Below, in pieces: positions 1 to 64,000 of a stretch of DNA of 64,000 bases. Both the position numbers and the translations under genes were made by a program. The number at the start of each line of letters is the position of its first letter. Position 1 is the stretch's first letter. The DNA is from Panagrolaimus kolymaensis. Taxonomy: Eukaryota; Nematoda; Chromadorea; Rhabditida; Panagrolaimidae. The notes below the pieces were generated by a model. It saw only the letters and a list, made by a program, of their open reading frames with translations, was not told the origin of the DNA and did no database searches. The DNA lies in assembly GCA_028622995.1 (NCBI GenBank), contig JAJQJQ010000002.1, forward strand, positions 3,100,001-3,164,000. The letters are read 5' to 3'.

Positions 1-729
1 AATAAAAACAATTTTAATCAACAGGAAATAAATTCTGGACTTTTCGGAAGTTGCTATTTTTACCAAAAAATATTTTAAGTTTTGATTTCAAGGTGAATAA
101 TACCATAAATAATAATATGAAAAAGAGATTTATGGTACAATAGAATAATATTAACGTTCTTGAAGGCAACCTTTAACAAAGTTTTATCAATGTCATAACC
201 ACCGTATGTAAATGTTTTTGATAATAGTTTTAAATATTTTTTAACTAAATTAAAAGACCCTTTTTTTTACAAATAAGAAACATTATTTCAAGTTCCCCAC
301 CTTTTCTCTCCCTTTCTTTCTAAAGCACTTTGCTCCGCCTCTTAAAAAAAGTTCTTCTCTGAAAGTTAAGAAGAAGAAAAATGTCAAAAAAAAAACTACA
401 ACGACATTTGGTACGATTCTGGAGTCCTCCAGTTTTATGCATGTTATGTAGTAATGTCCTTCTTTTTTTCTTCTAACAACAATTTATTCGCATCCGTAGT
501 GGGGTGCTTGCCTTTTCTTTTAACACATTTACATCATACTTTTTTATTCTTTTTTTCTTCATTTTCTTGACTTCCTCGGTAAAATCTTATTCCTCTTTAG
601 TTTTTTATTTATTTATTTTTCAGGCATTTTGTGCTTTATTCACATGTTTTTATTAAAGATAAAAACCTGAAGTCTTCCATGAAGCTATTACAGATTTGAT
701 ATTTTAAATTTAAATTTTTATTAAAAAAT
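1..729. other. Upstream region of the channel gene, no gene seen
   Basis: AT-rich sequence without a convincing exon. A polypyrimidine tract ending in CAG at 621-623, about 107 nt before the first ATG of the channel gene, could be a trans-splice or 5'-UTR acceptor. Poly-T and poly-A tracts are frequent. Nothing else is supported. Confidence 0.4.
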
Positions 730-3700
730 ATGAAATATTTTATTGGATTTTATATTTTAATTATTATTTTTCCATTTATTATTTTAGGTCATTTTGTTGA
801 TGAAAATGAATATGATTTGGTAATTCGATTTTTTCTTACCGTAAAAAATATGAGGAAGAAAGAAATATTTTTTTTAAGCTTATGAATAGAATTCGTGAGA
901 AGCGATCAACGGATGGTCGAACTTCGAGATCAAAATCTTCGAAACATTACAAACCCGAATATGGATCAAAAAAGGATAAAGTTGAAGTGGTATCACCAAA
1001 AACACCTTCCTTGGAAGATTTATGTACTCAGGATAATGACACGTTGGCTAAAGTAAGCATTTTAACTTTCTTTGAAGTACATATGAAACAAGATTCATGA
1101 TGAATCGAGATTTTATTCATGTCAGCCATACTTTAGAAATATTTTTCGTCATTTTGAATGGTTTTAAAAATAGCTTCAAACTTTGTGAAATTTTATTCGG
1201 CAATTTTTTGCTTATGACAATTTTTAATGTTTGACTTTCAACTTTATTTAAACTTTCTTGCTCCGATAAAAAAAACTCGCGACAAAAAAACATCATAAGC
1301 TAAATAATTTAATTTCCTTTTTTGAAGTAGTAAAAAATCTGTTAAAATAAAACACTACTATGTTTTTTAGGGAGTTTTGGAAAATTTAATGGAAAGTTAT
1401 GACCGACGATCAGTACCTAATGCTGCGGGTGTGGATGTTAAAGTTGATTTAATCATTCAAGGAATGTCATCCATAAATGAAAATAGCGCCTCTTTTACTG
1501 CGGATGTTTTATTTTCACAAATTTGGATTGATCCAGGAATGTCATTTGATAATATGACACGGTAATAAGTCTTCTTTTTTTCTTCTTTGTAATAATAGCT
1601 TGAATTTTACGATAGAATTTTAAAGTTCATTTATTGACGTGGTTGTTTTTTTAAATTTATTTTTTCACACTTTTCACAAATCTATTTTTTATCTTGCAAA
1701 AAAGCGAAGAAAATAAAAGGAATTAAGGCTTAAGGTTGTAGCTTCAGGCGCTTGAGGAATTTCAGCAAGATATTTGCATTTGAAGTGGGATTTTGATTGA
1801 CTTAACTTAACTTAACTTTCTTTCTTTCAGTGAGCAAACACGAGGTTAAAGTTAAGTGCCTTGCCTTGTTTGCCCCGTTAACAAAAAAAAGTCATGAAAG
1901 AGCAAAACTCAAAGAGATAGTAAGGAAAAAGAAATTTGCAAGTAAGTAAAGGATGCGCGGGAGAGTGTAAAAAAAGTATGTGGATAAATGCGGAAATCAA
2001 TTTAGCCATTCATTCCTTCTATTCTTTGTTACAATATATGATGCACATTCACAACCATCTATCTCCCCTTTTTGGAAAGCTTAAGATTACATAAAAATGA
2101 AATCTGACATCAGATTTCATTTTGAAAAAAAATGTTAAAAGAACACGGATTAAAATATTAAAAACTTTTCCAGATGTCTGCCTAATTTAACATTATCTCA
2201 TCGAGCAATTGAAGATATTTGGTTGCCGAATGTTTGCTTTCAGGTAATTTTTTTTGTGACTAACCTTTTCGTAAAAAATATGAAAAGCTTCATTCAAAAG
2301 TTTATGCTTTTTCAAATTGGATTCTTTTGCTAAAGGAATACAGAAGAAGAAGAAAAAACACTCAGACGTTCTTCCTTCAAATTCTTCATTTGGAATTAAA
2401 ATGATGTTTGCTACAAAATCATTCTTTTTTGCTACTCCTCCGTTTTTCTTTTCCAGAATTTCATTCAAGTTTTTATATTTATTTTTCTTTTAGAATAGCA
2501 AATCAACCATGATTCATGCAAGTCCAACGCCAAATATATTTCTTTTAGTTTTTAGTAATGGCACCATTTGGACGAATTATCGTGTAAAAGTTAGTTTTTA
2601 ATTTTTTATATGCAAAAACGTGATGTCTGCTTTTTCCTAAAATGTTCATTCATTGAATTTATTCAAATGATTAAATTTTTGCTTTTACTTTTCATTAAAC
2701 AAAAACAAAAGAAGAAGGCTTTCATTCATTTAACTTTCAACTTTGACATTTCTAAAAATACTTTAATTTTTAGGTCGAAGCTCCGTAAGTAAATTTAATG
2801 CAACACTCACAATCATTCGAGGCAATAATTTAGATGTGAAATTGATATGAGTTCATTTCCCATGGATGTCCAAAGATGTACCTTACTTTTTGAAAGTTAT
2901 AGTTTTAATGTTGGAAAAGTTAGGCTGGATTGGTATGAAACGGGTGTAATTGTGGATATTCAGGTACGTAGAGTAGTGAAAGCTTGAATATAGTATCATT
3001 TTATTTCAACTTTTTTTTTTGCAGCAAGGAAAGCTGCCAGATTTTGAATTAGTTCGTTATACATGGCAAAAGAGTAAATTTTATTATCCTGCGGGTCAAT
3101 GGGATCAACTTCAGGCAACTTTTTATTTTCGAAGAACTTATGGTTTGTTTCCACACTTCCTTACACTCATGATAATTGAAAAGCGTTTATTATAGGTTAT
3201 TATATCCTTCAACTTTATCTCCCAACCTACCTCAGCGTTTGTATTAGGTATATCCACGATTCTATTATAACTATTAAATTTTAAATTTAACTTTCAGTTG
3301 GATCGCATTTTGGTTGGATAGCAAATGTTTGCCTGGTCGAATAACTTTAAGCATCTCTGCACTTATGGTACTTTGTTTTCCATTCATCTTCTTTTTAAAT
3401 CAATTATTTTCTTTTTTTCTAGGCTTTAACATTTCAATACGGCAACGTAGTTCGCTCTTTACCGAAAGTTAGTTATGTTAAAGCACTCGATGTTCATGTC
3501 TTTGCTTGCATGGTATGTTAGTCAGTTCCATTTCCAAAAACTTTATTTCCGCATTATTATTTTTTTGCTTTTCAAAGAAAAAACTGAGACAAAAAATAAT
3601 AATAAGCTCAATTCCGTCATTTGCAGGGTTTTATATTTTTTTCGTTGGTCGAACTTGCAATTGTTGGACATGTAAGTCGCTTTAAAAAAAATTGGGCTGA

Positions 3701-4340
3701 TGGAAAATAATATTATTTTTTAGGTTGATAAATTAGCAATGAGGGAAAAGAAAAAGCATGAAGAAAGAATGGAAGAAGTTAAGAGGAAAAAATCAACAAG
3801 AGCTGACCTTTTTGGAAGTTATCCAAGAGGAGATAATAATAATAGGTATGTACATATGATAATAAAAGTTTTGGTTAGTGCTCAAAGGAATGATTAGACT
3901 AATATACGAAAACAACATTAATTCAAATTCATATTCATATTTTTTTAAGTTATGGTGAACGAACCACATCAATGGTCGATCCACCTGATTGTCGTTTAAT
4001 TTCCAATGCTTCCCAATGGGTGGTTCCTCAACCTCCTAATGCTGTGGGCCTTAAACGACGTTCACTATCTGCAGCTCGCCTTACTTTAAATGAAACTACT
4101 ATGCACCGAATTTTGCATAAACCAGGAAGATATTATTCAGCTCATAATCCTAAATTTTTGAAATGGCGTCAACTTGAATGGACTGGAGAAAGAGTGGATA
4201 AGCTTTGTCAAGTTGCATTTCCTTTAACATTTTTTATTTTTAATTTCTTTTATTGGCTTCATTATTCTATGGAATCTACAAAACAATTCCAACGACTTCT
4301 TCGAGAAGCTGATTTAACTGGATCTAATTCTCCTCAATAA
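730..4340 (+). CDS. Cys-loop ligand-gated ion channel subunit (GABA/glycine-like, lgc type)
   Basis: Plasma-membrane pentameric receptor subunit. Fourteen exons: 730-819, 879-1052, 1371-1561, 2174-2243, 2494-2589, 2774-2784, 2834-2963, 3025-3142, 3196-3247, 3298-3367, 3423-3512, 3627-3671, 3724-3845, 3950-4340, giving 549 aa with all phases consistent. Exon 1 encodes a hydrophobic signal peptide ([14 protein letters not shown]). The Cys-loop is intact: Cys, 13 residues, Cys around [10 protein letters not shown], but its first Cys is reached only through an 11-nt microexon. M1 to M3 follow (ISWIAFWL, then [33 protein letters not shown]), then a charged cytoplasmic loop and a final M4 ([15 protein letters not shown]). 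The M2 entrance reads PGR where anion channels usually have PAR, so chloride selectivity is likely but unproven. The C. elegans orthologue cannot be named from this sequence alone. Confidence 0.9.
1797..1817. repeat. Short (TTAAC)n tandem repeat in a channel-gene intron
   Basis: Three to four copies of TTAAC followed by a CTTT tract, inside the 612-nt third intron of the channel gene. Confidence 0.5.
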
Positions 4341-4795
4341 AACTACAACAAAAATAAAATAATAATGATCAATTTAACCAGGCTCATAACTTTTTTTAAA
4401 TTTAATTTTGTAATACGGGTTTTTGAAGTTAAAAGAAAATGTTAAAAGTCATTAAGTAACAACATCGAAACCAAGATTTATCAACTAAAAAGCTATATTC
4501 TACAAATTCCTTTTGACTTTTATTGTTTCCTTTAACTTATTTCAATGAATCAATAACTAACTCAATAATTAAAAAATAAATTTTTTAAATCTTTTATGGC
4601 GTTCAAAATTTTCAAAATACACAAAAAAAACAATAATATTAAAACAATAATAATAATACTTCGCAATTAAATGGATGAGCGGCAAATAAAAAAAAATAAA
4701 ATAAAAACAACAATATTTTTTGTTTGAATGACAGAATGATTGTGGCCAATTTTTAATAAAAGAAATTCCAAAAAATATACACTTGAGGAAATATT
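4341..4795. other. Convergent intergenic region (3' UTRs)
   Basis: Lies between the stop codons of the channel gene (+) and nck-1 (-). AATAAA-like signals occur just after 4340 on the plus strand and as TTTATT complements near the nck-1 stop. It holds simple AAT/A-rich sequence and no ORF of note. Confidence 0.5.
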
Positions 4796-7700
4796 TTAAT
4801 ACCTTGGTAAGGCACGAATAAGGTATAAAGTTTCTCGAGTTTTTTCATCATTAAAAATGGGTGAAGATTTATAATGACTTATAAGTTGTTCCATCGATGT
4901 AAATGTTCTATTTCCAATATGGAATGATTGATTTTGATGATCAACTCGAACCCAAAAATGCATATTTCTTATATTACCTTTTAATGAAATAGAATAATCT
5001 CCAGTCTAAAATTTTGTTTATTAAAAAAAGGTTACTATAAAGTTGCTAAACTTACATTTGATTCACTATCTCTTACGAGAAAATCACCATCAATTCCACG
5101 TTGATTAAGTAAATTTTCACCTTGATTTCGTGAAATTGCACCAAAATACCATTCTTTAGTAGCATAAGGTCCAGCTAATTTTGTACTAGCATTTGGGCCA
5201 TTTGCTTGAACTTTAATATAATTTGTTGGAACAAGACCAACTTGGCCATGAGGATTTCTCGCACGCCACCATTCTGGATCATGAAGGGGGTGCTAAAATG
5301 GGATGGAGATTAAAAATTACTATCTTTGATGAAAACAATGCATTGATGCACTTCGTTCGCGCTTGTTTTTAATTAAATGGAAAAAAACAACAGTAAATCT
5401 TTTGGCAAAACTCACTTCAATTACTTCAAGGATTTCACCCTTTCTAAATGAAAGTTCTTCGGCATTTTGAGCTTCAAAATCATATAACGTCGTTACAACC
5501 TAAAAAATTTATATATATTTAAAATACATAAGGGGTTTCACTTTGCATGAATAAAGTTGAATTAGTTAGTAAAAGGCATATTATTTTGATTTGAATGAAT
5601 AAAAAACTAACCTCTAAAACAGGTGCATGAGTTGTAGTTCCATTTTGAAATGATGAACCATTATTGTAATCAGGGGCATAAGGTTGTTGAGGGACTGATG
5701 CAACTGGAGTTGGTTCAGGTGCTGCTGGCTCCACATAATTTGATGGAAACCATCCTGTTTGTCCATTGAATTCACCTTTCCACCAACCATCTGAACTTCT
5801 TTCAACCACTAGAACATTATCCCCTCGTTGTAATTTTAATTCATCAGGTCTTTGTGGATCATAATTATATTTGGCAATAGCAAAACTTGATTCGGTCATT
5901 ATCCTTGTTGCTGTTGAACTTGATTGTGGAGTAATATTTTGTGAGGAATGTTCACTTCCACTGCCGTTTAAATCAGAAAATGGCTAAAAAGGAGAATTTT
6001 ATTATTTTTTGTTTTTAAATCAATGTAAAACTATTAAACGATAACAAAAATAAAAAGTTTAGCCTCCCGTTTTAAAAGCCTGGAATTGAGACAGTTTTTG
6101 TGTGTTGTTGTCGTCGACGACAAGAAAAAAAGAGGGACAGCGAGTTCTTCATTTTTTTCGATGTTTGCTTTTTATTTTTGATTCGAAGAGATCGCGTAAC
6201 GCACTGAAAGAAAGAAGAGAGAATAGGAGGACATTCTTCTGCAGAAGAGGAAAAAAATATATTATTATTATAAAAGACGGACACAATTTTAAAGCCTCCT
6301 ATTCTCTCTCATTCTTCTTTTTTATTTGTCACTACCACCATCATCAGCACATCCCGAAGAGTGACCATCTTGACAATAACTTTTGCGCAAAAAAAGGAAA
6401 GAAAAAATATCTTTAGGACTTGAAAATATTTTTACTGCCATCAAAAATCTTTTTTTTTAATTCAAAAAAGCAAAAGTCGATGGCAAAAAATGTCTTAATA
6501 GATAATTAATTAGTGTTAATTCTTCAAAAAAATTTTTGGTGAAATAACAAATGTGCATGAAAAAGTGTAAATAAAATAAAATAAAATTGGAGGATTCGAG
6601 AACACCGCCATGAGGGACAACAACCAACCACTTTGAAGAGGAGAGTTTATTGATTGTCTTCTCCTCTTTCCTCAAGCTTTTTTTTCTTCTTCAAAGAGTG
6701 ATAAGCTTGCTAGCAAATGTCTTCGACCACGAAAAGAGCCTCACTCATAAATGTTAAAAACAGGGAGAAAAAAATATTGTTCGAAAAAGGCGAGGTTCCA
6801 TCGTTTCATTGATGACTAATCAAAAGTACCTCGAAACATGTAAAATCAAACAAATATAATGCTCGTGTGCTAATGCTACATCACCTTTTATAAAACTATA
6901 TGGAAATTTAAAAAAAAAGCGGGTGATGATGATAAATATAAAAAAGTGTGTCAAAACTTACTTTTCCGTTTGTGAGTGACGAGGATGATGATGACGCGTT
7001 TTTGTTATTGCCTCCTTTTCCAAAACCTTTAAATGTACCTTTGGCTTTATCAACGAATGATTCCTTTCGTACAAAATTAGATGGAACAAATCCAGAAAGG
7101 CCTTTCTCGTTTTCAACCTGAAAATTTAAAAATCTTTAATCAAACTGGAAGGAAATGCATAAATGTAAGACATAACAAGAAGCATGCAAAAAAATTTCAT
7201 TGATTATTTTCATGTTTTTTTAAAAACATTTTAACGAAAAAAAGAAACAAAATATTAAGAGGAGAAAGAATTGAATCCATTATTGCGCGAGGAGAGGGAG
7301 TCTTGTCACAACAGGTGGTGCTTTTTTTCATTCACGCCCGTTATTTTGTGTTTACTTTTTTGTTTCAAATCAAGCATAAAGTAACACTTTAGTGTACAAG
7401 TAAGAAAAAATTAAGACAACGTTATAAAATTTAAAGTTGTGATAATGAAATTATACCAAAACAAAAATTAAATCTAGCATAGTTTAATATTCTAGCCTTA
7501 AAAATAAAGCAGAAGCAAAAAAGAGATAAATTAAAAAATTTGCATGGAAAATGACAAATTCTATTTTTTCATTTCCTTTTTATTCACTTTTATAAACCTT
7601 TTTGTTTCAAAATCATATCAACACCGAAACGATCGCTCTTCCGCTGAGAAAAAAGAAAGCTCAAAATCATGGCAGCAGCAGCTGTAAGTTTTTCCTCCTT

Positions 7701-9037
7701 CGACTTGGTTTCTTCTTATCTGCGTCAATTTTGACTCATCATTGTCATTATATTTATTTATATTTTTAGAGTGTTTCATCAACAACGCCAGCAACAACAT
7801 CATCAAATGAAGATTCAGAAATTTATACATGTGCCAATCTTTTAAAATATTTGGATGATCAACTTCAAGCTCAAATGGATGTTAATTATGAATATACGCT
7901 TCTTCAACGTAATCTTGAAAGATCACATAATCATTCAATTGAACTTCTTGATGGAGTTACAAGACGCATAAATTCAATTGATAAAAAATGGAATGAAGCC
8001 ATTGATGGAACTATCAACGTTCGTGATCAAATTATTCAAGAAATTGAAAAGAATGCCAAATTTGCTGAACATGTAAAGAAATCAAAGAAGTAAGTGGTGT
8101 TTTTGCATGAAGTATATCCTTAACAAAAATATTTTAGGGTGCAAACAGAAAACGAAATGAAGCAAAAAATTCATCTTGAGTATTTCGGTTTGATCCATGG
8201 TTTGGGAGAAGTTAAAGAATTAAGTGAATCTGTTGATAGTTTTCATGCTAAAACTCGCTTTGATGAACGCCGTCTTCTTGAACTTGAAGCCAAAATTGAT
8301 GAAGTTCAGAAACTTGATAAAAATATCTCAAAAACTCTTCAAGATGAACTTCAAATTGTTGAACAAATTAAACATGCATCACGAAATGAAGAAAATATGT
8401 ATGGTATTTGTGAATTAAAGACTGGATACAAACAAGTAAGTTTTTAACTTTTTTGAAGTAAAAAGTGTTAAAATGAAGTTTAATATTTTAGTTACTTCGT
8501 CATTTGGGAACTTCATTGGATATGTTAGAATCTCTCAAATCAAAAGGTACTTCCTCGCCAATTTCAACTCTATCTGTTGAAGAATTAGATTTACTTTTAA
8601 ATATGTTAAGAAATTTGGTAAAAATGGTTAAATCAGAAGTTGGTATTAATAAGAATGATTAAAAAGCTGATGAAAGAAAGTCAATGAATGTTGAAGAAGT
8701 TGAAAGAAAACAAGCAGCGTTCATGCAAGCCTCGTTTTTCTGTATTTGTTTCGATTAAAAAAATAAATAAATAAAAATTTCTCCGCAAAATGTCAAAAAC
8801 TGTCGTTCGGAAACTTTTTGAACAAAAGTGTAAAAAAAAGAGACAATCAAAAGCAAAGATCCTCAAGAAAAAGAAAGCAGACAAAGGCGATTGAAAATAA
8901 ATATAAAAAAAACAAACCTTCCACCAATTTTTTGAATCATCAAGAAGTTTAAATCTTTCATTTTTCTTAAATGATAATTCCTGTGGTTCATTGGCTGTGT
9001 AATCGTATTTTGATACAACAAATATCTCTTCGGACAT
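4796..9037 (-). CDS. nck-1: NCK adaptor protein (three SH3 domains and one SH2)
   Basis: Adaptor linking phosphotyrosine receptors to actin regulators in the cytoplasm. Six exons, transcribed from high to low coordinate: 8918-9037, 6962-7117, 5612-5983, 5416-5499, 5056-5292, 4796-5005, giving 392 aa, close to the usual NCK length (about 377-395). SH3-1 ([15 protein letters not shown], then NWWK and GFVPSNFV) is split by the 1.8-kb first intron. SH3-2 ([31 protein letters not shown]) lies in exon 3, and SH3-3 ([31 protein letters not shown]) in exons 4-5. The SH2 domain begins EWYFGAISR and has the phosphotyrosine-binding FLVRDSES motif. A pyrimidine tract ending CAG lies 16 nt upstream of the ATG and fits trans-splicing. 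An internal ATG at 5899 ([10 protein letters not shown]) precedes SH3-2 and could start a short isoform lacking SH3-1. A separate gene lies inside intron 1. Confidence 0.95.
7669..8662 (+). CDS. Unknown coiled-coil protein nested in the first intron of nck-1
   Basis: Not recognised. Four exons: 7669-7683, 7770-8089, 8138-8435, 8492-8662, giving 267 aa with consistent phases. The gene lies antisense, wholly inside the 7118-8917 intron of nck-1. After a short Ser/Thr-rich start (about residues 6-20) the protein is almost entirely predicted helix, with long charged heptad-like segments: roughly residues 25-110 ([35 protein letters not shown]) and 115-210 ([33 protein letters not shown]), plus a C-terminal helix. 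There are no catalytic motifs, signal peptide or membrane segment. Such proteins are often subunits of multi-helix assemblies, but no family can be named. AATAAA repeats at about 8757-8775 give a polyadenylation signal. Confidence 0.8.
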
Positions 9038-12028
9038 GATGTGATTATTTAAACTGAAAGAAGTCGCATTTAAGATAACTACTGTATTTTAATACAATTT
9101 TATGCATAATCGATCAACAAAAAGGTTGCAAACACTTTATAACATTTATTAAGAAAGTCACCATTCTTTTTCGCGAGAAAAAAAATATAAATTTCTAATC
9201 GATTGAGGAAATCTGCCGAATGTTGACGACAACAATGACTCATAAAAAAGGAAAAACTAATTTGAGAAATGGTCAGTTTTTTTGGATCTTGTACATACAT
9301 TGAATTGAATCGATCGCGGGAAACAAGTAGCAATTAGGATTTATTTTAGTCAAATAAAGGCCACGCAATAATAACCACAGACAATAGGATAAGAGAAGGG
9401 GGCAGCTGGATGGCGTCTATTTACAATTATGGCATATGTATAATGCTTTTTTGCGCATAAAAGAGAAAAAAGAAGGGCATTCATTTCGTTGAAAATGAAA
9501 TGGAATCAATTTGTGGTGATGGTGGCTGCGCGGGAGTATTATTTTTTAGAAGAAAAAAATGCGGGAAGGAAGTTATGTCTGTTATTTTCCTCTTGTTGCC
9601 TTCTTCTTTAGCGGTGGTGGTTACTATAGTAGTTTTAAAAAAAGGCAAAAAGATTATGGACTATCGTTTTTCCTCTCTATTCCCAATAAAAAAAGCATCA
9701 GAAAGAATCCATTAAAAGCAAACATAAAAAAAATATGAAAATGGAAAATGAACACGAGAAAAAAATGAAAGAAGAAGATGTGAAAGGTTTTAATAAAACA
9801 ATGAAAGGGAAAGAAACACATTCCAATATGATATAATCGATTGATTTCTATGGAAAATAATTTTGGAAGGCGGCAACACGAGTCACATTGAATTGACCTT
9901 TGTTTGTTGCGCATGAAATTGTTAGAACGCCTTTTTTTCATCAGTTTCGCAAAAGAAGAGAATGCAACAAGAACAACGGCGTCTTTGATATTCCCATTTG
10001 TTTTTAAACCTTTCTAAAACTCTCCGTTAAAGTAAGAGAAAAAAAACAGCGAAGAAATATTTGCTTTTTGCCTTTTTGTGGCACACGCAAAATTCTAAAA
10101 TCTCAAACATGGCTAATCCGCGTAAATAAAAAAAACACCCGAGAATTCTTGGACCACCAAAAAAGCAAAAGAAGACGAGCAGCATTGCAAAGACGAAACG
10201 ACGACCGACAACAACTGGGGATGGCAATAACAACAAGAGCCCAATGGCAATGTCCTGTTTTTTTTTGTTTGACGAAAGAAGAAAAGAGTTTGCTTTTGTT
10301 GTTCATTCATTCAATTCAGTCATTCAATGGTCTGCCAGCCAACAGCAATGGCCATGAGTGAAGACTTTTTTCGTATTTATTGAAAAGTGACTTGCTTTAA
10401 ATGCAAGCAATTCATCACTTTTCTTTGACCCTTTTGTCTTGCTTTTTGAGCAACAGTTTTTTGATCAAAAAAATATAATGTTCGAATTAATTCGAATAAA
10501 AAGTGTTAGAAAATACATATAATCTAACTTATGTCTTAATATATTGATAAATAAAATTTATCCAAAGTTTCAAGCTGTTTCTTTACCAAAAAGAAAAAAA
10601 CTATCAAACCTTAATCACTGTGGCACCACATAGTTGCTATAATGGCTTCTAAATGCATCTTTTTTAGATCATTTTTTTGACAAAGATGAAAGCATTTTAG
10701 AAATAGAAAGCAAAAAACCAAAAAAAACTTTTCAATTTCTCATTTTAAGCGTTCACGATTATCTAAAAAAAGTCTGCCATCAAATTAATGACAACTTTAA
10801 ACGTTACTCTTCGATTAAACTTTTCAAAAGTCATGTTTTAGCATGGCTAAAAAAATATTCCTTCACAAATAAGCATCACAAATTTTTTTAGAGCTTTACG
10901 AACATCAAAAATGGTTAAAGCATTTTAGGTTCATCTTTCAAAAAAATAATACCCGACACTTTTTCTCACACTCTTTTCCGCAATTTTTTTTTAAAAACTA
11001 ATTCAATTTATGGAATGATGGATCCACAACAAAGAAGCACTTTTTGAAAATGAAATTTTATCTGGTTTTTACTTTTCTTTTTCTTCTTTTTTTTGTTGCA
11101 AAAATAAAAACAGGTAACTGTGGATGTGTGAGGATAAACATAAAGATAGTATACAAAAGAGATAAATAAAATCATCAAATTAAGATAATTTTTTTAGGTC
11201 AAAAATGAAATTCTAAAAAAAAGTGCGGAAACAAGCGTCATTGAACATAAAAAGAAAGAAAAGAAATGTTGATTTGAATTTGATAAAAAAAAGTAATATC
11301 TTTCGAAAACAAGTTTAGTAATTGTTTGATTTTGGTATTACTCATTTTTTCTTTGCAGCTACTGCATAAGTTTAGGTAGGTTTATGTTCACAGACAAGCT
11401 TTCAAGTTGAAACACAAAAAGCGGTTAACAAGTAAAGAAATTTAAAATACAATTTTTTAAATAAATTTTTGATAAATATGTAAAAATGTAACAGTAAAAG
11501 AAAGCACAATAAATTAATGGATGCAGGAACTGTAAATCAAAGCATAAATCATAACAGCCAATTATCCCATCTGTAAGCAGCTTGTAACCATTTACTGTCA
11601 TAAAAATAAATATATAATTTTAATCATAAAAATATCTAAAATCATGCAAGATAAAAACTCTCTTTTCTACAGTGGTTTTCATAGGTGCATAATTAAGTCA
11701 ATAATCGCAAATTTTTTGCTAATAAAGGTCTAGAATAATCAAAATTGATCATTTTATGTATTTATAAAAAAATTAATTATATCGAAACAAACTTTAAAAA
11801 ATTACGATGCTTTAAATATCTTTTAAAAAAGCTTTCTTTTTTCTTCTTCTATGTGAGTACATACATTTTCTATCGGGGCAAGACTTTAAAACTGATATTT
11901 TTTTCTTTCTATTGATTCAAGGACTTTCATTGCTAAAACAGCTTAAAATTGTTATTAGTTTTGTAAACATTTAACTGAATATTTTTGTATATTATTATTA
12001 TATTTAATAATTTATTATTAATAAGGAA
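9038..12028. other. Divergent intergenic region, no gene seen
   Basis: About 3 kb between the nck-1 start (-) and the next gene (+). Short ORFs occur on both strands but are homopolymer-rich, lack splice-compatible neighbours and show no domain motifs. A TTTGCAG acceptor-like site at about 11353-11359 could begin a 5'-UTR exon of the downstream gene. Presumed promoter sequence for both neighbours. Confidence 0.4.
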
Positions 12029-13343
12029 ATGAATAGAAATTCAACTTCATCACAATCGGGTATTTATTATGTTATTGATGGAAGTCGAAAGCGTCGCATA
12101 ATTAGTTAGTGTTTTTTCCTTAAAATATTTTATAATGTCTTTTTTAAAGATAATTATCCAGAAAATTCAAGAGGAAATACCCACTATGATTTCAGTAAAA
12201 ATCCACCCAAAGCAGCGAATGGAAATGGCGAACCGTAAGCTTTAAAGATTTTTTTTAAAGTTGTAAACTTTATATTCCTTCTCTTTAAAGACTATCTCAA
12301 GATCATCAAAGACAGCATATAAATAAATTTCGTGAACAAATGTCCTTTGTTTCAAATGCCCTAATAAAAGGTGATCCTCCCATTCGATGTCGTGAGGATA
12401 ATCCATCGCTATCACGAAATCAGCGATATGAAATTCAAGCAGCGGATGAAGTTGATGATGGCAGCCCTGTAAGCAAACCGACATTCTTGTCGGTTGAAAC
12501 CGACAGTTGTCGGTCTAGACCGACAAAAGCAACTTTTAGAACGAAAGTTTCACTTTGTTTTTGATTTTCAAAATCTTTCGAAATCTTTCAAAATTAGGAA
12601 ATTTTTCGTAAGACTTTGAAAATCAAAAACAAAGTGAAACTTTCGTTCTAAAAGTTGCTTTTGTCGGTCTAGACCGACAACTGTCGGTTTCAACCGACAA
12701 GAATGTCGGTTTGCTTACAGGGCTGGATGATGGTACGTTTTTGTTGCAAGGTTCAAAAATTCATCTTTTGTTCATTTTCTTTTAGAGGATGAAATAATTC
12801 CCGAAGAAGACGAATTTGTTTATGAATCAACAACGTGAGCTTCTTCTTGTTGACCCTTTTTATAATATTATTTTTTGTTTTTTTAGAACATCATCAAACC
12901 CTGTTCGTGATCACCCACAACGACCTTCTTATTGGATTACGAACATGATGGTGGAAGCACCTGAACGACCATTAATGACAACGGTTGATCCTTCAACTTG
13001 TACAGATGTGGCCCTCCTTCGAGAATCCCTTCACCATGCTAATGCATGTTTAATTGATTTAGTTGAGCAACAAAAGAAGCAAAAACGATTAACTTCCATT
13101 TGGAAAGCACGTTTTCAAGTTGAATGTAACAAGTAAAGTTCCTCATTTTTTGCTTTTTTCCTCTTTTGCATGAATGAAAGTTTTAGAAGTGATGATTTTC
13201 AAAGAATTTTACTTGAGAGGAATCTTCGAATGAAGCAAGTTGTTAGTGAAAATGTTCGATGGGGTATTCGTTATTCGCGATTGAAACAACATTTTGGTGA
13301 TGAAGATGTAATAAAAGCTCTTGGTGATTTAGCTCCCAAATAA
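12029..13343 (+). CDS. Unknown protein, interrupted by a foldback transposon
   Basis: Not recognised. Exons: 12029-12104, 12150-12234, 12291-12468, possibly a 12-nt exon 12721-12732, then 12788-12834, 12887-13132, 13187-13343, giving about 262 or 266 aa. The N-terminus is polar and low in complexity, with an acidic stretch (DEIIPEEDE) in the middle. The C-terminal ~110 residues look folded and helical (DVALLRESLHHANACLIDLV, QKKQKRLTSIWKARFQ, RWGIRYSRLKQHFGDED). The foldback element at 12462-12725 occupies the exon 3/exon 4 junction. Without it, exon 3 would end GATGATG before a GTACGT donor and join in frame to the exon starting at 12786. With it, the reading frame survives only if the acceptor two bases further (12788) is used; the stronger acceptor gives a stop after three codons. 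The allele may therefore be altered or damaged. Confidence 0.65.
12462..12725. mobile_element. hAT-like foldback MITE acting as a possible intron (introner)
   Basis: A 264-bp palindrome. Arms of 111 bp (12462-12572 and its reverse complement ending at 12725) are identical; the centre is imperfect. The ends read CAGCCCTGTAAGC...GCTTACAGGGCTG. The flanks are 8-bp direct repeats GATGATGG at 12454-12461 and 12726-12733, the target duplication length of the hAT superfamily, whose termini typically begin CAG. There is no coding capacity, so it is non-autonomous. Each arm carries five CCGACA/TGTCGG boxes, plausible subterminal transposase-binding repeats. The left terminus provides GT at 12469 (GTAAGC donor) and the right terminus ends in TTACAG at 12720, so almost the whole element can be removed as an intron. 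Perfect arms suggest a recent insertion. Confidence 0.88.
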
Positions 13344-13739
13344 TTTTTGTATTCTATTGTTTATTGTTATAATAATAAATATATGTAATGTGCTACTCCT
13401 GTTCTTATTATTTCCCTTTTTAAACTTGTGTTTTAAAACAAGTCCAAATACTTTTCAAAATCATATGGATCTTCCTCGATTTAAGATTTAGTGTTATTCT
13501 CACAGCGAACATGTGCCGCGCGATCATGTTTTGCTTTTGCTTTGAACCTTTTTTTTTATTTAGTCTTGCTGCTTTCTTTTATTGAGTTTTTGCGCGTTAA
13601 ATTCCATAATTCATTGTTATCGAGTAATAAATATTAGCTTTATTAAAAGTAATTGCGTTTTTGTCACTCACTTTACAGCTTTTTTACATGTCTAATTTTC
13701 TTATTACTTTTAGCTTATAAATATTATCTTATTTCAACT
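13344..13739 (+). other. Intergenic spacer upstream of elongin C
   Basis: Starts with the 3' UTR of the preceding gene, with AATAAATA at about 13374. Candidate acceptors for elc-1 are TTTACAG near 13678 and CTTTTAG near 13712. No ORF of note. Confidence 0.4.
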
Positions 13740-14127
13740 ATGAGTGATTCATCTGATGAAAAATGTATGGTTTCTTCCTTTACTTCTTCCATTAAACTCT
13801 TTATTTTTAGATGGCAAATCGGATGCTCCAGAATCAGAATATGTTAAGCTTATTAGTGAAGATGGTCATGAATTTTATATCAAACGTGAATATGCAATAA
13901 CATCTGGAACAATTCGTGCAATGCTTTCTGGTCCTGGAAATTTTACTGAAAATGAAAACAACGAAGTACATTTCCGTGAAATTCCATCTCATGTTCTTCA
14001 AAAAGTCTGTCATTACTTCATGTACAAAGTTCGTTATACCAATTCTGCAAATGAAATTCCTGAATTTACTATTGCACCTGAAGTCGCGCTCGAATTATTG
14101 ATGGCTGCTAACTTCCTTGATTGCTAA
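13740..14127 (+). CDS. elc-1: Elongin C
   Basis: Adaptor of Cullin-2/5 ubiquitin ligases that pairs with elongin B and binds BC-box substrate receptors; it has a BTB/POZ-like fold. Two exons, 13740-13764 and 13811-14127, give 113 aa, the usual elongin C length. Almost the whole protein is family-typical: [47 protein letters not shown], and the C-terminus [12 protein letters not shown]. Only the first ~17 residues are divergent. The ATG is chosen because it is the only one upstream that splices in frame to the conserved exon. Confidence 0.97.
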
Positions 14128-14314
14128 ACTTTCATGTTTTCCTATTTTGTCAACGGTTAAATATTCTGTTTTTTTATTATTATTGGACATGTCATTGTTA
14201 ATATTGTATTTGAAATATATAAAAATTTATTTAAAACAATAAGTTAAACACCGTCAAAGAAAATTCAAAATTATGACAGAAAAAAAACATTAAAAAAGCA
14301 GGAATGAACTTATT

Positions 14315-14762
14315 TTAATAGCCAGTTTGAGTAAGATATTGAGAAAGTTTTTCAACACATGTTCGAGCTTCGGTGCAAGCGTTTGATTCACCTTCGAAAA
14401 CAGCAATCAGAACGGCGGAATTTGTTTTAACAGCGAAAAAACCAGATTTGTCTTTCTTTCCAAAGATGAGATTTTCTTCTGTGCGAGGAACAATGTAGTG
14501 GATACCTTCAAGATCAGCACCTTTGGCAGGAACATCATTAAGATTGTTGAAATGACTAACAAATGTCTTTAATTCAGCTTCAGTTGCCTAAAAAATAATG
14601 CTTGAATATATGCGTATTTAGATATTAAAAGATACTTACACGGAATTCATTAGCACCTTCAGATCGCGCCCAAACAGATCCATCAGTTCCAACGATAGCA
14701 GCACGTTTGATTCCTTCGGAGCTATCAAGAAGATTTGTGATGTAAGCTTGCCAGCCAGACAT
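14315..14762 (-). CDS. Profilin
   Basis: Small cytoplasmic protein binding G-actin, poly-proline and phosphoinositides. Two exons, 14640-14762 and 14315-14587, give 131 aa, the usual nematode profilin length. It starts MSGWQAYI, the classic N-terminal helix of the poly-proline site, and continues with IKRAAIVGTDGSVWAR, GIHYIVPRTEENLIFGKK and SGFFAVKT, ending LSQYLTQTGY. The N-terminal half resembles C. elegans PFN-2 more than PFN-1, but paralogue assignment is uncertain. It is convergent with elc-1 (stops 187 bp apart). Confidence 0.96.
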
Positions 14763-17301
14763 GATGATTTAAGTGAAATAAAAAAAGAAGCTGAAAAGAC
14801 AAATATGTACAAACAATAAAACAAACTTGCTCGAATTGACATCATCACGAAAAAAAATATGGAACAAAACATGAAAAAAAAGTGTGAAGAAGCAACAAAA
14901 TGCAAAATGGTTATAGTCATCATCAAAGTTTGTCTTAAAGAAAAAAGGAGCCAATAGCAATGTATTTTAGAGAAATAGTGGAATATGAGAGAGTAAAGAC
15001 ACTAAAGGGCATGAAATCGTTGGGCCTCCGAACGAACATTGATTTGACGCACAAAAGCACGTTTCGCGCGCTTTGGTTCGTGTTCGTTGGTCGTCTATAG
15101 AAAAAACATAGAGGAGAGGCAAGGCGGGTTTGAAATGAGAAAAACGAACTGTACTCGGAAAAAACTGTCAGGGAGATCGCGTTTAGAATGTTGACGGAAA
15201 CAAAAAAATGAAAGAAAGTTATCGTGAAAAAAAAATCAAAGCTCATGAGTTAAATTTTTCGCATTGATTTCAAACATTTTGCTCCTTATGGAACCCTAAA
15301 ACTTAAAACAAAAAATGCATACGAAGCAGAAAAAAACGGTGAAGAAAAAGCAATTGCAAAAAAAAGAACGAAGGAAAGACATAAGCAGGCGGAATCGTTT
15401 GCTCGCGTTTTTTTCTTTCTCTTTTTTTTCTATGTTAAACACTATAGGAGGAGAAGAAAAGGAAATAATAATCGCTGAATCATCAAGAATTCGGCACAAA
15501 AAAATGAAAGAAAAAATAGCTGAAGTTGATCAAAAAGTGATGATGATTGATGCTAGTTTGAAAGAGTCAAACTTTGATAACCCCACAATAGGCAATTTTG
15601 GCATTAAGCCCTCAAAAGGATGATGACCGCGATGGATGAAAATGAATTTGATTGTTGAATTTTGTAAGCCACAAATTTGCTTCCCCTGTAAGTAACTCAA
15701 ACATTAGGATTTAAAAAAATTATTTAGGTAAGCGGAAAATCGAACAAGAAATCGCAGAAAAGAATTAAGAAAACACGCAAATATTTGCTCCAAAAATGAA
15801 TCGAATCCCGTTCAAAAGAGAGACAAGAAGAAAAGTCAGTCAATTTTCATTGTTAGTTTTTTTTGTTTGTTTGAGAAAATGACTGCTCTTTTTAATGTAT
15901 TTCCTATTTTTACTATGAAAGAATGAGGCGATGCGCATCATTTTTTGGCGATTAAAACCTCAAGAAAACGAAGAAGAAAAAAACCATCTGGCGTGATGAT
16001 GGTCCACCAGCTGGCTAACTCTTAGACTGGCAGGAATCATCACAAAGAGAAAACAAACGACGAGACTATTTAAAAATGAATGAATCAAAAACTGTTTTAA
16101 TTTTTTTTGAATCATTAAAAAATTGGGCGGGTTCATTATCAATGTTGTGAAAAAAGAAGTGGTAGCAAGTCGGAAGAGGGTTTCATTAACAAACAAAAAA
16201 TGATGATTCATTTTTTAAATGTTTCAAAAAACATTTTTTAAACTAAAAATTTGTCAAGTAACTTTTGAACTAAAACGAACACAAAAAAGGGCACTTTTCT
16301 TGCCGTAAGAGTTCAGTTCATAAAAATTGAAATACTTTCGAAATGTTTCCCTCTTTTTTTTTCTTTTTTCAATGCACCCCAAAAAATGATGGAACATGAT
16401 TTCAAAAGAATGGAAGCATCATTGAATTTGTGGCGGCTGACGACCAATGATTGTGCACTCAAAAAAGAGAGGGAGGAGATAGAGTAAAAAAGGAAAAAGA
16501 AACTAAAGAATGGCTCCAGTAGCTTTGAGCGGGTGAGCGTTTTTGAAATGCATATGTTTGTTGTTGTATCTTTGATGGCAGAAAATTGACTGCTGCGCAA
16601 AATAAAAAGACAAAACAAGCTGTAAATTGAAAATAAGATGAATGCGAGAAAAAGATTTTTAAAGATTTAGAATATGAATCAATAGATATCTTTGCCGCCG
16701 CTCATAAATTTTTAGTTATGAAAAACGATCCGAAATTGATTGTGAATTTATTTATGTTTCTCAGTTTTTAAACACAACGGAATCGCTTCCAATCGATCGT
16801 TCCTCCCTTCTTTCCCATTTAATGAATCAATCTTTCTTGGAACTTTAAGTCTGGCGAATCACGAAAAAAATAATCAAAATCGATGGATGATTGTGGAAGG
16901 AACAATTGAAAGAAGCAAAGACATCTGTGATTCACTATCACTTTTTTTTCTTGTTGCATTATTGTTCGTAGGACTACCGAGAAACTATTTGTGTACATTT
17001 TTTTCTTCTTCTATTTTTATCAATCTTTATTTCTCCATTTTTAATCATATTATATACCCGGCAAAAGAACGTCATATGACACGATAAATATGTGAAGCAT
17101 TTTTTTTAGCTTCTCCAACAGAAAAAAATAATAATAACAATAAACTTTGAAATCAATATGTTTTTGTTCAACGATCGAAAGAAGGCGTTAAAAAACAACG
17201 TATTGATTTTAATCGATAAGTTTTTAAAAGTGATTCATGATTCTTGAAGCTAACTAAAGTATGGTGGTGTATGAATAAAGAATTTTGTAACTTTAAAACA
17301 A
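14763..17301. other. Upstream region of profilin, no gene seen
   Basis: About 2.5 kb between the profilin start and the chtl-1 stop, both on the minus strand. ORFs up to about 100 aa exist but are Lys/Phe-rich, lack splice partners and show no motif. Presumed promoter of profilin plus the 3' UTR of chtl-1 near 17301. Confidence 0.4.
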
Positions 17302-20300
17302 TTAAAATTTATTTTCTTTGCCATAAAGTTTTTTGAGTTGATCTGACATGTAAAATGGTTTGGATGAGGTTCCATCATTGCTTTCACTATCTTCCACTAA
17401 AAATGTATTCTTTAATTTTCTGATGATTTTTACTTTCGTAACACTTTCTCATTTTTTTCTACAGTAACACTAGAGTTCACAAATCGAAAGATAACTTACA
17501 AAAGCAAAGAAAAATTGTATCAACGCCCATTTCAAAAACTTCAAAGAATAAATCACAAATGCAATAAGTTCCTAATACTACAATAATAATTGGTACAAAA
17601 TAATAATAAAGGACAACTTGAGGAATTCCATCTATGATCCATTTACCAGAAAACCAATAAAATGATATTACACCTTTAAAAATAAATATATCATTCAAGA
17701 AAGATTCAAATAAGCAAAAAACAAACCCATTCCAATTGTAATCGTAGCTTTTCCAACAAAAAGAAGGAAAGTAACAACTCGATTAAGGACAACCGTTCGA
17801 ACAATGTTTCGGGCAATTAAGGAAAATGAATCCTTCGCAGATGTGAAAAATCCTTTTCCATACATTGCTATCTAAAAACAAGAAACGACTATTGAATTTT
17901 TAATTATTTTAAGCTTTAATGGTTGTATAAAGTTGGAAGAAAGAAATTTAAACTAATTCATAAAAAGGAAGTTTGTAATTTGATCTTCTTTTTTTCGAAT
18001 GAAAAGGGAAAAATGTTTGATTACCATTATATAAGCGTTCGTGGTTAAAATTCGTAAGATGTGCTCGAGACAAAAGAAGAAACATTTCAAAATTCTGAAA
18101 AATAAAAAAGAGAATAAGCCGCTTCAAAAAATTGTAAAAAAAAAAACTAACGTAAAAATAATTTGTGCTACTTTATTTTGAGAAGCATGGAGTTTTTGAT
18201 ATAAAAATTCAAGAATGACTCGAATAATTTTAACGATTGCAAGAATGAGAGAACCAAATGCTAATGATCCTAAATGGTATCGTAATGCTCTTCCAGCTGC
18301 GCCCAAAACAGGAAAAGCTGGAACATCTTTGGGTTTTCGAAATGCCCAATAATAACTTGCGAAAGCTCCCGCTAAAGTAATATCAGAAAGAGCTCCAACG
18401 AAGCAACTCATCCAAAAGCATGCAAATAAATTATACAATTGCATGTATTGAACATGATCGGTATCTCTCGTGAAATTGACATAATGACAATTTTCACCCT
18501 GAAAATATTAATTTAATCGATGAAATAGTTAGGAAGCTTAAATAAACCTCTAAAGTTCCGAGAGTATCACAATCACATGATGGACCATTCGCAAGATCTG
18601 TGGGGTTTGAGGGTATTGACCTGCGGCAATTTTCTTCTCCAGAAGAAGCCAGCCAAATAGCTATTGAACCCCAAATTGCAAAAACAATTATGTGAAGTAC
18701 AAATGGAACGATAGGAAAAAATAAGGTTGACAACATGCTTCCAAGAGCTCTAAAAATACATAAATTAAGCTTTAAGCATAACAATAATCAACTCGAGTAT
18801 TCGCTTCTTGTATTGATTATTACAAACCTGCTAGTTTCTTGTATCACAGCTACAGCTAATCTAATTCGACTCATAACAAATAAAAATATTAAAACCATTA
18901 TTATTAATAAAAGTGATAGAATAATACCAATAACCATCCATGTTGTTGGCATTTCAAAATACACGCTAAATACAGGTTGAAAACTAAAATCATTTATGGC
19001 ACCTGCATCATTAAGTTGAATGTATCGATACCAACAATAACCAGCGCCTATAAACATTCATTTTTAAGAATAAAAATTTATATGTATTTCAAGAATCTTT
19101 ACCTCCACCCAAGAGTCCTAATAACAAAAAGATGCTTAACCAAATCATAAGACCACCAAGAATTCTCATGACCACAGTCCAAAGAAATGAAATAACGGCA
19201 GCAACAAGGAATAGGAAAAGAATTTGATACCAACTAACGCTGAGATCAGCAGCAACTTTTTGTAACACTGCTCGAGAATTGACAACGCCATTCAAAACAT
19301 CAGAAGAATTTATAACGGTGGAATCAGATGGAACCAAACCATTAGCATTACCAACTTTTGAAATAATGCTATCCAAAGTTCCATTGGCTTTTCCCAATTC
19401 CGCAATGGAATTTTCAACATCAATAAAAACTTCAGGCATGCATCTTCCTAACACCGCTGCTGATTTAACCGTGTATGCCGTACACCAACCAGTGTCAACA
19501 TAATTTTTAAGTTGTGAAAAGGTTGTTATTGTGCTTTTATTAATTGTTTCATCACAATATACTTTATTTTGAATTGCTGCTATTAATTCTTGTGAAGCTG
19601 CAGTTTGAAGTTGTAAATATGTATAATAATTAGTTGGACAACTTTTTACGCATATTTGCCTTGTTGGACACCCGGTTAAGACTGTCACATATGAAACACA
19701 TTTGGTAAGGTCAAAGAAAAGTAAATATGGCTTATCGCTGAAAAAAATAAATTCATCTTTGAGAATATTTTTTTTTCTTTTCGATAATGATGATGATAAG
19801 ATGCTTACCGTAAATCATAAGCTCCTACTCGCTTACTTCCACATGTTCGGCCGTATGAATCTGTGGGATGAATTAAACGTTCTGGTTTTCCCCACATAAA
19901 TCCTGCAAAAAATAGCTTTACTTAAAAAAAAGAAAGGAAAAACGGGTCATTTAGCGATTAATCCATTCTTTGACCGTTTATATATTTATTTTTCAAAAAA
20001 TAAATCTTCTAAAAAACCCTAAATAAAGTTTTAATTAACTTCAAAATAACAAAAATTTCATTTTCACCTTTTATTTTTGAATCATAATATCCCTATTTAA
20101 TGTATCTATCACGTTTAAAAAAAAGAGTCTTACCAAATATAGCAACTGCAACCCATCCAGCCAAAAATATTAAAAATACAAAACAGCAAAGAATATCAGT
20201 GCATCCCCTGCGAGTTAAAAGTAACGGATTATATGGTTTTTTAGGTTTAAATTTATATTTTTTAAGTTTTGCCAAAGGTATATCAAAATTAGCTGCTCGT

Positions 20301-20515
20301 TCGCCAATTAAAGCGTTGGAATCTCGCGGTAGATAATCTGGAGGCGGCAGCTCTGGTAATGGAATCCTCGGCGGCGGAGGAATATCAATTTCAGAATAAA
20401 TTGAAAAGGAATTCCCACTACCAGAAGATGTGGAAGAAGTTGATGGACTGCTACTTGAAATATAGTAAGGTGCTGTAGGTTGTTGAACGGAACCTCCGCC
20501 TTTGCGTGAATACAT
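17302..20515 (-). CDS. chtl-1: Choline transporter-like protein (SLC44/CTL family)
   Basis: Multi-pass plasma or mitochondrial membrane transporter of choline-type substrates. Ten exons: 20134-20515, 19809-19902, 19103-19737, 18828-19047, 18548-18749, 18152-18498, 18025-18094, 17727-17871, 17500-17673, 17302-17396, giving 787 aa with all phases consistent. Family signatures: TRRGCTDILCC before TM1, DKPYLLFFDLTKC, a large Cys-containing extracellular loop (about residues 155-340), TM clusters, a conserved block in exon 6 (FRKPKDVPAFP, LRYHLGSLAFGS), AYIMIAMYGKGFFTSAKDSF, and the C-terminal CFLEDSESNDG...KPFYMSDQL. The first ~110 residues form a Ser/Pro-rich cytoplasmic leader (IPPPPRIPLPELPPPDYLP). 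A second 5' end is annotated separately; it joins an acceptor inside exon 1 at 20207 and replaces this leader. Confidence 0.95.
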
Positions 20516-22259
20516 TTTTTCTTGACTTTTTTTATTATTTAATTTTCTATGGCATTCAAAGAAAAGCTTATAAGGTAAGCAGCAGAAAAAAATGGCTAAA
20601 GCCCTGAGGCAATAAGATTAAAGAGAATAAAAAAACAGTTACTGCGTCATTTGAAGTTTAATTTTAGCCATGGAAGAATAATAAAAAGTAAAGAAACAAT
20701 TAATGGATTTCTTTCGTCTTTCTGCTAAATAAAAAACGATTATAAATTGGAAGAATAAAAAAATAAGAGTTAAAATACGAGCAAATAAATGTACAAATGA
20801 AAAGAGAAAAAAATGTGGTAGAATTGAGTGAAGGAATCTATCTATCTTTCGAAGGCCAAAAATGGGGAATAATGAGGAGAGAGGGAGAAACTCAAGTCGA
20901 AAACGACGACCACGACGACAACAAGCAATTAAACCAAGTGTACTGCTGCTGTTGCTGATGTTGTTGCTGCGGCCACTCTGATCGGTCATCAAAAACAAAT
21001 AAAAAAAACAAAAGTGCGCAAAAAAAAATAAGTCAAAAAAATTGAAAAGCTAGCTTCCTTAAGAAAAAGAATGGAGAAACCGATGGTTGCTTGTACCGAA
21101 ATGTAATGGTAATTAGTATCAATAAAAATGATAGAAGTGATTAAAAGGATAAATTTCACGGTTTAATAAAAAGGAAAAAGTGTAACTGCTATAAAGTTAG
21201 CAAAATAATTAAAACAACAATGAAAAATCTTTCTAAATAAAGAAAGATACTAAAAATTAAAAAATATCCATAAAAAGCTAAAGTAAGAAAGTTTTTTTTA
21301 TCAAATCCCAATTCCATCTTTTTCTGCAAAGTTAAAAAAAAGAAGATACGCCTTTTTGGTGACGTTTAACTTAAAAGCATAGAGCGAAGAAGAAGAAAAA
21401 AGTAGTAAGCCTGTTAGTTTTTAATCCATTTAAAATCGATTCTAAAATCTCAATTTTTTTTTTGCGCATGGATCAATGAGTCACAGAAAATGAATGCGTG
21501 CATCATGTTTGATCGTCACAGCCTCCGGGGTAGTTATGCTCAAGTGCTTTTTTTATTCTCATTCAAAGCGCTGCTGCTGACCGACCTTGGATGACGAGAA
21601 ACAAAATAAAACTTTGTTGCGCAAAACCGCTTTCATTTTCCTTGTCCATAAAAAAATATTTTACAGAAACCTTCCCATTGTTTATTTAAAGACCAAATAA
21701 CTTGAATCAAAACTTTCAAACTGTGAAGCAACAAACAACAAAAGCAAAAAAGAAAAAACAGACTTGAATGTAAGTTGACCTCAGGCGTTTGTCTGACTGA
21801 AGGTTACTTACATATGTCCGGATGAAAAAAAATTTAGCGTCAAATTAATCATTTTTCACGCATAAAATTTCATTCTAACTCAAGAAGGGAAGAAAAAAAA
21901 TTGACATGTCAAAAACACTCCTTGCATGAAGCTCACATGGAAAGCTTGGTGTTGAATCGAGTCGAAGTGTTTTTTAAAAACATCATTTTTTCATTAATCG
22001 TTTAAAAGAATGAGTAAATGGAACAGGTATTTTTGTTGCTTCTTTAAAAAATAAGACAGGAATAAAACTCAAGCAGTATTTTAGCTTTTAAAACTCAAAA
22101 AGTAAAGCAAAAGGAAGAAAAAAGCCAACGAGACTTTTACATTTGCATATTTTATTAACTTGAGTCAAGTTAGTTAATTGATTTTAAACGAATCCAATTT
22201 TTACTACCTTTGGCAAAACCTTTTAATTAAAAATTTTAATAATAAAATATTTAACTTAC
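20516..22259 (-). other. Internal promoter/intron region of chtl-1
   Basis: Serves as the upstream region of the main chtl-1 form and as the intron of the alternative form. It contains a 119-aa minus ORF (20639-20998) without splice-compatible context. An imperfect hairpin lies at about 21768-21823. No separate gene is supported. Confidence 0.4.
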
Positions 22260-22643
22260 CTTCGACCATCCGAAACATAATTTTGTACAAATTTTGGCTG
22301 TGTTGGTGGACGACCACTTTCTTCTGCAAATTTAATGGATTAGAAAAAGTTTAAATTTTGAAACCTTATTGGTTCCAAATTTTTTATAAATCATTATAAA
22401 AAAAATTCTATAATGGAAATCAAATATTTTAAATTCTTTATAAACTTATATGCGAAGAGCAGTCATTATTACAGTATCTCATTTTAAAACGTAGCATAAA
22501 AAATTTGTTTTAAAACGTCATTATTAAATATTTTTTTAATATCAAGCATTTTAGTTTTTTAATAAAATAAAAACTTTAAAACAAATAATTTAAATAATTG
22601 TGAAACTACATATACCTGAGGGAACAACTTTGAGAAACGTCAT
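22260..22643 (-). CDS. chtl-1: Alternative first exons of chtl-1
   Basis: Two exons upstream of the main start: 22616-22643 (ATG, 28 nt, MTFLKVVPS) and 22260-22323 (EESGRPPTQPKFVQNYVSDG). The second ends in a GTAAG donor with two bases of a codon. It fits exactly an acceptor inside the first exon of the main form (ACTCGCAG at 20208-20215, coding resumes at 20207), giving DGRRGCTDILCC in frame. The resulting isoform would be 715 aa, replacing the Ser/Pro-rich leader by a short one. Phase, donor, acceptor and the family-like junction all agree, but no transcript is available. Confidence 0.8.
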
Positions 22644-23301
22644 TACAATATTTTGTCAAAAATCAAATATCGTAACAATAAATTTTAAATAATTTGAATA
22701 AATATCTAATCCATCAAAATACAACCTTACAAAGTAAAATAACACCTTTGCAGTTAGTCAAATGTCCACTCTCAAACAAAGCTGACGTTCAACAATTGAC
22801 TTTCTTTTTTTTCAATGGCCCTTTTTTTCAGGTCTAAAAAACTTTCTTTTTTTCTTCGAAAAAAATGAGTGACCTTCGGCTACGCTAGTTTTTTTTAACC
22901 ACAATTGACAAAAGAAAATTCCTTGGTCCTATGTTTTTCAAAATAAAAGAAGGAAAGAAAATTATATTATGGCTTCTAAGCGTTGTCAACCTAAAGCCTA
23001 TAGTTGACTACTACTACAGGTGGAGGTTGTGGCAATTCATTGACTGACGTGAAATAAATGACAGTTAAAAATTACCAAGGTTTCTATGGGAACACTTAGG
23101 TTATTCTCATACACGTATGAAGGCAAACTTTTTTTTGTATAAAAAGCGTTATTTAATTGACACTTTTTATTGTTCATGCATTTCTAGGAAAGATTGCTGC
23201 TACCGTAAGATGAGAGCAAACTTTTGACATAATTGAATGTTTTTTGATGCTGAGAAAATAATATAATCTTTATTAAAATTTTGCAACAATAAAAAAAATA
23301 A
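22644..23301. other. Divergent promoter region, no gene seen
   Basis: 658 bp between the alternative chtl-1 start (-) and a small unknown gene (+). AT-rich, without a supported exon. Confidence 0.35.
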
Positions 23302-23779
23302 ATGCTAAAGGATAAGAAAATTTGCATAGAAAATATTTCTTCACGAAGATCAACTTTCATCAATGTACTTGCTTCCAAATATATTCAACTTCAACGAAAT
23401 CTGCAAATGTTTGATCTCATCGTACCTGAATTATTTCATCATTACAAGTCACCAAAATCAAATGAATTGTATCATCAAAATTTCATGTTTCGAATTCAAT
23501 CAACTCACGATCCTGTTATGGAAGCAATAAATTCTCATCAATTCACTGGAAGAATGTGGCAAAGAAAACCTGAAGGACTTATTCATGCTGTCATATTTGT
23601 AATTGCATTTCATTTCTGATTATTAGCTTCAAAAATAAATTTAACTTTACTGGATTTTTCTCTCTTTGTTTTTGCAGTTTTATTATACACACGAGTTTCT
23701 TCTTGCTGGTGACAATTTAACTCACATTTTTTCTTGTTTTCATGCTTTCAGTTTAATACTAATGAAATTAAAACAATAA
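23302..23779 (+). CDS. Unknown small protein, 132 aa
   Basis: Not recognised. Two exons, 23302-23598 and 23678-23779, with a GTAATT donor and TTTTTGCAG acceptor, phase 0. The first exon is mixed in composition and codon-like (FINVLASKYIQLQRNLQMFD, HNFMF-type aromatic stretches, TGRMWQRKPEGLIHAVIF). The second encodes a hydrophobic tail (YYTHEFLLAGDNLTHIFSC, FHAFSLILMKLKQ). No signal peptide or catalytic motif is visible. An upstream exon cannot be excluded because no acceptor lies directly before the ATG. The clean splice that continues an amphipathic/hydrophobic segment supports a real gene. Confidence 0.5.
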
Positions 23780-24065
23780 TAACAAAAAACAAACAACACA
23801 CACACCTGATTCATTTTTATTTATGAAATTTTCTAGAAAAAAAAAACAGATCATTCTAGTCTCATTTTTTAAAATACGCGCCTCTTCGCGAACATTCCCA
23901 TTCTTTCTCGTATTTTTTTTGTTAGTGAAAAGGAAAAAAGCTATAAAAAAAAGTAAACACTGATTTCATAGTTTATTTTTTGCTCGACAAAAAGAAAAAA
24001 GTTCTAAAACACTCACGTAATTACTCGTATTTTCATCTACATTCTTTACATCAGAGCAGTCGTTC

Positions 24066-25061
24066 ATGGCGTTATTCACTCTACCATTTTATCTATCGCA
24101 GAATACTCCACCTGCAACATCATTTTTTCAACAACCGCCTAATCTTAATTTACCAACTGTGAATAATACAAAATTCCATAATTCGATGAAAAGGCGAAGA
24201 GTAAGTTTTTTGTTATTGTTTTGGAATAATTTTATTAATTTTAATATTTCAGGGTAAAGAAGATAATGGACCATCACCAAAACGCAAGCATTATGAAGAT
24301 CGTATGTCGCAAAGGTTGGATTCGTTGGATCTAAGCAATTCAAATCCTCCACCTCTTATTGGTGACATTCATGATAACGAACTTGGAATTTATGAAATGG
24401 ATCCTGAAATTTTGGATGATAGTCCTCAATCACTCGGCGATGATTTCGATCAACCAATTGTTGAAGAACCTGACGATGATGGAGATAAAGAATTTGTCAT
24501 TAGCAATGAACTTCAAAACTTTATTAAGAATGTAAAGAACGATAATATTTTATCCAAATTGTAAGTTTGTTTTTTATCATATATGAGAGGGATATTGTTA
24601 GATTTCTCTTCAAAATGAAAATCTCTTTGAGTACGTTTTTTGTTTAAAACTTTTGTCTAATTTTTATTTTCTCTTTCAGCCATAAAAAGTCCGGCCATGA
24701 ATTAGTTTTGTGGCGTCCACTTCCACTTCAAACCATTTCATCTCTAACTTCTAGTGATAACACCAGCTCATCATTCAATGATCGGATTACTGAAGTCGAA
24801 GAAGATGAAGATATCGACATTGAAGATATTGCTGATGGAATTGGTCAAAGTCATGTTTCATTTCCTGAAGAAAGTTCATCAACTCGCAGCTCGGCATCAC
24901 CTCCGCTAGGATCCAACAACTCTGATCATCATGTACTTTTTTCATCAATGAGTTCTTCTGCTTCATCAACCAGTTCAAGCGATGGTCAACATCCAATAAG
25001 AATGCCAACTTCAACATTCCATCAGAATGCTATGGATTACGAACCTATGGAAATGGATTAA
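24066..25061 (+). CDS. Unknown acidic, Ser-rich protein, 274 aa
   Basis: Not recognised. Three exons, 24066-24200, 24253-24560, 24680-25061, with consistent phases and clean GTAAG/TTTCAG sites. A basic patch at the first junction (MKRRRGKED, PKRKHYED) could be a nuclear localisation signal. An acidic middle follows (YEMDPEILDD, EEPDDDGDKEF), then a short segment that looks conserved: FVISNELQNFIKNVKNDNIL, followed by HELVLWRPLPLQ. The C-terminal third is acidic, then Ser-rich and disordered, ending DYEPMEMD. There is no membrane segment. The layout suggests a nuclear regulatory or adaptor protein, but this is inference only. Polyadenylation signal AATAAA near 25145. Confidence 0.8.
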
Positions 25062-25640
25062 TGATTACGGGTATATCTTTTCCTGTTCAAACTTGCCAAA
25101 GATTTGTACAATTGTTATTTTTGTTTTTTTGTTGTTTATATAAAATAAAGGTTTATTATTAGTTGAAATTGTCTTCATTCCCTTTAATCAGGCAAAATCT
25201 GAATGAATTACTTATTAAAAAAGGTTGGAAATTCAAATCACACTGAGCAAATAAACGAAAATCGTTATTAAACTAAGGGATTGCTAGGACACGGTTGTAA
25301 ACAAAAATCAATTAAGCTTAAAATTGACAATCATGTTTCGAATTGTAACACATCAATCTCATAATTTTACTTTGGACTTTTTTGTTCCATGATATCCTTT
25401 TTCGAAATTTGGTGCAAAAAAACTTTATAAACGCTTATCGCCGAGAGTTATGAGCTTTCGACCATACTTTTGTTAATAAATCATTAGCAAAGTTAAATAA
25501 TGGATAAATGCTTTATAAAATAGAAAACCTCCTAATTAGTACAAATTATAATTTGGGATTAAACACACAAAATACAATACGAAATATTTATACTATCAAT
25601 ATATTCTATTATTAATGTCAGTAGTAAGTACAAAATACGG
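25062..25640. other. Convergent intergenic region
   Basis: 3' UTRs of the 24066-25061 gene (+) and the acyltransferase gene (-). AT-rich, no ORF of note. Confidence 0.4.
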
Positions 25641-27160
25641 TTAAACATTTTTCTGCTTTTCTTCTGCTTCTTTACTTATCTTTTTGAAAGTTTCCAACAT
25701 AATCGATCTAACACGGTCAGCAAGAGCAGGCGCTTCATCAGGAGACATCTAAAATTAATAGGTAATAAGACAAAATAACCAAGATTAAAAACAAACCCCT
25801 TTCGTTGGAATAGGATCCAACACTTCTGCAATAATCTGACCATTAGCATGAAAGTATTTCTTTTCTTTGGAATAAAATGGCAAGTATGATGAAAACACTA
25901 CAGGAACGATAGGAATTTGACTTCTAATTGCAATGATAAAAGCACCTTTTTTAAATGGAAGCATATTTTGATCACAAGATCGAGTACCTAAAAATATTGT
26001 AAAGGTTATTTTGTAGTTGTAAAAGGTATCAAATTCAACACTCACCTTCAGGAAAAATCCAAAGCTTTAAATTTTTTTCACTCATGGTTTTGGCAGCTTT
26101 ATTTAAAGCTTCTTGTGCTTTTTCACGATGATGTCGGTCAACAAAAATTGTATTGCATAAAGTTGAAGTAATATTCAAACCAGGAACATATTTGAGAGAA
26201 CTTTTCATCATTATCGTACAACGTTCAGGCCAACATTTAGCCATTCCAATAATATCCAAAGAACTTTGATGATTTGAAACAATTACAATTTGACCATCAC
26301 ATTCAAGCCTTTCTTTATCACGAATTTCTACATCAACATCGAGCCAAAGGGTGAAAAATTGAAAAGTTTTGAAAGCCCAAATTCCACCTCGATTTTGGAA
26401 GTAAGTTGGTATTGTTGTAATAGCACCAAAGCTGCCAGCTATTAATACACTCAGATTATATAAGAACATTCGTATTACGTATCTTCCTTGCACAGAGAAA
26501 TGATAAACAAGTGGAAGTTGAAGTAAAATTATTGCAAAAATGGTTAGGCATAGATGAGAATCGAAGAAGTCCAATCCCATCATGATTTGGCAGATTCCTA
26601 AACAAAATATTAAAGTTAATTATGAAAGTAAAGATCAAAGATATGTATCAAGCGATAAAACACTCGTTCGTTTTTGGAGAAGATAATCGACAAAATGTTT
26701 GAGTCTTTTATTTACAACAACAGAAATGCATCAATATTACATACAAAAACCGAGAAAAAAAGAACATCTTCACATTTCTAAAATAACCAATAAATTAGAA
26801 AGTATGTATCACTCTTAAAGTTAAAAAAAATGAGAAAGTGACAAACGAATAATCAGGCGATGTCTAATGCACTTTGTTCAAAGACATGCGATAATACGAT
26901 GTAGTCTCACACCTTTGATTTGATAGAAGAAGAAAAAAACTCACATTTTCTTTTCTTGCAATAAAAAAAGCAATAAATATTTTGTTTTTTTAATTACTAA
27001 CAAAGAAATCAAATCCAAGATTCATAAAAAATCGAGCAAGAATAAATGTAAACAAAATTGATGGAATTAAAAGCATGTAATAAGTTGATGTTGTTCCAAA
27101 TACCAATAGAGCTTGTTCATCCAACCAAAAATTATTCATTTCAATACTTTCAGCGTCCAT
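25641..27160 (-). CDS. 1-acylglycerol-3-phosphate O-acyltransferase (AGPAT/PlsC family)
   Basis: Converts lysophosphatidic acid to phosphatidic acid using acyl-CoA, at the ER membrane. Four exons: 26998-27160, 26046-26597, 25797-25987, 25641-25748, giving 337 aa. Hydrophobic segments near the N-terminus: LLIPSILFTFILARFF (exon 1), LTIFAIILLQLPLVYHF, and a third around FLYNLSVLIAGSFG. All four acyltransferase motifs are present: NHQSSLD (NHX4D catalytic), the KSSLKYVPG...NTIFVDR block, FPEGTRS (substrate binding; the codon for G/T is split by intron 2) and IPIVPVVFSSY. The first exon joins only if the donor is GTAATT at 26992-26997, giving FFVRICQIM; an in-frame ATG at 26583 could start a shorter form. 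It resembles C. elegans acl-1/acl-2, without assigning which. Confidence 0.93.
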
Positions 27161-27507
27161 ATTTTTTTAATAACAGCAAACAAATTTGTTGATTTTGATT
27201 GAAGGAAGAAGGAATGAGTTTGCGATTGAAAAAAAAAAAGAAGGCGAAAGGCAAAAAGGAACACAGATGCATGCAAAGATTTCCCTTTGTTTGCGTTTGA
27301 AAATTTGAATGTGCCTCGCTCACAAAATAAAAACAATGTTATCTGTTTTTTATCCAACAATGGAATCGAATTTATTAATAAAATTACAACATAAAAAAAT
27401 TCTGAAAGTTGCAATAATATACCGACACTATTTGTTTGAAGTTAAATTTATTTTTAATCTTTTTTTATTATTATTTTAATTACAAAAACAAAAACAAAGA
27501 AGTTAAA
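27161..27507 (-). other. Spacer between DB-module gene and acyltransferase
   Basis: 347 bp between two minus-strand genes: 3' UTR of the DB-module gene and 5' region of the acyltransferase gene. No coding potential seen. Confidence 0.35.
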
Positions 27508-28269
27508 TTACATTTCAGTAATTCCTGAATGGCCACAATACATGATAACATTCCAATTGTAAAGACATGTGACATCTTCTTTAGTAATCTTATCAAGTGA
27601 CGATCCGCTCGGGTCACACATACGCAGGCACCTCGATCCAACCATAAGTTGTGATGAATTTAAATCCAAATCAGCACAACATTTGGTGTTATTTCGATTT
27701 TGAGAAGCGCAATATAAAATGGATGAAAGATGTTTGAAGCTGCACTTATTTTCCATAACCATTCTACTCAACTAAAATTGATGTTTTTGCGATTAAGTTA
27801 AACGGAAGAATGAAATTTACCATGGCTTTAGTCTTTTCTTGATCATATTCATATTCACACATGAAATGACATTCTGGTGGAACATAAAGTTCACAACATG
27901 AAAGGAAAAGCTTATTGGCGACATTTTTGGAAGTGCATGGCAAATAGCCGGTTTCGGGAGTCCCACATTTTGGCTAAAAATTAAAACTAGGCTTCCTAAA
28001 TTTTTTAGAACAAATCCTTTTCAACTTACAGTTTCATTCTTAGTCGGTGATCGTCGAAGATCGCGTGAATGTATGGCACTTTGAATTAAAGCTTTTCGTT
28101 CAGGGCATCTACGATTCACTTGTTTCGCACATTGGGGTTGAGGACATCTCTCACTCCATAATCGAGAACAACATTCAGCGATAGCTATTTTAGGACATTC
28201 AAGGGATCGAGAATTAGCTTCAACCAAAATAAAACAAATCAATGCAACTGCCACAAATCTCGAAATCAT
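27508..28269 (-). CDS. Secreted DB-module cysteine-rich protein
   Basis: Nematode-specific extracellular protein of unknown function. Three exons, 28030-28269, 27821-27973, 27508-27771, give 218 aa. The start MISRFVAVALICFILVEANS is a signal peptide; an in-frame ATG 63 nt upstream would put extra residues before it and is disfavoured. An N-terminal Cys-rich part (CPKIAIAECC, CPQPQC) precedes the DB module: CGTPETGYLPC, SCCELYVPPECHFMCEYE, CSFKHLSSILYCASQ, KCCADL, CLRMCDPSG, VTCLYNWNVIMYC. The intron positions and ending (HSGITEM) parallel the paralogue at 47448-48075. Confidence 0.9.
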
Positions 28270-31070
28270 TTCAATTTCAACAAAATTCAAAAAGAAAAAA
28301 AAATCAGTTAAAACTGACGGATAAAATTTCAAGGATAAATAAAACTGTGCTCTTTTTTGGATTATACGAAAAACTTTTAATTTTTTCTTTCTTCCATCGT
28401 CATTTTTCTTTTATTTTCTAAATGCAATGACACAGATTCCTGAAAAATGCAATGAATTGGAGCAATTGTGATGGCGATGGTGGTTTTAACAAATCCACGA
28501 TTTTTGAAGGAATAGATTTTTTCTTTTTAAATTTTTGAGAATAAGATGATTGATTTTCTAGAGAAATATTTCAAAGTAAAAAACCAAATAAAAGGTTGCA
28601 ATTTTAAAGTAATACATAGATTACTGAAATTTTATTCTAGCCTAAAGCAATCATGTGTTATTATTGTTTATGGAAGCCACATATTTAGATGAAATTAGAT
28701 TTTCTTTTTGTAAAGTTTTTTCCAACAAAAATAAAAAAACAAACAACAATTTAAAAATTATTATTATTTACAAGCCGCTTTACAGTAATAAACTAAAGCT
28801 TTTTAAAAATTAAAGTTTTGTTAAATTCGATTTATAAATGCATTTATAGTTGTAATTTTTTTCTTAATTTACAATGCAAAAATGAATGCTGAGAAAATTA
28901 TACTACAACCATAAAAAAGTAACCTTATGATGTTTATGTTAGTACAAGAGTACTCAGAAAAAAATAAAGCAGACATATAATTTTCTAAAATTATTTTTTT
29001 AAAGCTGCAGCAACAACAACTTGGATAAAAAGGTGCTATAAAAAGCGTTAATTTTCAGTTTAGAAAAGTAAAAAAAGTAAATATTTTAAAGCTTACTTTT
29101 TCCTTGAATTTTTAAAATGTAATATTTTATAACCTGTTGTTTCATTCATTTATAAAAAAAAATTACTGTAATTTTTTTAAAGGAAGTTAGTAAAAATATA
29201 TTTCTTATGCTTCCTTGGATGAGCTTTTTTTCAAGATCAACCATAGCATACCAAATTTGACTTGATCAAATATTTTTTTAGTTTTGCTCGCTTTTTTCGA
29301 AATTTTTGTTGTTAAGAATAATTTTCATAATTACAGTATTTATTTCCTTTGTTTTTCCCAGATTTTTTAATGCTCCTCCATTTCATGTCAACATGGTCTT
29401 TAATTTTGTTGTTTTTTATTTTTTTGTTTGGGTGTGACATATTTAACCGTGAGAGAATGAAATCAATGTTGCCAATAGCAGCCTCAACAGTCGCCTCCCT
29501 TACTAAAAACATGCGAAAAATAGATTAAGCACGATCTCTGTGATCTTTTTAATCTTACCCTCCCTTTCTCTCTTCTCTCTTCTTCCTCTATGTCAAAAAA
29601 AGAAGAGATTTTACCGACAAAGTGCAAACAAAATTTTTTACATTGCAAAAAATAAAAAGAAAAGTCATAATTTTCAGTTAGTTCAGTAGCAGCAAGACAT
29701 GTGTTGCTTGCTTTTACTTTTGTGTCAATGTTTCCTTGGGAACTTGAAAATAAAGTCTTTTTTAGTCTTTCGTTGTTACAACTTTTTTCTTTCCCGCGAG
29801 CAACTAGACTACAAGAAGCATGTGCGCGCGACGCCATTAGGCTTTAACCTTTTAGGTAAAAAAAAGGAAAAGAAAGTTTGACGAAAGGAGGAATAACAAA
29901 TAATTATTTTATGTTGTTGGCTGTAACATTCTCTTTCACAGATCAAAACTTTTTTTCCAACAAACTTGATGCTTCTTTCTTTATTGCCGCTGCGTCGTTC
30001 TTTTATTTTTATTTCCCTTTCATTTTGCTTTTTTTTTTGTTCTGCGTCAGTCACAGGGACTAAAATGCGGAATAACGTGTTCACGTGTACCGGTCGATAG
30101 TTGTCAACAGCAGCCATTTTACCGCACCACATCGCCGCCAACCGCCAATGCTGTTTCTGCCGTCTCCATTTGATCATAATCGATTACATACACTTTATTT
30201 TTGTTTCGACTGTTATGAATCTGGTCATATTAATTTGTGTCCCCAAATTTTTCCCATGAGCTTTCCATAAACATTATATTTTGCATTTTGTAATTGATTT
30301 AAACCAAAAAATGATTCATTTATTTGAACAGTTTCGCTTCTCTTTTTTCCTCTCACTCGTTTTTATTTCCTTTAAATTTCTCTGCGGTAAATTTTTTTGT
30401 TGATCATCTTTGTTATGCCCTCTTTGTTGCACTTTTTTTGAGTTCCATTGCAATGGCTTAGTTTTTTGTCTTTTTTTTTGCCCAATTAAACGTCACATTT
30501 TTGTGGTGGTGGTGATGTCTCACATACATACATATTTTTACAAGCTGGGTGGGACTAACTAACTAACTACGCCGCCATCAACTTCGTTTTCTAAAACTTG
30601 ACAATATTTGTTTTCAACTCTCTTTTTTTCACCTTAACTTCTTCATTTCAATGCGATAATGTTTGTTCTACAAAAAAGGTTCACTTTGATCATAAAGGTC
30701 GTTTCATATTTTTTTCTCCAAATTTTAACCCATGTTTTAGACCCACGCAATCGGAGCAAACTAAGATCAAAAAACATTGTTTTGTTGCGTTATTTTTATT
30801 TTATTTCCATGTTGTTTTTGTTATTTTTCAAAACAACATTTTTATGCACCATTTTTTTCTCTCCTGAGATTTTCTTAATCTTGGATTTAAAATCAAAATC
30901 TAACGCTTTTGTAATTTTGATTTGACTTTAAGATACTCACTTCTTTCGTGCACGTTAAACTCTTATGTAGGTATATGCATACACATGTTAAATTCATTTT
31001 TCATTTTTAGGACATCCGCGTTAACTCTCTTCTTTCCATTTTAAAATTAGTATTATTACATATTATTAAA
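28270..31070. other. Divergent intergenic region, no gene seen
   Basis: 2.8 kb between the DB-module gene (-) and the first nuclear receptor (+). Several ORFs of 60-120 aa occur but are F/K-rich, without splice partners or motifs. A less AT-rich block at about 30085-30180 may be promoter or 5'-UTR. An acceptor (CATTTTTAG, ending about 31010) about 60 nt before the receptor ATG could be a trans-splice site. Confidence 0.4.
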
Positions 31071-34000
31071 ATGCCATTAGATTTGAGAATGTCGCCCTCT
31101 TTATCATTGATATCTCAAAAACGATCTTGTTCAAGTATTATGGATGAAGAATATTCTTCAGCGGCTTCATCCTCGGGTTTATCACCCATTGAAAATGTTG
31201 AACCTTTACAAAATGAAATTCGTTGCGCCGTTTGTAATGATTTAGCTTCAGGTTGTCATTATTTAATTCCAAGTTGTAATGGATGTAAAACATTCTTTCG
31301 GTAAATTTTATATCATTCTTAGACCTTCTTTTTATTAACTTTTCGAGAAAAAAAGTACTTAAAATTTAATTAATTTTTTAATTAATTTACTTTTTTGTGA
31401 CTTCAAAAGATTTGATTATTCAGGTACCATAATTTTTAGGCGAACAATTGTATCTCAAAGAAAATTTATTTGTAAAAATGGTGGAAAATGTGATTTTGAT
31501 AAAAGTAGGATTTTACCATAATAATGGTATGTAATTGTAATATGTTTTTATTTAGATAGAAGATGTGCATGCCGAGCCTGTAGATTTGAAAAATGCGTAA
31601 AAGCCGGAATGAATCCTCAAGGTAAATTTAATATTTTTTAAACTTCTCTTAGTGATTCCAAATTGTCTCAAACTTTCATTTTATATTGATAAAAACTACT
31701 TAATTTTGCAACTAAAATTTTGAAATCATTTTCGCATTTTTTTTTTTTTGCAAGAAAAAAACATTATACTTTTGGAAAACTTTCAAGTGAGCATTATGCT
31801 ACACGTTAAAAGTATGATAGCAATCCAATACTTTGAAGCTTAAAACTAAAACATGGCCTTTTCACGTCATGCTTTTATATAGTTCAACCTCAATCAACGC
31901 TTTTTGGACCCTATAAAATATTAATATCGTCCGGTTCATACTCACCCTTATCAATTTCTCATACTCCTATGAGCTACAAAACATAATCATTGAAAGTAAT
32001 GAAAGGGTGTTTATGAGCTATATGATTCCGGAAGAATATTAATGAAACAATGAAAATGAATCAAAACATAAATAAATTAATATCTTTAAATTTATTTTCA
32101 GCAATTCAATATACTCCATCAGCAAATTTAACTTTATCAATTGCGAGGAAAAGATTTAAAGCCAATTCCCTTTCAACTTCAGCAAATAATAATTTACAAA
32201 AAATTCATTTAATTACAATTCAAGATCAAATTCTTCAAAGAATTGGTTATGTTTTGAGAATAGAAGAAAAGCATGAAAAATTACGACTTTCAACCTTTTA
32301 TCCATATGATGAAGAAACGGATATTAAAGGATATTTAGAAAACCGAAGTGCTTTTGCGGATGCAGAAAAATATCCCGTAAGTTTTTTTCTCGTTATTACA
32401 GTAAGGCTTAATGCTTCAATTAAACAATACATACATATATAAAAGGACAATTTTGTTTTCTCATACTTTTCCCATTAGACATTATTATGGATTTTAAAGC
32501 GTCTGATCAATCAAAGCGATATCCTTTTTTTACACACAAGCAAAACACCCACGAAATTCAAGTTTTGAATTGTTCCTAAATCCTCAATTGATCAAATCGA
32601 GACCAATAATTTCCCTTTTACAGACTGTTGAAAAATGGCCTCTTCGTCCCAATCATAATACAAGTAAATATGATATGAAAGCAATTGGCGTTAAATTTTG
32701 GTATTTTGTTGACATGCTTCTTAGCCTCGAATATATTAAAACATTTCCTTTTTATCATGATTTCAGTTGGTCTGACAAGGTAAGTAAAAAAACAAAAATT
32801 CAATAAAAGCAAAAACATATTTAAAAAAGTACAAAGATGTAAATCAAGCAGCGTTGCCATTTGTGGCTCCATTGCTGCTTGTTGAGGATTTCTTTACTTC
32901 AGCGCCAGATGCTCCCTCATCTTTACCGCCCTTGCGTCTACGACAATATTTTCGATGAGTTCTCCAATGATCATGTTGACATTTTTGGGAGCAATATGAG
33001 GTATTCCAACAACAAAAGTATACAGCTTCTTGCTCGCAATGCCAGCACCATTGTTTCTTTTTTATTGCAGAAATTTCACGACGATGTGAAGTTTCCATTT
33101 GAAGGACTTCTTCGTTAATCCTTTCTCGATAACGCTCTTCCAAAGAAGTTCTAACATCGTCTAATTCTTGTTTGAATTCAGTTAAAAGTTCAGTTCGAAT
33201 CTTTTGCTGATCACTCAGAAATTCTTGATGCAACTGAAATCCCATAGGAATATATTATGGTAAAATACGATCGTGGATGAAGAGAAAATTCTTACTTTTT
33301 CGGTCATTTCAACAAGGGATTTCTCACGAGAGCATTGCAATTCAGAAAGCCAATGCTTTTGTAAATCAACAAAAATATGAAGAATGCGATCATCTTGAAT
33401 ACTGTTATTGGCATTATTAGATTGAAGTTGAAAAGGGTTATTTTGATCATCTGTAATACGACTAACGCTTGCACCATCATCGTGGTGATCCTGTTCCATA
33501 TCTTCGCTTTTTAACATTTTCTAATATAAAAATAAGCGGAAAATAGCAAAAATCTGGAAATCAATGAGAATATTTTAGCAACAAAAAAAAGGGAGAATGG
33601 TAGATAGATAGCTACAGCGAACAAAAAATATAGAAATAACTTATGGACGCACTTTGCCTGCAAAAAGGGAGCAGGCATATAAAAGAATGATGAGAGAAGA
33701 AGGAGACGGTGGACACAGTAGTATGTATGTACACACTCATGGCCTATTCTATTTTATTTTCTAGAAAATTCGAATGACAGTGTTTGTCCGTAGGATTACG
33801 ATATATGTACATACGTATCCAAGCAGCAGCAGCACGCAGCAATAATAATTATTTTTAGACAAACTTTTATAAAAAGATAAATGTTACAGAACTCATAAAA
33901 ATTTGATGTTTTAAGAGGAAAGAGAACAAAACGAAATCAAACAAAAATAAAATAAAAAATTTGTTGCATTAGTTAGTCTCTGTTTAAACTTACTCTTTTT

Positions 34001-34674
34001 AATAATTTCAGCTGGCATGGACTCGAGGAGTTACCATTGCGGGTTTAGTATTATCGTCAGCTTATTATGCGTATACCAAAAAATCGGATATAATTATTTA
34101 TCCTGATGGAAGTATACCTTTTAATGGAAAACCAAATGACGAGTAAGGGATTTTTTGTTTTGTATGTTGCTTGTGTGTTTCTTAGCAACCTTTAAAAACT
34201 TTGTTATGAACAAAAATCATAAACTTTATTAACTTGAAATTATTTTTTAGTTTAAACATGCTTGAAAAAAATCTTCGATTTGGTGTTGTTTCGCAAATCG
34301 CTGATTTAAAAATGGATCAAATACAGTATGCTATGGCAAGAGCAGTTATTGCTTTGAGTGATTGTAAGCATTAATATTACAGAAACCCTTTTCAAAGCAA
34401 AACCTTTTTAGGTATTCCCGGAATGTCAGAGAAAGCAAGAGAAATTCTTTCGGAAGAAAGATCCAAATATGCGACTGGACTTCTTCGATATCTTCAAAAT
34501 AAACGAGGCGAAGATGTTGGAACTCGACTTTTTGGAGAAACTATTGCATTTATTAATGGAGTTTATCGCCGCGTTGAATATAATCAAGCATATTTTGCTT
34601 ATCGACGCTTTATTACAAGGGATAATAACAAAGCAAGACTGTTATTGCAATTGCTTCTTTCCACTGATCCTTAA
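31071..34674 (+). CDS. Nuclear hormone receptor (first of three)
   Basis: Ligand-regulated transcription factor. Eight exons: 31071-31300, 31440-31504, 31556-31621, 32102-32376, 32624-32779, 34012-34142, 34251-34363, 34412-34674, giving 432 aa. The DNA-binding domain has both zinc fingers with canonical spacing: C-x2-C-x13-C-x2-C (CAVC...[11 protein letters not shown]) and C-x5-C-x9-C-x2-C (ICKNGGKC...[11 protein letters not shown]), then KAGMNP. The P-box CNGCKTFF is typical of the expanded nematode (HNF4-derived) receptors. The ligand-binding region spans exons 4-8 ([48 protein letters not shown]). The 1.2-kb intron 32780-34011 hosts an antisense gene. Weakly related to the two receptors downstream. 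Confidence 0.93.
32844..33517 (-). CDS. MYND zinc-finger protein, BRA/ZMYND11 (BS69) type, nested
   Basis: Two exons, 33296-33517 and 32844-33233, give 203 aa, near the size of C. elegans BRA-1/BRA-2 (BMP-receptor-associated, BRAM1-like). Acidic/polar N-terminus, a helical segment ([17 protein letters not shown]), a coiled coil ([20 protein letters not shown]), then a MYND finger: [20 protein letters not shown], followed by [13 protein letters not shown], with the C/H ligands in order. The motif KKKQWC before the finger and CCWNTSYC inside it are characteristic of the ZMYND8/11/BRA group, which binds PxLxP peptides in repressors or receptors. The Ser/Gly tail is disordered. It lies wholly inside an intron of the receptor gene on the opposite strand. 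Confidence 0.9.
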
Positions 34675-34768
34675 ACAAATCTTTCATTTTTATTGTGTAA
34701 ATTTTCTTTTCTTTTGTTTGATTTTATTTTTTTATACATATGGTAATAATTAGAAGTTCAAAGTCAGA

Positions 34769-34878
34769 AATAAATTAGTTTTTTTAATCGAAAAAAATCA
34801 AATTTTAAGTGTAATTACGCTTACATATTTTTTTAATTTATCATCAAACATTCATTCAAATCTCTTTTTTCCTTTGAG
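34769..34878 (+). promoter_or_regulatory. Possible operon junction: polyadenylation signal and trans-splice acceptor
   Basis: AATAAA at 34769-34774 follows the first receptor gene. A T-rich tract ending in CTTTGAG (AG at 34877-34878) lies six bases before the next ATG. The separation of about 104 nt matches the intercistronic spacing of SL2-trans-spliced operons in rhabditid nematodes. Spliced-leader use is inferred, not seen. Confidence 0.4.
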
Positions 34879-34884
34879 CTTTCC

Positions 34885-36616
34885 ATGACATTATTTAAGC
34901 CTTCATTTCACGAGCTTGAGGATATTTTCGAAATTATTCAACGAGATGAAAGGCTCATAAAGTAATTTTTCAACCAAATTTAAATGTAACCATTAATCTT
35001 TTTAGATCACCTAAAAGTGAAAATGCTAGCTATTCAGTAACACGATCGACTTCACCATTATCTTCCCAAACTGACTCCTCTCTTTCAAGTGATTCGATTT
35101 CCCCATACAAGCATTTCCATGATACTGAACATTTTGATGCATTTTATGACGACGACCATGAACAACCTGAAACAAGCCATTTGACTCAAACAAAAATAAC
35201 AGCAGTAAATCCAAAAGCTCCAAAAGTCTGTAGTATTTGTGGAGAACCAACTAACTGCTGCCATTACGGTAAAATTAAAATAAATAACTATTACTATGGG
35301 AAGTTTTTAAAATTTAGACGTTCCTGCTTGTTCGGGTTGTAAAACATTTTTCCGAAGAAGTAAGCTTTTAATTCCAACGGACCGCGGATAAAGTGGTTTA
35401 CCCAAATGTTCAATTTTAGGTGTGCTTTCAACTAAACAATACATTTGTAAAAGGGATAGAAAATGTGAGATATTAAAAGGAGAGAGATGTCGAGCATGTC
35501 GCTTCGGTCGTTGCATTCTTTCTGGAATGAATCCTGCTGCAATTAAAATGCCAGATAACGTTGACATAAATTCTGTTTTGGAGCATGTAAATAATCATCG
35601 CAAAAGGATACTTTCTAATTCATTCGAAGAAGGTTCTTCTGAACTTGAAACACCGATAACGGTTTCAAATAAAATGACACCAATTTTTAATCAAACCCAT
35701 CAATCCCGAGAAATCGATTTTCTGCTATTTTTGGAATTGAAGGTACAAAAATTGCGAGAATCTAATTACAATCCACAACCACTCTATTCTGCAAGTATCG
35801 ACAAAATTTTGGAAAGAAAAACGGAATTTAGAAATTGTGATAAATATATTAAACCCGCTGCGTGGCCAATTAGGAAAGATGAACTTGAGCGAATGTACAA
35901 TGATCCACCGCCTCCAGGTCCCCCAAAACGAATGTGGATGGCGATCGATATAATAATATGTATTGAAATGGCAAAAACTTTGCCTTTCTTTGAAAAATTA
36001 GAAACCTCGGATAAAGTAAGTTCTTCATATTTTTATTATCTTCGGATATGGTAACCCTTAATTTTCAGTTATCACTTTTAAAATATATTACTATTATGAA
36101 TGTTATTTTAACTCAATGCTTTTATACATGCGCTCGACACTGTGATGTTCTTCTCTTTCCAGATGGTAGCACGCCAATTCGGTTTGGGCCACCTAATGAT
36201 TTTACTAATATCAAATATGAAATCTTTTGTCGAACTATTGAACCAATAAAAAGAACAAATATTACTAAAGAAGAATATGTTTTACTTAAAACTTTAATTT
36301 ATTGTTACCCCGGTACATAAAATATTTTGCTAATTCTTCTGAAATTAATGTTATTATTTCAGCGGTCAAAGACATTAGCGACAAAGGCACAAAAATGTTG
36401 GAGAAAGAATTTGAAAGATATTCTCAACTTTTGTTAAATCATATGCAAGCTAAAATGGGCGCAGCCCCAGGCGCTGTAAAATATGGACAAGTTATTGCAA
36501 TCATAGAAGCTTTGGCTCATTTTGGTGAAAAACATCGAGAATTTCATATTTTATTCAAAATAGCGAATTTTGCACTAAAGCCTGAGCTTGGTATCCTCGA
36601 TGATGTTTTAGGTTAA
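34885..36616 (+). CDS. Nuclear hormone receptor (second of three)
   Basis: Six exons: 34885-34961, 35006-35268, 35318-35359, 35420-36015, 36069-36312, 36363-36616, giving 491 aa. A Ser-rich N-terminal region precedes the DNA-binding domain: first finger CSICGEPTNCC...CSGCKTFFRRS with normal spacing; second finger ICKRDRKC...CRACRFGRC with only seven residues between the second and third Cys instead of nine. A ligand-binding-like region follows (KRMWMAIDIIICIEMAKTL, YVLLKTLIYCYP, LLNHMQAKMGAAPGAVKYGQ). The start lies 211 bp after the previous stop. Strongly similar to the next gene, including blocks identical at DNA level. Confidence 0.92.
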
Positions 36617-37049
36617 TGCGAGCCTAAACATTCTTATTGATTCTTATTTTAAAAAGCAATTACAATTGTAGTACATAACCTTTAAAAATTAATTATTTGA
36701 TATCTCTTTTTTCTTGTGCAATTTACCATTTCATTGATATGTTAAATTTACTCTAAATTCTCATAGTCATGCAATATCTTAATAACAATCAATTTTCAAT
36801 GTTTATTTATTTTGTAATCCCAGACACAAAGTTTCGAACATGTTTTAAAGCACTTTAACCGTGCATCTTAATTATTAAAAGAGTTACTATTGTATGTTCT
36901 CATATCTTTAGTTTTCCAATTTTGCTTTATTTTTTAACAAAATAAATTTATAAATGATTCGATTAAATTCAAAATTAAAGCGTAATTCCGCTTTCATATT
37001 TTTTTAATTTTCCTTCTAATCTTGTTCATATTTTTCTTTTTAGATTTCC
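36617..37049 (+). promoter_or_regulatory. Spacer between second and third receptor, second possible operon junction
   Basis: A 3' UTR-like stretch with AATAAA at 36941-36946. A T-rich acceptor (TTTTCTTTTTAG, AG at 37042-37043) lies six bases before the next ATG, so the signals are about 97 nt apart, the same layout as at 34769-34878. No ORF. Confidence 0.4.
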
Positions 37050-38766
37050 ATGACATTATTTCAGCCATCATTTAATGAGTTTGAGGATATTTTGGAAATT
37101 ATTCAGCGTGATGAAAGACAATTTCAAAAGTAATTGCGTTTATCGTATTTTTACTACTTTACCAATTCTTCTTTTTAGATCGTCCAAATGTGAAGATTCC
37201 CATTATCCCATAACTCCATCAACTTCAACTTTGTCATCCTCCGAAAGTAATACTCAATTTAATTCAAGTTCGCCTGTCCCACCTTTGAACGAGCCAGATA
37301 TTTTTTCAAAATTTCGCCATAGTGATGCATTTTATGATGACCAAGAACAATCAGAAATAAATTATTTTCATCTATCCTCAATGATTTTTAAAGACATAAA
37401 TGCTCCAAAAGTTTGTAGTATTTGTGGAGAACCAACTAACTGTTGTCATTATGGTAAATTTATGCTTTGAGTTTTCTTTATTTTAATAAATAAGCTTTAG
37501 ATATTCCGTCATGCTCTGGGTGTAAAACCTTCTTTCGAAGAAGTTTGTTATCGCTTCACAAATAGACATGGATATTATATTATTACGATTATTTAATTTC
37601 AGGTGTTCTTTCATCAAAGGAATATATTTGCAAATGCGATGGAAAATGTGAGATAATGAAAGGTGATCGCTGTCGTTCATGTCGCTTCAGTCGTTGCATT
37701 ATTACCGGAATGAATCCAGCTGCAATCAAAATGCCAGACAATGTGGATATAAATGCAGTTATCGAACATGTAAATAATCATCGCAAAAGACTTTTACCTT
37801 CTTTAGAAGAAAATGATTCTTCAGAATCTTCTGAATCTGACACTTTTTTAACAGTTTTAAACAAAATGACACCAATTTTTAATCAAACCCATCAATCCCG
37901 AGAAATCGATTTTCTGCTATTTTTGGAAATGAAGGTTCAAAAATTGCGTGAATCAAATTATAATCCGCGGCCGCTTTATTTTGCAACCATCGGCAAAATC
38001 CTTGAAAGCAAAACAGAATTGAGAAATTGTCATCGTTACATAAAGCCTTCAACATGGCCGATATGGAAAGATAATCTAGAAAAATTATATGAAAGTCTTC
38101 CACCAGCGCAACCTGGGCCACCTATAAGAATGTGGACAGCGATCGATGCAATTATTTGTATTGAAATGGCTAAAACTTTACCATTTTTTGATAAATTAAT
38201 TGCTTCAGACAAGGTTAGCTTTCTACGATACTTACTAGCGCAACGTTTTTGAAATTTATTCTTTTCAGTGTGCACTTTTAAAATGTGTAACTTTGATGAA
38301 TACGGTATTGACCCAATGCTATTACTCTTACATTCAACATGGTGATGCCATCATTTTACCCGATGGACTTATGCCTATTAGATTCGCAAGACACAAGCAA
38401 TCTGGCAATCTCAAATATGAAGCTTTTGTTCGGTCTCTCGATCCCATAAAAAGAATTAACATGACTAAAGAAGAATATGTTTTACTCAAAACTCTAGTCT
38501 TTTGCTATCCCGCAGCTAAGGATGTGAGTGATAAAGGCAGAAAAATATTGGAGAAAGAATTTGAAAGATATTCTCAACTTTTGTTAAATCATATGCAAGC
38601 TAAAATGGGCGCGGCTCCAGGCGCAGTAAAATATGGCCAAGTTATTGCTATTATTGAAGCTTTGGCCCATTTTGGAGAGAAGTTTAAAGAACTCCATCTT
38701 GTTTTTAAAATTAGGGATGGTGCTCATAAAAAGCCGCTTCAAATCCTCGAAGAAATTATGGATTAA
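37050..38766 (+). CDS. Nuclear hormone receptor (third of three)
   Basis: Five exons: 37050-37129, 37179-37453, 37501-37542, 37603-38213, 38269-38766, giving 501 aa. Tandem paralogue of the 34885-36616 gene: same start (MTLF.PSF.E.EDI.EIIQRDER), same exon boundaries through the DNA-binding domain, and the same shortened second zinc finger (CEIMKGDRC, seven residues between Cys). Finger 1 is CSICGEPTNCC...CSGCKTFFRRS. The ligand-binding region includes IRMWTAIDAIICIEMAKTL and YVLLKTLVFCYP. It lacks the 50-nt intron that its neighbour has after the CYP motif; coding runs straight through (CYPAAKDVSDKG). Confidence 0.92.
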
Positions 38767-39018
38767 AAAAGAGACACTTCTTTTACTTTATGGGATTATT
38801 ATATTTAAAAGTAGCTTAATTATTATAATTGTATAGTCTACCATTATTCTAAATCAGGATTTCTAACTTCAAACTATGCAAACATTTATCTTACCTTCAC
38901 CTCTATTGTATATTTTTTTTATCATGTTTAAAAAACCACAGTTAAAATAAAATTTGCTTATAAAATATTTAAGGATTTCATAAATACATGGGATAAAATA
39001 AAAAATAATAACGATTGT

Positions 39019-40211
39019 TTATGAATTATTAATTTCTTCTTTTTGCGGAATTCGAGCTCGCACAATAATGTCTTTAGGTGGATTAAAAAATGTGGAAAAA
39101 AATTCTTCGCCATATTTGTTGAGACCTTCTTCAGAAATGATAGGATCAACCCATTCAATATCGACAAATCCTGCATCTTTCAAACAATGTTCATAAGTTG
39201 AACGATAGAAAAATGTTATTGTTGTGTCGCCAATTACATTAGCTGCAAGTTTCAATCGATTTGATAATAAATATCGAATGCCATGAAGCGAGCTTACCCT
39301 GTTCATCATAAAATTCAACTTTCAAACGTTCTCCATCAATTGGTTGCATAGTATTAAGAACAAGTGATGCCCCTAAGACAAAAGTTGTACAAACCAAAAC
39401 TATACGGCAATGGAAAATGTTTACCGAATTTAATTCCATTTGCTTTTGTTGGATTTAAATCACCCACTCCATTTGGAACAAAAGCAATAAATTCGCCTCC
39501 GGGTTTCAAAGAACGGGCAATGTTTATCAAACTCTAAAACCAACATAAAAGCATTGATAAAAATTCATAACAAAAAAACATGCGTTTCGTAGTTCGTTGA
39601 TGTTATTACAAAATTGAAGAACAAAAATTGCAAATGCTAAATCATATTCAGCTTCGTCAGAAAGATCCAGGCTTGATTGTTCACGGAATTCAACATTTTT
39701 GTGGTCTGAAATGAAAGATAATAATAACCCTTCAAATCAAAAATAAAGTTGTTTCCTTTTTATCGTAAAAATAAAGATTTTAAAAAAAGTCGTAAAAATT
39801 ATAAAATAAATATTTTTACACCTTTTTCTAACAATTTTTTTTGACATTTCGTTTTTTTGAGCTCGAAAATAGAGTTCTTTTAAAAGTATTAGAATTTTTA
39901 ATCAGTCAAGATTCGAAAAAAATTAAAACAATAAGCTTACAATTATATTTAGCTTTGCAACTTAAAATCATTTCATGACTTGAATCAATTCCAATAACTT
40001 TATTTGCGCCAATTTGGGTTAATTCTTGTGCAAAATTTCCATCACCACATCCAATATCAATAATATTTTTTCCTGCTATTTTTCCTGCTGATACTTTCAT
40101 AATTGATGGGGTCACAATTAAAGATTTTCCCAGCCATTTACGCGACACTGAATTATATTTATCTGCGGGAAATGGCAATTCGTTTTGTTGAGATGTTGGA
40201 ACTGCAGCCAT
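39019..40211 (-). CDS. SAM-dependent class I methyltransferase, substrate unknown
   Basis: Five exons: 39941-40211, 39584-39705, 39425-39533, 39298-39372, 39019-39242, giving 266 aa. Rossmann-type motifs: motif [16 protein letters not shown], motif II acidic end [11 protein letters not shown], motif IV region [12 protein letters not shown], and motif [16 protein letters not shown]. The C-terminal half ([20 protein letters not shown]) fits the family of small-molecule methyltransferases; no substrate motif is recognised. The intron between 39584 and 39533 fits only with a GC donor (AAC|GCATGT), because no GT gives the right phase. The N-terminus lacks a signal peptide, so it is likely cytosolic. 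Confidence 0.88.
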
Positions 40212-40894
40212 TACTTCTTCGTTTCACTTTAAAATGTCACTGGTGCAAAAAATTGTCTGATATAAAAAAAATCTGAGAAAAAATTGTTACAAAAAATGGA
40301 CTAAGAATATAAACGACTTTCAACCAAGAAAAAATAGCGCAAATAAACGCTGAGAAAATAAAAAAAATGGACGCAAATGAATTTTTTTAACTATGAAAAA
40401 AAGGTAATTAAAAAAGGTTTTCGATACTCTGTAAATTCTGAAAAAAAAAACAACAAAAAAACAATAAAGAGCTATATGATTGAGAGAATGTTTATTATGC
40501 ACATCACCTTTGCTGTTGACGCTATTGCTTGTTTTTTCTCGATTATTGAAAAAAGTCGCTGTTTTTGTTTCATCTTTTTTTTTGAGAGAAAACAAATAAA
40601 AATCAAAGAGGTTATTTTTTTGATCATTCATTTTAGTTTACGTCCGACCGATGATGTTTTTCCTTTACAACAACAACAAACAAAAAGGTATCATTTTTGA
40701 TTGAAAAGTAAGATTAAATATCACACTTTATTTTAACAAGTTTTGGGTAGTAAAAGTTTGAGAACAAAAATTAAAAAAAAATTATAAATTTATTAAGTTC
40801 TTTAACATTTTAAAAATTAATTATTATATAATAATATTATGATTATAAGAAACGGTACCATTACAAAAAAATATTCTCCCCTAAAACATCATTG
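40212..40894 (-). other. Spacer between methyltransferase and warthog gene
   Basis: Upstream region of the methyltransferase gene and 3' UTR of the warthog gene, both minus strand. A 107-aa plus ORF (40377-40700) is Lys/Phe-rich with no motif and is rejected as a gene. AT-rich. Confidence 0.35.
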
Positions 40895-43452
40895 TTACAT
40901 TTTGTTTGGAATTACATGTCTGAGTAAATCTACAAGAGTTTGCATTCCAGGGATAAGTTCAATTTCGCTAACATCATTTGAATTTTCATCAATCCAAAGT
41001 TTACCCCAAAATGATTCAGCAAAATCACGAAGATATGAGCTCAAAGTTAGTTGCATATTATCATTTTCGATGATGTTGTAACATGAGGCATAGATTTTAT
41101 TTGCAACGATATTTCCGCTATGGGTCATAGGAGCATAAATTCCTTTTTCTTTAACTATTTCAATTTTTGAAATTCGAGTTTCAATAAAATCAATTCCATC
41201 TTTGTTTACAAAGAGGCAATGATCTGCAGAAACTTCATCAGCATAAACCATATCAGCATTGAGGCGACGAGTGGAAACAGATTTGCCAGCTTCACTACAA
41301 TCTCCACGGAAAATATAATGTTTGCTTGTGAGTTTGAGTTTGGTACCATCTTCCATTTCAAATTTAACAAAATCTGCGAAGGTTTCAGGCATTCGATGAA
41401 GCCAACTTTCAACTCGACTATAAGCAATTCCATTATCATTTCCAGATAAAACCCAATCATCAAGTTCAAGCTCGTCCATTCTTTTTTCTTTCCCCCCTTG
41501 AAGAATGACTTTAGTATCAGCAGAAAAGCAGAAGAAACCACAACTGGATCCACCACCACAACAAGTGCTGCCACAATAACCGCTAACGGGATAATAACTT
41601 GAGCCTCCACCACCACTGTTGACAATGTTGGGAGTATGACCGGGTGGAAGTTCAACGCCTTGAATGGCTTGTTGTCCAGGTGGAAGGGCATTTGAAGTTT
41701 CAATAATAGCATCATTTTCAGCGATGAATGGTCCTTCAATCGATTGGACGGGTTCGGCATTGAATGGGCCTTGAACATTTTGACTTGTTTGAATGAGATT
41801 AGGAGATTCGATGATATTATTATCAACAAAGTTGGGAACATGGTATGCGCGAACTCGATCGGTTGTGGGAGGTTTAAAAGTAGAAGTAGTCTTCTTATTT
41901 CCATCTTTTCCAAAACGACGAAGCATTTCCTCGGTAACGGATTTATCAACATTAACGGTAAATTCGGATGGATATGGGAGGCATGGCAATCGGCGGATGG
42001 AAACATCAAATGAAACTCTGCAAAAAGTTGTAATATTACAAATCCCTCTCGAAAGCGAACTTACTTTCCTTCGGGAGAAGTATGTTTCACAACATCGCTA
42101 ATGTAATCAAAAGCATATTGGCGCCCATTATTGAGGACTTCGCCACCGATAACAATTTGACCAGCATTTACAACTGCAACTCCTCGATCTTCAGAAAGTT
42201 TCGATGGTTCATAATCGCAGCATTGAACTGCTAAGGGAAGATCAGTTGCATTGAGAACAGGACCAAAACCGCCAACCCATTGAGATTCGCTTGGACATTG
42301 CTCAGAATCGAATGTCGAGGCACAATGCTAAAAATAAAAAAACAGAAATAATCAATTAAGTATTTATTTATTAGTGTTTCTTAATTTTTAAAGAATTGTT
42401 TTAGTATTGTAATGTTTGTTGAAAAGAGGTTTAAAAAATATTATCCAGTTTTTTTCACTTTTGACATTTCCATCCAAGAAGATCACTTTGAATCCATATT
42501 TTTCAGCACATTCTTTTATTCCTTTATGTTTTCTGCAAACATAAACGCGTTAAATAAATTTTTTAAATAAAATAAAAATCACCTTAAATGTTCCTTTAAA
42601 CGTATTGCAAAGCTTCGTGTAGTTTTTCCAATATATATACAACCATGTTTGAGACATTCTATTCTATATACACCATTTTTGATACGATCATAATCATGTA
42701 TTGTAGCTTTTGAATGCTTTCTGGATATTTGAGTGTGGATCAATCGAACATTTGTGTTAGTAGAACGTTTCGGGAATTTTGATGCAAGTTGAGCAAAGCT
42801 TCGAAAAGCCGACATTCCCGTTCAGTTAGTTTTTCAAAGAATATTGTATTCTTTCATTTTTATGTGTTTTTGTTTTTCGTAAAAATGTGGAGAAAAATTT
42901 ACATAAACTTACAGCAGTTTGTGCTTTGTAATTTCTAGCATCTGAAGCAGCAATGGCTCGAGGAGTATCCGCTGATTTACGGAAATATCCATCAGGTCGG
43001 CGATTGACTCGATAAAAGCTCGAAGCTGAACCTGCTGGAAGGCCATCGGAAGTCCATCCAAAGCAAGTGGGTCGTGCACAACCCAATACAGGTTGACCAT
43101 TGGGTAAAGCCTAAAAGAGAGTAGGTGAAGGATTATAAAAAGCAATTAAGAATTATTTTTAATTAAAAAAAGCTAAAGAAAAGAAAATAGAATAAGGCTC
43201 ATATTTTAAAGAAGATAATCCTCGAATTTTTTATTACGTCAAAAGGTCACATAATAATTTGAATGAGATTCAAGGACAAAATATTAGTATTTAAAATTAT
43301 TATTACTCAAAAAGCGTCATCATAAAAGCTGAATAACTTACTTCAAAACTAAAAGGAACAGAAGATTCACCGCAAAATGATGCCAATGTTAATAATGGCA
43401 AATATGATGTTAGCGCTAAAAGCGCTCCACTAATAAATTTTAGATTTCTCAT
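40895..43452 (-). CDS. Warthog (hedgehog-related) protein with Hint/Hog autoprocessing domain
   Basis: Secreted signalling/cuticle-type protein of the nematode hedgehog-related families. Four exons: 43342-43452, 42913-43110, 42065-42327, 40895-42017, giving 564 aa. Signal peptide in exon 1 (FISGALLALTSYLPLLTLA). Wart domain: CARPTCFGWTSDG, SFYRVNRRPDGY, CPSESQWVGGFGPVL, VQCCDYEPSKLSEDRGVAVV, RQYAFDYISDV, IRRLPCLPYPSEF. A Pro/Asn/Ile-rich linker and a Gly/Cys-rich stretch (CGSTCCGGGSSC) follow. The Hint domain starts FCFSADTKVILQGG, with the nucleophilic Cys directly before FSADT, and has the TxxH block (LTSKHYIFR) and a late SCYNII. Autocleavage with lipid attachment is expected from the family. 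The intron 42328-42912 contains a separate GIY-YIG gene. Confidence 0.95.
42388..42815 (-). CDS. Small GIY-YIG nuclease-like protein nested in the warthog intron
   Basis: Two exons, 42583-42815 and 42388-42532 (50-nt intron), give 125 aa. The N-terminus (about 30 residues) has Arg/Lys/Ser but no acidic residue (MSAFRSFAQLASKFPKRS), like a mitochondrial presequence. The remainder is one GIY-YIG domain: GVY, ten residues, YIG; then the catalytic-type Arg (TTRSFAIRLKEH) and the metal-binding-type Glu with the terminal Asn motif (SEKNWIIFF, PLFN). The YIGKTTRSFAIRLKEH segment with two nearby Cys (ECLKHGC) resembles endonuclease domains of Penelope-like retroelements, but no reverse transcriptase is near. 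It lies on the same strand as its host, inside intron 42328-42912. All key residues are intact, so an active nuclease is possible. Confidence 0.82.
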
Positions 43453-46400
43453 TTTTAATAATTATTAAAAAAGTGAATTCAAACTTCCTTTTTTTATCTA
43501 AGAAGTTTTTGATTCTGATAAATCTTTCTTTTTCTTCTTGGAACTAAATGCTCTGTATTTTTCAATTTCGGAGTTTTTTTCCTTTCCTCTTTTTCTCCCG
43601 TGTTTTCATTTACATTTGACCTAATTTAAATTTTTACAATAGACTTTTTATGAAGATTTTTTCTCATCATCTCATTTTTTGGGCGGGAGTTTTCTTCTTT
43701 CTTTCGATCCATCATCGTTCGTACATAATAATAATAACCCACGCAATCCAATGTTGAAAGAAAAAAAAGGTTCGAAACGATGATCGCTTTTGTTCATTTC
43801 ATTTTTCGGGTATATCAAAATTTTAAATTAAACATTTGAACCACTGATTAGTGATAAATGTGTTACAAATTTTTTCTATAGAAAGCAAAATTATGAATAA
43901 ATTTTTTTTTCAAAACAAGTTTTTTAAAGTGAATGTATTAAACGTAAATTAGAAAAACTTTCTTTATTATCATCAAATATACAGCAATCATACAAACAAA
44001 GGTATATTTTTTAAAGTTTTTGAAGCTTCTTAAAGTGAGTGTCTCAGCAAACGAGAAAACTCCTTACAGCGGGTGTTCCTAGCCCGAAAGTTTTTCTTCA
44101 CTGTCTCAAAGTCTTACAAAGTTTTACAAAGTTTTTTCAAAAGCTTACGAAATTTTCTCAAAATTCTACAAAAAGCTACAAAAAATTGTAGCACTTTGTA
44201 ATCTTTTGAGACAATGAAACTTTCGGGCTAGGAACACCCGTCGTAGTAAAATTATTCTCATCGTTTGGGACACTCCCTTTAAAAAAAATTAAATTTACGG
44301 GCCAAAATGAATTACGGTAATATTAAAAATAGTTTATTTTTATTATATTACCTACATATTTATTTTTTGCATAATTATATTATCAAAAAACAACATTAAT
44401 TTATTTTTCTATTATTCTTCCGGCTTTTTTCTTTTTGCTATTTATAAATTTATAAATGAAAAGCAAGAACCACAATGAATGTTTTTTTTAAAATAATTTT
44501 GCACGCATATGCATTTTTAAATAATTCTTATTATTATTAAAAAAAACGGGAAGTTTTCAATTCTTTTTTTAACCATATATTTTTATAAACAAACAAGAAC
44601 CAAATAAGTGGTTGCAAAGTCGGTCTTAAGTTTAACTTTCTCCTTTTTTATTATTGGGGTTGTAGTTAATATTCCTGTCATTTTTTTTTCTTCAATCATC
44701 TCATTGAAAGAAAGATTTATTCAATTTAAAGTTTATAAAACGTTTTGATGACAACATCGCCTTAGGGGAAGCAACCACAAACCTAAAATGAAAATTAAGT
44801 TATCCCTTTTCACTTTGTATTTCATTCCGATTGCTCCTATTACTGCTGACGCGGCTTTCAATTATGATAAAACCATCGGAAGAATTTGAGAGAGAGAAAC
44901 GACATCATTACGTAAAAAACAAAGGATACTTGATTATTGCATTACCATTGAAATTGAATCGAATTTCGAAGATAAAATTAAAACGAGGTGTTTAAACATT
45001 TTATTACAAAATTTGAAAGGAAAAAAGAAGCAATTTTGTAAAAAAAATTGCTTTAAATCCACATTCCATCCTCGTGGTTTTAAATTGGTAAGAGGAAAAT
45101 AAATAAAAAAAAATTCTTGCAAGCTTCCTTCCGTTCATTTGATAGTCGGCTAAAATTTATTTTGAAAAATTTGATTGCCGCGCATTAGTTACACAAAGTT
45201 TCTATTTATCAAGCAGAGCTATCACTAATAAAAAAATTTAATGAATAATAAAAAATTATTACAAACACTGTTTTTGTTTTAACAAAAATTTTTATCTGTT
45301 GTTTTGCTACTTTCTTCGAACAGCTTTATTTAGAATGAATGAAAAGAATTTTTAAATATTACGGTATTGAATAAGCTTACTTATTACTCACTCAATACCT
45401 TCCTTTTAATACATGTTTTTTTTCCATTGCACTTTTGCAAAGATTGTTTCATCAATGAAAAAAAAAATGAAATCAAGGCTTCTTTCATCTAAAATTTTTA
45501 GTCAATTTTCCAAGAAAAAAATTTTTTTTTTGATACATCATTTTTAATTTTTTTTAGCTTTTTTATGTATATTTTTGGGTATATTGTAGTGGTTTTAAAA
45601 TTTATTTAAACATCAAAAATAACCATGCCTTAAAATAATGAAGAATTACGGTAAAGTACATAGTTATATTATAATACTTTGATGAAGTCTTGGTTATGCA
45701 CTTTTCCTTATGTTGCTTCTTCATATTTTTTAATAGCAAACAAAGAATTTTGTTTTTACATGGATTCTTTTAATTAATTATTAAACTTTCTTAAAAATTT
45801 TCTGTTATCTTTCGTTTTCATTTTAAAAAATGATAATTCTTTTAAAGATTTTTGGCAGAGGTAAAGTAAACTGTAATTTATTTCTTTTGGATCCATTCAG
45901 CAGCAATCCTTTATTTATAAATTATAGTTTCATATTTTGCGCTTTGCCTTTTTTTTATTCAAGGAACCAAACTTTTGAAGATCTCTAATTCCTTATTTTC
46001 TTTTTTTTGTTTCCATAAAAAAAATATTCATTTATAATAACCCATTGTTTTGCCACAAACAAAAAATTGTTATTTGAACTATTTTAAGGATACAAATGAC
46101 AACGCTTTGTCGCTTGCTTCTCACTGGTACTGAATATAAAAAAGTTTTTATAAAAACGGAAAAATATCATTGAAAAGACGTCATTTGAGCAAAAGTAAAA
46201 ACAAGCATAAGAAGTTAGTTTAATGCTTCAAAAAAGCGAGCGAGAGCATCTTCATTAAACTTCACCGCCTTCTTTTCACCATTCTTACTTTTTTTAAAGT
46301 TCGAAGAAATTATTTTGCTTAATTTATGCAAATATTCCTCATCCATGTTTATAGGTTATTTAAAGGCTTTTAAAAAATATGTTTTGACTAAAATATTAAA

Positions 46401-47447
46401 TGTTTAAAAAACTAATCTCGTCATGGTAAGCATATGGCGGCGGCGGTGGGTGACAAAGCTGTCATTAGCAGATTCAGATCGCCTCCTTCATTTTTTGGAT
46501 GCTGCTTTTAGAATATTAAAAAAAACTAATTTATTGTTTTAAAACTTTTACCATTTTTTTTCTTCTTCTGAAAAACTCACGTCATATTCACTCTTAAAAA
46601 ACAATAAAGGACATACATGGAGGGAGTCCATTTTTGCACACAAAATCTGTCAAAAACACCACCTTCTGGTTGAGCTTTTTTTAAAACAATATATTATTTT
46701 TAGCGAACTTGTCTTTTTTAGTGGCTGTGTCTGAAGCAGTCCTTAATTATGAATTTTTTACGCTTATTTTAATTTTCTTTTGTTTGTGAGAAAAAGTAGG
46801 GAACTTTTATTCAAATGGCTTTCATCTTGAAAGTAAAAATATGACGAGATTTGATCACATTGTACGGAATTTTATTTTTATTTAGAGATTCACCACTAAG
46901 AGCATGTACTAAAATTAAATTTGTCCCTTTTTACGCTTATTTTAATTGGCCTTTGTGGAGTAAAACAGCTGTTGTTAGTTGGCTTCCTGAATTTACTTTA
47001 TTATTTTTGAGGAGTGAAAAACTGCGCAATTATTTTTTATAGAAATTATAATAATGATAATAATACTGGAAGAATTTTTTGTTTGCGGAAAAAAGTAAAA
47101 ACGTTGTGACGGGGTTCTTTCATTTGCTTTCTTCCCTTTTCAATTTTCTTTCTATCACCATCATCGGTTTCCATCTTAACTAACCAACTAACTAACTTAT
47201 ATCCCCTCAGGGGGATATCTCTCGAAAAAAATTTTAAACAATGTGAACGTTTAAGAAAATGCGAAGGGTTTTCAGGATGGCCTCAATTCCGTTAAAAAAT
47301 GATTCCGGGAGAAAGAAACAAAAAGCCCCAATTTTTTCATTTCACTTTCAATTCATTTTTGAGCGCGAAAAAAATATTTTCACTTTTTTGTGGATTTTTT
47401 AAATCATTCTTCCTTTTAGTAATTTTCATAAATTAAATCACATCGTC
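43453..47447. other. Divergent intergenic region with a foldback element
   Basis: 4 kb between the warthog start (-) and the second DB-module gene (+). Contains the foldback element at 44034-44278 and otherwise AT-rich sequence. ORFs (e.g. 46851-47042) lack splice partners and motifs. A GGC-rich stretch sits at about 46435-46450, and ACTAACTAAC-type repeats at about 47180-47197. Confidence 0.4.
44034..44278. mobile_element. Foldback MITE flanked by TTAA
   Basis: Imperfect inverted repeat of about 245 bp. The left end reads AGTGAGTGTCTCAGCAAACG and the right end, reverse complemented, AGGGAGTGTCCCAAACGATG. The best-conserved block, GGGTGTTCCTAGCCCGAAAG, occurs at 44071-44090 and as its reverse complement near 44221-44240. 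TTAA lies on both sides (44030-44033, 44279-44282), the target duplication used by piggyBac-type elements, although the right copy runs into poly-A. No coding capacity. Arms are diverged, so it is older than the element at 12462. Confidence 0.7.
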
Positions 47448-48075
47448 ATGAGCAATTATATTGCGCTTATTAGTGCTTGCTTCATTGCAACTTCATCCAT
47501 TATGGTTGTTTATGCTCAAGATGAAATTCAAGGTGGTGGAGATGGAGGAGGATCGGAAGGACAATGTGGTACACCTGAAACTGATTATGCTCCATGCTTG
47601 GGACGTGAACGAGCAGATTCATTATTTCGTCATTGTTGCCAACAATATGCCCCTGAAGGATGTCAATCCATTTGCACTTATGAAAGTGATGAAATAACCG
47701 CTAGAAATAATCTTTTACAATCAGTTAAATCCGGTAAATGCGATCTCAAACATGTTTCAACCATTCTTTATTGCGCAAGTCAAAACCAGGTAAGATTGTT
47801 AGATTACTAACATAAAAATTTATAACATATTTAATTTTTAGGATAACCGTAAGTGCTGCGAACACTTAGGTTTAGCAGACCCAAAACTCGGAGTAGGAAA
47901 TCGCTGTTTGAGAATGTGTAACCCAAGTGAAAGCATTGGATCCATTTCACGACAAGATGTCACATGTCTTTTTAATTGGAATGTTATTAATTACTGCAGT
48001 CATTCTGGGATGTGAGTTTTTCTAGTTAGTAATTTAGCAAATCCGCAAATTTTGAATTTCAGTAAACTCGAATGA
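47448..48075 (+). CDS. Secreted DB-module cysteine-rich protein (paralogue)
   Basis: Three exons, 47448-47789, 47842-48011, 48063-48075 (the last only 13 nt), giving 174 aa. Signal peptide YIALISACFIATSSIMVVYA, a Gly-rich linker (QGGGDGGGSEG), then the DB module: CGTPETDYAPC, HCCQQYAPEGCQSICTYE, CDLKHVSTILYCASQ, KCCEHL, CLRMCNPSE, VTCLFNWNVINYC. It matches the 27508-28269 gene residue by residue through the module but lacks its extra N-terminal Cys-rich part. The final exon rests on analogy with the paralogue's end (SGITEM versus SGIKLE); unspliced reading would stop two codons later. Function unknown. Confidence 0.88.
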
Positions 48076-48201
48076 ATCAAAATAATATCATAGAAGCCTT
48101 CTTTCTTTTCTTTTTTCCTCCTCCTATGTTAAAACAAAAATCATATGCCATATATAATTATAATTTTATTTCATCAATAAATTGTTAATAAGGGTCTCTC
48201 T

Positions 48202-50176
48202 TTAAATTATAAAATCATTTGAATTTGAATTTGAACTTGAAGTCAAAGTTGAAGTTGAGTATGAATTTGAATGAAGAGTTAGAAGAAATTTTGCAAGTTG
48301 ATCAAGTTCATCAGCACATTCAGTTGCCATATAAACCTAAAAAAAGAAGATTAAAAACATTATATAAAGCCAAAACATTACCTCAGTGTCCCACATCATT
48401 TGAATTATAAAAGTATCTCTGTTTTCATCGAGGTCAATTTTTTGTGTCAAAGGAGGTGAAAATCGAAAGAATGGAACACCAACAGAATGAGCCCATGTAC
48501 GCGCTTTTTCAACTGGAAGCCCATCAGAAGCAGTGATCTAAACAATAAATAAATACAAATAAACAAATATAAAAAAGCAAATGTATGTACTTGTTTAATG
48601 AAGACCAAAGCCATATTCTTAATTTGTTCAGTTGTTTTAGAAATAAATCTAAGAATATCGTTAGTTCTTCCTTTGCTTGAAATTGTAACAGGTTGAGCCA
48701 TTCCAGTTCCAAGAGATATTACACAACCCAATGATGGAGGTGAAGCTTCACCAACATATTCTTGCAAATGTTTGTAACGAAAATATTCAGTCATAAGTAC
48801 TTCGGTTGGATTATTTGCCATGAGTCCACCATCACTGTATATTCCTTCAAATGGTAGAAAATACTAAAATATCAAAAACCATTATTGTTTCAAAAATATT
48901 GTTAAAAAAATAGACTCACTGTTGGTGCGGCAGAGCTACATCTGCAAGCTTTCCAAATATAACATGTTTCAGGATCATCATATTCATATTCTCTAAGGTC
49001 TCTTGTTTCCAATGTTGGTTGAAAATTACGAAATAGCTTCAATTTTGGTGGAGCAATATTGCTTTGACAAGTGGTAACGATTATTCTAAATATCATGTTA
49101 AAAAAAAAGAACCAAATAATTACAATGTAATATCATTCCCAAAGTGTACTGTATTTATTCTGCTCATTTTGGAATAATAAACATTACAAAAAACAAGAAA
49201 CTCCAAAACTTACTTGTGATCTTTCATTTCATTCATCCTTGTTCGATGACCAAAAACAAATTTCAGGTATGTTTCATATCGAGCACAATTATAAGGACGA
49301 CGACCACTACTGAATATCTCTTTTTTTAATCGAAGATAAATTCTCAAACATTCTTCCAAAGTTTTATCTGCAAAATGTATAACTTTAAAGCGGTTATTAC
49401 CAAGATTAAAAACCAACTTAATCCAAGTGAAACAGCAATAACTGCTCCAGTACTTGTACCAGCAATCCAATCAAAATATCGATGAATATTTTTACCAAGA
49501 CGTCGTTCAAGATTCATCAAAAGTTGGATTAGAACTATGCCTCTAATACCTCCACCATCCAAAGAAAGCATAACAGTTAATTTTTCATCTTGTCCTTGAA
49601 GCACATCTCTAATGAGTTGATAATTTATGGCTTTGTTCAATTCTAAAAAAAACCCCATAAAGTAAACATGAGTTGAAGCAATAATGAAAAACACATACCA
49701 GTTTTCAATGATGGAGCTCTTTGATGAAGAATTGGTCTTTCAAACATTTCCAAACTTTTTCTATAAAGCATGTTTTTAAAATAACAATTGTGAAAATTCT
49801 ATGCTTACTTGATATCAAGTTTATCAGTCAATTCAATAGGTAGAAAACCATCACCATTTCTCTTTTTTGAAAGACCATATCGATGTTCAAATAGAACCAA
49901 AATAGTACGAACCACAAGAATATTTCCACCTTTACAAGCAATATGAAGTACAGTATTTCCATCATGATCAAGGATATCTGGTTGAACAGGATTTATTTCT
50001 GCAGAATATAATTTAACAATGGCTGAAATACTTTGTGAAGCAACGGCATCAAAAAACTCATAATCCTTTGGTATAAATTCTGCAACCAATGCTGCTCGCT
50101 GAAAAAAAAAATATAATTGAATTAATGAAAATCTGAAAGAAGAACTTACCAATGCAGAAGCTTTTGGTAATGTCAT
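48202..50176 (-). CDS. Calcium-independent phospholipase A2 (patatin-like, iPLA2/PNPLA9 type)
   Basis: Hydrolyses the sn-2 acyl chain of phospholipids. Nine exons: 50150-50176, 49809-50098, 49699-49760, 49418-49642, 49214-49367, 48920-49085, 48591-48863, 48382-48537, 48202-48336, giving 495 aa. One ankyrin-like unit (DHDGNTVLHIACKGGNILVV) precedes the patatin domain. Catalytic elements are intact: the oxyanion hole DGGGIRG, the nucleophile elbow GTSTG, and the Asp of SDGGLMANNP. The family ending (GLPVEKARTWA, GVPFFRFSPPL) is present. It is shorter than vertebrate PLA2G6 because most ankyrin repeats are missing, as in several nematode paralogues. The tail is Ser/Asn-rich, encoded by an (AATTTG)-like low-complexity stretch. 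Confidence 0.93.
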
Positions 50177-50744
50177 ATCAAGGTTTTTGTTTCAATCAAA
50201 GATCGTAGTTCAAATTAAAGTGAAGTTGCTAGTGAAATCAGTTGAGTTGACAAGAGTCGTTGTTGGGAAAACCATGAATGACGAAATGCTTATGTTTCAT
50301 GGTTGATAAAACTTTTTTGTTCAAAATTAAAAGAAATTTGCATAGCGAGAAATTTTTTTGTGTGTTTGAATAAATAAAACTAAAAATCTTTACAATATGT
50401 TTTCTGTCTACAAAAAAAATAAAATGGACGAAGCGCGCAAGTTCAAAGAAATTTTCTGAACGTGATTTTAAATTTCTTCAAGCATTTTTTGTTCAGTGTT
50501 TTTTCAAAGCTCTATTTATGGTAACTTGTTCGGCTTAAATCTATCTCTTCAAGGATAAAGTAAAATTCAATTATTTTATTTTTTACACAAAATCTTTAAC
50601 AAATTACAAAATTACATAATTAATAGATTATATTCATTTTTTAAACATTAAAAAATTATATTTGGGAAATAATGATACCCAATGCAATGGCACAAAGCAC
50701 GAAATTAAAAATAACTATATTTAGATTCAAAGTTTAAAAAATAT
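50177..50744 (-). other. Spacer between the phospholipase and LZTS-like genes
   Basis: 568 bp of AT-rich DNA: upstream region of the phospholipase and 3' UTR of the LZTS-like gene. No ORF or repeat of note. Confidence 0.35.
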
Positions 50745-53700
50745 TTAGATGAGGCGATCATTTGAAAGTAAAACAGCCGTTCTTTTATCTTGAGAAGCAT
50801 TACGGAATTGAGTTTTAGGTGATGGTGTATGATTCTAAAATATGGCAATGTTATTAGTCTCAAAGGTGAAAGCTTTCATTCAAACCTTTCTATCTTGTTC
50901 CCATCTTCGTCGTTCTTCGGTGAACATTTGCATTTGGGTGTTAAGCTGATCTCTAAGGGAACTAATTTCTCCCCGAAGATCATCGACTTCATTTCTTAAT
51001 TGTCTATCATTATCTTTGTTTTGACGTGGAGCAGGAATTGGAGCTTTTCCTGAAGTCGCTGATCCAATTGAACCATTTTCATATACAATTTGAGGCTTAC
51101 GCCGACAACTTTCACAAGGCCCCTTTTGTATTGCTGTCACAGCTTGAGCAGCTTTAGTATCCCGAACAAAATCTTCAAATCGATTTCGAATTGTATAAAG
51201 TTCCCTTTCAATTTGTTGGCATTTCTTTTGTAAATTTGATTTTTCATCCGAAAGATTATCAAATCCTCGCTGAAGTTCCTGCCGCTTTTCATCTGCTTGA
51301 CGAAGCTGTTGTCGAAGAGCGACTTCGCCTTGTTGGCTTGCTTGAAGTTTTTGTCGCATATCATTCATTTGATCCCGATATTGCCGCTCCTTTTCTTGAT
51401 AAACTCGAACTAGGACTTCTTCATTTTGTTCCATGGCGCTTCGAACGCTGGTTAATTCATTTTCTTTGTCACGAATTAATGTCTAAAAAATATAATAATT
51501 AACATTATTTGTTATGGGTCTTAAAGCTTACTTCAAAATCAACAATTCCTGAATCACTTGGAGATGGAGTAATATGAAGTCCAGAATGGCGACTTGCGCT
51601 TTTTTTAACACTACTTGATCCAGAACTATGAGGAGGAGAATTTGGAAGACCTGAGGTGGTTGAACTTGAGTTTGATGAAGTCAAACTTTGTCCCGTTAAA
51701 TGATAATGAAATCCTCCACTGCCAGCGCTGCTAGCTCCACTTTGGGCTCGACGATGTTGATTGGCCACAGATTGTTGGAAATTATATATCAGCGAATAAT
51801 TATCAGCTGTTGGATCAGAATGATCTGATTTTCGTTCAATAAATTCGGGTACTGTGTCATAATCATTTTCATCAGTAATTTTAGAAGCGCTATTGGAAGT
51901 AACGAGTGGAAAGAGATTGGATGCGCTACTTGTAGATGCAATTCCTGAAGTTCGTTGTCTAGGAGTTGCAGCAGGGTTAATAGCGAGATTTCCAATGGAA
52001 CGGGAATTTTCACGATTTTTAATTGCCAATTCAGAAACCGATGAAGATTCTTTAGTTTGATTGAGAGGTCGAAATGCAATCGGTCTGATTATTCCATTAT
52101 CCTGAAAAGTTATAATATTCAATTTTAAAACAAAAGGATTATCAAACCAAGCAAATGCATTCCAAAAATCCCAAAGTCGATGTATTTTCCATTTTTTTTA
52201 TAAAGGAAAGAATCGTTTACAAAAATTAAAATATAGTTTTTGATGTAACGGCCATAGTTTTGACAAAAAATTTACCGCCCAATTTTAAGAAAAAGGACAA
52301 AGAAAACCCTTCAACCTTCAAAAAGTAAACCAAAAATTTAAAAAGTTTTTATAAAATTTATGGTCATTAATCTTTTTATGTAATTCACAGGAGGGGGCTA
52401 TAAATGAAGACTTTCACTTTTAAGTTTTTTTGCAAAAAAAAAATCGCATTCAGATCGAGCTTTGATCGTTATGGTGCTACACCTTACAGGTTGAGTTCGA
52501 AAAACAATTAAAAAATGGAGCATTTTCTATCACTCAAAGTAACGAATTTAAAAAATTTCAAATTTACCTGAGGCTTTATTCCACTATAAGGTAAAATTCT
52601 TGCTGGCGGCGGTAAATCCAATTCTCGATGAGAATAACCTTCGATTGTTTGAACTAATTGTTGAAGATTTTTCATATTTTGATAATGAATATTTGCATTT
52701 GAACCCGAATTTGTTGAACTAAGCGAAGGCTTTTCAATTAAATTTTCACGTGGTTTTAGGGTTCGATGCTCCATATTGGCTTCACGGAATGATCCCCTAT
52801 AAAAAAAGTAATTATATCAATTTTATACGATTTATTGTGTCAAAAAAAGACTAAGGTTTTTTTACGATGAATGAAGGATGGAAAGAAAAAAAGTAGCCTA
52901 AGAATTGCCAAATGTATTTGTAAAAAAAAAAGAAAGAGTAAACATTTGGATGTGTTAAAAAAATTAAATTTGAAGGCCATTTTTCTTTGGATGCTTGAGT
53001 AAAAAAAAAAGAAACAACAAGAAAAAAATTTATATCAAATTGGTAAAAGCTTTTTAGAAAGAAAAAGGCATTGAAAGCTAAACATCATATTGGTCATTTA
53101 AATAAAGGCAAAAACTGTTTGTATATTTACAAAACATAAAAAAAAATAGAATGAAATTTGATTTTAAAAGCTTCTATGATTTATCGAAAAATATTTTTTC
53201 TCTTCTAAAAACATATTTATTGTTTGTTTGAGGACAAAAGAAGCAAAAGCGATAAAGTGGACACACGATTTTCAAGATGATGATGAAGGAGAAGAAGAAG
53301 TATCCGTATATATTTTTTCTTAATTGCGTAAAAGATCCCATTTTTATTTTAAAAAAAGACATAGAGTTTTTTAGATTGTTTTGTCTTAAAGGAAAATGAT
53401 TCACTTTCAAGAAAAGTATTACTAACTAATAACAAGAGACAAGAAGAAATTTTTTGAATATTTAAAAAAACCTTTTTGCGCATCCTCATCTTCTATTTTT
53501 TCTCCTTCTTATCACGACCTCAAATCTTCAATTAAGAATTTCAAATACATGAAAATGTGACGGTAGTAGGTATATGAATGAATGTGTAAAAAAAGCTGCA
53601 AAAAACGGGAAAAGATAAGAAAAAATTGAATCTTCTTTTCATAAAAAAATTGATGTTTACAACAACAGAAAAAAAGATGAAGAAAAAAAAAACCGGTAAA

Positions 53701-56700
53701 GTTTGAGTTAAAAAAAATGTTGGCGGTGGCGATTGAGGGCTAACAGGAATTGTACACATTTCCGAATAGTCTCAGGAAAAAAAGTAAACTTCTTTGATCA
53801 TCATTGATTGCTCAATACATATTCGCAAAATGATTGGTCAAGAATAAAGGACGAAAAGGAAAGACGCTTAAAGTTAAGCTTCGAAACAAAGAAAGAAAGA
53901 TCTTCGGCAAAAAAAAAGTGTCGAAGACTAAAAAATTTCCAAAGAAAAATAGATAGAACAGTACATACATACGAAATATAATCGGCTATTTATCAAGAAA
54001 ATGCGAGAGCAACCACACCATATGATTGACCAGACTCCTCATGTCCTGCTGCTTTTGTTGGAAGCGAGAAAAAGCACTAATTTTGCAATTTTTTTAGCGA
54101 CGAAGAAAAGGATATAAGAAAACTTTAATAAACTATCGTTGGAAACACCCAAGCTTTAGCTGTGACCGCCTGAATTAATTAGAAAGCAAATTAAATTAAA
54201 CTAAATCCTCCATGAAAAATTATGAAGACGAACTTTTAAATTAAACAGGATTAAACTCACTTTAATTTTCAAACGCGCAAAGTCTGTGTTGTGTCTCTTT
54301 TTTCCGTAAAGAAAAAAAACTAATGGGTTTTCTAATAAGATTTGCCTTTGAATAAATTCATCAATTCAGAGAACGTTATTGAAGTGAAACTTTTTAGGGG
54401 AAATAGAAAAAGAAAAGAATCTCTTTCATTTGCAACTTTTTTTGATCCGAATCGAATAGCAACAGCCTATGTATCTGTATGTATCGCATTCTTATTTTTT
54501 TCGCCCGAATGAATCAATCCCTTCATTTTTGTCTCTTTCTTTTGCAAAAAAATAAAAACTAATCCGAGAATAACCATCATCGCCGCTCCCAGTTGTTGTT
54601 TTTTGCTATGACTTTTGAGCTTTTTTGTTCGCAATATTTTTTATAAGCAAAAAAGCGGAAAATGGATTGGATTTTCTGTTCAAAAAAACCAGCTTTGGTT
54701 CAAATTTCATGCTCTTGTTTTCAATTGACTAAAAAACACATTTGTTTGATGTTGAAACATCGAAACTTTACACATTATTTTAAAAAATAAGACGAAAGTT
54801 TTTAACTAAAAAAGTGATTCGAAAAAAATTCCTTATCATTTTGGGATTGATGAAAAATGAATAAAACAAATCGCTGGAAATCCATCATGTTTTGATACAC
54901 GATTTTGTTCATTCATTGTTTTAGAGATTAACGACTTGTTAGGAAGCAAATTTTAATCAAGAGAAAATGAGAATAAAAATGTTGAAAAGACTACATTCCA
55001 ATCAAATAAAATATAGAGAAGTTTAAAAATATCGGAGCAGCTTCTAAATGCAGAAGGTGGCTTATGATTGACTAAATTAATCTAAACTTTAATAAATAGC
55101 GAAATGGATAATAGTGTACATCTGTTATTATATAAAAGTTTTTAATAACCATCTCCACTCTACAAAGTGTCATGATTACCCTCAAGTATGACCTAAAGCC
55201 TCTTTCATAAGCAGCTGCCATTTTTTGTCCATTGTTTTTGTAAAAGTCCATACTCAAAAAAAGAAAAACAAAACAAGCAAACTTTGAAACTCAATGACAA
55301 TCTGGTCAATACCACTGCCTCCAACTACTTCATGAAAACAAGGAGGAAAGAGAGTACTTGAAAAATAAAAGTCCTAAGAAAAAGAAGGGAAAAGATTTGT
55401 AAGAAGCAGCAGAAGGAGAGAGAAGATTATCCTTGCGCATTTGTCGCCGAAATTCTGCTTGGAAGGAAATAAAAAAAGTGCCATTCAAATGATCGGCAAA
55501 GCAAACAAATCAACGAAATAAAATAAAAATAAAAGATGTCACGAAAAAATGAAAGAAAAGCTGGAAGAAAAAAGGGTGACAAACATCTTGTACTGCGATA
55601 CAAATGAAAGAAACCAGATTGCCTTTCTCAAAAATAATGGCAAAAAAGGGAAAGGATTGGGGAAAAGTATGAATGGAGCAGCATTATGAAAGTTTACCAA
55701 AAAATATCACAGATGGTAAACAATCATTTTTAATTTAAACAATTTATTTCAAAATATAATTAAAATTAAAAGAAAATTTACCCCAAAAATAAAGATTTAA
55801 AAAATAAACACTCCGAATAATTATTTTTAATATGAAACTAAGCAGTCAAAAGTTTCATAAATTCTTCCATGTAAAAGCTTTAAAAAATGCTACTTTTTGA
55901 AATAAAAAAAATGTCAGCAGCCAACTTGCAATTATCGCCACCTGATTTAAAGCCGAAATGATGGCCATCTGATCCATTCGAGCTTAATTCAATCAAGAAA
56001 AAAGGTTGATTACGTAAAACCGAGACACATGAGATTTGAAAAAAAAAAGAAAAGAAAATAATAGCAGATGGCTTTAGCCAAAGCTCAAAGTCATTATTCA
56101 TTCTTCATCATCCAGTCAATTAAGAAAACTAAAAATAAAGATAGAAAAACAAATGATGACCTCCCTTGTTTGGAAATAAGAACAAAAGAAAAGATGATGT
56201 TCGTCGATGACGAATCCATTAATAGTTGAGACAAAATGGATCGAATTATTTTTTGTAAATCCATCCGCAGTAGTAAAAAAAGAAAAGTATGTAGATTATC
56301 TTCAACAAAAAAGACAAGGAAAGAAAGGTTGCAAAAAAAGCGAAACGTATTTTTTGAAGAGGCAAGTAGTAGTACAAGAGAGGCGAGAATTGGAAGCTAC
56401 AAAAGAATCGTTCAAAGTGAAGTACTTTAAAGGACTCCCTCCTTTCTTCATTTTAAAAGGCTTTGATTCAAAGATCCTTTGAAGAAACCGCAAATACTAA
56501 AACCCCATAAAAAAAATTCATAAATGAGTAAACCAAAAAGCATTAGAAGCAACAGCTTAGTATCAAGCTTCATCATGACTAAGAACTCTTGTGAAACAAA
56601 ACAACGAACTAATACATGTTTTTCCTTTCTTTTATTTTTTTGTTTTCAAAACAATCATTGCTCGTTCGGCGTTCGAAAGAAATCCAAAACATAATAGTTT

Positions 56701-59700
56701 TTCTTCCCAAAAAAATTACATAAAATAGTATTTGTTTCTATTTTATCGTCTTAAATCAGGGAAAAGAAAAAGACTAAAGAAACTTAATGCGATGACAGCT
56801 CTCTTTCGACCTTTCAAGAAATTTATTTCGCTCACCCGAAATGAAATAATGAAAAATGAAATAAAACTAATTGCGTTCTTTTTTTGAGAGCAACAAAAAA
56901 GACTCAAGATTATTGTTTTGATTCTTGCAAAACATTATTCTGAAACTATCATTGGCATAATAATAAAATGATGATCTCTTCCTATCGTCGCCGCTCGCCA
57001 CCATCTGGTATGAAGGAAACGGAAATGCGCGAAAATCTGCCGCCATTTGGATATGGCTCAGCACCACAAACACATATGCCCAAAAGTGTCATAAAAGTTA
57101 AAAAGCAAACGATAATAAAGCCAAAAAATGATGTGATCGCCACAAAGGGCATTAGATGAAAAAATAAATTAATTATAATAACTGCTTATCCATTTGGTAT
57201 AAAAAAATAAGAAAATAGGAAAGCGTCAAGACTCTAGACGAAATGTAAAAAAATAAATGGGGAAGATATTTAATCAAGAAGCAAATCTTTTAATCCCAAA
57301 ATCAATTTAGAGAAAAAATAATAATAAAAAAGCTTAAAACTAACTTTTTCACCATTCCAGAGCTGCCTTCCGATAAATATACATCTTGATCAAATGATGC
57401 ATTGTTATTTAAAGCATTTGTTGCAGATCTTGATGAATGTAATGGACGCGGTCCAAGACTATGCACTCGCTTAGTTGGAATTGGATTTGCGACAAATTTA
57501 GGTTTGTCTGTCGTAGTCCAATCAAGCAAAGTATCCATGTCAGCAAGACCGGGAAAGGTGCTAAAATAAAAAGGATGTTATCAATCAAAATGATGTTAAC
57601 TTCTTCACAAACAAAGAGGGTAATAAAAAAATTTTTAAATGAAGTTTCTACTTATTTATTACAAAAAAAAACGTAAAGTAATTTTTTTAAAGGAAGTTGA
57701 AAAAACGATGGGCTTTTTAAAAATGTTTTTGTTCCAAAGATGGAGGTTGTTGAATGAGGAGTACCGAAGAAAAAAAGGCAGGCGATGGTTTTGGAAGAAA
57801 AAGTGCCGAAGAAAAAAAGAGAGAGACCAACGTTAAAGATGTACAAGGCCGTTCAAAAAAAAATAGTCGTCGCAGTTAAATCTAAACCGGACGCAAAATG
57901 AGTGAACGATAATAATTTCCTTTTTTTATTCACCAAAAAATGGTCAATTTTCGCGACACAATCAAAAAAAAATAAAGAGTTTCTTCTTTTTCTTTTTTTT
58001 TTCACAGGCAAATTGGCCGATAATCGAAATTGTGTCCATTATTATTATTAACGTACCATTTTTTTCGCGCAGTTATTTTCACGTCAAAAATGAAAATCAA
58101 ATAATCGAATAGCAGAAAACCAGCGGAAAAAAGAAAAAGCAATAATAGCAAATAAATTAGACACTCTAAAGACGATGACGATGATGATGATGATGATTGC
58201 TGGCTTGTTGATTGGGTGCGATACTTATAAGTTTTCCCTTACATTTTTTATAAACAAAAAAAGTTGTTTCAGACATAAAAAAGGTGCAATAAACTTTTTT
58301 TGAAAAATGGGAAAAAGTTCTCTATGGTTTTGTTGCAAAAATATAAAAAAAGCAAAGCATTTGAGAAAATGGAGAGACTTGTGCCAGGATATTCCTTCAT
58401 TGCTTTTTCTTTCAATAAAAAAAGAAAGTCGAACAACAGTTGTCTGTGTTTTACATTGATTTATGGCAAAACACAATCAGCAACTACAAACGTATAAGCG
58501 AAAAAAAATTCTTGAAAGAAGAATGATTATGATATTTATATATACTACAATTTTGTTAAGGATTATCGAAGACAAGAATGAAATTTCCTACTTTCATCAA
58601 TTTTATACTTTGAGAACTTTTATATCTTGATGATGTGAAAATACAGTAATGCATAATCATACATAAATTTCCTTGTTTCAAAGCCCTTTTTAAAAGTTGA
58701 ATCAAAATTGAAAAATTCCAATTTTCTGGACATTGATTTCCACAAAAAAAACTCATTTATTTTAGGCTTCAAAAAAGAAAAATGTTCGATTGCTTCGGCA
58801 TTCGATGAAAAAAAAAGCAAAAGGTTATTTAACCTTTGAACGCAGCCGCATAACATTTTCCTTTTCTTCTATTTTTTGCTTATGTCCATTGCTTTCGGAC
58901 TCTGTCATTTTTTTTCTCTTCGTTAAAGAAAAAAAGAGAAAATGGTTTTGATCAATCATTCATTCATCGTCATTGGAGAAGGATCAAATTTGGGTTCAAA
59001 GGAAGAATGGAAGTAAGTTAGCAAAGGAAAACTTACGGAGGTTCACTCATATCTTTTGTAGGAATTTTTTGTCGCTTTCCTGTTTGAAGTTTATTCTTCC
59101 ATTTTTGAAGGCGATCTTGACTTCCATGAGTTAAATCAAAAAAACTTTTGGAAAGCTTTTCAGCTAATGATCCTTCAGGTTTTTCTGCTGCAAGAGTAAG
59201 GCCAAGACGAGATAATGGAGCAGAAAGGTCTAATTCGCTTTTACCTTGAAATCCTGATGGCTGTTGCTTGTCTCCTCCTCGAGCTGTGGATGGAGCTGAT
59301 GACACGGTGGTTGAAAGGGTAGTGTTTGATGAAACTTTGGAACTGCTGATTGAGTTTAAAGATTTTTTAGATGGGGAAAATGAATCAGAAATTGATTGCT
59401 TCATTGAAGGTTTACATGATGTGAAAAGATTAGGGGATTTCTAAAATAAAAATAATAATTTAAAGATGTGGCCTAGAAGAAACAAATGAACAAACCTGTG
59501 CAACATTATCACATTTATCCATGCTTACTGTTGTTGGAATTGAAGCCTTCGGTGGTTGAGAAATATCAAGGCTGACGCTAGCATTAGGTGATTCTGGTTG
59601 GCTGAAATTGTTCAAATTAGCTTCAACACAATTAAATATTTGATTTTTATATTTAAAAATTCCTTACGAGAGTCTTTCTCTCATAGTTGGACGAAATTTT

Positions 59701-62700
59701 TGCTGTCGATAAAATACTCCAATGGTTTTAAAACGCAATTCTTCCATTATTTTTGAGGGAAGCTTTAAAAACTAAGATATATAATGGAATGAAGTCAAGG
59801 ATATTCGGAAGGAAAAAAACATGAGTTCGCGCAAAAAACATGCATCTCAAAATTTCAAGGTAAAGAACAACAACAAAAAACTACTCAAAAAGCTGAGAAA
59901 ATTTTTATTATTGAAGCTTCTTCTTCAACGATGATGGAAAAAGAAGAGGCCCCACAACTGGCTTATACACATACATATTGTCTTCGCTTTTCACTTTTCA
60001 TCAAAGAAAAAAAACTTCAAAAGTACTACCCGAAATCTTATCTTTGTCAATATTAGAAGCGCGGAAGCTCTAAGCAAAAGAGGGTGGAAGCTTTTTTGAT
60101 GTAACTAAATGTAATTTTTTTTTCTTCCAAAAAATTTCATAAGGACATGGAAAATTTCAATATAAATTAGCGTCAAAATATAAAAAAATTGTGGAGAAAT
60201 TGGCGCAATTAAGCGTGGAATAAAAAGAAAAAGGAAAAAAATAAGAACAAAATTTGATTTTTTCACAAACGCTTGCCTTCATTCAAGGTCATCAAAATGC
60301 ATGCAACCAACATAGTTGCTGTTGAAAGGAGAGGCTTCATGTTCACCTTTATTTTTTAACCTCTCTTTGTTTTGTAAAAAAATAATAATAAAAGAAATGA
60401 CCAGTTTTACCTCTTTCTTTTTTTACCTAAGCAAACTTTTAGAGTCATTTCTCTCCTAATCAAGTAAAGTACTCATCATCAATTGCAAGCTGATGAAGAA
60501 AATAATGACGATGACGAAAAATTTAGCAGTAGCAGTAACTGAAAAAGCCGTTAAAGAATATTTTTTTGCGCAATTTTTTTAAAGCAGACAAGAACAAAAA
60601 AAAAATTAAGCCAGTTAATCCTAGAAAGGAAAAAAGACCCTTAAAATGAGAAAAGACAAAGTTGGTTTCCAAAAGCCTAAGCATGAATGAGTTCAATTTT
60701 TGTGAACTTGTGTCTTTTTTTCTTTTACATATGTATGTAAGTGTGTTGCCTGAAGGTAAATTCCAAAAAGAAAAAAGACAGTGAATAGAAGAAGATGGTT
60801 GGTCGCCTTTTCGTTCATTGACGCAATAAAACAAAAGAAACTTTAAAACAAACATAAAAAATGGAATGATGCAAAATTAAACAAAAAACTTCTCAAATTT
60901 GCATTTCCGTATTTGTCAAAACACAAAAACGAAAGTTTGAAACTCAATTTCTTTTAGTTTTTTGCAAGCAAAAGAATCTCCAATTATTGTATGTTATTTT
61001 TCTACACGTTATGCTTAACGAATAAATGTCTCACTGAATCAAGCTTTATCTATCTCTTACTCGTGTATTTCATCTCAAAATCTCGGAAAAATTTCAACGA
61101 CGCTCTTCTACTTCTATATTGGATCAATCTTCAATTTTCAACTTTGAAATCTTCTCAACATGTCAAAAATCAAGCTTCGCGACACGCATAAACTTCTAAT
61201 TATCATTATTGTTTTTGGTTTATTACAAAATACTTTTTGCATTTTATGTTTATCAATGGATTTTTTTTATCAGATGTTTGTCAAATAAAAGTATAAAATA
61301 AACTATTTCTTTTTGTTTGATAAATCTTCATTTTCAAAAAGGTCTAGAGAAATTACAAGTTTAAATGATCCCATTGTGAGTTTAGGATTATTAATACCGG
61401 ATATTAGGAATAATATTCTAATGGCAGAATCAATAGTTTTTTTAAGCGCGTTTTAGCTTTTTTCATAATCAGTCATAAAAACACCATAAACTTAATTTGA
61501 AAATTCGACCCTAATATGAAAGTTTAGAAATATATTTGTAAAGTAAAAACACTTCAAAATGCGCGAGAAAAAAATCAAGCAACTTTTTGATACTAAAATA
61601 TAATTCTAAAAACAACAAAAACTAGCTTTAGAAATCAAAAGAGAACGTTTTAAAAGCATTCAAAAAGAGTGGATCAGAAAAAAAAGTGTTAAAACAATAC
61701 ATTGCTTCTTGTTTCAAGGTTGGTTGTAAGCTTCTTCAAATATAAGAGGGAATAGAGGAATTTCAAGATGGACAACATTTTTCGCACTTTTACAAATAAC
61801 TTTTTTACTCGAAGCGAGTAACCAAAAACGCGAGATAAATTTAGCGATATAAATGGAATTCCGTTTCTTCATTCCAACTTTGTTTTTGTTTTTCAAATTT
61901 GAGAATTTCGAAGACAAAAAAACCAAAATTAATCGGATAAAAAATTTTGAAAATTGTCTTTGAATCCATTTTACACGCGCTTTTTTTAGAAAAAAGAAAG
62001 AAACGAAAATCTTTTTTTTGTTTCATTCGGAAAAGTTTAAAGCTGGTGTTTTTAATTAAAATTCAATCCAAAACGCGTTTTTGGCTTTTTTTAAACGCGC
62101 AAAACATTTTTTTTCAAACAAAGTCTTTTGCCTGATGGTGGTAGTGGTTGGCTCCAGCAGCTCAGCGTGAAGTCCGTTTATAAAAAAAAATTAAAGGAAG
62201 TCCTTTTTAACAGACTAAAGCAGCAATCTTTTTTTATGCAATGCATTGTAAAAGTTTTTCAATATTTTAAAAAAGAATTAAATTTAAATAGAGTTTCGTA
62301 TGAAACAAGGCCCTGATTGAAACAATCATGATCAGGTGGTATTTGGAATAAAATAATTTAAGCAACATGATGAAAAACAAGCTGTTGTTGATGCTTTATA
62401 AAAATCACATCATAAATTATACAAACAAGCTTCTATTTTATTTTAATGCTTATGGTCATTTTTTGTATCATAAAAAAGTGACCACAAGTGTTGTTCAAGA
62501 AAAAGGGGGCCATAAAAGAGAAGAAAGATTGCAAAGATGAAAATAATTTTATCGTTTTTTTTCTTTGCAGCCGCCGCCGCAGCCATCATCAAACAAAAAG
62601 AGAAAACATCGACAGCAGGTTTTTCGTTTTTTTATATATTTGAATTTAAAAAAATAATTAAAATCTTACGAATTAAAAGTATTTCCATACGGCAAAATTG

Positions 62701-63890
62701 ATGCTTCAGCTTTAGCTTCGTGCAATGTTCGCTTTTTCATTATAATGGTCTGCGAAACTCTTGCGTTTGATTCCGTTCCAGTTTCTGCCGTCGTTGTTGG
62801 GTTTTCATATGATGATATTGGAGTGGGATTTCGACTTCTATAACAAAAATAATAATGAATAAGTTAACGCAACAAAAAAAGAAAAATAAGTTAAAGCTAG
62901 TGTTCCGGAAGCTATAAACAATTCTTATCAATGTTCATTTTAATGTGCTTCCATTCTGAACAATTTTGCGCCAATTTTTATGGATGAAAGGTAAACATTA
63001 TAACTGTCAATTTAAAACATATTTTTTAATGTCTATTTTTTTTCAAAAAGTTTAATTAAATTTTATAAATAGCCATTATTGAAGGTTTTATAATCATCTA
63101 ACCCATCATGAAAAATGAGTCTTGGAAGAAAAATTTAAAAATAGCAGACTCTCTTAAAAAATAACAAAGACTTCGTTTATAAATAACTAAACTAAAAACT
63201 AAAAAAAAGGGTTTACCCATCATCTTCCATGTTTGACTCTCTTCTCTTCTTTTAATTTAAAAATAATATTAAAATCGAAATCGCAAAGGTGTAATACGCA
63301 ATCGCCTCCTCCAAAATAAATTAAAAGCGATTGAATGTCAACGTAGTATTTGAAAAAGAGAAGAGAAAAAGTTAAGCGGTTTAAACTTTTAAATCCTTTG
63401 GCAGTTTTTTAACAAAAAGGATAAAGCAGTTGAGCTTTTTTTAAATAGAAAAATGCAACAATGCAAAGAAGATGAAAAAATTGTCCGAAAGCAAAAGGTA
63501 TGGATGTACTCACTTGTCATTATCATCTCCATCATCGCCATCATTATTGCTATCCTCATCATTTTTTTCTTTGGGGTCGTTATTTTTGCTTTCATTTTTT
63601 TTCTCTGATTTTTTTAATTCCAAAGCTTTTGATTTCGATGCTGCTTCAACTTTTTTCTGTTGAATTTTTCGATTCTTAGTATCATCATGAATTTCAGATG
63701 ATCGTCTTGGAATAGATATAATATTTTTTACTGGTGAAACTGAAGCTGATTTAGAAGAACCAAATCCAAATTTATGAAAAAATCCATGCTTTGTAGATGG
63801 TTCTTTTTCTGTTTTGGATGAAGATTTTTTTGAAGTTAAAGCTCGTTCGTCTGCATTATCTTTGATGGGTTTACTAAAAATTGGAGAGTC
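50745..63890 (-). CDS. LZTS/Fez1-family-like coiled-coil scaffold protein (5' end beyond window)
   Basis: Long gene with exons 63514-63890, 62670-62837, 59496-59601, 59037-59440, 57345-57560, 52568-52796, 51532-52101, 50886-51482, 50745-50834; all junction phases agree. The 5' half is disordered, Ser/Lys/Pro-rich (KHGFFHKFGFGSSKSAS, LQKWKNKLQTGKRQKIP). A segment PPPARILPYSGIK...IIRPIAFRPL parallels the PPKLMPFS...RPTAFKP region of vertebrate LZTS1. It is followed by a Ser-rich linker and a coiled coil of about 130 residues (LIRDKENELTSVRSAMEQNE, RQLRQADEKRQELQRGF) plus a second coil ending ERRRWEQDRK, which fits the Fez1 domain. Such proteins are cytoplasmic/synaptic scaffolds. Alternative starts: ATG at 63230 (exon 63217-63230, 797 aa) and ATG at 59747 (exon 59668-59762, 763 aa). 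The 63514-63890 exon starts with an acceptor, so more exons lie past 64000. Confidence 0.78.
52797..57344 (-). other. Large intron of the LZTS-like gene
   Basis: 4.5-kb intron with T-tract-rich sequence. ORFs up to about 90 aa (e.g. 56207-56482, 55880-56101) have no motif and no splice partners. No nested gene is supported. Confidence 0.45.
58155..58199. repeat. Short (GAT/GAC)n microsatellite
   Basis: An interrupted GATGAC/GAT trinucleotide run inside an intron of the LZTS-like gene. It is not in a coding frame of that gene. Confidence 0.6.
59763..62669 (-). other. Intron/alternative promoter region of the LZTS-like gene
   Basis: About 2.9 kb between the alternative first exon at 59668-59762 and the exon at 62670-62837. 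Likely holds the promoter of the short form. An exon-like fragment on the plus strand at about 62572-62620 (CAG before, GT after) is isolated and not called. Confidence 0.4.
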
Positions 63891-64000
63891 CTTTATAAAT
63901 CATGGTAAATTTAAATATAATAAACTTTTTCAATAACAAAAAAATACATAAAATGGAAATATTTGTCTAAAGGTAAAAAATTTAATTGGCTTCTTTTTTA

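Follow-up and report, generated by a model that had tools for sequence, protein, structure and literature searches.

A palindromic hAT-like element with splice-like ends at an exon border in one homoeolog of a Panagrolaimus kolymaensis gene

Structure of the element and its target site

The locus lies in a 64,000-nucleotide stretch of Panagrolaimus kolymaensis DNA (assembly GCA_028622995.1, contig JAJQJQ010000002.1, positions 3,100,001 to 3,164,000), referred to here as the window. It contains a 264-bp palindrome at 12462–12725, which is identical to its reverse complement at 252 of 264 positions (126 of 132 pairs) and has inverted arms free of mismatches over the first 111 bp. The 8-bp target-site duplication GATGATGG borders it on both sides (12454–12461 and 12726–12733), and the palindrome, the perfect arms and the duplication described in the original prediction were all borne out. 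One terminus is CAGCCCTGTAAGC and the other GCTTACAGGGCTG, and the two contain CTGTAAGC/GCTTACAG; the GTAAGC/TTACAG-type ends, said to be symmetric in either orientation, are likewise present and receive plausible splice-site scores. No open reading frame of at least 90 aa occurs inside the window element. The predicted RNA fold of 12440–12750 has an energy of -224 kcal/mol (z = -34.7 against 100 shuffles), and both terminal splice-like sites are buried within its stem. The features of the locus are as follows.

12291–12460, plus strand: exon 3 of the host gene (predicted model, conserved panagrolaimid protein), interrupted at its last bases
12454–12461, no strand: left target-site duplication GATGATGG, made up of the final 7 nt of native exon 3 and the G of its GT donor
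12462–12725, no strand: palindromic hAT-like foldback/MITE element, 264 bp, with 111-bp perfect arms
12469–12474, plus strand: donor-like GTAAGC within the left terminal repeat, scoring at the 39th percentile among 51 predicted native donors
12715–12720, plus strand: acceptor-like TTACAG in the right terminal repeat, at the 24th percentile of 51 predicted native acceptors
12726–12733, no strand: right target-site duplication, which keeps the native exon 3 donor (GTACGT from 12733)
12786–12834, plus strand: predicted exon 4 of the host gene, with the native acceptor AG at 12784–12785 and a second AG at 12786–12787

Host gene and homoeologous copies

Database matches of the host protein comprise three proteins from Panagrolaimus and Panagrellus, the best of which shows 54% identity over the whole length. 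The P. kolymaensis genome is described as triploid in the part of PMC10374039 consulted, and both other homoeologs carry an empty site, between C6:4159790 and 4159791 and between C32:1864695 and 1864694, where the flanks are joined with a single GATGATGG. The empty site that the original prediction had proposed to seek in sister strains was found in these homoeologous contigs of the same genome. In C6 and C32, the native structure consists of an exon 3 end ...GATGATG, a donor GTACGT (C6) or GTAAGT (C32), an acceptor TTTTAG and exon 4, and the joined reading of C6, EVDD followed by EDEII, aligns with DEIIDDDTI of a Panagrolaimus relative. Because the empty sites display this native structure, the insertion point in the C1 copy, that of the window, is in the predicted model the exon 3/intron 3 border. 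The native donor is lost at the left duplication and kept at the right one. Apart from the insertion, the C1 gene model has an intact reading frame from start to stop, and the insertion therefore looks young.

Two further observations concern the C32 homoeolog. The same exon 3 there contains an unrelated 438-bp inverted-repeat element (C32:1864765-1865202, L011/L016) with the 8-bp duplication GTGAGGAT, so that exon 3 is uninterrupted only in C6 among the three host-gene copies. In addition, the first 460 bases of the left flank are matched again approximately 12 kb away on C32, by a partial duplicate (L015, C32:1877239-1877704).

Copies of the family in the genome

The 20-bp terminus was searched with up to 2 mismatches against the assembly of 265,843,910 bases in 807 contigs, yielding 50 forward and 52 reverse matches (102 in all), compared with 0 + 0 for a reversed control pattern, an excess well outside chance. 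Among the matches listed of these 102, both flanks were read for 43 insertions; this set leaves out the partial L031, L032 and L033, which do not have two ends, and the one-ended L067-L071, does not count the second tandem copy of L038 separately, and counts L040 and L041, which share flanks, as two. Perfect 8-bp duplications flank 37 of the 43 insertions (33 of 38 two-ended copies measured and 4 of 5 more by eye). The 38 two-ended copies comprise lengths of 46, 48 and 95 bp, fifteen of 250-292 bp, eighteen of 1028-1176 bp, and single lengths of 2399 and 4577 bp. Near-perfect palindromes are common among them, with arms up to 690/690, and some copies have only short matching ends of 22-59 bp.

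A second 264-bp copy, situated 486 kb away on the same contig, is identical at 264/264 positions and has a different duplication, ATGCTGTG. Of the 13 sites compared with their homoeologs, nine are empty in two other contigs; L027 has an empty counterpart in one contig and L056 in several related copies, and the remaining two (L050 and L024) were scored neither empty nor shared; no insertion shared between homoeologs was seen at these 13 sites. The recent movement suggested earlier from the perfect arms is therefore upheld by the empty homoeologs and the identical copy with its own duplication, and on these sequence comparisons the palindromic family is young.

Superfamily assignment and transposase source

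The termini of hAT elements begin with CAG, and their target preference is nTnnnnAn. Terminal inverted repeats starting with CAG are present in the family. The fit to nTnnnnAn is weak, with 5 full matches among 31 distinct duplications (the window site left out); T at position 2 and A at position 7 account for 31 of 62 half-sites (p 0.025), and the signal is stronger at the adjacent positions 3 (T) and 6 (A), with 36 of 62 (p 0.0006). The element is best described as a hAT-like MITE, with the superfamily inferred. The claim of a hAT-type MITE in a nematode accordingly held for the nematode host, the 8-bp duplications and the CAG ends, whereas the superfamily itself stays short of proof.

Of 216 candidates for the hAT dimerisation domain (PF05699) in the genome, 150 were scored, with 150 matches. 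No two-ended autonomous element with the family termini was found, and none of the 150 scored matches is tied to these ends. The only scored match near a listed terminus is L076 (C26:1785807-1787806), where pieces of a hAT-type transposase gene, one of them containing PF05699, lie approximately 4.5 kb from a lone family terminus; a second terminus is absent from the 9.8 kb read, and approximately 0.3 such neighbours would be expected by chance (estimated from 50 loci and 150 matches with a span of 10 kb). The 4577-bp copy L034 was considered as an autonomous element and rejected: the 5 of its 21 listed open reading frames that were scanned are without a transposase domain, with one weak match below the family cut-off.

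The missing linked transposase and the weak target preference would also suit an element of another superfamily with 8-bp duplications, such as P or Merlin. The CAG start, the 8-bp duplications and the abundance of hAT transposase genes in this genome argue against such an origin, which we regard as improbable. Most likely, a hAT-type transposase supplied in trans moved the non-autonomous element, by a recent cut-and-paste event, into the final bases of exon 3 of a single homoeolog out of three.

Strength of the splice-like sites and consequences for the reading frame

Splice-site matrices were self-trained on 51 introns of the window and the fetched loci, themselves predicted from sequence alone by an intron finder limited to 28-90 nt. 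Such a finder has no bearing on an intron of 252 nt, and intron length was therefore dropped as an argument. Window-wide, 8% of GT and 12% of AG dinucleotides score at least as high as the terminal sites, and within the element an acceptor-like site at 12539 scores 6.7 versus 4.9 for the terminal acceptor. As scored, the terminal splice-like sites are plausible, unremarkable and of ordinary strength, and the resemblance of the terminal-repeat CTGTAAGC to a donor/acceptor pair is probably incidental.

Splicing at GTAAGC (12469) and TTACAG (12720) would retain 7 + 5 element bases together with the 8-bp duplication, that is, 20 nt, shifting the frame by +2. The small footprint that the original prediction left as in frame or not can thus be given exactly: if both terminal sites are used, it is 20 nt and out of frame in a coding exon. 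Modelled terminal splicing leads to premature stops in the window gene (...EVDDGSPGWMMRMK), L046 (...CEPLNQPWLP), L052 (...IIKTSPG) and L047 (...DGFSPGWMDSK), each ending directly at a stop codon, and merely extends the protein at L050, which sits at a stop codon. Retention of the element introduces stops in all five of these exonic copies when modelled. As to the state of the host genes, that of L050 has an in-frame stop further up, and that of L047 has its frame broken near the site.

In the window gene, the native acceptor TTTTAGAG contains a second AG (12787). In the models its use keeps the products in frame, whether the terminal acceptor is used or not; it is the only frame rescue among the joins modelled for this gene. 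This AG scores 6.0 versus 7.5 for the native AG two bases upstream. The C1 gene copy is presumably damaged, because either retention or terminal splicing combined with the native acceptor would end the reading frame prematurely, ahead of the conserved C-terminal half. Such damage may be tolerated because the other homoeologs exist.

Genomic context of the insertions

To describe where the copies sit, a codon model built on 3469 codons from 21 hand-chosen open reading frames of the window, one of them overlapping the host gene, was combined with reading by eye. At threshold 14, a coding signal is present at 10 of 43 sites, compared with 425 of 1132 flank positions (37.5%) and 582 of 1471 window positions (39.6%), with a p value of 0.035 that is nominal, the flank positions being spaced 60 bp apart and non-independent. 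The corresponding counts for sites and flank positions are 7/43 and 345/1132 at threshold 20, 4/43 and 262/1132 at threshold 25 (p 0.018, likewise nominal), and 1/43 and 212/1132 at threshold 30. If anything, then, insertion sites are depleted in coding-like DNA. By reading, the ten sites with a coding signal divide into five exonic ones (the window, L046, L047, L050 and L052), four that fall within existing introns (L048, L058, L017 of a Patched-family gene and L054 of a DnaJ-domain gene) and one immediately ahead of an ATG (L056). The exonic copies outside the window lie at C27:183347, C39:1027996, C31:1786570 and C27:254459. By this simple model, which could miss coding DNA, a coding signal is lacking at the remaining 33 of 43 sites. 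The original prediction proposed to ask how many copies coincide with introns: 0 of 43 sites hold an intron that is bounded by the element at its terminal sites and frame-neutral, and the four intronic copies lie inside pre-existing introns.

A separate observation concerns L072/L073 (C2:8124449 and C55:1502086), where, in two closely related contigs, a family terminus ending GCTTACAGGGCTG precedes the ATG of an RNA-dependent RNA polymerase-like gene (PF05183) by 15 nt, and its TTACAG ends 20 nt ahead of this ATG. The stretch read there showed no second terminus. This terminus could act as a cis- or trans-splice acceptor.

Intron creation, partial splicing or incidental ends

According to the original prediction, the element may be an introner active in a nematode, that is, a transposon that creates new introns by carrying both splice sites in its terminal repeats in either orientation. 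The plausible, orientation-symmetric sites at both ends agree with this, as do the youth and copy number of the family; many similar copies with presence/absence differences between relatives, a pattern used to recognise introners, are seen in it, and known introners of Aureococcus can carry both sites together with 8-bp duplications, according to the part of PMC9860276 consulted. Against it stand the 20 retained nucleotides (12 + 8, frame +2), the lack of frame neutrality at the terminal sites in 5 of 5 exonic copies, of which four would be prematurely stopped and L050 extended, the absence of any enrichment of sites in coding-like DNA, and the lack of any insertion seen to be shared among the 13 homoeolog-tested sites; the lone terminus in two related contigs sits upstream of an ATG. 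Introners should sit in genes as introns, and the copies examined do not. The reading is unsupported and is rejected on frame and location for these copies, and we consider it extremely improbable.

A weaker form of splicing, resembling that of maize Ds1, would excise the element from a fraction of the transcripts, at its terminal sites or others close by, and soften the damage without abolishing it; at the window gene, the tandem acceptor AGAG (12785/12787) would then allow some in-frame protein with an added GSP or GSPGWMM. The terminal site scores fall inside the native range, the modelled products are in frame with acceptor 12787, and Ds1 splicing is on record by the titles cited in the part of PMC3260210 consulted. 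The frame-restoring AG is nevertheless weaker than the native AG two bases upstream, the element contains a stronger acceptor-like site at 12539, and both terminal sites fall in the predicted RNA stem, which leaves this reading doubtful, although incidental splicing of the element from some transcripts is possible. If used at all, the terminal sites would point to leaky, imprecise transposon splicing of the Ds1 kind and not to intron creation. A bolder proposal is that of a proto-introner, in which the terminal repeats supply a matched donor/acceptor pair in both orientations and exonic transcripts are partly spliced, the tandem acceptor of the window gene bringing the 20-nt scar into frame and keeping the protein alive, and a terminus elsewhere serving as an acceptor upstream of the RNA-dependent RNA polymerase-like gene start; we hold this to be very unlikely. 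The reading we prefer, and judge likely, is that of a non-autonomous hAT-like palindromic foldback/MITE in a triploid, parthenogenetic nematode, recently inserted by cut-and-paste transposition at the end of exon 3 of one homoeolog, whose splice-like ends are probably incidental and at which meaningful splicing would be absent.

Comparison with known systems

Transposon splicing from messages is an old observation. Maize Ds1 is a hAT element that makes 8-bp duplications. Ds1 is reportedly spliced from exons, and maize Ds is said to be spliced from messages, as the titles of the reports have it. Those reports (Dennis 1988, Wessler 1991 and Giroux 1994) are cited on maize Ds in the part of PMC3260210 consulted. 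The window element resembles Ds1 in being non-autonomous, of hAT type and inserted in an exon, with Ds1 reportedly spliced from the message; unlike Ds1, it is an almost perfect palindrome whose two terminal repeats carry the sites symmetrically, and any splicing of it is hypothetical.

The Aureococcus introners share with the window element the nature of a DNA element, the 8-bp duplications and the possession of both splice sites. According to the portion of PMC9860276 available, however, they add 4 + 8 = 12 nt and stay in frame, whereas the window element adds 12 + 8 = 20 nt and its family is not concentrated in coding DNA. These figures provide a simple quantitative introner test, in which the sum of retained element bases and duplication should be divisible by three: the Aureococcus introners pass (4 + 8), and the window family fails (12 + 8) despite having both splice-like sites. 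In the main text of PMC9860276 (Gozashti 2022), 'nematod' and 'hAT' have 0 occurrences each.

Among nematode inverted-repeat, MITE-like elements, the Tm1 Mutator/Foldback elements of root-knot nematodes, as covered in the part of PMC3169594 consulted, are comparable by description (end sequences were not compared), but most commonly have 9-bp duplications and composite terminal repeats, in contrast to the 8 bp of the window family. Other hAT MITEs, such as Mar of Drosophila (PMC3517528, consulted in part), are also short, non-autonomous and of hAT type, a likeness again of description only. No comparable family appeared, by title, among the matches listed from open-licence literature on introners, hAT MITEs, nematodes and Panagrolaimus. 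Since the triploid genome supplies internal empty sites, the family constitutes a natural experiment on the tolerance of exonic transposons and on the softening of damage by incidental splice sites; if RNA showed real splicing, a nematode transposon-to-intron transition would have been caught early.

Unusual copies

Several copies are unusual in form. Those of 46 or 48 bp (L039, L042 and L058, at C5:2685806, C16:1901474 and C54:472636) consist of hardly more than two 22-bp ends with 8-bp duplications, and may be minimal mobile units or else larger palindromes that have lost their central part; the site of the minimal copy L042 is empty in two other contigs. At the other extreme, L036, L052, L054 and L056 have perfect inverted arms of 483 to 690 bp, and could, if transcribed, give rise to long double-stranded RNA. 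At L022 (C203:15224), the 40-bp flanks are exact reverse complements of each other, and its contig thus resembles either a larger palindrome or a fold-back of the assembly.
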